Part shown: piece after piece, positions 1 to 35,777 of the stretch
How positions within the stretch are numbered: the stretch's first letter is position 1
Layout: each line of letters begins with the position of its first letter
IMG/VR virus record: IMGVR_UViG_3300042691_026724
Coordinates: 1-35,777 of that record
Direction: 5' to 3' (one strand)
Source of the DNA: a virus
Length of the DNA stretch: 35,777 nt
Translations under genes and position numbers: made by a program
Notes under the pieces: generated by a model
Databases searched by the model: none
Seen by the model: the letters and a program-made list of their open reading frames with translations, nothing else
What the model was told of the DNA's origin: nothing

Positions 1-2343
1 GTTGTCAGTGATATTCTTGTAACTGTTACAAGCCCAACGTCACTTTCACCTACAGGAACAATAGCAAACGTTACGTCTACTGCTAACAACGGCTCAGTTC
101 GAGTATTTTATGAAGTATCTAATAGCTATAGTTATGATGCTACTTTAAAAACAAATTTTATTCGCTCTGTAAGTATGACTCAAGCCGGTAGCGTTGGCTC
201 TACAACAATTATCCAGCGCTCTGTAGGTCTTGCATCAAAAAGCTTTCTTGTTGATCAAACAATTTACATGCTTCAATGTTATGTATCTAATTATCAACCA
301 ACGTATTTTTTAAGTGATTCAGATGGCAACATTTTATCTAGGTTTGCTTATTCTAATGGCGACGGTTATTTTGTCTTAGGACTTCCGAGCGCTACTGTAT
401 TTTCTAACGTAATTTATTTACCGTATTTAATTAGAACTCTTATTACTCCTGTAAATAAAGAAAATGGAGCAAGTAATGCTGGGCAAGGAATTTACGCTCA
501 AACAGGTATTAATTTAATTACGTTTACTTTTGGAAGTTCAAACGATGCAAGTGCAGAGATTGCACATACGCTTAATTTAACAGGCGGTTTTATGTGGCAA
601 TACGATGGCCTGCAAAGTGTAGAAAATAACTTTTTTCTCTGGCCAGATAATGTTCAAGTAAAAGGTAGCAGCTCAACTGGTAACATGACTGTGCAACAAT
701 ACTATTATGTTGCGCTTTATGAGTGGGCGGATGCTAATGGTAACATTCAGCGATCAGCTCCAAGTATTCCAGTATCATTTACAATTTTAACACCTCCAGC
801 TTCTTTTCAAGGTACATTAACTTTAAATTCTCCTACTGTAACAGGCATATCAAGCACAGCAAACTTGCAAGCAGGTCAAAGCATTACAGGAACTCACATT
901 CCAGCTGGAACTACTATTTTGTCTGTAGATAGCGCGACTCAAATTACAATGAGTCAAAATGCTACAAATACGCAAGTAAACGTCACAATTACTCCAACAG
1001 TTTTAAAATCTTTAAATGTTTTTATACCTACACTTAGGTTAACTTATAAAACTTTAACAGCTCCGAAAATTGTAGTTTATCGCTGGAGCACAGCTCAACA
1101 AGTGTTTTACCAAGTCACGTCTGTTAATAGTCCAACTTCGAGCTCTAAAACTGTAGATTCTGTTACATTTACAGATAACCAATCAGACGCTCAAATTCTT
1201 GGAAATTCTATTTTGTACACAACTGGTGGAGTTGTTGAAAACATTTGTCCACCAGCTCCGTACACGATGACTTTGTATCGTCAAAGATTGTTCTTAGTGG
1301 ATGCAGAAAATCCAAATACGCTTTATTTCTCTAAGCAGATTATTGAAAACACTCCTGTTGAAATGAGCGATTTATTTACTATTTATGTGGCTCCTACATT
1401 GGGTTCGCAAGGCTCATCTGGTTCTATTCGCGTTCTTGCTGCAATGGATGATAAGCTTATTATTTTTAAGCACGACGCGATCTATTACATAACTGGAAAT
1501 GGTCCTGATAACACAGGAACTAACAACGATTTCTCAGAACCTGTATTTATCACTTCAACGGTTGGATGCGACAATCAACAATCTATTGTGTTTATTCCCG
1601 AAGGAATCATGTTCCAATCAGACAAAGGAATATGGTTATTAACTCGTGATTTACAAACGCTTTATATCGGTGCGCCTGTTGAGGATTTTAACTCACAAAC
1701 AGTTTTAAGCTCAGTAAACGTGCCCGGAACGAATCAAGTCCGCATCACTTTAGATAATGGCATCGTGCTTATGTACGATTATTTTTTTAAGCAATGGGGA
1801 ACTTTTGAGGGAATACCTGCAATTTCAAGCACGCTTTATCAAGGCTTGCATACGTTTGTGAATCAATACGGAGAAGTGTTTCAAGAAAGTCCAAATAATT
1901 ATCTTGATGGTAACACGCCTGTCACAATGGGTTTTACAACAGGTCAGTTGAATATGGCAGGTCTTCAAGGCTTTGAGCGAGCTTATTTCTTTAACTTAAT
2001 CGGACAATATAAATCGCCGCATAAGTTACAAGTACAAATAGCCTACAGTTATGAAAATGGACCTAGTCAGCAAACGTTGATTAATCCAACAAACTACAAC
2101 GGAGCGTATGGCGATGATCCGCTTTATGGCTCATATGAGTATGGCGGAAATATGACACTTGAGCAGTGGCGTATATTTTTTCAAAAACAAACATGCTCAA
2201 GTTTTCAGATATCAGTAGATGAGATTTTTGACCCTCAATATGGCACTTTAGCAGGTGAGGGGTTAACAATAAGTGGAATTAACGTAATTTACGGTATTCG
2301 AGGCAATTATGCTCGTCTGCCAGCAAGTCAGAGTGTTGGATAA
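1..2343 (+). CDS. Tail hub / tail tube protein (gp10/gp12-like), C-terminal part, continues from the right edge
   Basis: Frame 1 is open from base 1 to the TAA at 2341-2343, 780 codons. The ATG at 175 is internal: upstream codons 1-58 are in frame, lack stops, and keep the same beta-rich, Thr/Ser/Asn-rich composition. The segment YTMTLYRQRLFLVDAENPNT followed by FSKQ and later WLLTRDLQTLYIGAPVEDFN is typical of tail-hub proteins, where repeated beta elements form a propeller-like body. Two small repeats around residues 200-280 of this part (TLNSPTVTGISS, AGQSITGTHIPAGTTIL) look like an inserted immunoglobulin-like or loop domain. It is followed after 42 bp by the first ejection protein, with a putative late promoter motif in the gap. 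Confidence 0.75.
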   Translation, partial: VVSDILVTVTSPTSLSPTGTIANVTSTANNGSVRVFYEVSNSYSYDATLKTNFIRSVSMTQAGSVGSTTIIQRSVGLASKSFLVDQTIYMLQCYVSNYQPTYFLSDSDGNILSRFAYSNGDGYFVLGLPSATVFSNVIYLPYLIRTLITPVNKENGASNAGQGIYAQTGINLITFTFGSSNDASAEIAHTLNLTGGFMWQYDGLQSVENNFFLWPDNVQVKGSSSTGNMTVQQYYYVALYEWADANGNIQRSAPSIPVSFTILTPPASFQGTLTLNSPTVTGISSTANLQAGQSITGTHIPAGTTILSVDSATQITMSQNATNTQVNVTITPTVLKSLNVFIPTLRLTYKTLTAPKIVVYRWSTAQQVFYQVTSVNSPTSSSKTVDSVTFTDNQSDAQILGNSILYTTGGVVENICPPAPYTMTLYRQRLFLVDAENPNTLYFSKQIIENTPVEMSDLFTIYVAPTLGSQGSSGSIRVLAAMDDKLIIFKHDAIYYITGNGPDNTGTNNDFSEPVFITSTVGCDNQQSIVFIPEGIMFQSDKGIWLLTRDLQTLYIGAPVEDFNSQTVLSSVNVPGTNQVRITLDNGIVLMYDYFFKQWGTFEGIPAISSTLYQGLHTFVNQYGEVFQESPNNYLDGNTPVTMGFTTGQLNMAGLQGFERAYFFNLIGQYKSPHKLQVQIAYSYENGPSQQTLINPTNYNGAYGDDPLYGSYEYGGNMTLEQWRIFFQKQTCSSFQISVDEIFDPQYGTLAGEGLTISGINVIYGIRGNYARLPASQSVG

Positions 2344-2352
2344 AAACATGCG

Positions 2353-2365
2353 GACATTGATACAT
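2353..2365 (+). promoter_or_regulatory. Putative phage late promoter, copy 1 (GACA-N3-ATACAT)
   Basis: GACATTGATACAT lies in the 42-bp gap between the tail hub and the first ejection protein. It is one of six exact copies of GACA-N3-ATACAT in the window. ATACAT could act as a -10 hexamer. It is followed by AGAGG as a ribosome site and ATG at 2386. The promoter role is inference from recurrence and placement. Confidence 0.6.
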
Positions 2366-2385
2366 TTTAAAGAGGTAAATAAACA

Positions 2386-5034
2386 ATGAGTTGGTTTAGT
2401 AAAACAATAGGGAAAAATCCTTTAGCTGTAATCTCGCCCGTTTTTGCAGCAACGTCCGGACTTTTAGGCGGAAAAAAGAGCGGTGGATTTACTCCGACTC
2501 AAACTGAGTTATTAAATCCATTTGAGCAAGAACAAGCTAAACAACTCTATGAGCAAACTCAAAGTGCATACAATCAACAACAAGCTTTTGTGAATGCTCT
2601 TGCTCAGCAAAATGCTCTTGCTAATCAAGCTAACGTTTTTAGACAACTTCAAGATGTAGCAAGTGGTGTGGGACCGAATCCCGCTTTAGCAGCGTTACAA
2701 CAAGCGACTGGGGAAAACATAGCTGGACAAGCTGCTCTTATGGCAGGTCAAAGAGGTGCAGGTCGAAACGTTGGCCTTTTGGCTCGTCAAGCAGGAATGC
2801 AAGGCGGAGCACTTCAACAACAAGCTGCGGGACAAGGCGCAACAATGCAAGCTCAACAACAACTTGCAGCTCTTGGTCAACTTGGAGGACTTGCAAATCA
2901 ACAAGTAGCGCAACAACAAGCTGGCTTAGGCGCTCTTGGACAAATGGGATTATCTGGGCAGCAAAATATATTACAAGCTTTAGCTCAGCAAAATGCTGCT
3001 CGTTTAAATCAGCAAAATGCAATTAATCAAATAAATGCTCAAATGGCTGCAGAAAGAGCAAGGTCAGAACAAGCTATGTTAGGTGGTGCTCTTGGTGCTA
3101 TTGGAACTATTGCAGGAACAGCTTTTGGCGGACCTGTAGGTGGAGCAATAGGCGGAAATATAGCTAATGTAGCTGCACCTAAATTTGATTCTTATAAATT
3201 CGGTCAGTATTCTTTTGCCAAGGGCGGTGAGGTTAAAAAGCCTCAATATGCTGACGGCGAATTAGCAGGAATTCAACCTCAAAGTTTTATTGGTCAATAC
3301 TTTCAAAATCCTAATCAAGCTTTAAACGCAATTAATCAGTCTGATAACTTAAAAGATTCTCAATTAGATTACTCAACACTAAACGACGGTGGTGCAGTTA
3401 ACCGTGATGGCATGTACGCAAAAGGCGGCATGGCACCTATGTCACTTATGGATCAAGGTGGAAAAGTACCCGGTAAAGCAGCGGTAGCAGGCGACAGTTA
3501 TAAAAACGATATTGTAGACGCTAAACTATCACCCGGAGAAATTGTAATTCCTCGAAGTATTGTAAATCATCCAAATGCTCCTGAAATGGCAGCTCAATTT
3601 GTTCGAGACACATTGTCTAAGAAAAAGGGCTATGCAGATGGCGGTGAAGTAAAAGACGACTTAATTTATCTAGGTGATCCTAAACAATCTCAATATATTC
3701 CTGATGTTTTTGAAGAAACTAAACCTACAAAAGAATTTGTTCCTTTTAAAGAACCTGAATTAAAAAAAGAAGTTAAACCAGTCAGCACACAAACTGGAAT
3801 AGATATTTCTAAAACTCAACCAAGTATTTCTGAAAGAACACCTACGGCAATACAAGAAAAATTACAAGAACCAGTTCAATTAGAACAAGTCTCTCCCGTA
3901 GCTCGTGGTTTTGAAGCAGAAAAGCAAGCTTATTTAGAATCTGGAAAATTAGCCGAACAACAAGCACGTGAGCAAGAAATAAAATATGAAAAAAGCTTTA
4001 AAGAATTAGAAGCTCAGCAATTAAGATATAACTATGAAATTAAAGAAATTAATAATGAATTAAACAATGTTCGATCAGACATTATGCAAAGTAAAATTGA
4101 TCCTCAAAGATTTATTTCTAACATGTCTACGGGAAATAAAATTGGAACTGCTATCGGTTTAATTCTTGGCGGTATTGGGTCAGGATTAACAGGCGGTGAA
4201 AACGTAGTTTTAAAGCAATTAAATAATTACATTGAACAAGATTTGTTTGCGCAAAAAGCAGAGCTTGGAAAAAAAGAAAATTTACTTTCTGCTCTCACAC
4301 AAAAATACGGAAACGTTAATCAAGCAATGCAAGCTGCAAGAATAATGATAGGCGATTCTATTTCTTTACAAATGAAACGAGTCGCAAGTAAATATGCGGG
4401 CAAAATTGAACAACAAAGACTAAATGCTGTTATAGCTGGTTTAGATGATGATACTGCTTATAAAATTGACAATTTTGCAAAACAAAGAATGAATACCCCT
4501 GAAAGCGGATTAATAGAATCAGAATTTGATCCTCGAAGAACTGAAAGAGTTGATGTTGGAAATGAGCCTTTATATGCAGGCAGCGAAGCAGAAGCAAAAG
4601 AGGCTAAAGAAAAGCTTTATCAAATAAATCTTGCCGAACAAGCTGTTGCTGATATGGAAAACTTAAGAGCACAATTTGGAGGTAAGGAAAGAGCGGCCAA
4701 AATTGCAGCTGGTCTAACTTATGGTCTTAAAGATACTGAATATGAGAAAAAAGGTGAAAGATTAAAATCAAAATTAGCAGCTGCGTTTGCACCTATATAT
4801 TTTAATAAACCAACAAAAATTACAGAAGAAGAGCGTGAAGAAGTTAAAAATTTAATGCCAGATCCCTTTAGATTATTTGAAGGTGAATATCTTAACGCAT
4901 TAAATTCTATTAAAAACACAATAAATCAAAGAAAAAACTTGTTAAAAAAATGTCTATATTTAACGCAGACAAGAAAAAAATCTAAAGAATCTAAAGAAAT
5001 TTTCTTAAAAAAACCAGAAGTATTGGAAGAATAA
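2386..5034 (+). CDS. Internal virion / DNA ejection protein (882 aa) with Gln/Ala-rich coiled region
   Basis: Preceded by AGAGGTAAATAAACAATG. The first 60 residues contain a hydrophobic Ala/Gly stretch. Residues about 60-230 are extremely Gln/Ala rich and heptad-like, as in the ejection proteins that short-tailed phages extrude from the capsid to form a trans-envelope conduit. A glycine-rich hydrophobic segment (AIGTIAGTAFGGPVGGAIGG, near 240) and a second one (IGTAIGLILGGIGSGLTGG, near 590) could insert in membrane. Between them are several copies of a [YF]-A-x-GG-E-V type motif (FAKGGEV, YAKGGMA, YADGGEV). The C-terminal third is charged and helical. It sits with the following 1137-aa gene between tail hub and accessory genes. 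No enzymatic motif was recognised. The assignment is by size, composition and context. Confidence 0.6.
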   Translation: MSWFSKTIGKNPLAVISPVFAATSGLLGGKKSGGFTPTQTELLNPFEQEQAKQLYEQTQSAYNQQQAFVNALAQQNALANQANVFRQLQDVASGVGPNPALAALQQATGENIAGQAALMAGQRGAGRNVGLLARQAGMQGGALQQQAAGQGATMQAQQQLAALGQLGGLANQQVAQQQAGLGALGQMGLSGQQNILQALAQQNAARLNQQNAINQINAQMAAERARSEQAMLGGALGAIGTIAGTAFGGPVGGAIGGNIANVAAPKFDSYKFGQYSFAKGGEVKKPQYADGELAGIQPQSFIGQYFQNPNQALNAINQSDNLKDSQLDYSTLNDGGAVNRDGMYAKGGMAPMSLMDQGGKVPGKAAVAGDSYKNDIVDAKLSPGEIVIPRSIVNHPNAPEMAAQFVRDTLSKKKGYADGGEVKDDLIYLGDPKQSQYIPDVFEETKPTKEFVPFKEPELKKEVKPVSTQTGIDISKTQPSISERTPTAIQEKLQEPVQLEQVSPVARGFEAEKQAYLESGKLAEQQAREQEIKYEKSFKELEAQQLRYNYEIKEINNELNNVRSDIMQSKIDPQRFISNMSTGNKIGTAIGLILGGIGSGLTGGENVVLKQLNNYIEQDLFAQKAELGKKENLLSALTQKYGNVNQAMQAARIMIGDSISLQMKRVASKYAGKIEQQRLNAVIAGLDDDTAYKIDNFAKQRMNTPESGLIESEFDPRRTERVDVGNEPLYAGSEAEAKEAKEKLYQINLAEQAVADMENLRAQFGGKERAAKIAAGLTYGLKDTEYEKKGERLKSKLAAAFAPIYFNKPTKITEEEREEVKNLMPDPFRLFEGEYLNALNSIKNTINQRKNLLKKCLYLTQTRKKSKESKEIFLKKPEVLEE

Positions 5035-5040
5035 TTTAGT

Positions 5041-8000
5041 ATGGCTAAAAAAAAAGACATAACAGTAAAAACACCAGAAGGTGAAGTTATTGTTCAAGAC
5101 CCTTTAGAATATAAAGAGCCAGAAAAAGGGCCTTCTTTAAATGCAAAAGTTGTTTTGCCAGAGGGTGAAGTTATTGTTCGAGACCCTTATAAATATCAAG
5201 AACCAATAAGAACATCGCCTTTTTTTAAAGAATCAAAATTAAAAGGGCTAGTTTTTCCTAAACCTTTAGGTTCTGATGAATTAAAAGGGCTAGTTTTCCC
5301 TAAACCTTTAGGTTCTTATGAATTGCCTTTAAAGCCATATAAAGAAAATTTAGATAATCAAGTACGATTACAAAATCCACAAGGTGAAATTGAAACAGTA
5401 TTAAAAGACGATAAAAACTTTTTTATTAATCGTGAAGGATACAAGGAACTTTCAGACGAACAAAAAAAAGAAATACAATTAAAAGAAACTTATGGTGATA
5501 TTGATTCGTCTGTTATTGCAGGCTGGGAAGGTGTAGCTAAAGGTTTTTCTTTTGGATTAATTAATAAAGGTTTAAATGCTTTAGGCGAAGCCGTAATAGA
5601 TCCAAACATGATGACCGCAGCTCAAGAAGCACGAGCAAAAGCTAATCCAGCTGCGGCATTAGCTGGAGAAATAGTAGGTGTAGGTACTCAGTTTGCGGCT
5701 ACTGGAGGCTTTGGTGGTATAGGAGCAAAAGGAGCAGCAAAATTAGGTTTAAACGTTGATGTAGCTGCTAAAGCTGCTTTTGATACAGCTTTAACAGCTG
5801 CTCGTGCTGGAAAATTACCTTTTAAAGAAGCTTTAGCTTTAGCTAATGCAGCTAAAGCCGGAGAACTTTCTAAATTATCAGTATACGCACGTGTAGGTGG
5901 ACAAGCTGTAGCTAACGGTATCGAAGGAGCAGTTTATCAATTAGGTGATCAAACAGTTAAAGCAATTTTTGATGATCCTAATCAAACGTTGGGAGATGCA
6001 GCTGTCGCTATTGGAGGTTTAAACGGATTTTTAGGTGGTGCTGCGTTTGGGGCAGCGTTTTCGGGCGCGGGTCAATTATGGAATTCAACTTTTGGAAATA
6101 AAGTAGCAGGCAATCTTAATGAGATAATGGATTATATAAAAACAGAATCTCAAAGATTAGAAGCTAATCAATATATTGAAGCTTTTCTTCCCGGCGAAGC
6201 TTTAATAAAAAAAGAAATTCCTCAACCTTTAGAGGGAATCCTTTCTCAGCCTGTAGAAGGTCGAAAATCAATTCTTGAAAAAATTATTGATCCTCGAATT
6301 ATTATTGGCGGCAGAAAAGCTAATGCAGCGCAAATTGAAGAATCAGCTAACAGATTAGGAATTAAACCTACTGTTGGAATGTTAGATTCTGACCCATATG
6401 TAGGAGCGCAAGCAGAGGTTTTATCAAAAAGTCCAACTGTTGAAGGTAAACTATTACGTCAAGAGCGATTAGAAGCTGCAAACAAAATGCAAGACGTTGT
6501 AGATAATGATTTGTTAAAAGATCGACTACCTCCATATGAATCAGAATACGAAGTAGGATTAAAATCTAAAAATTTATTCGTTGAATACTTTGAAAAAATT
6601 CGTAATGCTTTAAGTGAACGTTACAAAAAAATAGAAAAATACTTTAACTATATTGATTTAGATCAAGCAGAAAAAAATAAAATTACATATAATGTTACAA
6701 ATAGTGATTATTATAATAGTTTATTGGAAGAGGAAAAAAAATTAGTTGATCAAATTTTAAATCAAATTCAAAAAGCAAAAAATTTATCAGATTTAAAACG
6801 TATAAATACAGCAAACAACGAAAGAATTTTAAATACTCAATTTAAAAATACAGTTTTAACAAATGCATTAAAAGAAATTAAAGCTCAGGTAAAATTAACA
6901 AGAGCTGAACAAATTAAAAAAACTTCTGTTGCTATAGCAGGTAAAGAAGGACAAGAAATCGCTGATAATTTTATAAAAGAAGTAGCTTTATTAGATGCTG
7001 ATTATGCAGCTTATAAAAGGTCTGTAGAAGAATTTGTAGAGGAAAGTGGTTTTAGAAAATCTGGAGATTATTCAGGAAATTTAAACAAATTAATACAAAA
7101 ATTTAATTCTTTAAGTAATGAGAAATTTTCTAAAAAATTACTTAATGTAAATGATCGCGATTTATTATTATATTTGAAGCAAAAATTTCCAGTAGTTTTT
7201 GAAGAAATACGAAGGTTAAATTTAAAGAACATACATAAATCAATAGAAAGCAGTGCAGAAGGAAGTAACATGCGCCTTTCTATTTATAATTTTTTAAAAA
7301 AAATGGAAGACTTAGGCCCTGTAAATCAAGAGTTGTTTTTTCCGGGCCAAGTTCAAAAAATCAAAGATATTCGTCAAGTTTACACTGCTAATCCCGGTAT
7401 ATTTAATCCATCAAGCACAGCCGCAGCTCAAGAAATTTTTGCCAATCAAAGCATGTTAAAAAAATACGGCAAACAATTTTTTGATAAAGGACCAATGAGT
7501 TTAATCCCAACGGTTTTAGGAGATTTAAAAAGCTATGGTCAATACATGCTTTATAAAAACAGGCATCAAATAGCGTCTATTGTTGAAGCTGGAGGAAATG
7601 ATAAAGCTGCAGAAATTGGATTTTTAAAAGTATTAACTAAAAATAATAGGTTAATAAATGCCGATGGTTTTAAGACCATGGTTGATTACACCAGAAAAGC
7701 TATTGAAGGTGCTCAGTTAATTAATAAAACAATAGTAGATACTATAAAAGATAGTCCTGTAATTATTCCAATTAATTTAAAACCTACAGAAAAAGACAAA
7801 GAAAAATTAGATAAAAGGGTAAAAGAGTTTGGTGACAATCCAAGTGCTATGTTGAATCTATATAAAAATTTTAATCATTATATGGATGATCATGGCATGG
7901 CTATAGCTGCGGCTTCTGCGAGTGCTGTAAACTATTTAAACTCTATTCGACCAGTTGAGCGAAAAGAAAGTCCATTAGATGATCCAACACCACCTAGTCA

Positions 8001-8454
8001 GTATGAAAAGCAAAACTACGATGAAGCTTTAAGTTTAGCTTATCAACCATTGATTATTTTAGAAGATATTCAAAAAGGAACGTTAAACAGTATTAAACTT
8101 GGACACTTGCAAAAACTATTTCCAGATTTATATGCCAATTTACGGTACAAAATGATGGATGAACTTGTTAATGTCGCAACTAAAAATGAAAAAATACCTT
8201 ACAAAACTCGCATGGGGTTATCATTGTTTTTAGGAACTCCATTAGATAGCACTATGAAGCCCGAAGGAATTATGGCTTTACAGCCTAAAATGGCGCAAGC
8301 TCACCAACAACAGCAAGCTATGATGTCTATGCAACAAGCTGTTCAAGCTGGCGGCCGTCAACGTGGAAGTATGAAAAACATTGGCAAACTTGCTGATCAA
8401 CAGCTGACTCCGTTGCAAACTAGAAATCGTGAAAAGCAGTCGGTTAAAGTTTAA
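5041..8454 (+). CDS. Large internal virion / DNA ejection protein (1137 aa)
   Basis: It starts 6 bp after the previous stop and is probably translationally coupled, as no strong ribosome site lies in the gap. The N-terminal 110 residues carry short repeats (PEGEVIVQDP, PEGEVIVRDP; two tandem 14-residue LKGLVFPKPLG units). A long Ala/Gly-rich amphipathic region follows (residues about 160-350), then mostly charged helical sequence to the C-terminus, which is Gln/Met rich (QAHQQQQAMMSMQQAVQAG). Length, position after the smaller Gln-rich protein and the absence of domain signatures fit the largest of the ejected core proteins in podovirus-like phages. No lytic transglycosylase motif was seen, unlike T7 gp16. 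The functional call is by context. Confidence 0.55.
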   Translation: MAKKKDITVKTPEGEVIVQDPLEYKEPEKGPSLNAKVVLPEGEVIVRDPYKYQEPIRTSPFFKESKLKGLVFPKPLGSDELKGLVFPKPLGSYELPLKPYKENLDNQVRLQNPQGEIETVLKDDKNFFINREGYKELSDEQKKEIQLKETYGDIDSSVIAGWEGVAKGFSFGLINKGLNALGEAVIDPNMMTAAQEARAKANPAAALAGEIVGVGTQFAATGGFGGIGAKGAAKLGLNVDVAAKAAFDTALTAARAGKLPFKEALALANAAKAGELSKLSVYARVGGQAVANGIEGAVYQLGDQTVKAIFDDPNQTLGDAAVAIGGLNGFLGGAAFGAAFSGAGQLWNSTFGNKVAGNLNEIMDYIKTESQRLEANQYIEAFLPGEALIKKEIPQPLEGILSQPVEGRKSILEKIIDPRIIIGGRKANAAQIEESANRLGIKPTVGMLDSDPYVGAQAEVLSKSPTVEGKLLRQERLEAANKMQDVVDNDLLKDRLPPYESEYEVGLKSKNLFVEYFEKIRNALSERYKKIEKYFNYIDLDQAEKNKITYNVTNSDYYNSLLEEEKKLVDQILNQIQKAKNLSDLKRINTANNERILNTQFKNTVLTNALKEIKAQVKLTRAEQIKKTSVAIAGKEGQEIADNFIKEVALLDADYAAYKRSVEEFVEESGFRKSGDYSGNLNKLIQKFNSLSNEKFSKKLLNVNDRDLLLYLKQKFPVVFEEIRRLNLKNIHKSIESSAEGSNMRLSIYNFLKKMEDLGPVNQELFFPGQVQKIKDIRQVYTANPGIFNPSSTAAAQEIFANQSMLKKYGKQFFDKGPMSLIPTVLGDLKSYGQYMLYKNRHQIASIVEAGGNDKAAEIGFLKVLTKNNRLINADGFKTMVDYTRKAIEGAQLINKTIVDTIKDSPVIIPINLKPTEKDKEKLDKRVKEFGDNPSAMLNLYKNFNHYMDDHGMAIAAASASAVNYLNSIRPVERKESPLDDPTPPSQYEKQNYDEALSLAYQPLIILEDIQKGTLNSIKLGHLQKLFPDLYANLRYKMMDELVNVATKNEKIPYKTRMGLSLFLGTPLDSTMKPEGIMALQPKMAQAHQQQQAMMSMQQAVQAGGRQRGSMKNIGKLADQQLTPLQTRNREKQSVKV
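5239..5322 (+). repeat. Two-copy 42-bp tandem repeat inside the ejection protein gene
   Basis: Positions 5239-5280 and 5281-5322 are near-identical 42-bp units (TTAAAAGGGCTAG at each start), each coding for a 14-residue LKGLVFPKPLGS unit. The few differences are at third positions or at the unit end. This suggests a recent in-frame slippage or unequal exchange. Confidence 0.9.
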
Positions 8455-8467
8455 GACAACAATACAT
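8455..8467 (+). promoter_or_regulatory. Putative phage late promoter, copy 2 (GACA-N3-ATACAT)
   Basis: GACAACAATACAT begins at the base right after the stop of the 1137-aa gene and is followed by TTGTGA, the same downstream bases as the minus-strand near match at 15474-15486. A leader of about 50 nt with GAGAGG precedes the ATG at 8522. The role is inferred from recurrence. Confidence 0.6.
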
Positions 8468-8521
8468 TTGTGAAGCCTTAAGCGAAACCCGCTTTTAGCT
8501 CGAAAAGAGAGGTCATTTAAA

Positions 8522-8893
8522 ATGTCACGAAAGAACATACTACCAAAATTTAAAAACATAACCGCTGGAGACATGAGTGCTAACGTCACGTCTGCAGTTA
8601 CAAACATTCAATACGTGGACAATGTGGGTATAGAGCTCTCATGGACAGGCACTCCTACTGGTACGTTTACCGTAGAAGTTAGTGTCAGCTATGAGCAAGA
8701 TTCGCAAGGAAACGTAATCAATGCAGGTTCTTGGAATGCGCTAACGCTTAACCCAACACCTACTGCGTCGGGAAGTGCTGGAAGCTTTTATATTTCACTA
8801 AACCAGATTGAAGCTCCTTGGGTGAGAGTGCGATATATTCGCACAAGTGGAACTGGTGTATTGACTAGTTACATTTGTACTAAGGAGATCTAG
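8522..8893 (+). CDS. Small beta-rich virion-associated protein (123 aa), function unknown
   Basis: The ATG follows AGAGAGGTCATTTAAA, a good ribosome site. The sequence is beta-rich (IELSWTGTPTGTFTVEVSVSY, then WVRVRYIRTSGTGVLTSYIC), a pattern common in small phage structural proteins such as decoration or tip proteins with a fibronectin-like fold. It has its own putative late promoter, and a 54-aa gene follows 3 bp after its stop. It is not recognised as a named family. A virion role is inferred from promoter class and composition. Confidence 0.6.
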   Translation: MSRKNILPKFKNITAGDMSANVTSAVTNIQYVDNVGIELSWTGTPTGTFTVEVSVSYEQDSQGNVINAGSWNALTLNPTPTASGSAGSFYISLNQIEAPWVRVRYIRTSGTGVLTSYICTKEI

Positions 8894-8896
8894 GCG

Positions 8897-9061
8897 ATGG
8901 GATACACAGGATGGCCAGTAATAAATTCCGTTTTAACTGCGGCCAATGCAGCTGCTCTGCCTATTGTGGGAACAGGTGATGGCACTCTTGGTGTAGCCCT
9001 CGATACACATCAATTATATGTGTTTAATGCGTCTACAAATGCTTGGGTCTTGTTAGTATAA
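8897..9061 (+). CDS. 54-residue protein of unknown function
   Basis: The ATG at 8897 lies 3 bp after the previous stop, with AAGGAGATC (8882-8890) as a strong ribosome site overlapping the upstream gene end. The product begins MGYTGWPVINSVLTAANAA and ends VFNASTNAWVLLV, a short beta-rich peptide resembling the ends of phage fibre or baseplate-tip proteins. The tight spacing and clear ribosome site support it as a real gene co-expressed with the 123-aa protein. Function unknown. Confidence 0.7.
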   Translation: MGYTGWPVINSVLTAANAAALPIVGTGDGTLGVALDTHQLYVFNASTNAWVLLV

Positions 9062-9071
9062 TCTTATTGTT

Positions 9072-9362
9072 ATGGACGAGTTTGTTAAGCATCCGGTAAT
9101 TTTCGGGGTTCTTGGTTATTTAATCAAAATGTTGATCGACTCTTTTAAAAAAGGCGACGATGAGCATGAAAAAAGTATCAAAGAAAACACTGAGGCTATC
9201 TGGATGCTTAAAACTCAAATTGCTGTTTTGACTGAAACTTTGAAGCCATTATTTGAAATTAAGTCAAATGTTGATGCTTTAGAGGAAAAAGTAGGCAAGA
9301 TTGAGTCCATAATGAGGATTAAACAAGAATTATGCACGGCAGGCGCGAACAAATTAAGCTAA
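9072..9362 (+). CDS. Small membrane-anchored coiled-coil protein, possible holin or XhlA-like accessory
   Basis: The 96-residue product has one short hydrophobic N-terminal segment (HPVIFGVLGYLIKMLI, residues 7-22) and then a charged heptad-rich helix (residues about 30-85, ...AVLTETLKPLFEIKSNVDALEEKVGKIE). A membrane anchor plus coiled coil is seen in XhlA-type lysis accessory proteins and in some spanin-like proteins, but a second holin candidate lies at 15261-15452. No clear ribosome site precedes the ATG. TATAAT at 9057-9062 could be a -10 box giving a very short leader. It overlaps the next gene by 31 bp. Confidence 0.6.
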   Translation: MDEFVKHPVIFGVLGYLIKMLIDSFKKGDDEHEKSIKENTEAIWMLKTQIAVLTETLKPLFEIKSNVDALEEKVGKIESIMRIKQELCTAGANKLS

Positions 9363-9541
9363 GCCCTCGTGATGAGTGTGAAGTAATAAAATACTTGCTT
9401 GCGACTGTTTACGAAAACTTGCGCATTCGTAGTCACGGCTGCGATAGCTGTTCTGATTGTTATGAAATCTGGACTGAGCTTAGAAAGCTTGCTGAGAGCT
9501 ACGATATAACCATAAGCGAATTTTCTGCTCGTAGCGCATAA
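9332..9541 (+). CDS. Hypothetical 69-residue protein with a CxxCxxC cluster
   Basis: The gene overlaps the 3' end of the preceding one by 31 bp in another frame. The product has a helical N-terminal half and a CDSCSDC cluster near residues 37-43 that may bind metal, followed by a helix ending EFSARSA. No family was recognised. The tight cluster of small same-strand genes supports coding, but the start is uncertain since no strong ribosome site is visible. Confidence 0.55.
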   Translation: MHGRREQIKLSPRDECEVIKYLLATVYENLRIRSHGCDSCSDCYEIWTELRKLAESYDITISEFSARSA

Positions 9542-9560
9542 GATATGCTATATATTATAT

Positions 9561-9770
9561 ATGCGCCATTATGATGAGCCGCGGGATTCTGATCCGCCTT
9601 TTAAAAGTTATTCTGTTTTTGATAGTGCAACTTTAAAAGAAAAAACTCCAAAGCAACGCAAACAAGAGCGCAAGTTAGCAATAAAAACCGTAATTGAAAC
9701 TATGGAACGAATTTACGGAAAAGCCTACATAAATGATTTAAAAGCTAAATTAGTTAATAAATCGCTTTAA
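9561..9770 (+). CDS. Hypothetical 69-residue basic protein
   Basis: The ATG at 9561 is preceded by TATATATTATAT with no purine-rich ribosome site, so the message may be leaderless or very short-leadered. The product is charged (TPKQRKQERKLAIKTVIETM) with an N-terminal part rich in Asp and Pro. It converges with the leftward HTH gene, overlapping its 3' end by 21 bp. Function is unknown; no domain recognised. Confidence 0.5.
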   Translation: MRHYDEPRDSDPPFKSYSVFDSATLKEKTPKQRKQERKLAIKTVIETMERIYGKAYINDLKAKLVNKSL

Positions 9771-9989
9771 CCAAGTTTCAATTTCTTGTTTTTTAAAGTA
9801 CCAAGCTTTTCCAATTTTATAAGCTGGGAGTTCTTTTTCTTTAATATATTTTCCGATACTGGTGCGAGTAACGTTTAGCATTAAGCAAACGTCTGTCATG
9901 TTTAACAAACGTGAATTGTCGTCAATTTCTTTAGGTTTAATAGTTTTTTTAGCGACAAATTTACGTTTATTGAGAGTTTTTTTCTTCAT
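9750..9989 (-). CDS. Excisionase-type (MerR-like) helix-turn-helix DNA-binding protein
   Basis: The 79-residue product has a basic N-terminal tail and then a classic excisionase/MerR winged-helix pattern: LLNMTDVCLMLNVTRTSIGKYIKEKELPAYKIGKAWYF, where the second helix and the wing (AYKIGKAWYFKKQEIETWL) match the HTH_17 family. Members direct excision or act as small regulators. No integrase is encoded in the window, so a regulatory role is more likely than excision. On the minus strand a TATAAT box and AAGGA precede the ATG, and an inverted repeat at 10033-10057 lies just upstream and may be its operator. Confidence 0.85.
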   Translation of the reverse strand: MKKKTLNKRKFVAKKTIKPKEIDDNSRLLNMTDVCLMLNVTRTSIGKYIKEKELPAYKIGKAWYFKKQEIETWLKRFIN

Positions 9990-10032
9990 TAGTTGAAAAT
10001 CCTTTTTGTTTAATTATAATTGTTTAAAGCTG

Positions 10033-10057
10033 CTTGCTAGGGCTGGTATCTAGCAAG
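10033..10057. promoter_or_regulatory. Inverted repeat between ERF and HTH genes: operator or weak terminator
   Basis: CTTGCTAG (10033-10040) and CTAGCAAG (10050-10057) form a perfect 8-bp inverted repeat, extendable to about 12 bp with two G-U pairs. It lies near the -35 position of a possible minus-strand promoter for the HTH gene (TATAAT near 10016). No T-tract follows on the minus strand, so an operator for autoregulation is preferred over a terminator. Confidence 0.5.
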
Positions 10058-10064
10058 TGGCAAT

Positions 10065-10751
10065 TTAAAACGGTATCTCGTCTTTAGGGCTAATTGTCAC
10101 AACGTAATCTAGAAGCATTTTATAATTATTTATATTTCTTTCTTTCCACTGATAGTCTGTTTTTTTTTGTTCACTGGCTAAAAGTTTACTTATCCAAACT
10201 CCAAAACGCTCAGGGTTTTTCTCAGCGGCTTCTTTATACGTTAAACCTTTAAATTCAGGATTGTATTTAAGAATAGCGTCGTTAATTTTTATGTTTAAAA
10301 TATCATCATTTTTATTTTGAACAGGTGCAGTTTTAATCTCTTTATTTTCTTTTATTTTTTCTTCTGCCATGTTTGCATCGTCGTCTTGTTCGCCTGCAAT
10401 TCCACAAAAAGTCATAAGTGAATATCTACGAGCATAAGTTAAAGCAGAGCCAAAGCCTTGCGGACTTTGTTTATCTACAGGCACGTAAAGAATATCGCTT
10501 GATAAGCTTTCCCCTGATTCATGCACAACAATAGTTTCAACGCCTACGCTGTTTGGCATATTGTGATGTTTTTGAGTTAAAAATAAACCGTGTTTATTAA
10601 AAGCTTTTTTTACTGAATCTAAACAGCTGGCTAAACTTGCGTATTTAGTTTTAAAATGAGGATTAATGCAATCAAAAAAAACAGGGGTAAATTCTTGTTG
10701 AGCTTTAGCTAAAGCCGCATAAACTTTGGTGTTCTTATTTTCTTCATTCAT
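10065..10751 (-). CDS. erf: ERF-family single-strand annealing recombinase
   Basis: The product shows the ERF signature: an N-terminal helix with LAKAQQEF, NPHFKTKYASLASCLDSVKKAFNKHG, and the hallmark GSALTYARRYSLMTFCGIAG, followed by an acidic QDDDAN stretch. ERF proteins form rings on single-stranded DNA and anneal complementary strands, as in P22 genome circularisation. The C-terminal third is a linker plus a small helical domain. The frame is open up to 10778, but the Met at 10751 (MNEENKN) fits the usual family start better, and a -10-like TATATT and the phased GATAA repeats lie just upstream. Neither start has a convincing ribosome site. With RusA (14244-14657) this forms a recombination module, plausible given the absence of phage polymerase genes. 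Confidence 0.9.
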   Translation of the reverse strand: MNEENKNTKVYAALAKAQQEFTPVFFDCINPHFKTKYASLASCLDSVKKAFNKHGLFLTQKHHNMPNSVGVETIVVHESGESLSSDILYVPVDKQSPQGFGSALTYARRYSLMTFCGIAGEQDDDANMAEEKIKENKEIKTAPVQNKNDDILNIKINDAILKYNPEFKGLTYKEAAEKNPERFGVWISKLLASEQKKTDYQWKERNINNYKMLLDYVVTISPKDEIPF

Positions 10752-10777
10752 TTGTCGCAATAATATAAAATATGGCA

Positions 10778-10810
10778 AGATAAGTAAAGATAAATCCGGA
10801 TAAGATAAAA
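10778..10810. promoter_or_regulatory. Four GATAA repeats in helical phase upstream of ERF
   Basis: GATAA occurs at 10779, 10789, 10799 and 10804, spaced 10, 10 and 5 bp, between the ERF start and the tRNA. Spacing of about one helical turn suggests one face of DNA bound by a regulator. The minus-strand sequence downstream contains a -10-like TATATT. The regulatory role is inference. Confidence 0.4.
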
Positions 10811-10886
10811 TGGCTCCCAGAGTAGGACTTGAACCTACGACCTAATCGTTAACAGCGATTTGCACTACCGACTGTGCTATCTGGGA
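10811..10886 (-). tRNA. tRNA-Asn (anticodon GUU), CCA encoded
   Basis: On the minus strand the sequence folds as a full cloverleaf: acceptor TCCCAGA with TCTGGGA, D-arm GCAC/GTGC with a GTCGGTA-type loop, anticodon stem AATCG/CGATT with loop CTGTTAA (anticodon GTT, Asn), T-arm GTAGG/CCTAC with TTCAAGT, discriminator G and encoded CCA. It overlaps the 3' end of the HNH gene on the same strand by 45 nt, so the HNH stop codon falls in the anticodon stem. Confidence 0.95.
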
Positions 10887-11282
10887 ATTGCGTTTCTTTC
10901 TTCTACCAGTTTTCCATCGCCATTCATTAACTTTTTTTACCGCTTCGGTTCTGCAAACATTACATCTGCATCCTTTTTTATAAAGAGAAACTCCGTGTTG
11001 TCCGCAATCTAAATCAACATATGTTTTCTTTTGATGGCAACTTCTGCATAAAATTTGGCATTTTTTTAATTCTTTTTTTCTTTTTTTTTCGCTTAATCCC
11101 CAAATAGCGGAAGATTTAACCGTTTGTTTATTTGTGTTTATTCTTGCAACTATGTGATCTATTTGAAGATTTTCATTGGACCCACAATTAGCACAAGGTC
11201 CATTTTCTAAAATGTATTGAGTTCTTCTTTTTTTATACAATTCGTTTTGATATTGGCGTCTTTTTTCACCGTAATAAGCCAT
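10842..11282 (-). CDS. HNH endonuclease, free-standing, 3' end overlaps tRNA-Asn
   Basis: The 146-residue product has a zinc-HNH core: Cys30 and Cys33 (CANC), Asp42-His43 (QIDHIVAR), then Cys79, Cys82 and His83 (CRSCH). A second Cys cluster (CRCNVCR, residues 105-111) heads a basic C-terminal tail, a layout common in phage free-standing HNH nucleases. Such genes are often mobile. Whether this one assists the capsid-gene introns or cuts elsewhere is unknown. The last 15 codons are read through the tRNA-Asn sequence and the stop lies within it. The start ATG lacks a visible ribosome site, and a hairpin plus T8 on the minus strand sits only a few bases upstream, which may limit expression. Confidence 0.8.
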   Translation of the reverse strand: MAYYGEKRRQYQNELYKKRRTQYILENGPCANCGSNENLQIDHIVARINTNKQTVKSSAIWGLSEKKRKKELKKCQILCRSCHQKKTYVDLDCGQHGVSLYKKGCRCNVCRTEAVKKVNEWRWKTGRRKKRNSQIAQSVVQIAVND

Positions 11283-11288
11283 ATAAAA

Positions 11289-11328
11289 AAAAGGGCGCTC
11301 GACACTTTACGGAGGTAGAATGTCGAGC
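11289..11328 (-). terminator. Hairpin with U-run on the minus strand (intrinsic terminator shape)
   Basis: Read on the minus strand, GCTCGACA and TGTCGAGC (11297-11304 with 11321-11328) form an 8-bp hairpin, followed by GCCC and eight Ts just before the HNH start. It would stop leftward transcription entering from the right. On the plus strand the same hairpin would be the first stem of the candidate RNA at 11293-11730. Confidence 0.55.
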
Positions 11329-11730
11329 TAAATCAGAATTTGCGTAAAATGATTTATGGTCAAAGAATATCTTTTTCTATAAATCTCGCAAGCAAAAAGT
11401 GATCGACTTTTAAAAAAAACGATCTGTGCCAAGACCTATTACACAAGCCTGTAGCAAGGCTTAAGTGAATGCTTTCTAGAGCAATCTAGAGTGATTATGG
11501 CCGATAGGGGCTCTTGTTAGAGGCTGAGACAAAGGGCTCTGGCTAATAAGAGGGTAAGTGATGACCTGACATGAACAAAGCTCCAATAAGACGGAAGCGT
11601 ACGGAGCATAAGATGTGAGCAAACAATCACCATACGAAATGAGCTGGCTCCGTTGGGGTAGATCGAGAGGTCTTTAAATAGTTTATAAGTGTGAAAGGGA
11701 AGCTGGATAGCCAGTTAACCCTTTCATGCC
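11293..11730 (+). ncRNA. Candidate large structured non-coding RNA (about 440 nt), class unknown
   Basis: No gene fits this 459-bp interval, yet it holds many local helices. They are GCTCGACA/TGTCGAGC (11297/11321); GATCG/CGATC (11401/11420); AAGCCT/AGGCTT (11445/11457); TCTAGA-GCAA-TCTAGA with a GNRA loop (11475-11490); CTCTTGTTAG/CTAATAAGAG (11511/11543); GCTCC/GGAGC (11580/11603) competing with ACGGAGC/GCTCCGT (11601/11647); GATC-GAGA-GGTC with a GNRA loop (11661-11672); and TGAAAGGG/CCCTTTCA (11692/11719) enclosing CTGG/CCAG. GNRA loops and purine-rich joints appear only on the plus strand, favouring that sense. Lying beside a phage tRNA recalls the large phage RNAs GOLLD and ROOL, but no match was recognised. 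It could instead be a long leader of the 11776 gene. Group I, group II, tmRNA and RNase P cores were not found. Confidence 0.55.
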
Positions 11731-11775
11731 AAAATTTCGCTTCACCATTGAAATAGATTGAAAGGTTTTTGAATT

Positions 11776-12264
11776 ATGAGCAGCGAAGAATATAAAGAAC
11801 AATACCAAAAACACACAACAAAAGAGCTTGGTATGACGTCGTTTCTAGACATCGTAAATAAATTTAAGCATTTCTTTAAAAGCTCACCTGATAACAAATA
11901 CTTAGAGAATTTTTGCAGATACGGGATAAAGTTTTCCAATACTTCTCCAGATAAGTTCAGACGTGCTCTTGAATCTATACTAGAAACACAAGACACATTT
12001 CCAAGCATAAGTGATCTTCGAATCGCTATAGAAAAGCTACCTCGCAGACCGATTGATTACATTGCAGCTCAATCCAAAGACGCACGGCAAGCGTTAGGAT
12101 GCTCTAAATGCGATCATTTTGGTTGGGTTAGGGCAATCAGTGAAGATTCATATGAAACTGTCTGCAAGTGCCCTTATTGCAACGGCAAGGGGTTAACTAC
12201 AGAGCTCCCTACAAAAGAGCAAGTCTATGCAAAAGGCTACACTCGGCTTAAAGTAAAAAAGTAG
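11776..12264 (+). CDS. Zinc-ribbon protein with helicase-loader-like N-terminus (162 aa)
   Basis: The ATG follows GAAAGG (11759-11764). The N-terminal 95 residues are helical and include FRRALESILETQDTFPSISDLRIAIEK, which resembles the FPPTIADL-type helix pattern in small phage replication proteins such as helicase loaders of the G39P type. The C-terminal half carries a possible four-Cys ribbon, CSKC (residues 113-116) and CKCPYC (about 136-141), followed by NGKG. A role as replisome loader or replication organiser is plausible because no other replication initiator is seen, but this rests on weak resemblance. The gene directly follows the structured RNA region, and a tiny ORF starts 2 bp after its stop. 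Confidence 0.65.
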   Translation: MSSEEYKEQYQKHTTKELGMTSFLDIVNKFKHFFKSSPDNKYLENFCRYGIKFSNTSPDKFRRALESILETQDTFPSISDLRIAIEKLPRRPIDYIAAQSKDARQALGCSKCDHFGWVRAISEDSYETVCKCPYCNGKGLTTELPTKEQVYAKGYTRLKVKK

Positions 12265-12266
12265 TT

Positions 12267-12365
12267 ATGAAATGTTTTATTGCTTTTATTAAAACACTTT
12301 TTGGTAAAAAGCCTAAAAAAGAAAATCCATTTAAAGATTTTAAATTTCCAATAATAAAAAAATGA
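12267..12365 (+). CDS. Tiny 32-residue basic ORF
   Basis: The ATG at 12267 lies 2 bp past the stop of the zinc-ribbon gene. The product is MKCFIAFIKTLFGKKPKKEN followed by a short basic tail, an N-terminal amphipathic or hydrophobic helix and a Lys-rich C-terminus. Its stop overlaps the next ATG by ATGA, suggesting translational coupling. Small size makes this tentative. It could be a membrane-active or DNA-binding peptide. Confidence 0.4.
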   Translation: MKCFIAFIKTLFGKKPKKENPFKDFKFPIIKK

Positions 12366-12439
12366 CTGAGCTTTATCTGACAGTATGCACAGCTAGTTTT
12401 TTAGCGTGGGTTTTAGTTTGCGAATTCGGTGATCTGTGA
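12362..12439 (+). CDS. Tiny 25-residue single-span membrane peptide ORF
   Basis: The start overlaps the previous stop (ATGA at 12362-12365). The product is MTELYLTVCTASFLAWVLVC followed by EFGDL, essentially one transmembrane segment with an acidic end. The coupled start and position upstream of the endolysin gene would suit a small lysis or inner-membrane peptide. The evidence is only sequence composition and coupling. Confidence 0.4.
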   Translation: MTELYLTVCTASFLAWVLVCEFGDL

Positions 12440-12455
12440 TTAGAAGCAACTTTAA

Positions 12456-12546
12456 GGCTACAAGAATAAACGCTTTTTCTAACCTGTTGAAGCGGCCAAA
12501 AGAACCAGATTGCACACATAACTTTCATAACCTAATTCTTGTAGCC
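12456..12546 (+). promoter_or_regulatory. Long-range inverted repeat in the endolysin leader
   Basis: GGCTACAAGAAT (12456-12467) and ATTCTTGTAGCC (12535-12546) are perfect 12-bp complements, with an inner CGCTT/AAGCG pair. The element ends 17 bp before the ATG of the endolysin and just before its GGAG ribosome site. It could be a small RNA, a 5' UTR control structure, or protect the message. Confidence 0.55.
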
Positions 12547-12563
12547 CGTTTATATAGGAGTAC

Positions 12564-13403
12564 ATGATGCTTAGACTTGGTCAATTCGGTGATGACGTAA
12601 AACAACTTCAAGAAAAACTAAATAAGCTTGGAAGCAATCTAGTTGTTGATGGCTACTTTGGTTTTTCAACTAATTTTGAAGTTCAAAAGTTTCAACGCAA
12701 AAACAATCTTGTGAGCGATGGTCTTGTTGGTCCGCTAACAATGAATAAAATCAACGAGCTTCTTAATAAAGCAGACGCTCCGAAAGAAACCGTAACAGGT
12801 GTTGATCTGTACCACGGAGATCAAGTCAATGATTGGACCAAACTTAAAGAAGCAGGCATTCAGTTTGTATTCCTTAAAGCTACTGAAGGAGTTAAGTTTA
12901 TTGATCCTTTGTTTAAGTCTCGCTGGCAAGTTGCAAAACTCTCAGGACTTATTCGGGGTGCGTATCATTTCTTTAGACCAGCTAAAAACGCTATTGTTCA
13001 AGCTCAGCTATTTTGTGACACCGTTGGTAAATTAGATGCAGAAGATTTACCTTTAGTTTTGGACTGGGAAACCACTGACGACACAAGCTTTAAAAGTGAC
13101 AAAGAAAATGCAATGAAGTTTCTCACTAAAGTTGAAGAACTTTCAGGCAAGAGACCTATTATTTACACATCTCCATCTTTTGCTAATGAGTTATATTTAG
13201 AAGTGGATTTTTTTCGGTACCCATTATGGATTGCTCACTATAGAGCAAAAACACCTCGTATACCGAAGCCTTGGACTGACTGGAAATTCTGGCAAGTGGG
13301 TGAAGACATAAGTGTTATGGGCATCAATAACCCCTGTGACTTTAACTTGTTCAATGGGTCAATCTTTGATCTAAAAAAATTTATTTCTGATTCTAAAGTA
13401 TAA
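12564..13403 (+). CDS. Endolysin: peptidoglycan-binding domain plus GH25 muramidase
   Basis: The start ATG follows TAGGAG by 5 bp (a second ATG is directly after). Residues 3-65 match a PG-binding-1 repeat (LGQFGDDVKQLQEKLNKLG ... DGYFGFSTNFEVQKFQ). From residue 79 a GH25 lysozyme barrel begins: GVDLYHGDQVNDW carries the first Asp, LKATEG the next strand, RGAYHFFRP a conserved barrel edge, and LVLDWE (residues 165-169) the catalytic Asp-x-Glu. WIAHYR and WQVGEDISVMGINNPCDFN complete the fold. It hydrolyses the MurNAc-GlcNAc bond at the end of infection. GH25 endolysins are commoner in phages of Gram-positives, so this is a notable choice given the spanin-like genes at 14641-15268. No signal peptide is seen, so it needs a holin for release. 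Confidence 0.92.
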   Translation: MMLRLGQFGDDVKQLQEKLNKLGSNLVVDGYFGFSTNFEVQKFQRKNNLVSDGLVGPLTMNKINELLNKADAPKETVTGVDLYHGDQVNDWTKLKEAGIQFVFLKATEGVKFIDPLFKSRWQVAKLSGLIRGAYHFFRPAKNAIVQAQLFCDTVGKLDAEDLPLVLDWETTDDTSFKSDKENAMKFLTKVEELSGKRPIIYTSPSFANELYLEVDFFRYPLWIAHYRAKTPRIPKPWTDWKFWQVGEDISVMGINNPCDFNLFNGSIFDLKKFISDSKV

Positions 13404-13426
13404 AATTGATCGTTACACTGATTGTG

Positions 13427-13486
13427 GCGGGGGACTCCTTCCTCAAGTTTCAATGTTTTCTTTCTTAAAAACTACCTCTCCCGCCG
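13427..13486. other. Intergenic stretch 13404-13582: weak inverted repeat, then promoter
   Basis: GGCGGG (13427-13432) and CCCGCC (13481-13486) could close a large loop downstream of the endolysin and before TCTTT, perhaps acting as a weak terminator. The loop is 48 nt, so this is not convincing. No gene is seen in the stretch. Confidence 0.25.
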
Positions 13487-13534
13487 TCTTTAATTATAAT
13501 GCGTTCCCAGCTTAATTCTTAACGTATTATTAAT

Positions 13535-13562
13535 TTTTCAATATATATACTTGATATATAAT
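13535..13562 (+). promoter_or_regulatory. Sigma70-like promoter for the small-gene cluster at 13583
   Basis: TTTTCA (13535-13540) and TATAAT (13557-13562) with a 16-bp spacer lie in an AT-rich stretch just upstream of the ATG at 13583, with GAGG (13571-13574) as ribosome site. This fits a host-type promoter better than the GACA-N3-ATACAT motif. Confidence 0.5.
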
Positions 13563-13582
13563 ATATATATGAGGTATAAAAA

Positions 13583-13867
13583 ATGAAAACAGAAAAAAAA
13601 GAAACCATAACCATAGTCCAAGAACTTGCAGATGTAATAGAGCAGAGAAAGGCATTAGAAAAAAAAGAAGCTGCTCTTAAAGACCAAGTTAAAGCTGTCA
13701 ATCCTAAAGACGGTTTTATACAAGCTGGAAACGTTTTAGTTGTTTTTAATAACAAAAAACGCACAACTTTGGATCGTAAAGCATTAGAGCAAAAACTTGG
13801 TTCTGAAATTGAAAAGTTTGAAATTGTAACGGAATACGTTCAAATTGATGTCAAAAAAGTTGCTTAA
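13583..13867 (+). CDS. Hypothetical coiled-coil protein of phage recombination-region type (94 aa)
   Basis: GAGG precedes the start. The product has a coiled N-terminal half (ELADVIEQRKALEKKEAALKDQVKAV) and a beta-rich C-terminus with RTTLDRKALEQKLGSEIEKF followed by EYVQIDVKK. The arrangement of a helix pair followed by an LDxKAL element recurs in small phage proteins of early regions. No function is known with certainty. Directly followed by a 67-aa gene after 23 bp. Confidence 0.65.
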   Translation: MKTEKKETITIVQELADVIEQRKALEKKEAALKDQVKAVNPKDGFIQAGNVLVVFNNKKRTTLDRKALEQKLGSEIEKFEIVTEYVQIDVKKVA

Positions 13868-13890
13868 TAAAAAAAAGAAGGAGAAAAAAA

Positions 13891-14094
13891 ATGAAAACAA
13901 AAAAGAAGAAAAAACCAATAACAGATAAACAATTACAAAAGTTTATTGCTAATGAAATTTATAAACTTGGCATGAAACTCGATAAAGTACGACCTAATGA
14001 TGAGCAATATTGTTTGTATTTGTTATTCAGTATGTTTGGTGGATTGCTATCAAACATAACTTGCAAAAAACATTTTAAACAAATTGTCGCATAA
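13891..14094 (+). CDS. Hypothetical 67-residue protein with Lys-rich N-terminus
   Basis: A strong ribosome site AGAAGGAG lies 8 bp before the ATG. The product starts MKTKKKKKPITDKQLQKF and continues with a helical, partly hydrophobic core (YCLYLLFSMFGGLLSNITC). Possible nucleic-acid-binding or membrane-associated protein; not recognised. Supported as a gene by the ribosome site and cluster position. Confidence 0.6.
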   Translation: MKTKKKKKPITDKQLQKFIANEIYKLGMKLDKVRPNDEQYCLYLLFSMFGGLLSNITCKKHFKQIVA

Positions 14095-14110
14095 ATACTT
14101 AAAAAAAATT

Positions 14111-14254
14111 ATGAATAACGAAAAAATGAAAAAATTTATTATTACGCTTCCAGAATCGGTTGTTAAACAACTTGATAAGCTTGCAAAAAAAGATAGTCGA
14201 TCACGCAACAATTTAATTATGAAAGTTTTATTAGAGTATTTGTCTAAGAACTGA
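14111..14254 (+). CDS. Ribbon-helix-helix (CopG/Arc-type) DNA-binding protein, 47 aa
   Basis: From ATG 14111 the product is MNNEKMKKFIITLPESVVKQ followed by LDKLAKKDSRSRNNLIMKVL and LEYLSKN. It has a short beta strand (KFIITLP), a helix (ESVVKQLDKLAKKD) and a second helix starting SRNNLI, the classic ribbon-helix-helix order of Arc and CopG repressors. Such dimers bind operators through the strand. The length is normal for the family. The ribosome site is poor. The gene converges with RusA, overlapping its 3' end by 11 bp. It is the clearest repressor or activator candidate besides the HTH protein at 9750-9989. Confidence 0.8.
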   Translation: MNNEKMKKFIITLPESVVKQLDKLAKKDSRSRNNLIMKVLLEYLSKN

Positions 14255-14657
14255 GCTTTTCGTTTAGCTGTATCACGCGAACAATAGTTCGCTCAGCACC
14301 ATCGGTATACATTTTAATTCCTGTAATATCCACAACACAGCTATCATCTTGCCAAAGCACTCCGTTACAAGAATCCAGCACTTGCTTTAAAAGATTATCC
14401 ACGTCACCTTTTCCACCGTAAATAAGTTCTTTTTTCTTATCAGCTTTTGGACGTGCGAAGTAAAAAGCACATTGTACTTTTACGGGCTTTGTAAACTTTA
14501 AACCATCGGCAGCTTTATCAGCCACAGTAGCTACCAAACGCTGGTAATGTACCTGTTTAGCAGTATTATAATGTCGGCCGCCGCGAGCGACACGCGTGCG
14601 CTGGTGCGGCATAGGGTGAGCTTCAACTGTGAAAAGTAATTCATTTCTTAAAGCCAT
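14244..14657 (-). CDS. rusA: RusA-family Holliday junction resolvase
   Basis: The 137-residue length and motifs match RusA: PMPHQRTR near the N-terminus, the family core GDVDNLLKQVLDSCNGVLWQDD with catalytic Asp residues (D85, D87 and D104/D105), and VVDI shortly after. RusA cleaves four-way junctions made by recombination and can resolve branched DNA before packaging. It overlaps the upstream lipoprotein stop by 17 bp and so is probably translated from the lysis-cassette message. Pairing with ERF gives a complete annealing and resolution module. Confidence 0.93.
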   Translation of the reverse strand: MALRNELLFTVEAHPMPHQRTRVARGGRHYNTAKQVHYQRLVATVADKAADGLKFTKPVKVQCAFYFARPKADKKKELIYGGKGDVDNLLKQVLDSCNGVLWQDDSCVVDITGIKMYTDGAERTIVRVIQLNEKLSS

Positions 14658-14979
14658 CGAGATTTATTACCAATGTTTTGTTTGTTTTATCGAAATAACA
14701 GTCGTTTGTTTGACTACAAAGCTGCTTTATCACTTCTTTAAGATTGGCATAATTTTCTGCTTTTGTGCTAATCATGCCCACCCGCTCACGGTCCCATTCT
14801 TGTTGCGACACGTAACGAGTTTTGTTTGTCAGACTATGAACGCAATACGCACCACCGTCAGCTAAGTTAGAACACCATTCTGAATCTTTAATAATTACGT
14901 GCTGACAGCTACTTGTGCTTAAAACTAATAAGATCACTAAAAGCTTTTTCAAAATCCTTTTGCTTTTGCGGTAATTCAT
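14641..14979 (-). CDS. Lipoprotein, probable outer-membrane spanin (Rz1-like) or related lysis protein
   Basis: The frame is open to 15009, but the Met at 14979 is preceded by AAAGGAG with 6-bp spacing and gives MNYRKSKRILKKLLVILLVLSTSSC, a basic n-region, hydrophobic core and a lipobox ending in Cys25. About 87 residues remain after lipidation, longer than typical Rz1, with four further Cys. The start lies inside the upstream gene (71-bp overlap in another frame), the nested pattern known for Rz/Rz1 spanins, and a holin lies two genes upstream. An outer-membrane spanin is the best guess; an exclusion or immunity lipoprotein is an alternative. Confidence 0.7.
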   Translation of the reverse strand: MNYRKSKRILKKLLVILLVLSTSSCQHVIIKDSEWCSNLADGGAYCVHSLTNKTRYVSQQEWDRERVGMISTKAENYANLKEVIKQLCSQTNDCYFDKTNKTLVINLDGFKK

Positions 14980-15268
14980 CCGGAGCTCCTTTCTTAATAG
15001 CTTCTGCAAGCTCAGTTTGAGCTTTCATATAAGCATCAAGTTCTTTTTGAGTTTGATTAGAGATAACTTGGAAAGTGACCATCTTTTGCAAGTAATCAAA
15101 TATAGGCTCAGCCACGGCTTTTACTAGACGATCAAAAATTTGACTTAGAACGGGGATATTTAAAAAAGCGTATTGAACTTTAACAGCTCGAAGAAAAGCT
15201 GTAATGGCAAACGAATAGATCGTTTTATTTATAATTGAATGAGTGGGGTCAGGTTTATAGTTATTCAA
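14909..15268 (-). CDS. Lysis-cassette protein, amphipathic membrane-associated, possible inner-membrane spanin (119 aa)
   Basis: The only workable start is TTG at 15268, 8 bp inside the holin gene end, with no ribosome site, implying translational coupling. The N-terminal 65 residues are amphipathic and hydrophobic (SIINKTIYSFAITAFLRAV ... FLNIPVLSQIFDRLVKAVAE) and the C-terminal half is a charged coil (TQKELDAYMKAQTELAEAIK). It lacks one clean transmembrane span, so the inner-membrane spanin assignment rests on its position between holin and nested lipoprotein. It may instead be a holin partner. Confidence 0.55.
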   Translation of the reverse strand: MNNYKPDPTHSIINKTIYSFAITAFLRAVKVQYAFLNIPVLSQIFDRLVKAVAEPIFDYLQKMVTFQVISNQTQKELDAYMKAQTELAEAIKKGAPDELPQKQKDFEKAFSDLISFKHK

Positions 15269-15452
15269 TTTGTTTATTTGTAATGATTCGAAGAACTACG
15301 TTAATAGCTGCCCAACCAATTCCAAGCTCAGAGAAGTTAACTTTAATAAACTCAGCTACGTTTTGATTATAAGCTCCAACAATAACAACTAAAACTCCAA
15401 CAAGTTGAAGCAGAATTGTTTTAGATAAGTACCAAGGTTTTGCGTTTTCCAT
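15261..15452 (-). CDS. Small holin (63 aa)
   Basis: The product starts MENAKPWYLSKTILLQLVGVLVVIVGAYNQ, has a transmembrane helix at about residues 10-28, a short loop and a second, less hydrophobic segment (GIGWAAINVVLRIITN), and ends in a polar tail. The SKTILLQLVGV ... INVVLRIITNKQI pattern and size match small phage holins encoded at the head of lysis cassettes. The next gene overlaps its 3' end by 8 bp. A near match to the late motif (15474-15486, minus strand) lies about 20 bp upstream. No strong ribosome site was seen. Confidence 0.8.
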   Translation of the reverse strand: MENAKPWYLSKTILLQLVGVLVVIVGAYNQNVAEFIKVNFSELGIGWAAINVVLRIITNKQIE

Positions 15453-15473
15453 ACGTGTAATTTTAAATCACAA

Positions 15474-15486
15474 ATGTATTTATCGC
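15474..15486 (-). promoter_or_regulatory. Putative late promoter, near match (GCGA-N3-ATACAT), minus strand
   Basis: Read on the minus strand this is GCGATAAATACAT followed by TTGTGA, identical downstream to copy 2 at 8455-8467. Two of the four GACA bases differ. It lies upstream of the holin, the expected place for a late promoter of the leftward lysis cassette. Confidence 0.45.
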
Positions 15487-15491
15487 ATAGC

Positions 15492-15546
15492 GTGTAAAAA
15501 CATTTTTTTGACTATGGTGTAAAAATGCACATTTCGTGTAACATTT
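15492..15546 (+). promoter_or_regulatory. Direct repeats GTGTAA...CATTT in the divergent intergenic region
   Basis: GTGTAA occurs at 15455, 15492, 15517 and 15536; the last three are each followed within 12 bp by CATTT. TTGACT at 15508-15513 could be a -35 box for the rightward operon. The array sits between the leftward holin and the rightward gene at 15554 and may bind a regulator controlling the switch between them. Confidence 0.4.
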
Positions 15547-15553
15547 AACAAAA

Positions 15554-15937
15554 ATGAAGCGAATTATTGCAAAAATTAAACGATATTACGCACTTTTACG
15601 TGCTTTCTTCCCTTCTCAGCTACCTCAAGGCATGAAAGAATTTAAAGCTTTTTCGGATTCAATCATCGACTTGTATGATTTCCCCAAAAACAATGATGGT
15701 TATGTGAACATGATTGCCACAATGATTCAGCATTTTGATCGCACTGTGAGTGCTGTGAGCAAGTACAATTTTTCAAGGCTTATGCGAAAAGCCGTGGCTA
15801 ATGAAGTCGCATTTTATGTGATACAGGATTTAAAACTAAAAAAGAAACAAGAATCTGAGGCTAAAGTAGTAGACGGAGAAGTTGTTTCAAATGGCGCAAA
15901 AGAAGAACAATCCGTTCAAAACGCAACAGTTTCTTGA
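15554..15937 (+). CDS. Hypothetical 127-residue protein, first gene of the packaging operon
   Basis: The ATG at 15554 has no clear ribosome site. The product starts MKRIIAKIKRYYALLRAFFP (basic, amphipathic), contains a helical middle (FDRTVSAVSKYNFSRLMRKAVANEVAFYVIQDLK), and ends in an acidic, low-complexity tail. Its last 47 bp overlap the next gene. Unknown function. Lying upstream of the terminase genes suggests it is expressed with them. Confidence 0.6.
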   Translation: MKRIIAKIKRYYALLRAFFPSQLPQGMKEFKAFSDSIIDLYDFPKNNDGYVNMIATMIQHFDRTVSAVSKYNFSRLMRKAVANEVAFYVIQDLKLKKKQESEAKVVDGEVVSNGAKEEQSVQNATVS

Positions 15938-16838
15938 GCTTAAAAAGGAGTGGTACGAGCATCTTGAAAACGTGGGCTTTAAAGATATTGAGGAAGATTA
16001 TAGTGATTCCGCTAAGGCATGCCTCAAACGATGGGATAGCTATTACTTCACAGCAAAATCACACGGTTCTTCAACGGCTTCGTCGGAGTTATTCCAAAGT
16101 AAAAGAGATTATTACTATTATGCTCATCAATTCTTAAATGAAGGAGAGTTTGAAACTGAAACGGTAAAAAAGATATGGGAACTACACTCAAACGGTATCA
16201 GCATAAGAGACATCTCAAAACACATGCTCGAGACGTATTCTGTAAAAATGAGCCGCGATCGAGTGTGGAAAGTTTTAAAACCCCTTCAAGAAACTTTAAA
16301 AACGTTTATAAAATCTAGAAAGAGCATAATGAATAAAGAAGACATATTGCTGCTTAGAGACCCAAAAGAGGAAGACGAGGCGTTTGTTTTTGCAACTTGG
16401 CTTCAACAAGTACTCACTAATACTCGCTGGCGTCATGGGGTAGATAAACAAAACTTTTATAATTATCGAGAAATACTTATAGCAATACTAAAAAAACCTA
16501 CTGTTAAAGTCACAGTATGCGCTCTGAAAGATGACCCTGATATTATAGTGGGATATTCCGTGTATGAAAAAAACCCCACAGATACCATACTGCATTTTGT
16601 GTATGTAAGATCGGACTGGCAACGACAAGGCATCGCACGGGATATTTGCCCTAAACACATTACAGTTATTACGCATTTGACAAAAATAGGAGAAAGAATC
16701 TGGAGCAAGATGGTGCCAAAGCCCAGATATATTTCTATTCCTTTAGTTTATGAGGTCTTGGAAAACACACCTGACTATACCCAACAACGAACAAAAGAAA
16801 GTGAGAATAAAGAACATGGAACAATACAAATTACCTGA
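15891..16838 (+). CDS. HTH plus GNAT-like acetyltransferase domain protein (315 aa)
   Basis: The frame is open to a TTG at 15882, but the ATG at 15891 sits at better spacing from GGAGAAG. A helix-turn-helix-like segment is visible at about residues 90-130 (IWELHSNGISIRDISKHML ... MSRDRVWKVLK). The C-terminal half contains a GNAT-type core, VCALKDDPDIIVGYSVYEK, with the acetyl-CoA pyrophosphate-loop pattern VRSDWQRQGIARDI, where Q-x-x-G-I-A is the key motif. A DNA-binding acetyltransferase beside terminase and methyltransferase genes is unusual. The substrate is unknown. GNAT activity is inferred from the motif only. Confidence 0.7.
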   Translation: MAQKKNNPFKTQQFLELKKEWYEHLENVGFKDIEEDYSDSAKACLKRWDSYYFTAKSHGSSTASSELFQSKRDYYYYAHQFLNEGEFETETVKKIWELHSNGISIRDISKHMLETYSVKMSRDRVWKVLKPLQETLKTFIKSRKSIMNKEDILLLRDPKEEDEAFVFATWLQQVLTNTRWRHGVDKQNFYNYREILIAILKKPTVKVTVCALKDDPDIIVGYSVYEKNPTDTILHFVYVRSDWQRQGIARDICPKHITVITHLTKIGERIWSKMVPKPRYISIPLVYEVLENTPDYTQQRTKESENKEHGTIQIT

Positions 16839-17058
16839 AAACATTACCTTAAAAGAACTCGAGCAAGAGCACAACAACACAGCATTCTTGGTCGGAGTTA
16901 AAAACTATCAAATTAAATGCCTGCAAGATGAATTGGCAGTGCTGTATCCAAAAATGCTTTTATTGAACGAAAAAGGTGGTGAGCTTCAAAGACTTGAAAA
17001 AGAAAAAGCCGAAGTTGCTGAACCTGCTAAAGCAGTTGAAGGAGAAGTGATTGTCTAA
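16816..17058 (+). CDS. Small coiled-coil protein (80 aa)
   Basis: An in-frame upstream ATG at 16750 exists, but the ATG at 16816 (MEQYKLPENITLKELEQEHN) gives a better-shaped protein, with a weak ribosome site GAGAATAAAG just upstream. The product is a helical coil (LQDELAVLYPKMLLLNEKGG ... RLEKEKAEV) with an acidic tail. It overlaps the previous gene by 23 bp. Unknown function. Confidence 0.55.
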   Translation: MEQYKLPENITLKELEQEHNNTAFLVGVKNYQIKCLQDELAVLYPKMLLLNEKGGELQRLEKEKAEVAEPAKAVEGEVIV

Positions 17059-17299
17059 GGCAGTTAGTTCTCAAAAAAAGGAGATTCAAATAAAGCGTAT
17101 GTGGGTTAACGGTGTCGCCATCAGTTGGCCTTCAGCCGGGATCGGGGGCGCCCTTCATTTAGACGAAAAATCTCATCCGGGGATCAAGATGAAACTAAAC
17201 AGTCTAGAAGGGTGGCTCCTGATCGAACGTAATGGCAAAAAGGCTGCTACTAACGGCCCCGTAATGGTGGAGTTAGATGAAGATGAGTCGTTTACATAA
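17051..17299 (+). CDS. Hypothetical 82-residue protein, TTG start
   Basis: GGAGAAGTGA sits right before TTG at 17051, making it the likely start; the first ATG in frame (17099) would lose 16 residues. The product contains a hydrophobic Gly-rich middle (GVAISWPSAGIGGALHLDEK) and a beta-rich end (MKLNSLEGWLLIERNGKKAA). It overlaps both neighbours (8 bp with the previous, 23 bp with the methyltransferase). Not recognised. Confidence 0.6.
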   Translation: MSKAVSSQKKEIQIKRMWVNGVAISWPSAGIGGALHLDEKSHPGIKMKLNSLEGWLLIERNGKKAATNGPVMVELDEDESFT

Positions 17300-18476
17300 A
17301 TTAGAAAACGTAGTTTGGGTTGACCCGAAAAAACTTAAGCCACACCCAAAAAATAGAAATAAACACCCTAAAGAACAAATAGAACGCCTTGCTCAAATAT
17401 TAAACTATCAAGGATTTCGAAAGCCCGTAGTGGTCAGTAATCGTAGCGGTTTTATTGTCGAAGGGCATGGTCGAGTAGAAGCTGCATTGAAAAACAAATG
17501 GACGACTGTTCCTGTTTGTTATCAAGATTTTGAAGACGACACACAAGAATACGCTCATTTAACAGCTGATAATGCCATAGCACTTTGGGCTGAGCTTGAT
17601 ATGTCTGGCATAAACGCTGACACAATGGAACTTGGACCATTTGATACTGACCTATTAGGTATTCAAAGCTGGGAAAGTATTGCTGAAGAAAAATACAACG
17701 ATAAAGATGTTGATGACATACCTGAAATTTTTGAAAACGAATTTGAAGTTAAATTAGGAGATATATATCAGCTTAACGAACACCGTTTAATGTGTGGAGA
17801 TTCCACAAATTTAAAATGTGTTGAAAAACTTATGAATGGTCAAAAAGCTGACATGGTATTTACAGACCCACCTTATGGTATGAACGTAGTTAAAACTGAC
17901 GGAAATATAGGTGGTCAGCGTGTTGGAAAAAATGGTTATGGAAATAAAAATCAATATGACAAAAAAGCAAAATGTGGAATTTATAAACCAATAATAGGAG
18001 ATGATAAACCATTTGATCCAACTTTTTTGTTATCCATTTCAGATTTACAAATAATATGGGGTGCGAATCATTTTTCAAATAAATTGCCTACTTCTCCTCA
18101 TTGGATAGTGTGGAATAAAGAAATGCCTGAAGGTACCGATTTTTCAGGTGCCGAATTAGCTTGGACCAACATAGATAAAAAAGCTGTTAAAGTTTATAAA
18201 TTTGCTTGGGCTGGCATGACCAGACAGGGAAATCGCAAAGAAGAACTTGCTAAACGAGTTCATCCAACTCAAAAACCAGTTGGTTTATTTATTAATATAT
18301 TAAACGATTATGATCCTAAAACAGTAATTGATGTTTTTCTTGGATCTGGTTCTACGTTAATTGCTTGTGAGAAAACTAACCGAAAATGTTATGGCATGGA
18401 ATTAGATCCACATTATTGTTCTGTAATAATTAAACGATGGCAAGATTTTACAGGCCAAACAGCTGTTAAACTATAA
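17277..18476 (+). CDS. ParB-like domain fused to DNA N6-adenine (beta-class) methyltransferase
   Basis: GGAG precedes ATG 17277 by about 8 bp. Residues 13-80 form a ParB/Srx-like domain (WVDPKKLKPHPKNRNKHPKE, then VEGHGRVEAAL with the GHGR box). Residues about 160-385 form the methyltransferase: DPPY (197-200) comes first, then HPTQKP (329-334) and FLGSGST (354-360), the beta-class order. Such ParB-MTase fusions are common in phages and modify adenine in short sites, probably shielding phage DNA from host restriction. No partner nuclease is present, so it is an orphan enzyme. The target site cannot be deduced. Confidence 0.92.
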   Translation: MKMSRLHKLENVVWVDPKKLKPHPKNRNKHPKEQIERLAQILNYQGFRKPVVVSNRSGFIVEGHGRVEAALKNKWTTVPVCYQDFEDDTQEYAHLTADNAIALWAELDMSGINADTMELGPFDTDLLGIQSWESIAEEKYNDKDVDDIPEIFENEFEVKLGDIYQLNEHRLMCGDSTNLKCVEKLMNGQKADMVFTDPPYGMNVVKTDGNIGGQRVGKNGYGNKNQYDKKAKCGIYKPIIGDDKPFDPTFLLSISDLQIIWGANHFSNKLPTSPHWIVWNKEMPEGTDFSGAELAWTNIDKKAVKVYKFAWAGMTRQGNRKEELAKRVHPTQKPVGLFINILNDYDPKTVIDVFLGSGSTLIACEKTNRKCYGMELDPHYCSVIIKRWQDFTGQTAVKL

Positions 18477-18503
18477 AAAGGCGAGACAAAGGCGAAGTGC
18501 GTT

Positions 18504-18875
18504 ATGGCTAAAGGCTTTAAAACAGGCGGTAGAGACTTTAAAAAGGGCCACAATGCGCCCGGACCGGGTCGTCCAGCCGTCAGCAAGGAACTACAAGCTA
18601 CACGTCAATTAAACTCATCTGAGCTCGTTCGTATACTTAACGAATTAGTTCATGCTGATAAAGAAACACTTATAACTAAAACTAAAGACCCTAAGACTAC
18701 GGTGTTTGAGCTTATTATCTGTTCAATTTTAAAAAATGCTTATGATAAAGGCGATCAACAAAGGATTAACTTTATTCTTGATCGGCTTGTGGGCAAAGTT
18801 AAAGACCAAGTTGAACATTCAGGTGATGGCTTTAAAATTATCTTAGAAGATTACTCAAGCAAAAAAGATGATTGA
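18504..18875 (+). CDS. Terminase small subunit-like DNA-binding protein
   Basis: The product begins MAKGFKTGGRDFKKGHNAPG with a following PGRPAVSKEL, the basic G/R-rich N-terminus of phage proteins in the DUF5681-like/TerS group, then helical sequence (ELVRILNELVHADKETLI) and a C-terminal helical region (INFILDRLVGKVKDQVEHSG). The gene overlaps the large terminase by 8 bp, the usual TerS-TerL arrangement. The role would be packaging-site recognition. Family assignment is moderate, position strong. Confidence 0.75.
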   Translation: MAKGFKTGGRDFKKGHNAPGPGRPAVSKELQATRQLNSSELVRILNELVHADKETLITKTKDPKTTVFELIICSILKNAYDKGDQQRINFILDRLVGKVKDQVEHSGDGFKIILEDYSSKKDD

Positions 18876-20286
18876 TGTCAGAATTAGCCTTCAACCTAAG
18901 CAAAAGGAATTCTTAAATGCTGTTGAAAAAACGCCCGTGGTATTTTTCGGTGGTGCGCGCGGTGGTGGAAAGTCTGCGGGGTTGCGTAGAATTATGCTTC
19001 TTCGTCGGCTTATATATGCTGGCAGCACTGGCGCTATATTTCGTCGAACTTATCCAGAACTTGAAGGAAACCACATACGGCCGCTATTTCAAGAATATCC
19101 ATTTCTTCGAGAATACTGGAACGAATCAAAAAAGCTAATCACATTCCCCAATGGGTCCACACTTCAATTTTGCCATTGTAACAATGAAGCTGACATATCT
19201 CTTTATCAAGGTCGTGAGTTTCATGACTTAGCTATTGATGAGGCTGGGCAATGGCCTGAGACAATGTTTCGTACACTATTAGGCTCTAACCGATCATCAA
19301 AAAAAGGCATAAAAGCAAGAGCAATACTGACAGGTAACCCCGGAGGTATAGGTCACGCTTGGTTAAAGCGCATATTTGTTGAGCGCAAATTTAAAGAGGA
19401 AGAACGGCCAGAAGACTACACGTTTATCCAAGCCTTTGTTCAAGATAATGCTGCTTTACTTGAAAACGACCCCGACTACGTTCACAGACTTAAAACAGAA
19501 CCCAATGAGGCTTTGAGACGAGCATTTCTTTATGGAGACTGGGATATCTTTGCTGGTCAGTTCTTTAGTGAAATATCTAGAACAGTTCATCTTATTAAGC
19601 CATTTAACATTCCACACCATTGGACTCGCTTCGGGGCATACGACTTTGGTTATAATCACCCCGCAGCTTTCGGTTGGTTTACTGTCGATGAGGATGGCAA
19701 TGTTTACATGTATCGAGAGCTCATAAAGCCTCAGCTACGAGTGGATCAGTTTTGTCAGTTACTTAAAAGCTATCCAGATACTGAAAACCTTTATCCGATT
19801 GTAGCTGGTCACGATTGTTGGGCTAAAAAAGGAGTGCTGAATGAATCCTCGCCTCCAACTATTGCAGAAGAATTCGCCAAGCATTCAATTATGCTAAAGC
19901 GTGCGAACATTGATCGCATACAAGGAGCTGCGCAAGTTCGCTCATATTTGGCTTGGCAAAATAAAGCTAATGGTCACAATAAACCTAGGTTTTATATATT
20001 TGATACATGTCCCGTGACGTTTGATTGTCTAACTCGAATGCAACACGACCCGAATAAAGTCGAAGATGTTTTAAAGGTTGATGCTAAAGAAGGCGATGTT
20101 TACTCAGGTGACGACCCGTTTGATATGGTCCGATACGCATTAATGACCAGACCTCCAATAACAGAAGCTCCACCACAAAACTTAAAATGGGGTTCTAAGG
20201 AATGGGCTGAGCAGCAAGTAAACGATATGGAAAAAGCAGCTCAAGAATACTTTGAAAACCTTGAAGAACAAGCAGGAGTAATCTGA
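18868..20286 (+). CDS. terL: Terminase large subunit (ATPase-nuclease)
   Basis: Walker A GGARGGGKS (residues 28-36), Walker B with catalytic Glu in LAIDEAGQ (121-128) and the coupling motif LTGNPGG (154-160) form the packaging ATPase. The nuclease half shows the RNase-H-like acidic sites: GAYDFGY with Asp259, VAGHDCW with Asp316, and DDPFDMVRYALM near the C-terminus. The 472-residue length is normal. TerL pumps DNA into the prohead through the portal and cuts it. It overlaps the small subunit by 8 bp and is followed at once by a late promoter motif. The type (headful or cohesive ends) cannot be told from the sequence alone. Confidence 0.96.
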   Translation: MIDVRISLQPKQKEFLNAVEKTPVVFFGGARGGGKSAGLRRIMLLRRLIYAGSTGAIFRRTYPELEGNHIRPLFQEYPFLREYWNESKKLITFPNGSTLQFCHCNNEADISLYQGREFHDLAIDEAGQWPETMFRTLLGSNRSSKKGIKARAILTGNPGGIGHAWLKRIFVERKFKEEERPEDYTFIQAFVQDNAALLENDPDYVHRLKTEPNEALRRAFLYGDWDIFAGQFFSEISRTVHLIKPFNIPHHWTRFGAYDFGYNHPAAFGWFTVDEDGNVYMYRELIKPQLRVDQFCQLLKSYPDTENLYPIVAGHDCWAKKGVLNESSPPTIAEEFAKHSIMLKRANIDRIQGAAQVRSYLAWQNKANGHNKPRFYIFDTCPVTFDCLTRMQHDPNKVEDVLKVDAKEGDVYSGDDPFDMVRYALMTRPPITEAPPQNLKWGSKEWAEQQVNDMEKAAQEYFENLEEQAGVI

Positions 20287-20297
20287 CATTCATACAT
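20285..20297 (+). promoter_or_regulatory. Putative late promoter, copy 3 (GACA-N3-ATACAT)
   Basis: GACATTCATACAT overlaps the terminase stop codon end and lies 6 nt before the ATG of the first fibre gene, which has no ribosome site. If ATACAT is a -10 box, the transcript would start at or near the ATG, giving leaderless mRNA. Confidence 0.6.
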
Positions 20298-20303
20298 TTG
20301 TAG

Positions 20304-21935
20304 ATGTCATTTTCAAGCACTCGACAAATTGGATTGCCCGCAGGCGGCTTAACTGGACAAGCATTAGTAAAACTTTCAAACAATGATTTTGACGTAGCTT
20401 GGGGTACAGGCACTGGCACTGGAGGCACTGTTTTAAGTGTTTTTGGTCGAACTGGTGTCGTTATTCCGCAAGCAGGTGATTACAATTCTGATTTAGTCAC
20501 TGAGCTTGGAGGTGCTAACAATTTATACTTCACAAACGCACGTGCGCGAGCTGTATTTAGTAATACTGCTCCTATAAATTACTCAGCTGGCGTTTATTCT
20601 ATTAGTTTAGCTAATACTTCTACAAATGGTTACATAAGCTCAACGGACTGGACGACTTTTAATAATAAAGGCACTGGAACTGTTTCAAGCGTAGGTTTAA
20701 CTGTTCCCTCTTGGTTAACTGTGAGTGCGGCCGTTACAAGCTCAGGCACTCTTGCGATCACAGCAACAAGTGGACAAACGGCTAATCAAGTTATGGCAAC
20801 CCCAGATAGTGCGACAGGTGCGATGTCGCTTCGATCACTTGTTGAAAATGATATTCCAAACTTAGATGCATCTAAAATCACTAGTGGATTTTTAAGTCCC
20901 GTATTGGGTGGTGCAGGTGTTCCGTTTTATGGAGACGGTAGTGATGGGGACGTGACAATCCCAGTAGGAACTACAGTGTCGCTTTCACGCGATATGTACT
21001 ATCGGAATTTAACTGTTTCAGGAAATAATACATTACTTTCACCAACTGGTTATCGAATTTTCGTTTCAGGAATTTTGGACACAACTAATTCAACAGGAAC
21101 AACAGGTATTGGACGAAGTGGTTCTGCTGGAGGAAATGCTTCGGGCGCTACTGGCGGAACTTCGGGTACAACTAGCACTTCTCAAACTATTGGAGGCGGA
21201 GGGGGCGGAACAGTAGGCCCAAGCGGCACTACAGGCGTAGGTGCCAATGGTGGCACTAGTCCCGGTCAATCTGCCACGTTAGGTGGGCGCGGTGGAATAG
21301 CTGGATCAGGCGGCGGACTCGGCGCAGTCGGCACAGCGGGAAATGTCTCGGGATCAGCGTCAGATAATAGAATGTCATTCTTTGATTTTAATTTATTACG
21401 TGGCGCTGCTCTTTATACTGGCGGCACAGGAAGCACGGCTGGAAGTGCAGGAACTGGAAATGGAGTTTCTGTTGCGGGCGGAGGAGGCGGAGGGGGATCG
21501 GCTGGTGGAATTGTTGCGATTTTTTGTAACATTTTAAAACGCGATAGCACAACGGTTGCAAACTTTTTTCGCGCAAACGGCGGTAATGGCGGGGCAGGGG
21601 GCAACGCAGTCGGTGGCGGAGGCGGAGGAGGTGCAGCTGGTGCAGGTGCTGGATGTATTTACATTGTTTATAATTCCCTTCAAGGTTCTACTGGCACAAA
21701 CATTTTGCAAGCTTCTGGCGGGGCAGGTGGAAATGGGGGCATAGGCAGTGCTGGTTATTTTGGGGGTGGTGGTGGTCAAGGCGGAAACGCAGGCCGTATT
21801 GTTTTAATTAACGCATCTACAGGTGTAGTCACTGAATACAACGGAACTACAGTAACAGCCGCAACTCCAGCAACTCCGACTGGCACGGCAGGCACTGCGG
21901 GCACTACCGGTGCTGTATTACAAGCCAGCTTATAA
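20304..21935 (+). CDS. Glycine-rich tail fibre / adhesin paralog 1 (543 aa)
   Basis: Residues 1-190 carry the shared N-terminal head (STRQIGLPAGGLTGQALVKL, then SVFGRTG, NLYFTNARARAVFS, TNGYISSTDWTTFNNKG), a virion-attachment or trimer region typical of phage side fibres. Then comes YGDGSDGDVTIPVG, a short beta region, and from about residue 270 a glycine-rich domain with runs such as GGGGGG, resembling the polyglycine receptor-binding head of T-even gp38-like adhesins. The product would bind host receptors. No ribosome site lies before the ATG and the preceding late motif suggests leaderless expression. Confidence 0.8.
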   Translation: MSFSSTRQIGLPAGGLTGQALVKLSNNDFDVAWGTGTGTGGTVLSVFGRTGVVIPQAGDYNSDLVTELGGANNLYFTNARARAVFSNTAPINYSAGVYSISLANTSTNGYISSTDWTTFNNKGTGTVSSVGLTVPSWLTVSAAVTSSGTLAITATSGQTANQVMATPDSATGAMSLRSLVENDIPNLDASKITSGFLSPVLGGAGVPFYGDGSDGDVTIPVGTTVSLSRDMYYRNLTVSGNNTLLSPTGYRIFVSGILDTTNSTGTTGIGRSGSAGGNASGATGGTSGTTSTSQTIGGGGGGTVGPSGTTGVGANGGTSPGQSATLGGRGGIAGSGGGLGAVGTAGNVSGSASDNRMSFFDFNLLRGAALYTGGTGSTAGSAGTGNGVSVAGGGGGGGSAGGIVAIFCNILKRDSTTVANFFRANGGNGGAGGNAVGGGGGGGAAGAGAGCIYIVYNSLQGSTGTNILQASGGAGGNGGIGSAGYFGGGGGQGGNAGRIVLINASTGVVTEYNGTTVTAATPATPTGTAGTAGTTGAVLQASL

Positions 21936-21947
21936 AAAGGAATTTAA

Positions 21948-23588
21948 ATGAGTTATTCAACTAACAAAGGACAACGAGTTACTGAAGGCGGTTTAGCTGG
22001 GCAAGTTTTAGTTAAAGCTTCTAATACTGATTACGATACAACATGGATAAACAATAGCGGAATTATTAACTCTGTTTTTGGTCGTATTGGAGCAGTTATA
22101 GGAAATTACGGCGATTATAATTCAGCGCAAGTCACACAAGGTGCAACGAATCTTTATTTTACAAATGCTCTTGCTCAAGCTGCAATCAGTGTCACATCAC
22201 CTTTAGCTTATTCATCTGGGAATATAACTATTCCTCAAGCAAACGGATCAACTAATGGTTATTTATCAAGTTCTGATTGGATAACTTTTAATTCCAAAAG
22301 TAATGCTACTGTTACAAATATCGCCATGACTGTTCCTGCATTTTTTGCAGTCACAGGAACTCCCATTACAACTGGAAGTGGGACTTTTGCAATTACATCT
22401 GCATCTGGATTAGTTGCTAACTCAGTACTTGCCACACCCAATGGATCAACTGGAGCTGTGTCAGTACGCGCACTTGTTGCAGCTGACATTCCAAACATTA
22501 GTGCTGCTAAAATTACAACAGGAGTTTTATCGCCTGCCGTGGGTGGTGCTATTATGGGTTTCTTCGGTGACGGAAGTGACGGAGATTTAATTATCAATTC
22601 AGGAATTACGACGCTCCTACGCGATATGTTTTACAATAATGTCACTATCAGCGGCAGTGCTGTACTTTTACCAAACTCTTATAAAATTTTTGTAGCTGGC
22701 ACTTTAGATTTAACAAATGCACCTGCAAACGCAATTAATAGAAATCCTGCTGCTGGCGGAAATGCTTCGGGCGCGACAGGTGGATCTGGTATAGGAACAG
22801 TAGGTACAAACACAGTTGGAGGTTCGGCAGGTACCACTGGCGGAACAGCAGGCGGAACGGGTGTGACAGGAGCAGGAGCCCAAACTCAAGCAACTGCAAT
22901 TACTACTCAAGTAACTTCTTTAGGTGGCAGTAATGGTCAATCAGGCGGCGGTGGAACATCGACAGGTTCGCAAAACTCACGCGCTCAAGTTCTTTCTCAA
23001 ATAAATAGTTATTACAGAGTCGATCATCAAATACTTCGTGGCGGAGCTCTTTTTACAGGCGGCTTATCCGCAGCAGGAGGGACCTCCGGGGCAGGTGATG
23101 GGACAAACGCAGGTGCGGGTGGTGGCGGCGGTAGCGCAGGCGGCGGAGTAATTTGTATCTTTGCTAAAACGATTGCGCGAGACACAACAACTGCCGCTGG
23201 TTGTATTTCTGCAAAAGGCGGACAAGGCGGCAACGGAGCTGCTTCAACTCTAGGCACTACAGGTGGTGGTGGAGGAGCGGGCGGTTCAGGCGGCGGAGTA
23301 GTTATTATTTACTACGCTCAACTAACTGGAAATGTCGCAACTAACGCCATAGACGTTTCGGGCGGTGCAGGCGGCAACGGAGGCAACTCAATTTCTGCGA
23401 CTCGAAGTGCTGGCCAAGGTGGACAAGGCGGCAGTGGTGGCAGAATTTTGTTATTTGACGTCACTATTGGAACAATTACAGAAGTAAACGGAACAAGAAC
23501 ACATGCGGCTGTTCCTCCGGTTATTGCGGCTGGTAACCAAGTAGGCGGCACTGGAACAACGGGTACACAAACTCAATCGGAATTATAA
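21948..23588 (+). CDS. Glycine-rich tail fibre / adhesin paralog 2 (546 aa)
   Basis: AAAAAGGAATTTAA precedes the ATG. Domain order is as in paralog 1: TNKGQRVTEGGLAGQVLVKA head, SVFGRIGAV, NLYFTNALAQA, SSSDWITFNSK, a FFGDGSDGDLII linker, then a Gly-rich receptor domain with LRGGALFTGG. The C-terminus GTGTTGTQTQSEL differs from the GTAGTAGT ends of the other two. The three copies lie in tandem, so exchange between them could reshuffle receptor range. Confidence 0.8.
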   Translation: MSYSTNKGQRVTEGGLAGQVLVKASNTDYDTTWINNSGIINSVFGRIGAVIGNYGDYNSAQVTQGATNLYFTNALAQAAISVTSPLAYSSGNITIPQANGSTNGYLSSSDWITFNSKSNATVTNIAMTVPAFFAVTGTPITTGSGTFAITSASGLVANSVLATPNGSTGAVSVRALVAADIPNISAAKITTGVLSPAVGGAIMGFFGDGSDGDLIINSGITTLLRDMFYNNVTISGSAVLLPNSYKIFVAGTLDLTNAPANAINRNPAAGGNASGATGGSGIGTVGTNTVGGSAGTTGGTAGGTGVTGAGAQTQATAITTQVTSLGGSNGQSGGGGTSTGSQNSRAQVLSQINSYYRVDHQILRGGALFTGGLSAAGGTSGAGDGTNAGAGGGGGSAGGGVICIFAKTIARDTTTAAGCISAKGGQGGNGAASTLGTTGGGGGAGGSGGGVVIIYYAQLTGNVATNAIDVSGGAGGNGGNSISATRSAGQGGQGGSGGRILLFDVTIGTITEVNGTRTHAAVPPVIAAGNQVGGTGTTGTQTQSEL

Positions 23589-23599
23589 GGAAATTTAAA

Positions 23600-25225
23600 A
23601 TGAGCATATCTACAAACAGAGCCTTAGGTATTCCGGCAGGTGGTCTAACAGGTCAAGTTTTAGCAAAAGCTGGAAACAACAATTATGATTTTACATGGAT
23701 ACCGGGCACTGGTTCGCCTGTTACATCTGTGTTTGGCAGAACTGCCGCGGTTGTTGCTGTTGCTGGTGATTACAATACCGATCAAATTATAGAAACAAGT
23801 AATTTGTATTTTACTAATGCTAGAACTTTAGCAGCTGTCACAGCATCAAGTCCTTTAACTTTAAGCTCGGGAAATTTAAGCATTACACAAGCAAGTGCAA
23901 CAAGTAACGGTTACTTATCATCTACCGATTGGAACACTTTTAATAATAAAGGTGCTGGAAATATAACAAGCGTAGATGTTTCTGTTCCTGCATTTTTATC
24001 TGTATCAAATAATCCTGTTACAAGTAGCGGAACTATTGCGATTACAGCAAGTGACAATCAATTAGCTAATCAAGTTCTTGCTACACCAGATGCAACTACA
24101 GGAACATTGTCACTTCGTTCTCTTGTGGCAAACGATATTCCAAACTTAAGTGCTGCAAAAATAACCTACGGAGTTTTGAGTATGAATCAAGGTGGATCTC
24201 CTCGTCCACCGTATTACGGTCTTGGACAGCTTGGAGATGTCACAATAAATTCGGGCACTATAACTTTGACCGATGACTATTATGTAAATAATTTAACTAT
24301 TTCTGGAACTGGAAGTATTAACACAGGTGGGTATCGTATATTTGTCGCTGGCACTTTGGATTTAACCAATGCTCCCGTTGAAGCAATAACTAGAAACGGA
24401 ACAGTTGGAAACGCAGGAACGGGTGCTTCAGGCGGTGCTGTAGTTGGTGCACCATCAACAGGAAGTGTAGGATCAGCGTTTTCTTCTGTAATTGGAGGAA
24501 ACTCAGGCACAGGTGCGGGCACAGCTGGTGGTAACTCAGCTTATGGAAGTATTGCTTTAGGAGGCCAAGGAGGTGCAGGCGGAAGTGGCGGTGCTCCTGC
24601 TCTTGCAGCAGGCGCTGCGGGAGGTTCAACAACTTCAAACGCAAACGTAGTTCCATTTCGGCGCTTTGATTTTAATATAATTCGTGGTGCTAGTTTAATG
24701 ACAGGAGCAGGAGCAGGTGCTTCGGGAGGTGGAGCAAACGGCGACGGAGTAAACAATGGCGGCGGTGGTGGATCAGGTTCAACCGGTGCTTGTATGATTT
24801 ATATTGCGTGTAACATTTTAAAACGCGACACTACAACTGCGGCAGCTGCAATTCGTGCAAATGGATTAACTGCAGGTGCAGGAGCAAACTCAAGTGGAGG
24901 TAATTCAGGTGGAGGCGGTGGTGCGGGTGGAGGCGGAGGAGGTTTTGTCTATCTGGCTTATTCAACTTTAGAAGGAAATCCTGCTACAAATTTAATTCAA
25001 GTAAATGGGGGTGCAGGAGGTGCAGGGGGTAATGGCACTGGAACTGGTCGCGGCGGACAAGGTGGTAGGGGGGGTGCCGGAGGTCGTGTGTGTTTAGTAA
25101 ACATGTCGACTGGTGTTATTACAGAAACTCAAAGCACCACAACTATTGGCGCGGCTGCTACAACTCCTACAACAACTGCTGGCACGGCAGGCACTGCGGG
25201 AACAATTTTACAAGTAACTTTATAA
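23600..25225 (+). CDS. Glycine-rich tail fibre / adhesin paralog 3 (541 aa)
   Basis: AAGGAAATTTAAA precedes the ATG. Head region (STNRALGIPAGGLTGQVLAK, SVFGRTAAV, NLYFTNARTLA, SSTDWNTFNNKG) is closest in feel to paralog 1, while the linker PYYGLGQLGDVTI and the Gly-rich tip (AGAGASGGGANGDG ... GGGGGAGGGGGGF) are distinct. The same C-terminal GTAGTAGT motif appears as in paralog 1. Role: receptor recognition. The tips differ from one another much more than the head domains. Confidence 0.8.
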   Translation: MSISTNRALGIPAGGLTGQVLAKAGNNNYDFTWIPGTGSPVTSVFGRTAAVVAVAGDYNTDQIIETSNLYFTNARTLAAVTASSPLTLSSGNLSITQASATSNGYLSSTDWNTFNNKGAGNITSVDVSVPAFLSVSNNPVTSSGTIAITASDNQLANQVLATPDATTGTLSLRSLVANDIPNLSAAKITYGVLSMNQGGSPRPPYYGLGQLGDVTINSGTITLTDDYYVNNLTISGTGSINTGGYRIFVAGTLDLTNAPVEAITRNGTVGNAGTGASGGAVVGAPSTGSVGSAFSSVIGGNSGTGAGTAGGNSAYGSIALGGQGGAGGSGGAPALAAGAAGGSTTSNANVVPFRRFDFNIIRGASLMTGAGAGASGGGANGDGVNNGGGGGSGSTGACMIYIACNILKRDTTTAAAAIRANGLTAGAGANSSGGNSGGGGGAGGGGGGFVYLAYSTLEGNPATNLIQVNGGAGGAGGNGTGTGRGGQGGRGGAGGRVCLVNMSTGVITETQSTTTIGAAATTPTTTAGTAGTAGTILQVTL

Positions 25226-25230
25226 ATTCA

Positions 25231-25243
25231 GACAAGGATACAT
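25231..25243 (+). promoter_or_regulatory. Putative late promoter, copy 4 (GACA-N3-ATACAT)
   Basis: GACAAGGATACAT lies in the 24-bp gap after the fibre array. As at copy 3, exactly 6 nt separate ATACAT from the next ATG (25250), which has no ribosome site, so leaderless initiation is possible. Confidence 0.6.
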
Positions 25244-25249
25244 AAATAT

Positions 25250-25507
25250 ATGCTACCTTTTATAGATCAAAAGAAAATTGGATCAGCCATGATGAATATT
25301 CGTAAAGCTGACGGAACTCAACGCTATGATGAAGGCGGAGAAGTAAAAGAATCAAACGGCAATCTTGAAAGTGTAGCTCAAGAACTTATTGATGCTGTAA
25401 TGTCTAAAGATGCAAAAGCAGTAGCAATAGCACTTCAAGCAGCATTTAATGAATGCGAATCTGAAGAAATGGAAGAATACGAAGAACCCATGAGTGGTGA
25501 AATCTAA
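25250..25507 (+). CDS. Small acidic virion-region protein with YDEGGEV motif (85 aa)
   Basis: The product starts MLPFIDQKKIGSAMMNIRKA, contains QRYDEGGEVKES (a copy of the motif shared with the ejection protein and the next gene), then a helix (SVAQELIDAVMSKDAKAVAI ALQAAF in two pieces) and an acidic tail. Its last base overlaps the next start (TAATG). Function unknown. The shared motif suggests that it joins the same virion assembly as its neighbours. Confidence 0.65.
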   Translation: MLPFIDQKKIGSAMMNIRKADGTQRYDEGGEVKESNGNLESVAQELIDAVMSKDAKAVAIALQAAFNECESEEMEEYEEPMSGEI

Positions 25508-26115
25508 TGCCTTTAATTAAAGGTAAATCAGAAAAATCTTTTGAAAAGAATGTGAGAACAGAAATGGAAGCAGGAAAACCTCAAAAACAAGCTCTAGCAA
25601 TCGCTTATTCAGTTAAAAGAAAAGCTCAAAAGAAAGCTAAAGGCGGCATGATCAAACATGCTGTTGAACCTGCAGGATTAGAGCATCATTCAGCACCCGG
25701 ATATGTCATGGAAATGGCAGAGGGTGGACAGGTTAATCCTAAACTTATGGCCTCACACATGGGAGCTCCCAGTTCCGCTCGTAATGTAGCCGATGCGATT
25801 ATTGCTAAAATTTCTAAGAAGAAAGCTTATGCCGAGGGAGGCGAAGTTCTTGAGAACAGCGCTGAGCATGAAGCTATGGAATCGCCTGAGATGGAGTACG
25901 CTGAGCATGATCATGTGGGAGGCGCTGAAATTGGCAATCCAATTAAGTACGGCCAAGGCTATGATCCTATCGGTATGCAAGATTGCCATGAGTCGTATTT
26001 GTCTGACGAGCTCGATGGCGAATTTGAAGGTGTTCAACCTAAAAAGAAATACGCTTCTGGCGGTATGGTTGACGGCATTATGATGAAAATCCGCAAAAAA
26101 CACATGGGCGGATAA
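25507..26115 (+). CDS. Conserved phage protein with GGxV motifs (202 aa)
   Basis: The N-terminus MPLIKGKSEKSFEKNVRTEM with the following AGKPQKQALAIAYSVKRKAQ is a block seen at the start of many small phage proteins of the head region. Downstream are repeated motifs KAKGGMIKHA, EMAEGGQVN, AYAEGGEVLE and KYASGGMVDG, each ahead of a helix-like stretch. The function is unknown. The gene overlaps the previous one by 1 bp and lies upstream of the portal. A late promoter motif follows. Confidence 0.7.
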   Translation: MPLIKGKSEKSFEKNVRTEMEAGKPQKQALAIAYSVKRKAQKKAKGGMIKHAVEPAGLEHHSAPGYVMEMAEGGQVNPKLMASHMGAPSSARNVADAIIAKISKKKAYAEGGEVLENSAEHEAMESPEMEYAEHDHVGGAEIGNPIKYGQGYDPIGMQDCHESYLSDELDGEFEGVQPKKKYASGGMVDGIMMKIRKKHMGG

Positions 26116-26124
26116 GTTCGCACA

Positions 26125-26137
26125 GACACTTATACAT
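26125..26137 (+). promoter_or_regulatory. Putative late promoter, copy 5 (GACA-N3-ATACAT)
   Basis: GACACTTATACAT is followed after only 4 nt by the ATG at 26142, so transcription would begin near the start codon. No ribosome site is present before this ATG. It heads the portal-scaffold-capsid gene group. Confidence 0.6.
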
Positions 26138-26141
26138 CTGC

Positions 26142-26387
26142 ATGGATGTTAAAAATGCACGAGATTTGGCGAAAATTATCGCTTTATGTAGAAAAAACAA
26201 CGTAAAAAGCTGCAAAATCGGTGCAGATTCAATCGAATTTAGTCTTTCAGATATTCAACCAGTAAAACAAAGACGCAATCAAAAGCTTATTGAGGAAGCT
26301 ACAGACGACAAGTCAGTGCCTACTTATAGCCCCGAAGATATTTTATTTTGGTCCGCATCAATGAACAACGCCGTAGGTGGTAACTAA
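26142..26387 (+). CDS. Small conserved protein upstream of portal (81 aa)
   Basis: The product (MDVKNARDLAKIIALCRKNN ... CKIGADSIEFSLSD) has an N-terminal helix and a beta pair, and an acidic C-terminal tail ending FWSASMNNAVGGN. Such a short protein is often found next to podovirus portal genes. No known activity. The start at 26142 is preferred because the late motif sits directly ahead. The portal begins 2 bp after its stop. Confidence 0.65.
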   Translation: MDVKNARDLAKIIALCRKNNVKSCKIGADSIEFSLSDIQPVKQRRNQKLIEEATDDKSVPTYSPEDILFWSASMNNAVGGN

Positions 26388-26389
26388 CA

Positions 26390-28312
26390 ATGGCAAAAAT
26401 CACTCGTAAAGAAACTAACGAAGACATTATTTACGCTAAAACAAAAAAAGAAAAGCAAAAAACCCCACAAGGTTGGAAGTGGTGGAACGCAAGAACTAAC
26501 GACGAGCTTAAAAACCAAGTTCTTGAGAGCGCAACTTTTTTAAAGACCCAACAACAGTATCGTTTCACGCAAGCAGGTATTTTTGCAAAACTTTACGGCA
26601 ATCAACCTCTTTATAACTTTGCAGGAAGCAATCTTGGAAAGATCATGGGAAGTACACAAAACCTCCCAGTAGATCGACCCACAATGAACGTCGTACAAAG
26701 CTGTATTGATACGCTTGTATCTAGAATTTCTCAGGCTAAGCCTAGACCTTTGTTTTTAACTGACAACGGAAACTATAAGCAGCGCAAGCTTGCTAAACAG
26801 ATGAACGATTTCATTAACGGTGAGATGTATCAAACTAAAGCATATGAGCTTGGTGAGCTTATGCTTAGAGACGGCGCTGTGTTTGGTACAGGTTGCTTAA
26901 AGATTTACGAGACTGACGATCATAAGATTGCTCTAGAGCGAAAACTTTTAACTGAAATCTTTGTTGACCCAAATGATGCTTATTACGGCAAGCCTACTCA
27001 AATGTTTGAACTTAAGCTTGTTGATAGGTCTATTCTTCAAGAGTTGTTTCCAAAGTATAAATCAGACATTGCCCTTGCTGAGCAGGCATTTCCTGAGAAC
27101 TCAGCCGATGGCAATCGTAGTATTTCTGACCAAATTATTATCGTTGAAGCATGGCACTTGCCCAGTAGTAAAACCTCAAACGACGGCCGGCATGTAATTA
27201 TCTGCTCAGCGGGTAAAATTTTAGATGAAGAATATAACAAAGATTATTTTCCGTTTGTATTCTTTCACTATTCGCCTCGACCATTAGGATTTTGGGGTCA
27301 AGGGCTTGCCGAACAGCTCATGGGAACCCAATCTCAAATTAATGAAATGCTTATCACTATTAGCCGATCCATTAATCTTGTGGGCGTGCCTCGTGTGTTT
27401 GTTGAGTCTGGATCAAAGGTTGGAAAAGCGACGTTGAATAATAACATCGGAGCTATTGTCCCTTATTCAGGAACAAAACCTATTTATGAAGTTGCTCCGT
27501 GTATTCCTCAAGAAATGTACGCTCAACTTGAACGATTAATCCAGTTTGCTTATCAGCAATCAGGCATTAGTGCTCTTGCAGCAACAGCTCAAAAGCCTGC
27601 GGGGTTAAACTCCGGAGAGGCAATTCGTAGTTATGATGATTTACAAAGTGATCGGTTTGCTACACTTCAAAAACGATATGTAAATGTGTACGAAGAACTT
27701 GCTTATAAGTTCTGCGACATGGCTAAAGACATTGCAGAGCGTGAGGGTAGCTATCAAACAATATATCCAAACAAAGATGGCACTCGCGAGATCAACTTGC
27801 CCGAAGTTAAAAAGCTCAATGACCCATTTGTTATTCAATGTTACGACACTTCAAGTTTGCCTAAGGAACCTGCGGGCCGTTTGCAAAAAGTCACAGAAAT
27901 GATGCAAGCAGGACTTGTGGACCCCGAGGAAGGTCGAAGACTTCTAGATTTCCCTGACATTGAGCAAGTAGATAAGCTTGCTAATGCAAGTGAAGAAAGA
28001 ATCTTGAAAATTCTTGATGAGATTGTCGAAGATGGCAAGTACACGCCTCCAGACCCGTTTATGGATTTACTCTTAGCTGAAAAGCTTGTGGGTCAGTATT
28101 ACAATTTATACGTAGCTGCTAACTTGGAAGAATCTAAAGCTCAAAAATTGAGAGATTTTTTCACACAAATTCAAACGTTAAAGCAAGCAGCTATGCCGCC
28201 ACCTCCTCCAATGATGTCGCCTGACATGATGGCAGGAGCAGGAGCGCCAGTTCAAGCAGTACCAGAAGCACGTCCAGTTAGTGACCTGCTAAGCAACGTG
28301 CCTATTGGTTAA
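26390..28312 (+). CDS. Portal protein (640 aa, podovirus type)
   Basis: The product has the layout of large portal proteins: an N-terminal charged arm, a clip/stem region with NVVQSCIDTLVSRISQAKPR, FVDPNDAYYGKP in the wing, and VEAWHLPSSKTS, ARPLGFWGQGLAEQL-like (PRPLGFWGQG) and GVPRVFVESGSKVG blocks shared by P22-type and T7-type portals. The C-terminal part is a helical barrel with a Pro/Met-rich tail. A dodecamer at one vertex forms the DNA channel and docks TerL. It is followed by scaffold and capsid genes, the standard order. Confidence 0.88.
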   Translation: MAKITRKETNEDIIYAKTKKEKQKTPQGWKWWNARTNDELKNQVLESATFLKTQQQYRFTQAGIFAKLYGNQPLYNFAGSNLGKIMGSTQNLPVDRPTMNVVQSCIDTLVSRISQAKPRPLFLTDNGNYKQRKLAKQMNDFINGEMYQTKAYELGELMLRDGAVFGTGCLKIYETDDHKIALERKLLTEIFVDPNDAYYGKPTQMFELKLVDRSILQELFPKYKSDIALAEQAFPENSADGNRSISDQIIIVEAWHLPSSKTSNDGRHVIICSAGKILDEEYNKDYFPFVFFHYSPRPLGFWGQGLAEQLMGTQSQINEMLITISRSINLVGVPRVFVESGSKVGKATLNNNIGAIVPYSGTKPIYEVAPCIPQEMYAQLERLIQFAYQQSGISALAATAQKPAGLNSGEAIRSYDDLQSDRFATLQKRYVNVYEELAYKFCDMAKDIAEREGSYQTIYPNKDGTREINLPEVKKLNDPFVIQCYDTSSLPKEPAGRLQKVTEMMQAGLVDPEEGRRLLDFPDIEQVDKLANASEERILKILDEIVEDGKYTPPDPFMDLLLAEKLVGQYYNLYVAANLEESKAQKLRDFFTQIQTLKQAAMPPPPPMMSPDMMAGAGAPVQAVPEARPVSDLLSNVPIG

Positions 28313-28334
28313 TAAAAAAAGGAGAATTTATTGA

Positions 28335-29264
28335 ATGCCAACAGTTAGTAATTTTGACATGGGAGCTCCAAGACAAATTGGAACAAGTGATGCAACAACG
28401 GGAACATTTACACCCGCAGCAACACCTCCAGTAGGTGAAGCTCCCGTAGAAGCTGCACCCGCAGTAGAAGCTGAAAAGAAAGAGGCAATGAGCCCTAAGC
28501 TTGTCGAGCTTGCTCGTCGTGCAAAAGCTCAAAGAGCTGCGCAGATTAAGCTACAACAAGAACAACAAGCACTTGTTGCTGCTCGTGCTGAAATTGAACG
28601 CAAGCAACGTGAATATGAAACTAATTATATTCCAAAAGATAGATTGCAAAATGATTTTCTAGGGGTGCTTGCAGATGCAGGAATAACTCCTGAGCAGATT
28701 CAAAACTTTTTTCAACAGCAACCTACTGCAAGTGTAGAGCTCAAGCTTCAACAAGCAATGAAACGTATTGAAGAACTTGAAAATGGAACAAAGACATTCG
28801 CTAAAAATCAGGAAGAACAAGCTCAACAAAATTACGAAGCAGCTATAAATCAAATTAGAAATGATGCTAAAGTATTAGTTAATACTGACCCTAATTTTGA
28901 ATTAGTAAAAGAAATGCGCGCAGAAGAGGAAATCGTGAATTTAATCAAACGAGTATTCGATGAAGGAATTCCGGGAGTTTACACACCGGGCACTGTTCTT
29001 TCCGTGGATGATGCCGCAGCCCAAGTAGAGGATTATCTTTTTGAGGAAGCAACACGTGTAGCTAACCTCTCAAAGGTGAAACAAAAATTAGGTGTTTCTG
29101 CACCAGTAGAGACATCGCCGAAGCAAACACAACCACCACTAAATAAGCAACAATCCATTAAAACCATAACGAACTCAATGGTCGCTACTCCTACAAAACC
29201 GTTAAGCGCAGCTGAAAGGCGTGCTCGTGCGATAGCGATTGCTGAAGGTCGTTTACAATCTTAA
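28335..29264 (+). CDS. Scaffolding protein (309 aa)
   Basis: AAAGGAGAATTTATTGA precedes the ATG. The first 50 residues are low-complexity, Ala/Pro/Glu rich; then comes a long coiled coil (KAQRAAQIKLQQEQQALVAA with ARAEIERKQREYE), an Asn/Gln-rich segment and a basic C-terminal end (LSAAERRARAIAIAEGRLQS) that could bind capsid. The acidic and helical character, the position between portal and capsid, and the length match internal scaffold proteins that shape the procapsid. No protease was found nearby. Confidence 0.75.
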   Translation: MPTVSNFDMGAPRQIGTSDATTGTFTPAATPPVGEAPVEAAPAVEAEKKEAMSPKLVELARRAKAQRAAQIKLQQEQQALVAARAEIERKQREYETNYIPKDRLQNDFLGVLADAGITPEQIQNFFQQQPTASVELKLQQAMKRIEELENGTKTFAKNQEEQAQQNYEAAINQIRNDAKVLVNTDPNFELVKEMRAEEEIVNLIKRVFDEGIPGVYTPGTVLSVDDAAAQVEDYLFEEATRVANLSKVKQKLGVSAPVETSPKQTQPPLNKQQSIKTITNSMVATPTKPLSAAERRARAIAIAEGRLQS

Positions 29265-29284
29265 TTCGAAAGTAGGTCATTCAC

Positions 29285-31210
29285 ATGGCTGTTTATGCAA
29301 ACGTATCGAACCAGGTAGCTGCACTCAAAGAGTTGTACACTGGTGACGATTATTTAAAAGATCTTGTTTATAAGAAAAATCCTTAAAGATAGGGTCGTTG
29401 CATAGAAATATGTAAACGAGAATTCTCTCTGATTGACTTGGAAGTCCGGAAGCGGACAACAGGGGCCAAGGGTAAAGCTAGGCTGAACGACTAAGTGAGA
29501 GAACATCCCACAGGGATGATGCGATAGTCTGAACAACCCTATAACAAAAGAAGGGGTTGAGGGAGATCCGAAGAGATCGCCCCCATCAAAAGATGAGTAA
29601 CAAAATGTTTCTTGCACTTGTTCCAAAGGATGAAAGTCCTTCTGGTTTTGCTGGTAAGTACATTCCCGTACCTATCATTTATGGCACAGGCCAAGGTCGA
29701 TCTCACACTTTTTCAAATGCGCAAAACCAACAAACTGCACCCGCAGACGTTGCGTTCTTCGTATACAGAATTAGTGACTATCAACTCGTAACCATCACCA
29801 ACGAACTTCTTGAAGCGACAAAAGATAATGCTGGCGCTTTCATTGACCAAGCTAAACTCAACTTGGACACAGGTTTTAGAAACATTTCTAACAACTTGGC
29901 TCAAAACTTGTTTGCTTCTGGAACTGGATCACGCGGTCAAATCGGAAGCATTGTTAAGTCTGGAAGTTCAACTGCTACAACCATCACTTTGATTAACTCT
30001 GCGCAAGTTGTGCAATTTGAAGTTGGTATGTTGCTTGTTGTTTCTGCGACTGACGGAAGCGCACCTTCATCTGATACAGTTCAATTAACTGCGGTTAACC
30101 GCTCAACTGGCGTATTGACTGGTGTTTCTTCTACCACTCTTGCAAGTTCACTCTCTGCTAACTGGGCAGCTAACGGCTACCTCTATGTTAACGGAGATAT
30201 CGGGGCTTCTGGAGCTTCTGGAACAGGCAGCTACTTGGCTGTTTCTGGTCTTGCAGCTTGGCTCCCGTTGACTGCTCCTTCTTCTGGAGATTCTTTCTGG
30301 AACGTTGACCGATCAGTAGATCCTACTCGTTTGGGTGGTGTTCGTTTTGACGGATCAAGTGAAACAATCGAAGAAGCCCTCATAGACGCTAAACTTTGTG
30401 GCGTCTTTAAACTTTCTCTAATTGACTTGGAAACCGGACACGGCAACAAGGCGCAAGCGATTGTTATCGCAGCGTGAACGACTAAGTGAGAAAGCCCTTT
30501 AATTAGGGATGCGATAGTCTGAACTCGGAATATAGAAAGAAAATCCGAGAGAGAGATCCGAAGAGGTTTCTCCCGCTAGAAATAGCGAGTAACAAATTGG
30601 CAGCATTAGTAGCTCGAGAAGGTGGACAACCCGACATGTGCTTCACAAACTTTGCATCATATGCAGCGCTTGTGAAAGCTCTTGGATCAAAAGTACAATA
30701 CGTACAAGTTAAGCATGACGAATGTGAAATCGGCTGGGCTGGTATCACTATCCATGCAGCATACGGTCCAATCACTGTTATCCCTGATCGCAACTGTCCT
30801 GCTCAAGTAGCGTACTTGCTTTCTATGGATACATGGAAATTCCGTTCACTTGGAAAAGCTCCTCACATCTTGACCTACGGTCTTGAAGGTTTGGAAGGTA
30901 TCCGTGTTGGAAATGCAGACGCTAAATTTTGTGGCGTCTTTAAACTTTCTCTAATTGACTTGGAAGCCCGACAGGGTAACAGGGCGCAAGCGTAATTGCA
31001 GCGTGAACGACTAAGTGAGAAAGCCCTTTAATTGGGGATGCGATAGTCTGAACTCGGAATATAGAAAGAAAATCCGAGAGAGAAATCCGAAGAGGTTTCT
31101 CCCGCTAGAAATAGCGAGTAACAAAATTGCTCGAAATTCGTATCGGTTACTACGGCAACTTGATATGTAACGCACCAGGCTGGAACTGTGTTGTTCAATT
31201 ATCTCAATAA
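29285..31210 (+). CDS. Major capsid protein, spliced gene of four exons (428 aa)
   Basis: Exons: 29285-29383 (33 codons), 29608-30390 (261), 30600-30923 (108) and 31130-31210 (26 plus stop). Every exon boundary falls between codons. Joined, the protein runs ...DLVYKKNP | FLALVPKDESPSGFAGKYIP ... EEALIDA | AALVAREGG ... GIRVGNADA | LEIRIGYYGNLICNAPGW...VVQLSQ. The NPFLALVPK block across junction 1 is a family signature, and the EALIDA and NADA ends join sensibly. GNISNNLAQNLFASG-like text (NISNNLAQNLFASGTGSRGQ) and YGPITVIPDRNCP belong to the HK97-fold capsid family. Without splicing, exon 1 would stop after 33 codons and the gene would appear as fragments. A purine-rich AAGTAGGT precedes the ATG. 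Splice sites are inferred from intron structure and protein continuity. Confidence 0.9.
29384..29607 (+). ncRNA. Group I intron 1 in the major capsid gene (224 nt, no ORF)
   Basis: Core elements are visible: P3 TTCTCTC (29423) with GAGAGAA (29497), P7 GACTA (29489) with TAGTC (29525), P8 CATCCC (29504) with GGGATG (29513), P9 AACCC (29535) with GGGTT (29554) and a further hairpin GATC/GATC. The P5 hairpin GTCCG-GAAG-CGGAC and a CTTGG/CCAAG pair lie between. The 5' splice site follows U29383 (exon end CCU), which can pair with GGG at 29392-29394 and gives the expected terminal U-G, though this P1 is short. The 3' end is G29607. No endonuclease ORF is present. It differs from introns 2 and 3, sharing only the core. 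Confidence 0.9.
30391..30599 (+). ncRNA. Group I intron 2 in the major capsid gene (209 nt, no ORF)
   Basis: P1 is excellent: exon end AGACGCU pairs with the intron guide GGCGUCU (30400-30406) over seven pairs ending in the required U-G at the splice site. P3 is CTTTCTC (30412) with GAGAAAG (30488); P7 is GACTA (30480) with TAGTC (30515); P8 is CCCT (30495) with AGGG (30505); P9 is CTCGGA with TCCGAG. The terminal G is 30599. It is nearly identical to intron 3 apart from about a dozen changes, mostly in the P5-P6 region. No ORF. Confidence 0.94.
30924..31129 (+). ncRNA. Group I intron 3 in the major capsid gene (206 nt, no ORF)
   Basis: A copy of intron 2 with the same guide GGCGUCU, pairing with exon end AGACGCU at 30917-30923. 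The P8 change A to G (AGGG to GGGG) keeps pairing as U-G, and differences cluster in the peripheral P5-P6 region, so the fold is preserved. P3, P7 and P9 are intact. The terminal G is 31129. Exon 4 begins CTCGAAATT. The identical guide and target sites point to copying by reverse splicing or ectopic insertion. Confidence 0.94.
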
Positions 31211-31246
31211 TTAGTGTAATAATTATTAGCTAGTTCATGAGGTAAA

Positions 31247-31278
31247 GGTCGGGAATCGAAAGATTCTCGGCCTTTTTT
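31247..31278 (+). terminator. Rho-independent terminator after the capsid gene
   Basis: GGTCGGGAATC (31247-31257) pairs with GATTCTCGGCC (31262-31272) over 11 bp (two G-U) around a GAAA tetraloop, followed by six Ts (31273-31278). It ends the portal-scaffold-capsid transcript. Confidence 0.92.
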
Positions 31279-31440
31279 ATTTGTTTTTGTTAAACTTTGT
31301 TGTTAAATCGATTACAGCGAATAAAATGCACCGTCACTAGAAACTAATGTAGTCCCCTAGTGACACTGCAGGCTTAACACCGAGCTTGTAGAATCATTAT
31401 TTGTGGCTCGTAGAACAAGACTGCGAGTCACACTCCTAAA
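31279..31440. other. Gene-free stretch with hairpins between capsid terminator and late promoter 6
   Basis: GTCACTAG (31333-31340) pairs with CTAGTGAC (31357-31364), and GTGGCTCG (31403-31410) with CGAGTCAC (31424-31431, one G-U). No gene, tRNA or protein frame fits. It could be a small RNA or a silent spacer. Nothing more is seen. Confidence 0.35.
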
Positions 31441-31453
31441 GACATTTATACAT
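31441..31453 (+). promoter_or_regulatory. Putative late promoter, copy 6 (GACA-N3-ATACAT)
   Basis: GACATTTATACAT lies 100 bp before the ATG at 31553. The leader between contains a GAAAGC/GCTTTC hairpin (31458-31477) and a purine-rich AAAGGA ribosome site. It would restart transcription after the capsid terminator. Confidence 0.6.
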
Positions 31454-31552
31454 AATTGAAAGCGACATTTTGCTTTCTTAGGTCGAACTATTAGTCCCGT
31501 CCGATATTTCGACAACTTTTTTGGTGGCGGTGAACGAAAGGATTTTTTAACA

Positions 31553-32209
31553 ATGGCAAACAAATTTTATTCAAACGTGGGCAAGTTCTTTGCTCCTCAC
31601 GTATATCCTGTGCTTCTTGATTGTAATTTTTCAATCGATAGCACAACAGCTTTAGGAGTTTCTGGACTTGTAGGTCCCGGAATTGCGTCTGTTCAAGCTT
31701 ATGGAACAGCATCAAATACACCAGATGCTGGATACATTAAAGTTGTACTTGGCGACCCGTATTACAAACTTTATGGCATTCAAGCATCTTTTCAAGCACC
31801 TAATACTGGAAGTACAGCAATTAACGCTTTAACTGCTAATGCTACATATGTGATTGCATCTCTTGGAACTTCTACAACTGCTAACTGGGTAACTGCGGGA
31901 CTTCCCGTAGGTGTAACTCCTGCGGTGGGTGTTGCTTTTCAAGCTTCTGGATCCGTAGCATCTTTGGGAACTGGAACTTGCTCAGCTCCTACAGTTAGTT
32001 CTTGCACAGGCGTTGAGCTTGTTGGCTCTGCTAATCTCAGTCTTGCTCCTATTGGAGTAGGTGCAGCATCTCCGTACATTTATTTGAAATGTGTCGGACC
32101 TACTTCTTCAAGCGTGACTACTTCTATTGCCAAACAGCCTGCAAACGGAACAAAAGTTTATTTGCAACTTTACCTCAGCAACAGCTCAGTAGTTGTTCAA
32201 GGCGAATAA
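31553..32209 (+). CDS. Virion structural protein, possible decoration protein (218 aa)
   Basis: GAAAGGATTTTTTAACA leads to the ATG. The product is Ser/Thr/Ala/Gly-rich and beta-rich, with LGDPYYKLYGIQASFQAPNT and NLSLAPIGVGAASPYIYLKC blocks, a composition typical of head decoration proteins and minor head proteins. It sits after the capsid gene with its own promoter and terminator context, implying a high and separate expression level. The family is not identified. An alternative is a head-tail connector accessory. Confidence 0.6.
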   Translation: MANKFYSNVGKFFAPHVYPVLLDCNFSIDSTTALGVSGLVGPGIASVQAYGTASNTPDAGYIKVVLGDPYYKLYGIQASFQAPNTGSTAINALTANATYVIASLGTSTTANWVTAGLPVGVTPAVGVAFQASGSVASLGTGTCSAPTVSSCTGVELVGSANLSLAPIGVGAASPYIYLKCVGPTSSSVTTSIAKQPANGTKVYLQLYLSNSSVVVQGE

Positions 32210-32222
32210 TAATTTAAACAAT

Positions 32223-32259
32223 TTCGGGGGTGGTTTTTTTCTTCATTTCCACCTCCGAA
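32223..32259 (+). terminator. Strong hairpin between the 218-aa and adaptor genes, possible attenuator
   Basis: TTCGGGGGTGG (32223-32233) pairs with CCACCTCCGAA (32249-32259) over 11 bp with one G-U, with a T-rich loop. No T-run follows on the plus strand. It may be a partial terminator, an RNA stability element, or an attenuator that lowers adaptor gene expression. Confidence 0.5.
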
Positions 32260-32276
32260 TCTTAAAGGGAGATTAA

Positions 32277-33284
32277 ATGGCTGTACCTGCTCAACCACAA
32301 AACTTTTGGGTGCAACAAGGTGACGGTAAAGTTCAAGTCACTTGGAACATCACCACAGGAGCAACAAGCTATAGTGTTTTTAGATCAACCGACGGAGTAA
32401 ACTTTTCGAGCGTCGGAACGCCTACAGTAAACGAATATACTGACACGTCTGTTTCTGTAGACACACTTTATTATTACAAAGTTGCGGCTGTTAACGGTAG
32501 CGGAACTGGAAGCTATACAAGTCCAAAGTCTGTTATTCCTACTCTTAACGGATATTTGTCTTTAGGTGAAATTCGTTTAAGAGCTCAACAAGCTTCTGAC
32601 TTAGAAAATTCAGGTTTTGTTTCAACGCCTGAGTGGAACTTTTACATCAACCAAAGCCTAAAAGAGTATTATGACCTTTTGCTGACTGCGTATGAAGATT
32701 ACTTCGTGGCTCCTGTGTTACGTTTTTCCACAAATGGCAGTTCTCAATTTTATGATTTACCTAATGGACAAAATTATAGCGGTGCTAAGCCTTTTTACAA
32801 ACTGTACGGAGTGGATTCAGGATTGGATGCGAGCGCTCGGGCCTTTGTGAGTTTAAAAAAGTTCGATTTTATACAGCGAAATAGGTATGTGTTCCCGCAG
32901 ATCAATTCTACATTTCTTGGTGTGTTTAATTTGCAATATCGTCTGCTTGGAAATCAAATTGAATTTATTCCAACACCCGCAGCTAATCAGTATATCAATT
33001 TATGGTATTTTCCAAGGCCTCCAGCGCTTTTAAAAGACACAGATTCTTTAGATGGTTTTGGTGGCTGGACTGAATACGTAATTGTTGACGCTGCAATTAA
33101 AGCAGTACGCAAGCAAGAAGGTGATACAACACTTTTAAATGCTCAAAAGATGATGCTCAAACAAAGAATCGAGCAAACTGCGCAAAACCGCGATGCAGGT
33201 CAACCTGATAACATTAGTGACACTAGAAGCTGGGGTAACCGCTACGGAACAGCTAACGGAGATGGCCCCTACGGTGGCTACTAA
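32277..33284 (+). CDS. Head-tail adaptor with N-terminal fibronectin type III domain (335 aa)
   Basis: AAAGGGAG precedes the ATG by 6 bp. Residues 1-90 form a fibronectin type III domain (PAQPQNFWVQQGDGKVQVTW, SYSVFRSTDG, YYYKVAAVNGSG). From about residue 95 the sequence (LSLGEIRLRAQQASDLENSG, EWNFYINQSLKEYYDLL, FYDLPNGQNY ... YRLLGNQIEFIPTPAANQYI) resembles adaptor proteins that ring the portal and bridge to the tail hub in short-tailed phages, as P22 gp4 or T7 gp11. The extra FN3 domain is unusual for this role and may decorate the neck or bind carbohydrate. Confidence 0.75.
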   Translation: MAVPAQPQNFWVQQGDGKVQVTWNITTGATSYSVFRSTDGVNFSSVGTPTVNEYTDTSVSVDTLYYYKVAAVNGSGTGSYTSPKSVIPTLNGYLSLGEIRLRAQQASDLENSGFVSTPEWNFYINQSLKEYYDLLLTAYEDYFVAPVLRFSTNGSSQFYDLPNGQNYSGAKPFYKLYGVDSGLDASARAFVSLKKFDFIQRNRYVFPQINSTFLGVFNLQYRLLGNQIEFIPTPAANQYINLWYFPRPPALLKDTDSLDGFGGWTEYVIVDAAIKAVRKQEGDTTLLNAQKMMLKQRIEQTAQNRDAGQPDNISDTRSWGNRYGTANGDGPYGGY

Positions 33285-33581
33285 ATGAGTTTACCTATCT
33301 TTCAAGATCCCAACCGCAACTTTATGTTGATGCAAACTGGTTGGAGTTCACAATTAAATCCTTGGTTGCAAAATCCAATGGGTCAAGGTGTGTACTTGGA
33401 AGGTGTAGCTCTTGCTAATGGTACGACACAAATAAATCACAAACTTGATCGAATGATGCAAGGTTGGATGATCACAGACATAAATGGCGCGGCTACGATT
33501 TATAGAAGTCAGCCGCTTAATAGTAAAACTTTAACGCTCACTAGCAACGCTGCGGTGACTGTAAACTTATATGTATTTTAG
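33285..33581 (+). CDS. Small tail or neck protein (98 aa)
   Basis: Its start abuts the previous stop (TAAATG), with translational coupling likely. The product is beta-rich (GVYLEGVALANGTTQINHKL ... MQGWMITDINGAATIYRSQP) and ends in LTSNAAVTVNLYVF. Proteins of this size and pattern occur between the adaptor and tail fibre genes in several short-tailed phages and are probably structural. No catalytic motif. Confidence 0.65.
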   Translation: MSLPIFQDPNRNFMLMQTGWSSQLNPWLQNPMGQGVYLEGVALANGTTQINHKLDRMMQGWMITDINGAATIYRSQPLNSKTLTLTSNAAVTVNLYVF

Positions 33582-33593
33582 GAGCATAACATA

Positions 33594-34973
33594 ATGGCAA
33601 TAACAATAAGTCCGAACATGAATCTACCTGTACCGGTCGTAGGAGTAGAGCAAGGTCCAGATTGGGCAACACAGATAAATAACTGTATGGCGCTTATTGA
33701 TTCGCATACTCACACTACAGGAAGTGGGGTGCCAATTAATCCAAGCGGTTTGGATATAAATGCGGATTTATCTTTTGCTGGAAATAATGCAACACTTTTA
33801 AGAAGTGCTCGTTTTCAAAATCAAGCATCTACACTTGCCGGAGCTACAGATTTAAATTGTGCATATTCATCTGGTGCAGGTGGAGATTTATATTACAACG
33901 ATGGCAGCGGAAATCAAATTCGTTTAACTCAAAGTGGGGCAGTAGCAGGTACTCCGGGATCAATTTCAAACCTTGTGAGTCCTGCAAGTGCTTCATATGT
34001 GTCTGCGAATCAGACATTTGTCTGGCAATCAGCTGCTAATACTGCAGCAAACTTAGATTGCGGTTCTGTTATTTTTAGAAACATTACAGCAAGCTCATAT
34101 GGATTAACATTAACTCCTCCAGCGGCATTAGCGTTAAATTACACAATTACCTTGCCCGCAATTCCTGCAGTTAGTGGTAATTTTTTAACGATTGATACTT
34201 CTGGAAACATTAGCTCAAACGTTAAAATTGACGGAATTACATTACTAAACACATCAAACACGATTGCTGTGCAAGCAAGTCAACTTGTTGATAACTCAAC
34301 AACTGCAGCAAGTAGCAATCAAATTATTGTTAAATCTGGCGGTATTACAAGCACTCAGCTTGCTGCTAACTCAGTCACAACGACTGCAATTACAGACGCG
34401 AACGTTACGACTGCAAAACTAGATGCAACCGTGCAAGCTAACTTGCCAAAAGCTTGGATAAATTTTGACGGTGTTCCATTGAGCGGAACTTATTCACAAG
34501 CAGGAACAACTGTGACTGTAACCATGACAGCTCATGGCATGTCAGTAGGTCAAAAGTTTTATATTGATATAACTTCGGGAACTGGGGTTGATGGTTATTA
34601 TACTGTTGCAACCTCTGCAACAAACTCTTTTACGTATACAGCTGCGACAAGTTTATCAACTTCTGGCAACTGTACTCGATATGTCTGGGTTAAAAATTCT
34701 TTTAATATAAGCTCTGTAGTTTGGAATAGTGCTACTCCTCTTTACACAATTACTTTTTCGACTGCTTTTACAAATACAAATTATATATATTTTGGAAGTG
34801 CTGTGCGTACTGTAGCAGGTACGCAATACGGTTTTGCTTGTGAAAATCCAAACTACACAAGAACATCAAGTACGTTTCAACTTGTAAATCTTGGAGCTAC
34901 AGGTGGATCTGGATCAGCTTGGTCAGGCGGATTAAACGCAGATATCGTCAATTTAATTTTCTTTGGAAGTTAA
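33594..34973 (+). CDS. Tail fibre-like protein (459 aa)
   Basis: TAGGAGCATAACATA precedes the ATG. The N-terminus (NLPVPVVGVEQGPDWATQIN, DSHTHTTGSGVPINPSGLDI) is a virion-attachment block found in phage tail fibres, followed by LYYNDGSGNQIRLTQSG, a repetitive Ser/Thr-rich middle, and a beta-rich C-terminal domain ending LNADIVNLIFFGS. Its place right before the tail hub suggests a fibre attached to the hub. It is not homologous by eye to the three Gly-rich paralogs, so the phage has at least two fibre types. Confidence 0.75.
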   Translation: MAITISPNMNLPVPVVGVEQGPDWATQINNCMALIDSHTHTTGSGVPINPSGLDINADLSFAGNNATLLRSARFQNQASTLAGATDLNCAYSSGAGGDLYYNDGSGNQIRLTQSGAVAGTPGSISNLVSPASASYVSANQTFVWQSAANTAANLDCGSVIFRNITASSYGLTLTPPAALALNYTITLPAIPAVSGNFLTIDTSGNISSNVKIDGITLLNTSNTIAVQASQLVDNSTTAASSNQIIVKSGGITSTQLAANSVTTTAITDANVTTAKLDATVQANLPKAWINFDGVPLSGTYSQAGTTVTVTMTAHGMSVGQKFYIDITSGTGVDGYYTVATSATNSFTYTAATSLSTSGNCTRYVWVKNSFNISSVVWNSATPLYTITFSTAFTNTNYIYFGSAVRTVAGTQYGFACENPNYTRTSSTFQLVNLGATGGSGSAWSGGLNADIVNLIFFGS

Positions 34974-34976
34974 TTT

Positions 34977-35777
34977 ATGCCATTACAAAAGCAATCATTG
35001 CCTATTAATTTTGCTCAAGGATTGGATTTAAAAACTGACCCTCTGCAAGTTCCTTTTGGTAGGTTTGTCAGATTAAAAAACACAATTTTTCAAAAAGTAG
35101 GCAGATTGCAAAAACGAAATGGTTTTGCAACCATGCCAACACTTCCAGATAGCACGACTACGTTTTTGACTACGTTTAATGGAAATCTGACTGCAATCGG
35201 TAATACGATTAACATTTTAGCGGATGGCTCAGAAACTTGGATTAACAAGTCAATTCTTTATCCTGTTGAGCTAACAACTATGCCGCTTGTTCGCGTAAAC
35301 ACAAACCAAACTCAATGTGATGCAGCGGTTTCAACTAACGGTTTAATTTGTACTGCTTATACAGACGTTAATAATGCAACAACAACGTATAAATATGTCG
35401 TTGCGGACAGTGTAACAGGGCAAAACATTATTGCACCAGTTACAATAACAAACGCAAGCGGATCGCCTCGCGTGTTTGTCTTGGGTAACAACTTTGTAAT
35501 TGTTTTTAGTGCAACCGTAGCAGGCAATCCTAGATTGCAATACATTGCAGTTAACTACTATTCGTTTGTCACAACAGTAGCTACGGATATCTCAACGCAA
35601 TACACACCTGTTTCAACAGTGGCATTTGACGGTTTTGTTGCTAATAATAATCTTTATGTTGCTTGGAATGGGTCTGACGCTGGTGGTGCTATTCGTGTTA
35701 GTCGTTTGGATAATGTACTTAACCAATATAATACTGTAGTTTTTGCAGGTTTTGCAGCAACGATTATGAGCGTTTGC
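34977..35777 (+). CDS. Tail hub / tail tube protein (gp10/gp12-like), N-terminal part, runs off the right edge
   Basis: The frame opens at ATG 34977, three bases after the previous stop, with GGAAG upstream as a ribosome site, and stays open for exactly 267 codons to the last base. It continues in phase at base 1, giving a joined protein of about 1047 residues. The N-terminus (LPINFAQGLDLKTDP, then FVRLKNTIFQKVGRLQKRNG) is the signature of the large beta-rich tail-hub proteins of short-tailed phages, which close the portal-adaptor channel and hold packaged DNA. It lies directly after the tail-fibre-like gene and the head-tail adaptor and before the ejection proteins, the expected place. The function comes from family resemblance and context. 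The join across the window edge is inference from frame continuity. Confidence 0.75.
   Translation, partial: MPLQKQSLPINFAQGLDLKTDPLQVPFGRFVRLKNTIFQKVGRLQKRNGFATMPTLPDSTTTFLTTFNGNLTAIGNTINILADGSETWINKSILYPVELTTMPLVRVNTNQTQCDAAVSTNGLICTAYTDVNNATTTYKYVVADSVTGQNIIAPVTITNASGSPRVFVLGNNFVIVFSATVAGNPRLQYIAVNYYSFVTTVATDISTQYTPVSTVAFDGFVANNNLYVAWNGSDAGGAIRVSRLDNVLNQYNTVVFAGFAATIMSVC

Follow-up and report, generated by a model that had tools for sequence, protein, structure and literature searches.

A large structured non-coding RNA candidate conserved beside a tRNA gene in a 36-kb phage and, wholly or in part, in its two closest relatives

Positions 11292–11731 (+) of the virus record IMGVR_UViG_3300042691_026724 hold a real, conserved, structured non-coding element of ~440 nt, situated between a tRNA gene and a rightward gene set. 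The element is best explained as a large multi-domain RNA of the plus strand, most likely structural or trans-acting, that would be released from a rightward transcript or coexist with it; the probability of this reading is put at about 0.4. A long cis-acting leader is the principal rival, and the two readings remain close. The window analysed here is the entire IMG/VR record (35,777 bases), with genes for a terminase, a portal-like protein, a tail-like protein, an ERF recombinase and a GH25 endolysin. Annotated phages give only weak terminase matches to it (<60% identity). Its two closest relatives, G001 (35,124 bases) and G002 (35,665 bases), are collinear with it, the maps being taken as circular. 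The G002 contig is broken inside the RNA and its halves were joined via circular synteny, so the 3′ part of that copy is less certain.

The sequence-only reading had described 11283–11741 as free of genes, and this was borne out: the stretch contains no ORF of at least 70 aa, and no reading frame stays open in the same register in both the window and its G001 homologue. On the plus strand the candidate region reaches a minimum free energy of -140 kcal/mol (z -5.76; 0 of 100 shuffles as low); the minus-strand fold has a z of -2.88. For the longer stretch 11289–11775, plus and minus z values are -4.42 and -2.61 in the window, -4.69 and -5.56 in G001 (minus lower), and -3.50 and -2.57 in G002. 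Structure is clearly above chance in all three phages; folding energy alone does not settle the strand.

Table 1. Features of the RNA candidate and its neighbours (window coordinates)
Feature	Position	Strand	Pairing or remark
tRNA-Asn(GTT)	10811..10886	-	beside the RNA in all three phages
HNH endonuclease gene, 146 aa	10842..11282	-	not conserved
Presumed RNA start region, A-tract TATAAAAAAAAGG	11282..11294	+	A/T-rich, then A6–A9 tract + GG, also in G001 and G002
P1 hairpin	11297..11328	+	GCUCGACA/UGUCGAGC, inner UUUAC/GUAGA; outer stem covaries in three phages
P2 compound hairpin	11339..11396	+	UUUGC/GCAAA, GAUUUAUGG/CUAUAAAUC, AAAG/CUUU around AAUAU
P3	11401..11424	+	GAUCG/CGAUC; GAUAG/CUAUC in G001
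P4	11435..11508	+	CCUAUU/GAUAGG; closes multiloop with P5 and GCAA-capped hairpin
P5	inside P4 multiloop (11435..11508)	+	AAGCC/GGCUU; AACCC/GGGUU in G001
GCAA-capped hairpin	11475–11490 (GCAA 11481–11484)	+	in P4 multiloop; missing in G001
P6	11511..11552	+	CUCUUGUUAG/CUAAUAAGAG; CUCUCGAUAG/CUAUUGAGAG in G001; 22-nt purine-rich loop, conserved
P7, enclosing P8, P9 and P9b	11558..11630	+	GUGAU/AUCAC; GUGGU/ACCAC in G001
P8	within 11558..11630	+	ACAU/AUGU
P9	within 11558..11630	+	GCUCC/GGAGC; GCUCU/AGGGC in G001
P9b	within 11558..11630	+	ACG/CGU
P10, GNRA-capped	11661..11672 (GAGA 11665–11668)	+	GAUC-GAGA-GGUC; invariant in window and G001
P11 long hairpin	11689..11729	+	GUGUGAAAGGG/CCCUUUCAUGC, inner GCUGG/CCAGU
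162-aa protein gene	11776..12264	+	directly downstream; 87% identical in G001, 78% in G002

The single-sequence fold carried over poorly to G001 and did not discriminate between strands; the helices were therefore curated by comparison. The hand-curated structure comprises P1–P11 (17 helix segments, 96 pairs; Table 1), a window-only hairpin being listed as an extra. Where at least eight helices had been counted from the sequence alone, the window accommodates at least 14 distinct ones, and both plus-sense GNRA caps seen at that stage are in place. Comparison with the relatives upholds the structure: two-sided compensatory changes affect 14 of the 96 curated pairs and one-sided changes 7 of 96, with 3 broken cells, counts that come from two to three sequences only and are favourable by construction, the helices having been picked by eye on the plus strand and the P1 and P5 arms realigned by hand. 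Covariation is strongest in P1, in which 6 of 7 outer pairs change across the phages; elsewhere P6 has two two-sided changes, and P5, P7, P9 and P3 have one each. Two G.U pairs of P11 in the window are Watson–Crick in G001.

An automated search for stems of at least 5 pairs with two-sided change was set against column shuffles: the plus strand has 12 two-sided cells (5.1 expected; 4 of 300 shuffles reach 12) and the minus strand 17 (5.4 expected; 0 of 300). The test supports selection for pairing without choosing the strand; if anything, it leans minus. The plus sense is probable, on the evidence of wobbles and loop composition. The curated plus structure contains 13 G.U against 2 A.C wobbles, a ratio biased by hand curation on that strand, and the purine-rich plus-strand joining segments reported earlier are confirmed, unpaired positions being 41% A, 25% G and 21% U (paired positions: 25% A, 28% U).

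The strong minus-strand result is also what would be expected if the functional strand were the minus one and the element were the leader of a leftward tRNA/recombination operon, ending in P1 and a U-run as a regulated terminator. P1 is continuous on the minus strand (a conserved C.A becomes U.G), and the interval from RNA to tRNA yielded no good leftward promoter, which also suits such a leader. The minus-strand U-run remarked on after the first hairpin does occur in all three phages (U6–U9), and with P1 it is terminator-like in G001; it nevertheless sits 4–5 nt past the stem in every case (spacers GCCC, UGCCC and AACC), a wider gap than a normal intrinsic terminator has, and a terminator scan of the window finds none there. 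With the G.U and A-rich loop evidence favouring plus, and with the window and G002 folding relatively worse on minus, this alternative is improbable.

At the corresponding locus of G001 lies a copy with 78% identity over 438 nt, flanked by tRNA-Asn immediately on the left and by the 162-aa gene on the right. Identity between the window and G001 is 67% in P1–P3, 72% in P4–P5 and 87% in P6–P11, against 81% for neighbouring gene DNA. In G002 the RNA is recognisable by sequence only over its first ~110 nt, a 5′ domain found by an HMM of the window and G001 sequences (E 3e-17); it scores 117.7 bits against covariance model R1, which was itself built with G002 included. The 3′ three quarters of the RNA are not recognisable in G002 by sequence. 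A layout resembling P6–P11, with a long hairpin after the AAUAGUUUA motif, was seen there by eye and rejected, since local alignment scores were no better than those of shuffles. In its 5′ domain the window is nearer to G002, in its 3′ domain to G001, so the element is mosaic. A more speculative proposal, rather unlikely as it stands, is that these RNAs form a new large phage RNA class built from exchangeable modules, in which a common 5′ two-hairpin domain is combined with differing 3′ domains (one in the window and G001, another in G002) and the separate RNA assembles or binds a partner as cage-forming phage RNAs do.

The RNA is known from only these three members, with a narrow known distribution and a mosaic domain composition. 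Among 23 terminase-based loci of phage kin, many of whose records are fragments, blastn, HMM and two covariance models found it nowhere beyond G001 and G002; models R1 and R2 gave zero further copies over 557 kb of phage relatives. Phage and plasmid records contain no sequence homologue of the full RNA (one plasmid piece is at chance level), and the first half of the G002 RNA has none in phages. Four scans of IMG/VR for DNA patterns built on 5′, middle and 3′ motifs recovered G001, G002 or both and nothing else, and scans with ORF162 and ERF returned the same two phages only, with no match in bacterial genomes. Model R2 had no match in two bacterial phyla (398 and 377 genomes), neither of which need be that of the host; the phage's tRNA and structural proteins pointed to no clear host.

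One terminase relative (G008) has gene-poor DNA of its own. At L040:3640-4190, ~540 nt contain short ORFs only and have low folding energy, the surrounding 838-nt gap reaching -0.305 kcal/mol per nt on plus; R1 and R2 do not find this stretch, and it has no Rfam match. At L040:2625-2738, Rfam recognises a tRNA with ~40 extra nt in its anticodon arm that ARAGORN does not list.

Rfam 15 gives nothing relevant for the RNA at the gathering threshold or, over 661 nt (11200–11860), up to E 10, in line with the first impression that no known RNA is present and that a new class is possible. Kinship with GOLLD or ROOL, which the nearby tRNA had called to mind, did not hold at the level of family membership: neither covariance model is reached at the gathering threshold or up to E 10. 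Both families are located near tRNAs and form RNA-only cages (PMC12286853). Like ROOL, a large ornate non-coding phage RNA often near tRNA genes (PMC12286853), the candidate lies near a phage tRNA gene, a trait not specific to ROOL; unlike ROOL, it matches the Rfam model, the sole basis of this comparison, in neither sequence nor structure. Like GOLLD, it would combine large size and a place near phage tRNAs with a division into a conserved region and a less conserved one (PMC12286853). It differs from GOLLD in lacking an Rfam match, in length (~440 nt against >800 in many members, about half) and in that what the three phages have in common is the 5′ domain rather than the 3′ region.

Unclassified RNAs of other phages provide a looser precedent. 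The most abundant transcript of ICP1 is a ~800-nt non-coding RNA beside the lysis cluster (PMC7567579), and phage K has lncRNAs beside tRNAs (PMC9241854). These are large, gene-free transcribed stretches by tRNA or lysis genes (PMC7567579, PMC9241854), which the candidate, known from sequence, resembles; R1 and R2 have no match in them at E <= 10. As a long gene-free stretch with secondary structure conserved in related phages (2–3 sequences), the candidate fits the loose kind of large structured phage RNAs, and it is probably a new class inside that known kind. A compact RNA of ~440 nt, carried by a genome of 36 kb and naturally swapping domains among close relatives, would make a tractable case for studying RNA and domain function. 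To our knowledge, few large structured phage RNAs are known, and their functions are mostly open.

On the preferred reading, a rightward transcript would open with the ~440-nt RNA and continue into the 162-aa gene. Its start is presumed to lie near 11292, at the A-tract; a promoter scan found no sigma-70-like promoter there. The RNA would fold independently and, during infection, be freed from the transcript or coexist with it, perhaps taking a structural or trans-acting role as in other large phage RNAs by tRNA or lysis genes. Such a role is tentatively favoured by how large and elaborate the RNA is, by the nearby tRNA and by comparable cases in other phages. P11 is not followed by a U-run, and the scan found no plus-strand terminator there or anywhere between the RNA and the 162-aa gene; the element is therefore a very long leader, or else a structural or trans-acting RNA that is cut out of such a leader, and a discrete RNA would need processing.

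The missing terminator argues for the rival reading, a real possibility, in which the element is a long 5′ leader that acts in cis on the 162-aa gene and those that follow and controls translation or read-through of its own mRNA. For instance, P1 and P2 might serve as a 5′ element of the antitermination type, or P11 might compete, through its CCUUUCA arm, for the gene's UGAAAGG ribosome-binding site. The RNA and gene share orientation, P11 lies 44–45 nt from the start codon in the window and G001 with the spacer stretch conserved, and the 5′ domain is the portion common to all three phages. A second structured, covarying element precedes the endolysin gene in the same phages, which also speaks for a leader. 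Yet the CCUUUCA/UGAAAGG complementarity is missing in G002 although the gene is kept, and no conserved expression platform is apparent. The alternative partners noted earlier for ACGGAGC (11601–11607), namely GCUCC (11580–11584) or GCUCCGU near 11650, can both be drawn, but the second partnership loses 2 of its 7 pairs in G001; conservation thus lends no support to a two-state switch, and the weakened pairing also counts against a leader. Typical leaders require much less than 440 nt of elaborate structure; if the element is a leader, it would be unusually elaborate for a phage. The 162-aa protein itself has no match in PHROG or Pfam.

The pre-endolysin element spans 12456–12546 (+), just before its gene, with the stem GGCUACAAGAAU/AUUCUUGUAGCC. 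It is near-identical in G001; G002 has a 15–16-pair stem of different sequence, in which the loop AACCAGAUU...CUUUCAU is conserved. The element has no Rfam match.

Of the two neighbours singled out at first sight, only the tRNA is constant in the three phages; the HNH gene is absent from G001 and replaced in G002. The tRNA-Asn lies 400 bp from the RNA in the window, directly adjacent in G001 and 700 bp away in G002. The HNH gene runs from the A-tract into the tRNA gene, where it ends; the corresponding slot is empty in G001 and holds a DNA methyltransferase-like ORF in G002 (L009:351-1124). The end of the slot ORF overlaps the tRNA gene both in the window (10811–11282) and in G002. Since the slot takes in different genes, the HNH gene does not belong to the RNA's system, which makes it highly improbable that the RNA is a ribozyme, an intron remnant or a guide-type RNA tied to that gene, even though the two adjoin and three group I intron-like inserts lie elsewhere in this phage. 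Rfam intron, ribozyme and guide-RNA models give no match up to E 10, and no split coding sequence surrounds the RNA. A group I intron (RF00028) was rejected, with no core match in 11200–11860 and the left neighbour on the opposite strand; so was the guide RNA of an HNH-bearing IscB-type nuclease, the HNH gene not being constantly linked (G001, G002) and Rfam giving no match.

The three group I intron-like inserts, each ~200–240 nt, lie at 29380–29620, 30384–30625 and 30917–31150 (+), within or beside one probable capsid gene, and have the core UGAACGACUAAGUGAGA...GAUGCGAUAGUCUGAAC. Rfam gives a weak group I match on copy 1 only (E 0.022). Copy 2 is absent in G001 and G002; in the window it shares 96% identity with copy 3 over 139 nt.

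Follow-up and report, generated by a model that had tools for sequence, protein, structure and literature searches.

Introduction

The major capsid protein (MCP) gene of crAss-like Zeta is interrupted by four inserts (PMC7886860, 2021), and splicing of the capsid intron of mycobacteriophage LittleE has been shown by RT-PCR in a paper that also cites a capsid-gene group I intron in lactococcal Tuc2009 (PMC3706429). The gut Jug phages have about 18 introns per genome with an average length of about 206 nt, and 37 of 76 tested predictions were seen spliced in metatranscriptomes (PMC12363816). Because of the crAss-like, LittleE and Jug precedents, a capsid gene with three introns is not new in kind; it is unusual but known, and multi-intron capsid genes have been described already.

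Here we describe such a gene in a 35,777-base IMG/VR virus record, a metagenome assembly that we refer to over its full length as the window. The window shares with crAss-like Zeta, LittleE and Tuc2009 the presence of group I introns within the major capsid gene. It differs from them in having three small introns without ORFs that belong to one subfamily, two of them near-identical and using one guide, and in coming from an SU10-like podovirus lineage. The Jug phage introns are also small, and very frequent in those phages, but they belong to other phages and other genes (terL, nrdD), and the mini-inserts that we describe below in relatives of the window were not found in the available part of that paper.

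Results

The capsid gene of the window

The frame of the capsid gene at 29285-31210 (plus strand) is broken three times, and removal of three intervals leaves a single open frame of 428 codons. This had been proposed in a first-pass annotation made from the sequence alone, and it stands: the exons, of 99, 783, 324 and 78 nt plus the stop, are all whole codons and join in frame, and the NPFLALVPK signature said to be restored at the first junction is present in the spliced frame. The predicted 428-aa protein matches PF17236, the SU10 major capsid protein family, over residues 261-379 (33.2 bits, E=5e-8, cut-off 24.1). Upstream of the capsid gene there is a portal gene of SU10 type (PF23899), and also a gene that probably encodes the scaffold. 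The features of the gene, all on the plus strand, are as follows.

29285..29383, plus strand, capsid exon 1, 33 codons (homology to intact capsid proteins)
29384..29607, plus strand, group I intron 1, 224 nt, no ORF, site NP|F (core, covariance-model match, exact empty sites)
29423..29429, plus strand, intron 1 P3 5' strand, partner 29497-29503
29489..29493, plus strand, intron 1 P7 5' strand GACTA, partner TAGTC 29525-29529
29504..29518, plus strand, intron 1 P8 hairpin
29608..30390, plus strand, capsid exon 2, 261 codons
30391..30599, plus strand, group I intron 2, 209 nt, no ORF, P1 GACGCU/GGCGUC (covariance-model match, exact empty site)
30412..30418, plus strand, intron 2 P3 5' strand, partner 30488-30494
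30480..30484, plus strand, intron 2 P7 5' strand, partner 30515-30519
30495..30508, plus strand, intron 2 P8 hairpin
30600..30923, plus strand, capsid exon 3, 108 codons
30924..31129, plus strand, group I intron 3, 206 nt, no ORF (covariance-model match, exact empty site)
30945..30951, plus strand, intron 3 P3 5' strand, partner 31017-31023
31009..31013, plus strand, intron 3 P7 5' strand, partner 31044-31048
31024..31037, plus strand, intron 3 P8 hairpin
31130..31210, plus strand, capsid exon 4, 26 codons and stop
31244..31283, plus strand, terminator-like hairpin and T run 3' of the capsid gene (consensus match only)

Searches with the MCP gave no match among GenBank phages (tblastn) or among PDB sequences, and no relative in bacterial genomes, because of which no host is assigned. 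Elsewhere in the window there is a free-standing HNH endonuclease gene (PHROG 4234) at 10811-11282 on the minus strand, whose 3' end overlaps a tRNA-Asn gene. At 20304-25225 three similar glycine-rich ORFs, each of about 541-546 aa, follow one another in tandem; their N-termini are related, and they are probably tail fibre paralogues.

Structure of the three introns

Each of the three intervals contains P7 GACTA/TAGTC, P3, P8 and a terminal G and encodes no endonuclease, as first annotated; each also has P4 and P6, and none holds any other ORF. In all three the 5' exon ends in a U that is paired to a G in P1, and the last base of the intron is a G. P1 is weak in intron 1, with 3-4 bp (CCU/GGG plus one intron-side U-A pair), and is 6-7 bp long in introns 2 and 3 (GACGCU with GGCGUC). 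P10 spans 6 positions in intron 1 and 4 in intron 2, with none contiguous in intron 3. Given the weak P1 of intron 1 and the poor P10 of intron 3, poor splicing of either is possible.

The group I assignment is carried by the splice-site rules above, by empty sites in relatives, by the restored SU10_MCP-family protein and by covariation in the core. We aligned 48 cores from the window introns, other viral contigs and two GenBank phages, naming the helices P3, P4, P5, P6, P7 (the pseudoknot) and P8. In this alignment 95.3% of cells are paired and 17 of the 31 pairs show two-sided changes, P7 being invariant; slid controls reached at most 48% paired and at most 51 cells with two-sided changes, against 226 observed. 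A covariance-model search had been suggested as a check. With a model built from the 48 cores, introns 1-3 score 115.6, 110.8 and 109.7 bits and are the only matches in the window; since these introns were training members, the covariation is a stronger argument than the scores. With Rfam all three fall below threshold: Intron_gpI matched only intron 1, at 20.7 bits (E=0.02), below its gathering score, and at gathering threshold nothing but a tRNA was found across the window.

Introns 2 and 3 are 94.6% identical, have the same guide and each directly follow GACGCT. Probably one of the two was copied from the other into a second site with GACGCT, plausibly by reverse splicing or by recombination. 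Joining of exon 2 to exon 4 may also occur; it is predicted to drop 108 residues and to stay in frame, because both junctions are in phase.

Empty sites and exchange among relatives

Uninterrupted sequence at exactly the junctions of introns 1-3 is found in two close relatives, G001 and G002, and also in loci L006 and L023, and capsid homologues in IMG/VR are mostly uninterrupted. The alternative that the capsid gene is a decaying pseudogene, or that the breaks are assembly errors, would draw on a frame broken three times in metagenome assemblies. This we consider extremely improbable: each break is accounted for by an entire intron whose core covaries, the flanking exons join precisely in frame and still align to intact homologues, exact empty sites exist and the pattern recurs at other loci. 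We are instead highly confident that the capsid gene of this SU10-like phage has three self-splicing group I introns, all belonging to one subfamily. In each intron a guanosine bound in P7 would attack after the U of the U.G pair in P1, and the freed exon would then attack after the terminal G of the intron. Three such splicings would give the mRNA for the 428-aa capsid protein, a step that we infer from the observed architecture.

Against G002, exon 2 of the capsid gene is 93-95% identical and most flanks are 77-79% identical, and against G001 the capsid exons are about 90% and the flanks about 77% identical. The comparison, at 29607-30922, suggests an exchange centred on the intron-rich capsid gene, although conservation of the capsid may contribute to the contrast. 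Neither G001 (L004) nor G002 has the introns of the window in its capsid gene, but both have another, longer one at capsid codon 20, which in L004 holds an HNH-like ORF (by eye).

A survey of capsid homologues gathered by viral-sequence searches, in which a splice-aware dynamic programme aligned each interrupted gene to a relative without interruptions, covered 183 distinct homologous loci: 127 intact, 46 with full introns and 10 partial or uninformative. No introns with group I ends were found in the portal, scaffold, adaptor and 31553 genes of the same loci. The intron hot spot of this SU10-like phage group is the capsid gene; the neighbouring structural genes checked are not hot spots. The first-pass annotation had called three small introns in one capsid gene uncommon, which puts their rarity too strongly given the four-insert capsid gene published in 2021, the 46 of 183 loci with full introns and the 18-base core string GTGAACGACTAAGTGAGA, which occurs in at least 119 viral stretches. 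The unrelated P22-like coat family of freshwater podoviruses (L084, L091, L109, L148, L160, L167 and others) has up to three introns of the window's subfamily; its query was a composite of segments of relatives and was used only to find loci. Related unannotated introns are also present in the split P22-like coat gene of podovirus ctn9Y15 (MW202674) and in Roseobacter phage CRP-118 (L085, OR420741.1, near locus position 2501), where the intron separates two ribonucleotide reductase ORFs. Both are of the same subfamily as the window's introns, with 74-78% DNA identity over the core, and differ in lying in other host genes as single introns. CRP-118 is an isolate, and its intron therefore offers a way to test splicing.

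Mini-inserts in related capsid genes

Mini-inserts of 30-59 nt are present in 33 of the 46 full-intron loci, which include L045/L369, L076/L243, L077/L244, L079/L336, L080/L221, L254, L264, L259, L308, L345 and L343. They occupy several sites along the capsid gene, some of which are also full-intron sites; the intron 1 site of the window, for example, holds a mini-insert in L243, L260 and L274. Several recur in contigs from different samples, and the survey loci are environmental assemblies that are not independent of one another. A filter for a U.G pair, a terminal G and enough guide pairing was passed by 36 mini-inserts. One further example, at codon 46 of L294, was called with a shifted boundary and stands outside the 36. 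A 25-nt call in L245 has neither U.G nor P10 and was not counted. An apparent 26-nt mini-insert at coat codon 35 of L109 was not counted either, as it looks like an 11-nt frame-breaking insertion without guide features; it lies upstream of a full intron and is possibly an assembly error.

The scored mini-inserts follow a U that pairs with a G of the guide, the 3' side of the guide pairs with the 5' exon (P1), its 5' side pairs with the 3' exon (P10) and the last base is a G. Because the U.G pair, the final G and the placement of the boundaries were used in selection, the pairing was compared against nulls. For 16 mini-inserts the mean guide score was 29 with their own exons and 8 with the exons of other sites. 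Under the same boundary optimisation the mini-inserts averaged 40.3 and shuffled inserts 24.5 (sd 3.5), with 32 of 36 scoring above all 60 shuffles. The remaining 4 share a common site, where a bulge of one base, which the score disallows, seems necessary for P1. Exon and guide also covary at shared sites, as at DD|KE, where the exon reads AAAGAA, AAAGAG or AAGGAA with matching changes in the guide; one group mixing unrelated sites was left out of this comparison. About 91% of P10 cells are paired.

An in-frame stop is present in 36 of 36. As an alternative to splicing, the mini-inserts might be skipped by translational bypassing, as in T4 gene 60 (PMC5009743). The length is similar (the T4 gap is 50 nt), there is a hairpin at the 5' junction and neighbouring introns have endonuclease-like ORFs. 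We nevertheless regard bypassing as very unlikely: matched take-off and landing codons are found in 0 of 36, a codon is split by 10 of 36, and the pairing of P10 to the 3' exon, which bypassing does not need, is maintained and covaries with the exon.

The mini-inserts are without a P3-P8 core of their own, as 30-59 nt leave no room for one after P1 and P10. The tails that follow the guide are mostly about 12-25 nt long, and those of 12-16 nt cannot hold a P7. We looked in the tails for a shared motif or for pairing with the downstream core and found nothing above controls, as would be expected if they are mere spacers.

Mini-inserts and their neighbouring introns

The mini-inserts keep to genes that have a full intron: they occur in 33 of 46 such genes and in 0 of 127 intact genes (Fisher p about 3e-25, a value inflated by relatedness). 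A full intron lies 21-303 nt downstream of 35 of the 36, and the remaining one, at codon 414 of L343, has a core of the window type about 32 nt further on, past the aligned end. In genes with a single full intron the mini-insert is upstream of it in 22 of 22. Either of the two observed core types follows the rule, as do introns that are not long enough to encode an endonuclease. It reappears in the P22-like coat family, where L148 and L113 have mini-inserts of 41 and 34 nt at codon 40 and a full intron at codon 51, with matching changes in P10 (AGGTG/CACCT and AGGAG/CTCCT).

These counts bear on whether the mini-inserts could be autonomous minimal group I introns, like the fungal rDNA introns of 63-75 nt, whose fold would be completed by the adjacent exon. 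In vitro splicing is reported for a fungal intron of 67 nt that has P1, P7 and P10 (PMC3160393). The phage mini-inserts are 30-59 nt long, most of their tails are too short for P7 and the rest, and no mini-insert occurs in a gene without a full intron, which makes autonomy quite unlikely.

The position rule alone is not proof of a shared core, because homing at the DNA level could also give nearness, through co-conversion with a mobile intron or protection of its target. Many of the full introns next to mini-inserts are 600-870 nt long and those read in detail hold HNH-like ORFs (by eye), distances of 21-303 nt are within a plausible co-conversion tract and the capsid region looks recombined in near relatives. 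Several partner introns, however, are only about 200-250 nt long and too short for an endonuclease ORF (L244, L259, L264, L274, L308, L254), and homing accounts neither for the removal of an insert without a core from an essential mRNA nor for the preservation of P1 and P10. We think it unlikely that homing without a shared core explains the pattern.

Discussion

The mini-inserts of these relatives and of the P22-like coat family have the architecture of an intron guide, restore the frame on removal, are without a core and keep to one position relative to a full intron. That they are removed by splicing, and that the neighbour's core is the agent, is probable from these features. The reading that we favour, with fair but not high confidence, is that they are guide-only group I introns spliced by the core of the downstream full intron in the same transcript. 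Such an intron would be made up of P1 and P10, an unconstrained spacer and a G at its end, and one ribozyme would serve two introns, which we hold to be somewhat likelier than not to be the case. The downstream core would dock the P1 of the mini-intron and split it at the U.G pair, then take its terminal G and join the exons along P10. It would then remove its own intron, and its action on the mini-intron could take place in cis or after its own release.

For the window the practical consequence is that standard annotation would give broken capsid fragments, which is to be expected because the Rfam model misses introns 1-3 at its cut-off. More generally, short frame-breaking inserts in phage genes may be introns and not errors. 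We found no report of core-less phage introns in open-access papers. If the shared-core reading is true, these would be, to our knowledge, the first natural case of group I introns stripped down to their guides and served by a common catalyst. Among group I introns they would then parallel the step at which introns came to rely on a shared catalyst. It would also become testable how introns lose a catalyst of their own, a loss proposed for spliceosomal introns, and whether the 50-nt bypass gap of T4 began as a degenerate group I intron. The system, with about 35 nt plus a 200-nt intron, is small enough to be rebuilt in vitro.

Two known systems are close to the proposed arrangement. The minimal group I introns of Phialophora and Arthonia rDNA are 56-81 nt long (PMC3160393) and are like the phage mini-inserts in being very short and in keeping P10 and a P1 with a G.U pair. 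They keep P7 and end in U, whereas the phage mini-inserts have G as their last base, are too short to accommodate P7 and are always accompanied by a full intron nearby. Engineered group I spliceozymes tolerate a wide range of intron interiors (PMC4094466), and as in the system proposed here a core-less intron is taken out by a single core through pairing at both splice sites. The phage system, if it works as proposed, would be their natural counterpart, with the difference that spliceozymes are engineered, act in trans and have the guide in the ribozyme, whereas in the phages the guide lies in the mini-intron.

Follow-up and report, generated by a model that had tools for sequence, protein, structure and literature searches.

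What becomes of a gene that carries two almost identical group I introns, each with the same guide and each preceded by the same exon end? The initial annotation of the capsid gene considered here proposed that such a pair could allow the exon between the introns to be skipped in frame, as a regulated second product or simply as a cost of the duplication. On the analysis presented below it would seem likely that the gene is interrupted by three introns of one family, that the second of these was copied within the lineage and that any skipping would be a by-product.

The interrupted capsid gene

The window analysed is a whole IMG/VR virus record, a metagenome-type virus contig of 35,777 bases. 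Two genes downstream of a portal-like gene lies the gene at 29285-31210. It is interrupted by three insertions, computed excision of which gives a single frame of 428 codons (Table 1). The fold was modelled on an intron-less homologue (L005, mean pLDDT 73). This model superposes on 7f38 with a Z-score of 17.4 and on 1ohg (HK97) with a Z-score of 14.2 over 200 residues, and the best E-value in Foldseek was 4e-8; the modelled fold identifies the product as an HK97-fold major capsid protein. Standard ORF calling (29557-30995) splits the gene into pieces of 306 and 132 amino acids that continue into intron sequence.

A scan of viral contigs yielded 129 stretches that encode relatives of the capsid protein, of which 80 were fetched for comparison, and most of these are uninterrupted. 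The nearest are L004, with 98% identity in protein, and L010, with 97%, the latter beginning at residue 96. Neither is interrupted where introns 2 and 3 lie in the window, which fixes the junctions of these two introns. No relative of the capsid protein was found in the protein search of INPHARED and no relative in genome_contigs, and the DNA search of INPHARED gave only partial matches to the intron core. L004 is without introns 1-3 and has two other insertions (2375-3000 and 3109-3379, after residues 20 and 54), the first of which resembles an endonuclease VII/HNH gene. Elsewhere in the window a tRNA gene (10814-10886, minus strand) overlaps the 3′ end of an ORF for an HNH endonuclease on the same strand (10842-11282).

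Table 1. Exons, predicted introns and putative guide elements of the capsid gene, in window coordinates.
Feature	Position	Strand	Basis
Exon 1 of major capsid protein gene, 33 codons	29285..29383	+	spliced protein matches uninterrupted relatives
Intron 1, predicted group I, 224 nt	29384..29607	+	model R1, 167.9 bits; Rfam Intron_gpI 20.7 bits, sub-gathering
Exon 2, 783 nt	29608..30390	+	splice computation and uninterrupted relatives
Guide target AGACGCT, end of exon 2	30384..30390	+	sequence search, P1 pairing
Intron 2, predicted group I, 209 nt	30391..30599	+	covariance model, 165.5 bits; site empty in covering relatives
Guide (IGS) GGCGTCT of intron 2	30400..30406	+	P1 pairing
Exon 3, 324 nt, residues 295-402	30600..30923	+	splice computation, L005 model
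Guide target AGACGCT, end of exon 3	30917..30923	+	sequence search, P1 pairing
Intron 3, predicted group I, 206 nt	30924..31129	+	covariance model, 170.2 bits; relatives, tree
Guide (IGS) GGCGTCT of intron 3	30933..30939	+	P1 pairing
Exon 4 including stop codon	31130..31210	+	splice computation, comparison with L010 and L004

Three introns of a compact family

The three insertions are predicted to be group I self-splicing introns of a single phage intron family. They have the conserved core helices P3-P9 and end in G (29607, 30599 and 31129), and in introns 2 and 3 the P1 helix has a U.G pair at the splice site. All three are compact and ORF-less, carrying no endonuclease gene. Intron 1 has 73% core identity with the other two and so is of the same family, yet it is not their closest relative. 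An exact 17-base piece of the core recurs in no fewer than 119 further stretches of viral contigs. In an alignment of 55 sequences, the window introns included, 28 of the 37 predicted pairs have compensated changes, so the family is not a chance pattern. Covariation spans P3, P4-P6, P8, P9 and P9.1, with compensated changes in P3, P5, P6, P8, P9 and P9.1; the P7 strands, GACTA and TAGTC, are complementary but invariant, and P7 is read from the sequence alone. The scores of 165-170 bits for the window introns come from a covariance model trained on 55 members that include all three of them; independent support for the family is given by the covariation and by matches of the model in L077 and L203, neither of which is in the alignment.

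At the gathering level of Rfam no intron was found in the window. With RF00028 and E-values up to 1, intron 1 alone matched, with the score in Table 1 against a gathering score of 50, which is a database threshold and not a defining feature of group I chemistry. The introns of phage Twort score 64-101 bits with the same model. The general Rfam model is insensitive to the compact intron family of this capsid gene.

For intron 1, the P1 at the junction implied by the relatives is weak (CCU with AGGG, no clean U.G). At 12 nt upstream a P1 of 10 bp with a U.G would be possible, TCTTGTTTAT with GTAAACGAGA (29360-29425); this choice would delete KKNP, in frame.

Introns 2 and 3 share guide and target

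The initial annotation described introns 2 and 3 as near-identical and as sharing the guide GGCGUCU, which would match AGACGCU at the ends of exons 2 and 3. Both observations hold. The alignment gave 93% identity (10 substitutions and two indels, of 4 nt and 1 nt), and in each intron the predicted P1 pairs AGACGCU with GGCGUCU over 7 pairs, with the U.G at the splice site. With its target counted, the feature annotated at 30391-31129 would begin at 30384. Calculated P1 energies are alike for own and crossed pairs in all four combinations (-10.2/-10.3 kcal/mol). The P3 and P7 strands are identical between the two introns, while differences in two other helices keep the pairing: in P8, as had been pointed out, an A to G change in the 3′ strand turns U-A into U.G, and in P5 the inner pair is compensated (CCG..CGG vs CCC..GGG). 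The loop of P1 differs, AAACUUUGU in intron 2 vs AAAUUUUGU in intron 3, and with this change the P10 that could form with exon 4 grows from 4 to 7 pairs in intron 3, where the loop before the guide (AATTTTG) can make the 7-bp helix. The longer possible P10 suggests an adaptation of intron 3 to the exon that follows it.

As the source is a metagenome-type virus contig, the second copy might be thought to derive from a misassembled repeat. However, the copies differ at 10 positions and by two indels and have a compensated change in P5, each lies exactly at a matching target, and the frame is otherwise intact and 97-98% identical to that of the relatives; an assembly artefact is extremely unlikely.

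In addition to the two targets, AGACGTT at position 243 of the window CDS (about 29752) matches the guide of introns 2 and 3 in full, with one extra G.U, and is a possible cryptic splice or insertion site.

Origin of the pair

The DNA shared between the two sites extends from the 7-nt target upstream of each intron through the last intron base, and outside it there is no similarity. The view that the 3′ exon flanks are unrelated and that the duplicated unit is the intron itself is thus borne out, as the copy is exactly the target plus the intron. The tree groups introns 2 and 3 as sisters (support 0.87), with the intron of L203 next to them (0.88) and deeper branches unsupported. The identity between introns 2 and 3 is 0.93, while any other compared intron has at most 0.87 to either.

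By examining the relatives we found no intron at site 2 in any that covers it (about 80 capsid genes, including the two that are 97-98% identical). Pattern scans for capsid-gene introns gave four chance matches without capsid similarity for site 2 and only L203 for site 3. A related intron near site 3 is present in only two relatives. In L203, whose capsid gene has 62% identity, it lies 1 nt downstream of the site and has the guide GTGCATC for the target GATGCAT; in L073 it lies four codons downstream. Unrelated introns at both sites in relatives would have spoken against recent copying; what is found is an empty site 2 and a related intron beside site 3. In this phage group the capsid gene is a hot spot for introns, as the sequences of L004, L203 and L077 show. 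In the closest relatives 5-7 of the 7 target bases are present at the empty sites. At site 2, exact AGACGCT occurs in none of 80 relatives and GACGCT in nine, L004 among them (CGACGCT), whereas at site 3 AGACGCT occurs in two, including L010.

Copying of the intron inside this lineage is well supported by these comparisons. Intron 2 is probably the newer copy, derived from intron 3 or a close ancestor, and the simplest history would have an intron resident near site 3 and a more recent copy at site 2; the direction is probable mainly on account of L203, with its intron 1 nt away and its different guide. As to the route, the initial annotation favoured reverse splicing into a second site with the same 7-nt target. 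This remains the best fit to the exact boundaries and the kept guide, and we infer from these an RNA intermediate: the excised RNA would most likely have been reverse-spliced into the second guide-matching site and then fixed in the DNA. The need for each guide to pair with the end of its own 5′ exon would have kept the guide the same in both introns. Amongst neighbouring intron pairs of the family with placeable guides only introns 2 and 3 share one. At L183:6886-7524 two neighbouring introns have 91% core identity and the guides GCCCAGT and GCGCATC; copies elsewhere therefore do change guides.

The two introns could instead have entered separately, from an outside donor such as a co-infecting phage, or by DNA recombination at 7-nt microhomology. 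The guide GGCGTCT does recur outside the window, in 59 or more viral contig stretches and almost always at a single site in another gene; related introns also occur in the capsid genes of other phages (L203 and L073). Nevertheless, no compared intron is closer to either member of the pair than they are to each other, no other contig was found with this guide together with the same P3 pattern, and introns 1-3 are without an endonuclease gene. Separate entry is rather unlikely on this evidence, and we retain copying within the lineage. In L205-L262 the GGCGTCT sites lie nearly all after the NQDA codons of one other gene.

Could exon 3 be skipped?

Normal splicing would join exons 1-4 and give the 428-residue HK97-fold protein predicted from the sequence. 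After the copying the two splice sites would remain chemically interchangeable, and in a small share of transcripts exon 2 could be joined to exon 4, either by docking of exon 2 in intron 3 or through a hybrid whose 5′ portion comes from intron 2 and whose 3′ portion comes from intron 3. Such a hybrid ribozyme is possible because the P3 and P7 strands are identical. Exon 3 is exactly 324 nt in length, as annotated, so that skipping would lead in frame to 320 amino acids instead of 428.

That the 5′ site of intron 2 could be used with the 3′ site of intron 3 is chemically possible and has a precedent in phage Twort, but local folding strongly favours the own P1 of each intron. In the folded precursor the probability of the own P1 is 0.97 and that of the crossed P1 about 0, in a calculation that describes the equilibrium and ignores the kinetics of splicing. 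The shared guide may allow joining of exon 2 to exon 4, though the rate may be negligible, as the crossed P1 is near zero and the natural skipped exons reported in Twort and Coxiella are far shorter. Exon 3, if released with its AGACGCU end, may likewise react with the 3′ splice site of intron 2 to close into a circle of 324 nt, the frame of which would be without a stop. The exon 3 circle may be a natural form of the permuted intron-exon arrangement.

The main consequence of the duplication could lie in the DNA rather than in the RNA, with direct repeats of 0.2 kb recombining so that exon 3 and one intron are deleted, and the pair being unstable and short-lived. Copies that are 93% identical, lie 529-533 nt apart and share up to 49 identical nucleotides in a row would favour this, as would the fact that no relative has kept such a pair. 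On the other hand, the 10 substitutions since copying imply that the pair has lasted a while, and a genome with the deletion was not seen among about 80 relatives, as expected if the deletion were lethal. We consider instability of the DNA unlikely to be the main consequence, and return to skipping in the RNA.

A probable by-product rather than a second product

Exon 3, which codes for 108 residues, includes the stretch of highest confidence in the capsid model and holds more than 20 invariant columns. The modelled fold makes it most likely that the 320-residue protein is non-functional, since without this part the capsid fold would be unlikely to form. The in-frame length of the exon was considered as a sign of function and rejected. 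Sites that match at least 6 of the 7 guide pairs were counted in the spliced gene, and 14 of the 17 end at a codon boundary, so the length is no evidence for use. Both targets finish on the codons GAC GCT, and codon-shuffled capsid genes have a mean of 2 full guide matches.

Regulated alternative splicing would turn the in-frame exon and the shared guide to use, with skipping giving a functional 320-residue capsid variant, for example a minor shell form or one that controls assembly. High levels of skipping have a parallel in SIOphi, where 47.2% of polymerase transcripts are reported as skipped (PMC11878797). However, the part removed is the core of the HK97 fold with its invariant columns, intron-less relatives encode the long form only, and an in-frame length is to be expected from the codon-boundary positions of target-like sites. 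Of the two options offered at the outset we therefore set aside the regulated second product, which we hold to be very improbable, and prefer the cost of the duplication. Skipping would be a by-product and not a regulated switch, because the short protein is without the core of the capsid fold. It is similarly hard to credit a useful second output in which a stable capsid-related protein of 320 residues would be made alongside a 324-nt circle of exon 3 RNA.

Comparison with known systems

The closest parallel is orf142 of Staphylococcus phage Twort, for which exon skipping has been reported (Landthaler and Shub 1999, as cited in PMC10136302 and PMC11878797). Reading the Twort sequence (AY954970), we found that introns 2 and 3 of orf142 share the guide GTGC and a 5′ exon end AGCAT. 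As in the window, three group I introns lie in one structural gene, the last two being similar and sharing guide and target. The Twort introns are, however, 75% identical to each other rather than 93%, and belong to subgroup IA2, whereas those of the window form another, compact family. The exon between them is 23 nt, so that its skipping shifts the frame, in contrast to the 324 nt and preserved frame of the major capsid gene.

In the Bacillus phage SIOphi, skipping occurs between group I introns in the polymerase and terminase genes, according to PMC11878797. Here too an internal exon of a phage gene lies between group I introns, and in SIOphi it is skipped in part of the transcripts; the genes differ, the window having its introns in a capsid gene. 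Exon skipping between two group I introns is also cited for the 23S rRNA of Coxiella burnetii in PMC10136302, which gives the natural skipped exons as 23 nt in Twort and 34 nt in Coxiella. The Coxiella introns are of different subgroups and interrupt an rRNA, while the window pair is of one family and in a protein gene. The same paper describes identical tandem Tetrahymena introns in E. coli, where both products were formed and differing splice-site sequences suppressed skipping; this construct is artificial, with a 24-nt exon and the Tetrahymena intron.

Implications

Tandem introns whose guides are interchangeable would have, in this capsid gene, a second natural example; the gene is unrelated to the first and the introns are of another family, and close intron-less relatives define the junctions and point to a likely sequence of events. 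The copying of the intron is thereby opened to direct tests, as is the question of how often skipping occurs between ribozymes that have one guide in common. Introns of this family are common among uncultured phages, though below the Rfam threshold. Compact introns occur in the capsid genes of such phages and escape the standard threshold, so that these genes are likely mis-annotated as fragments.
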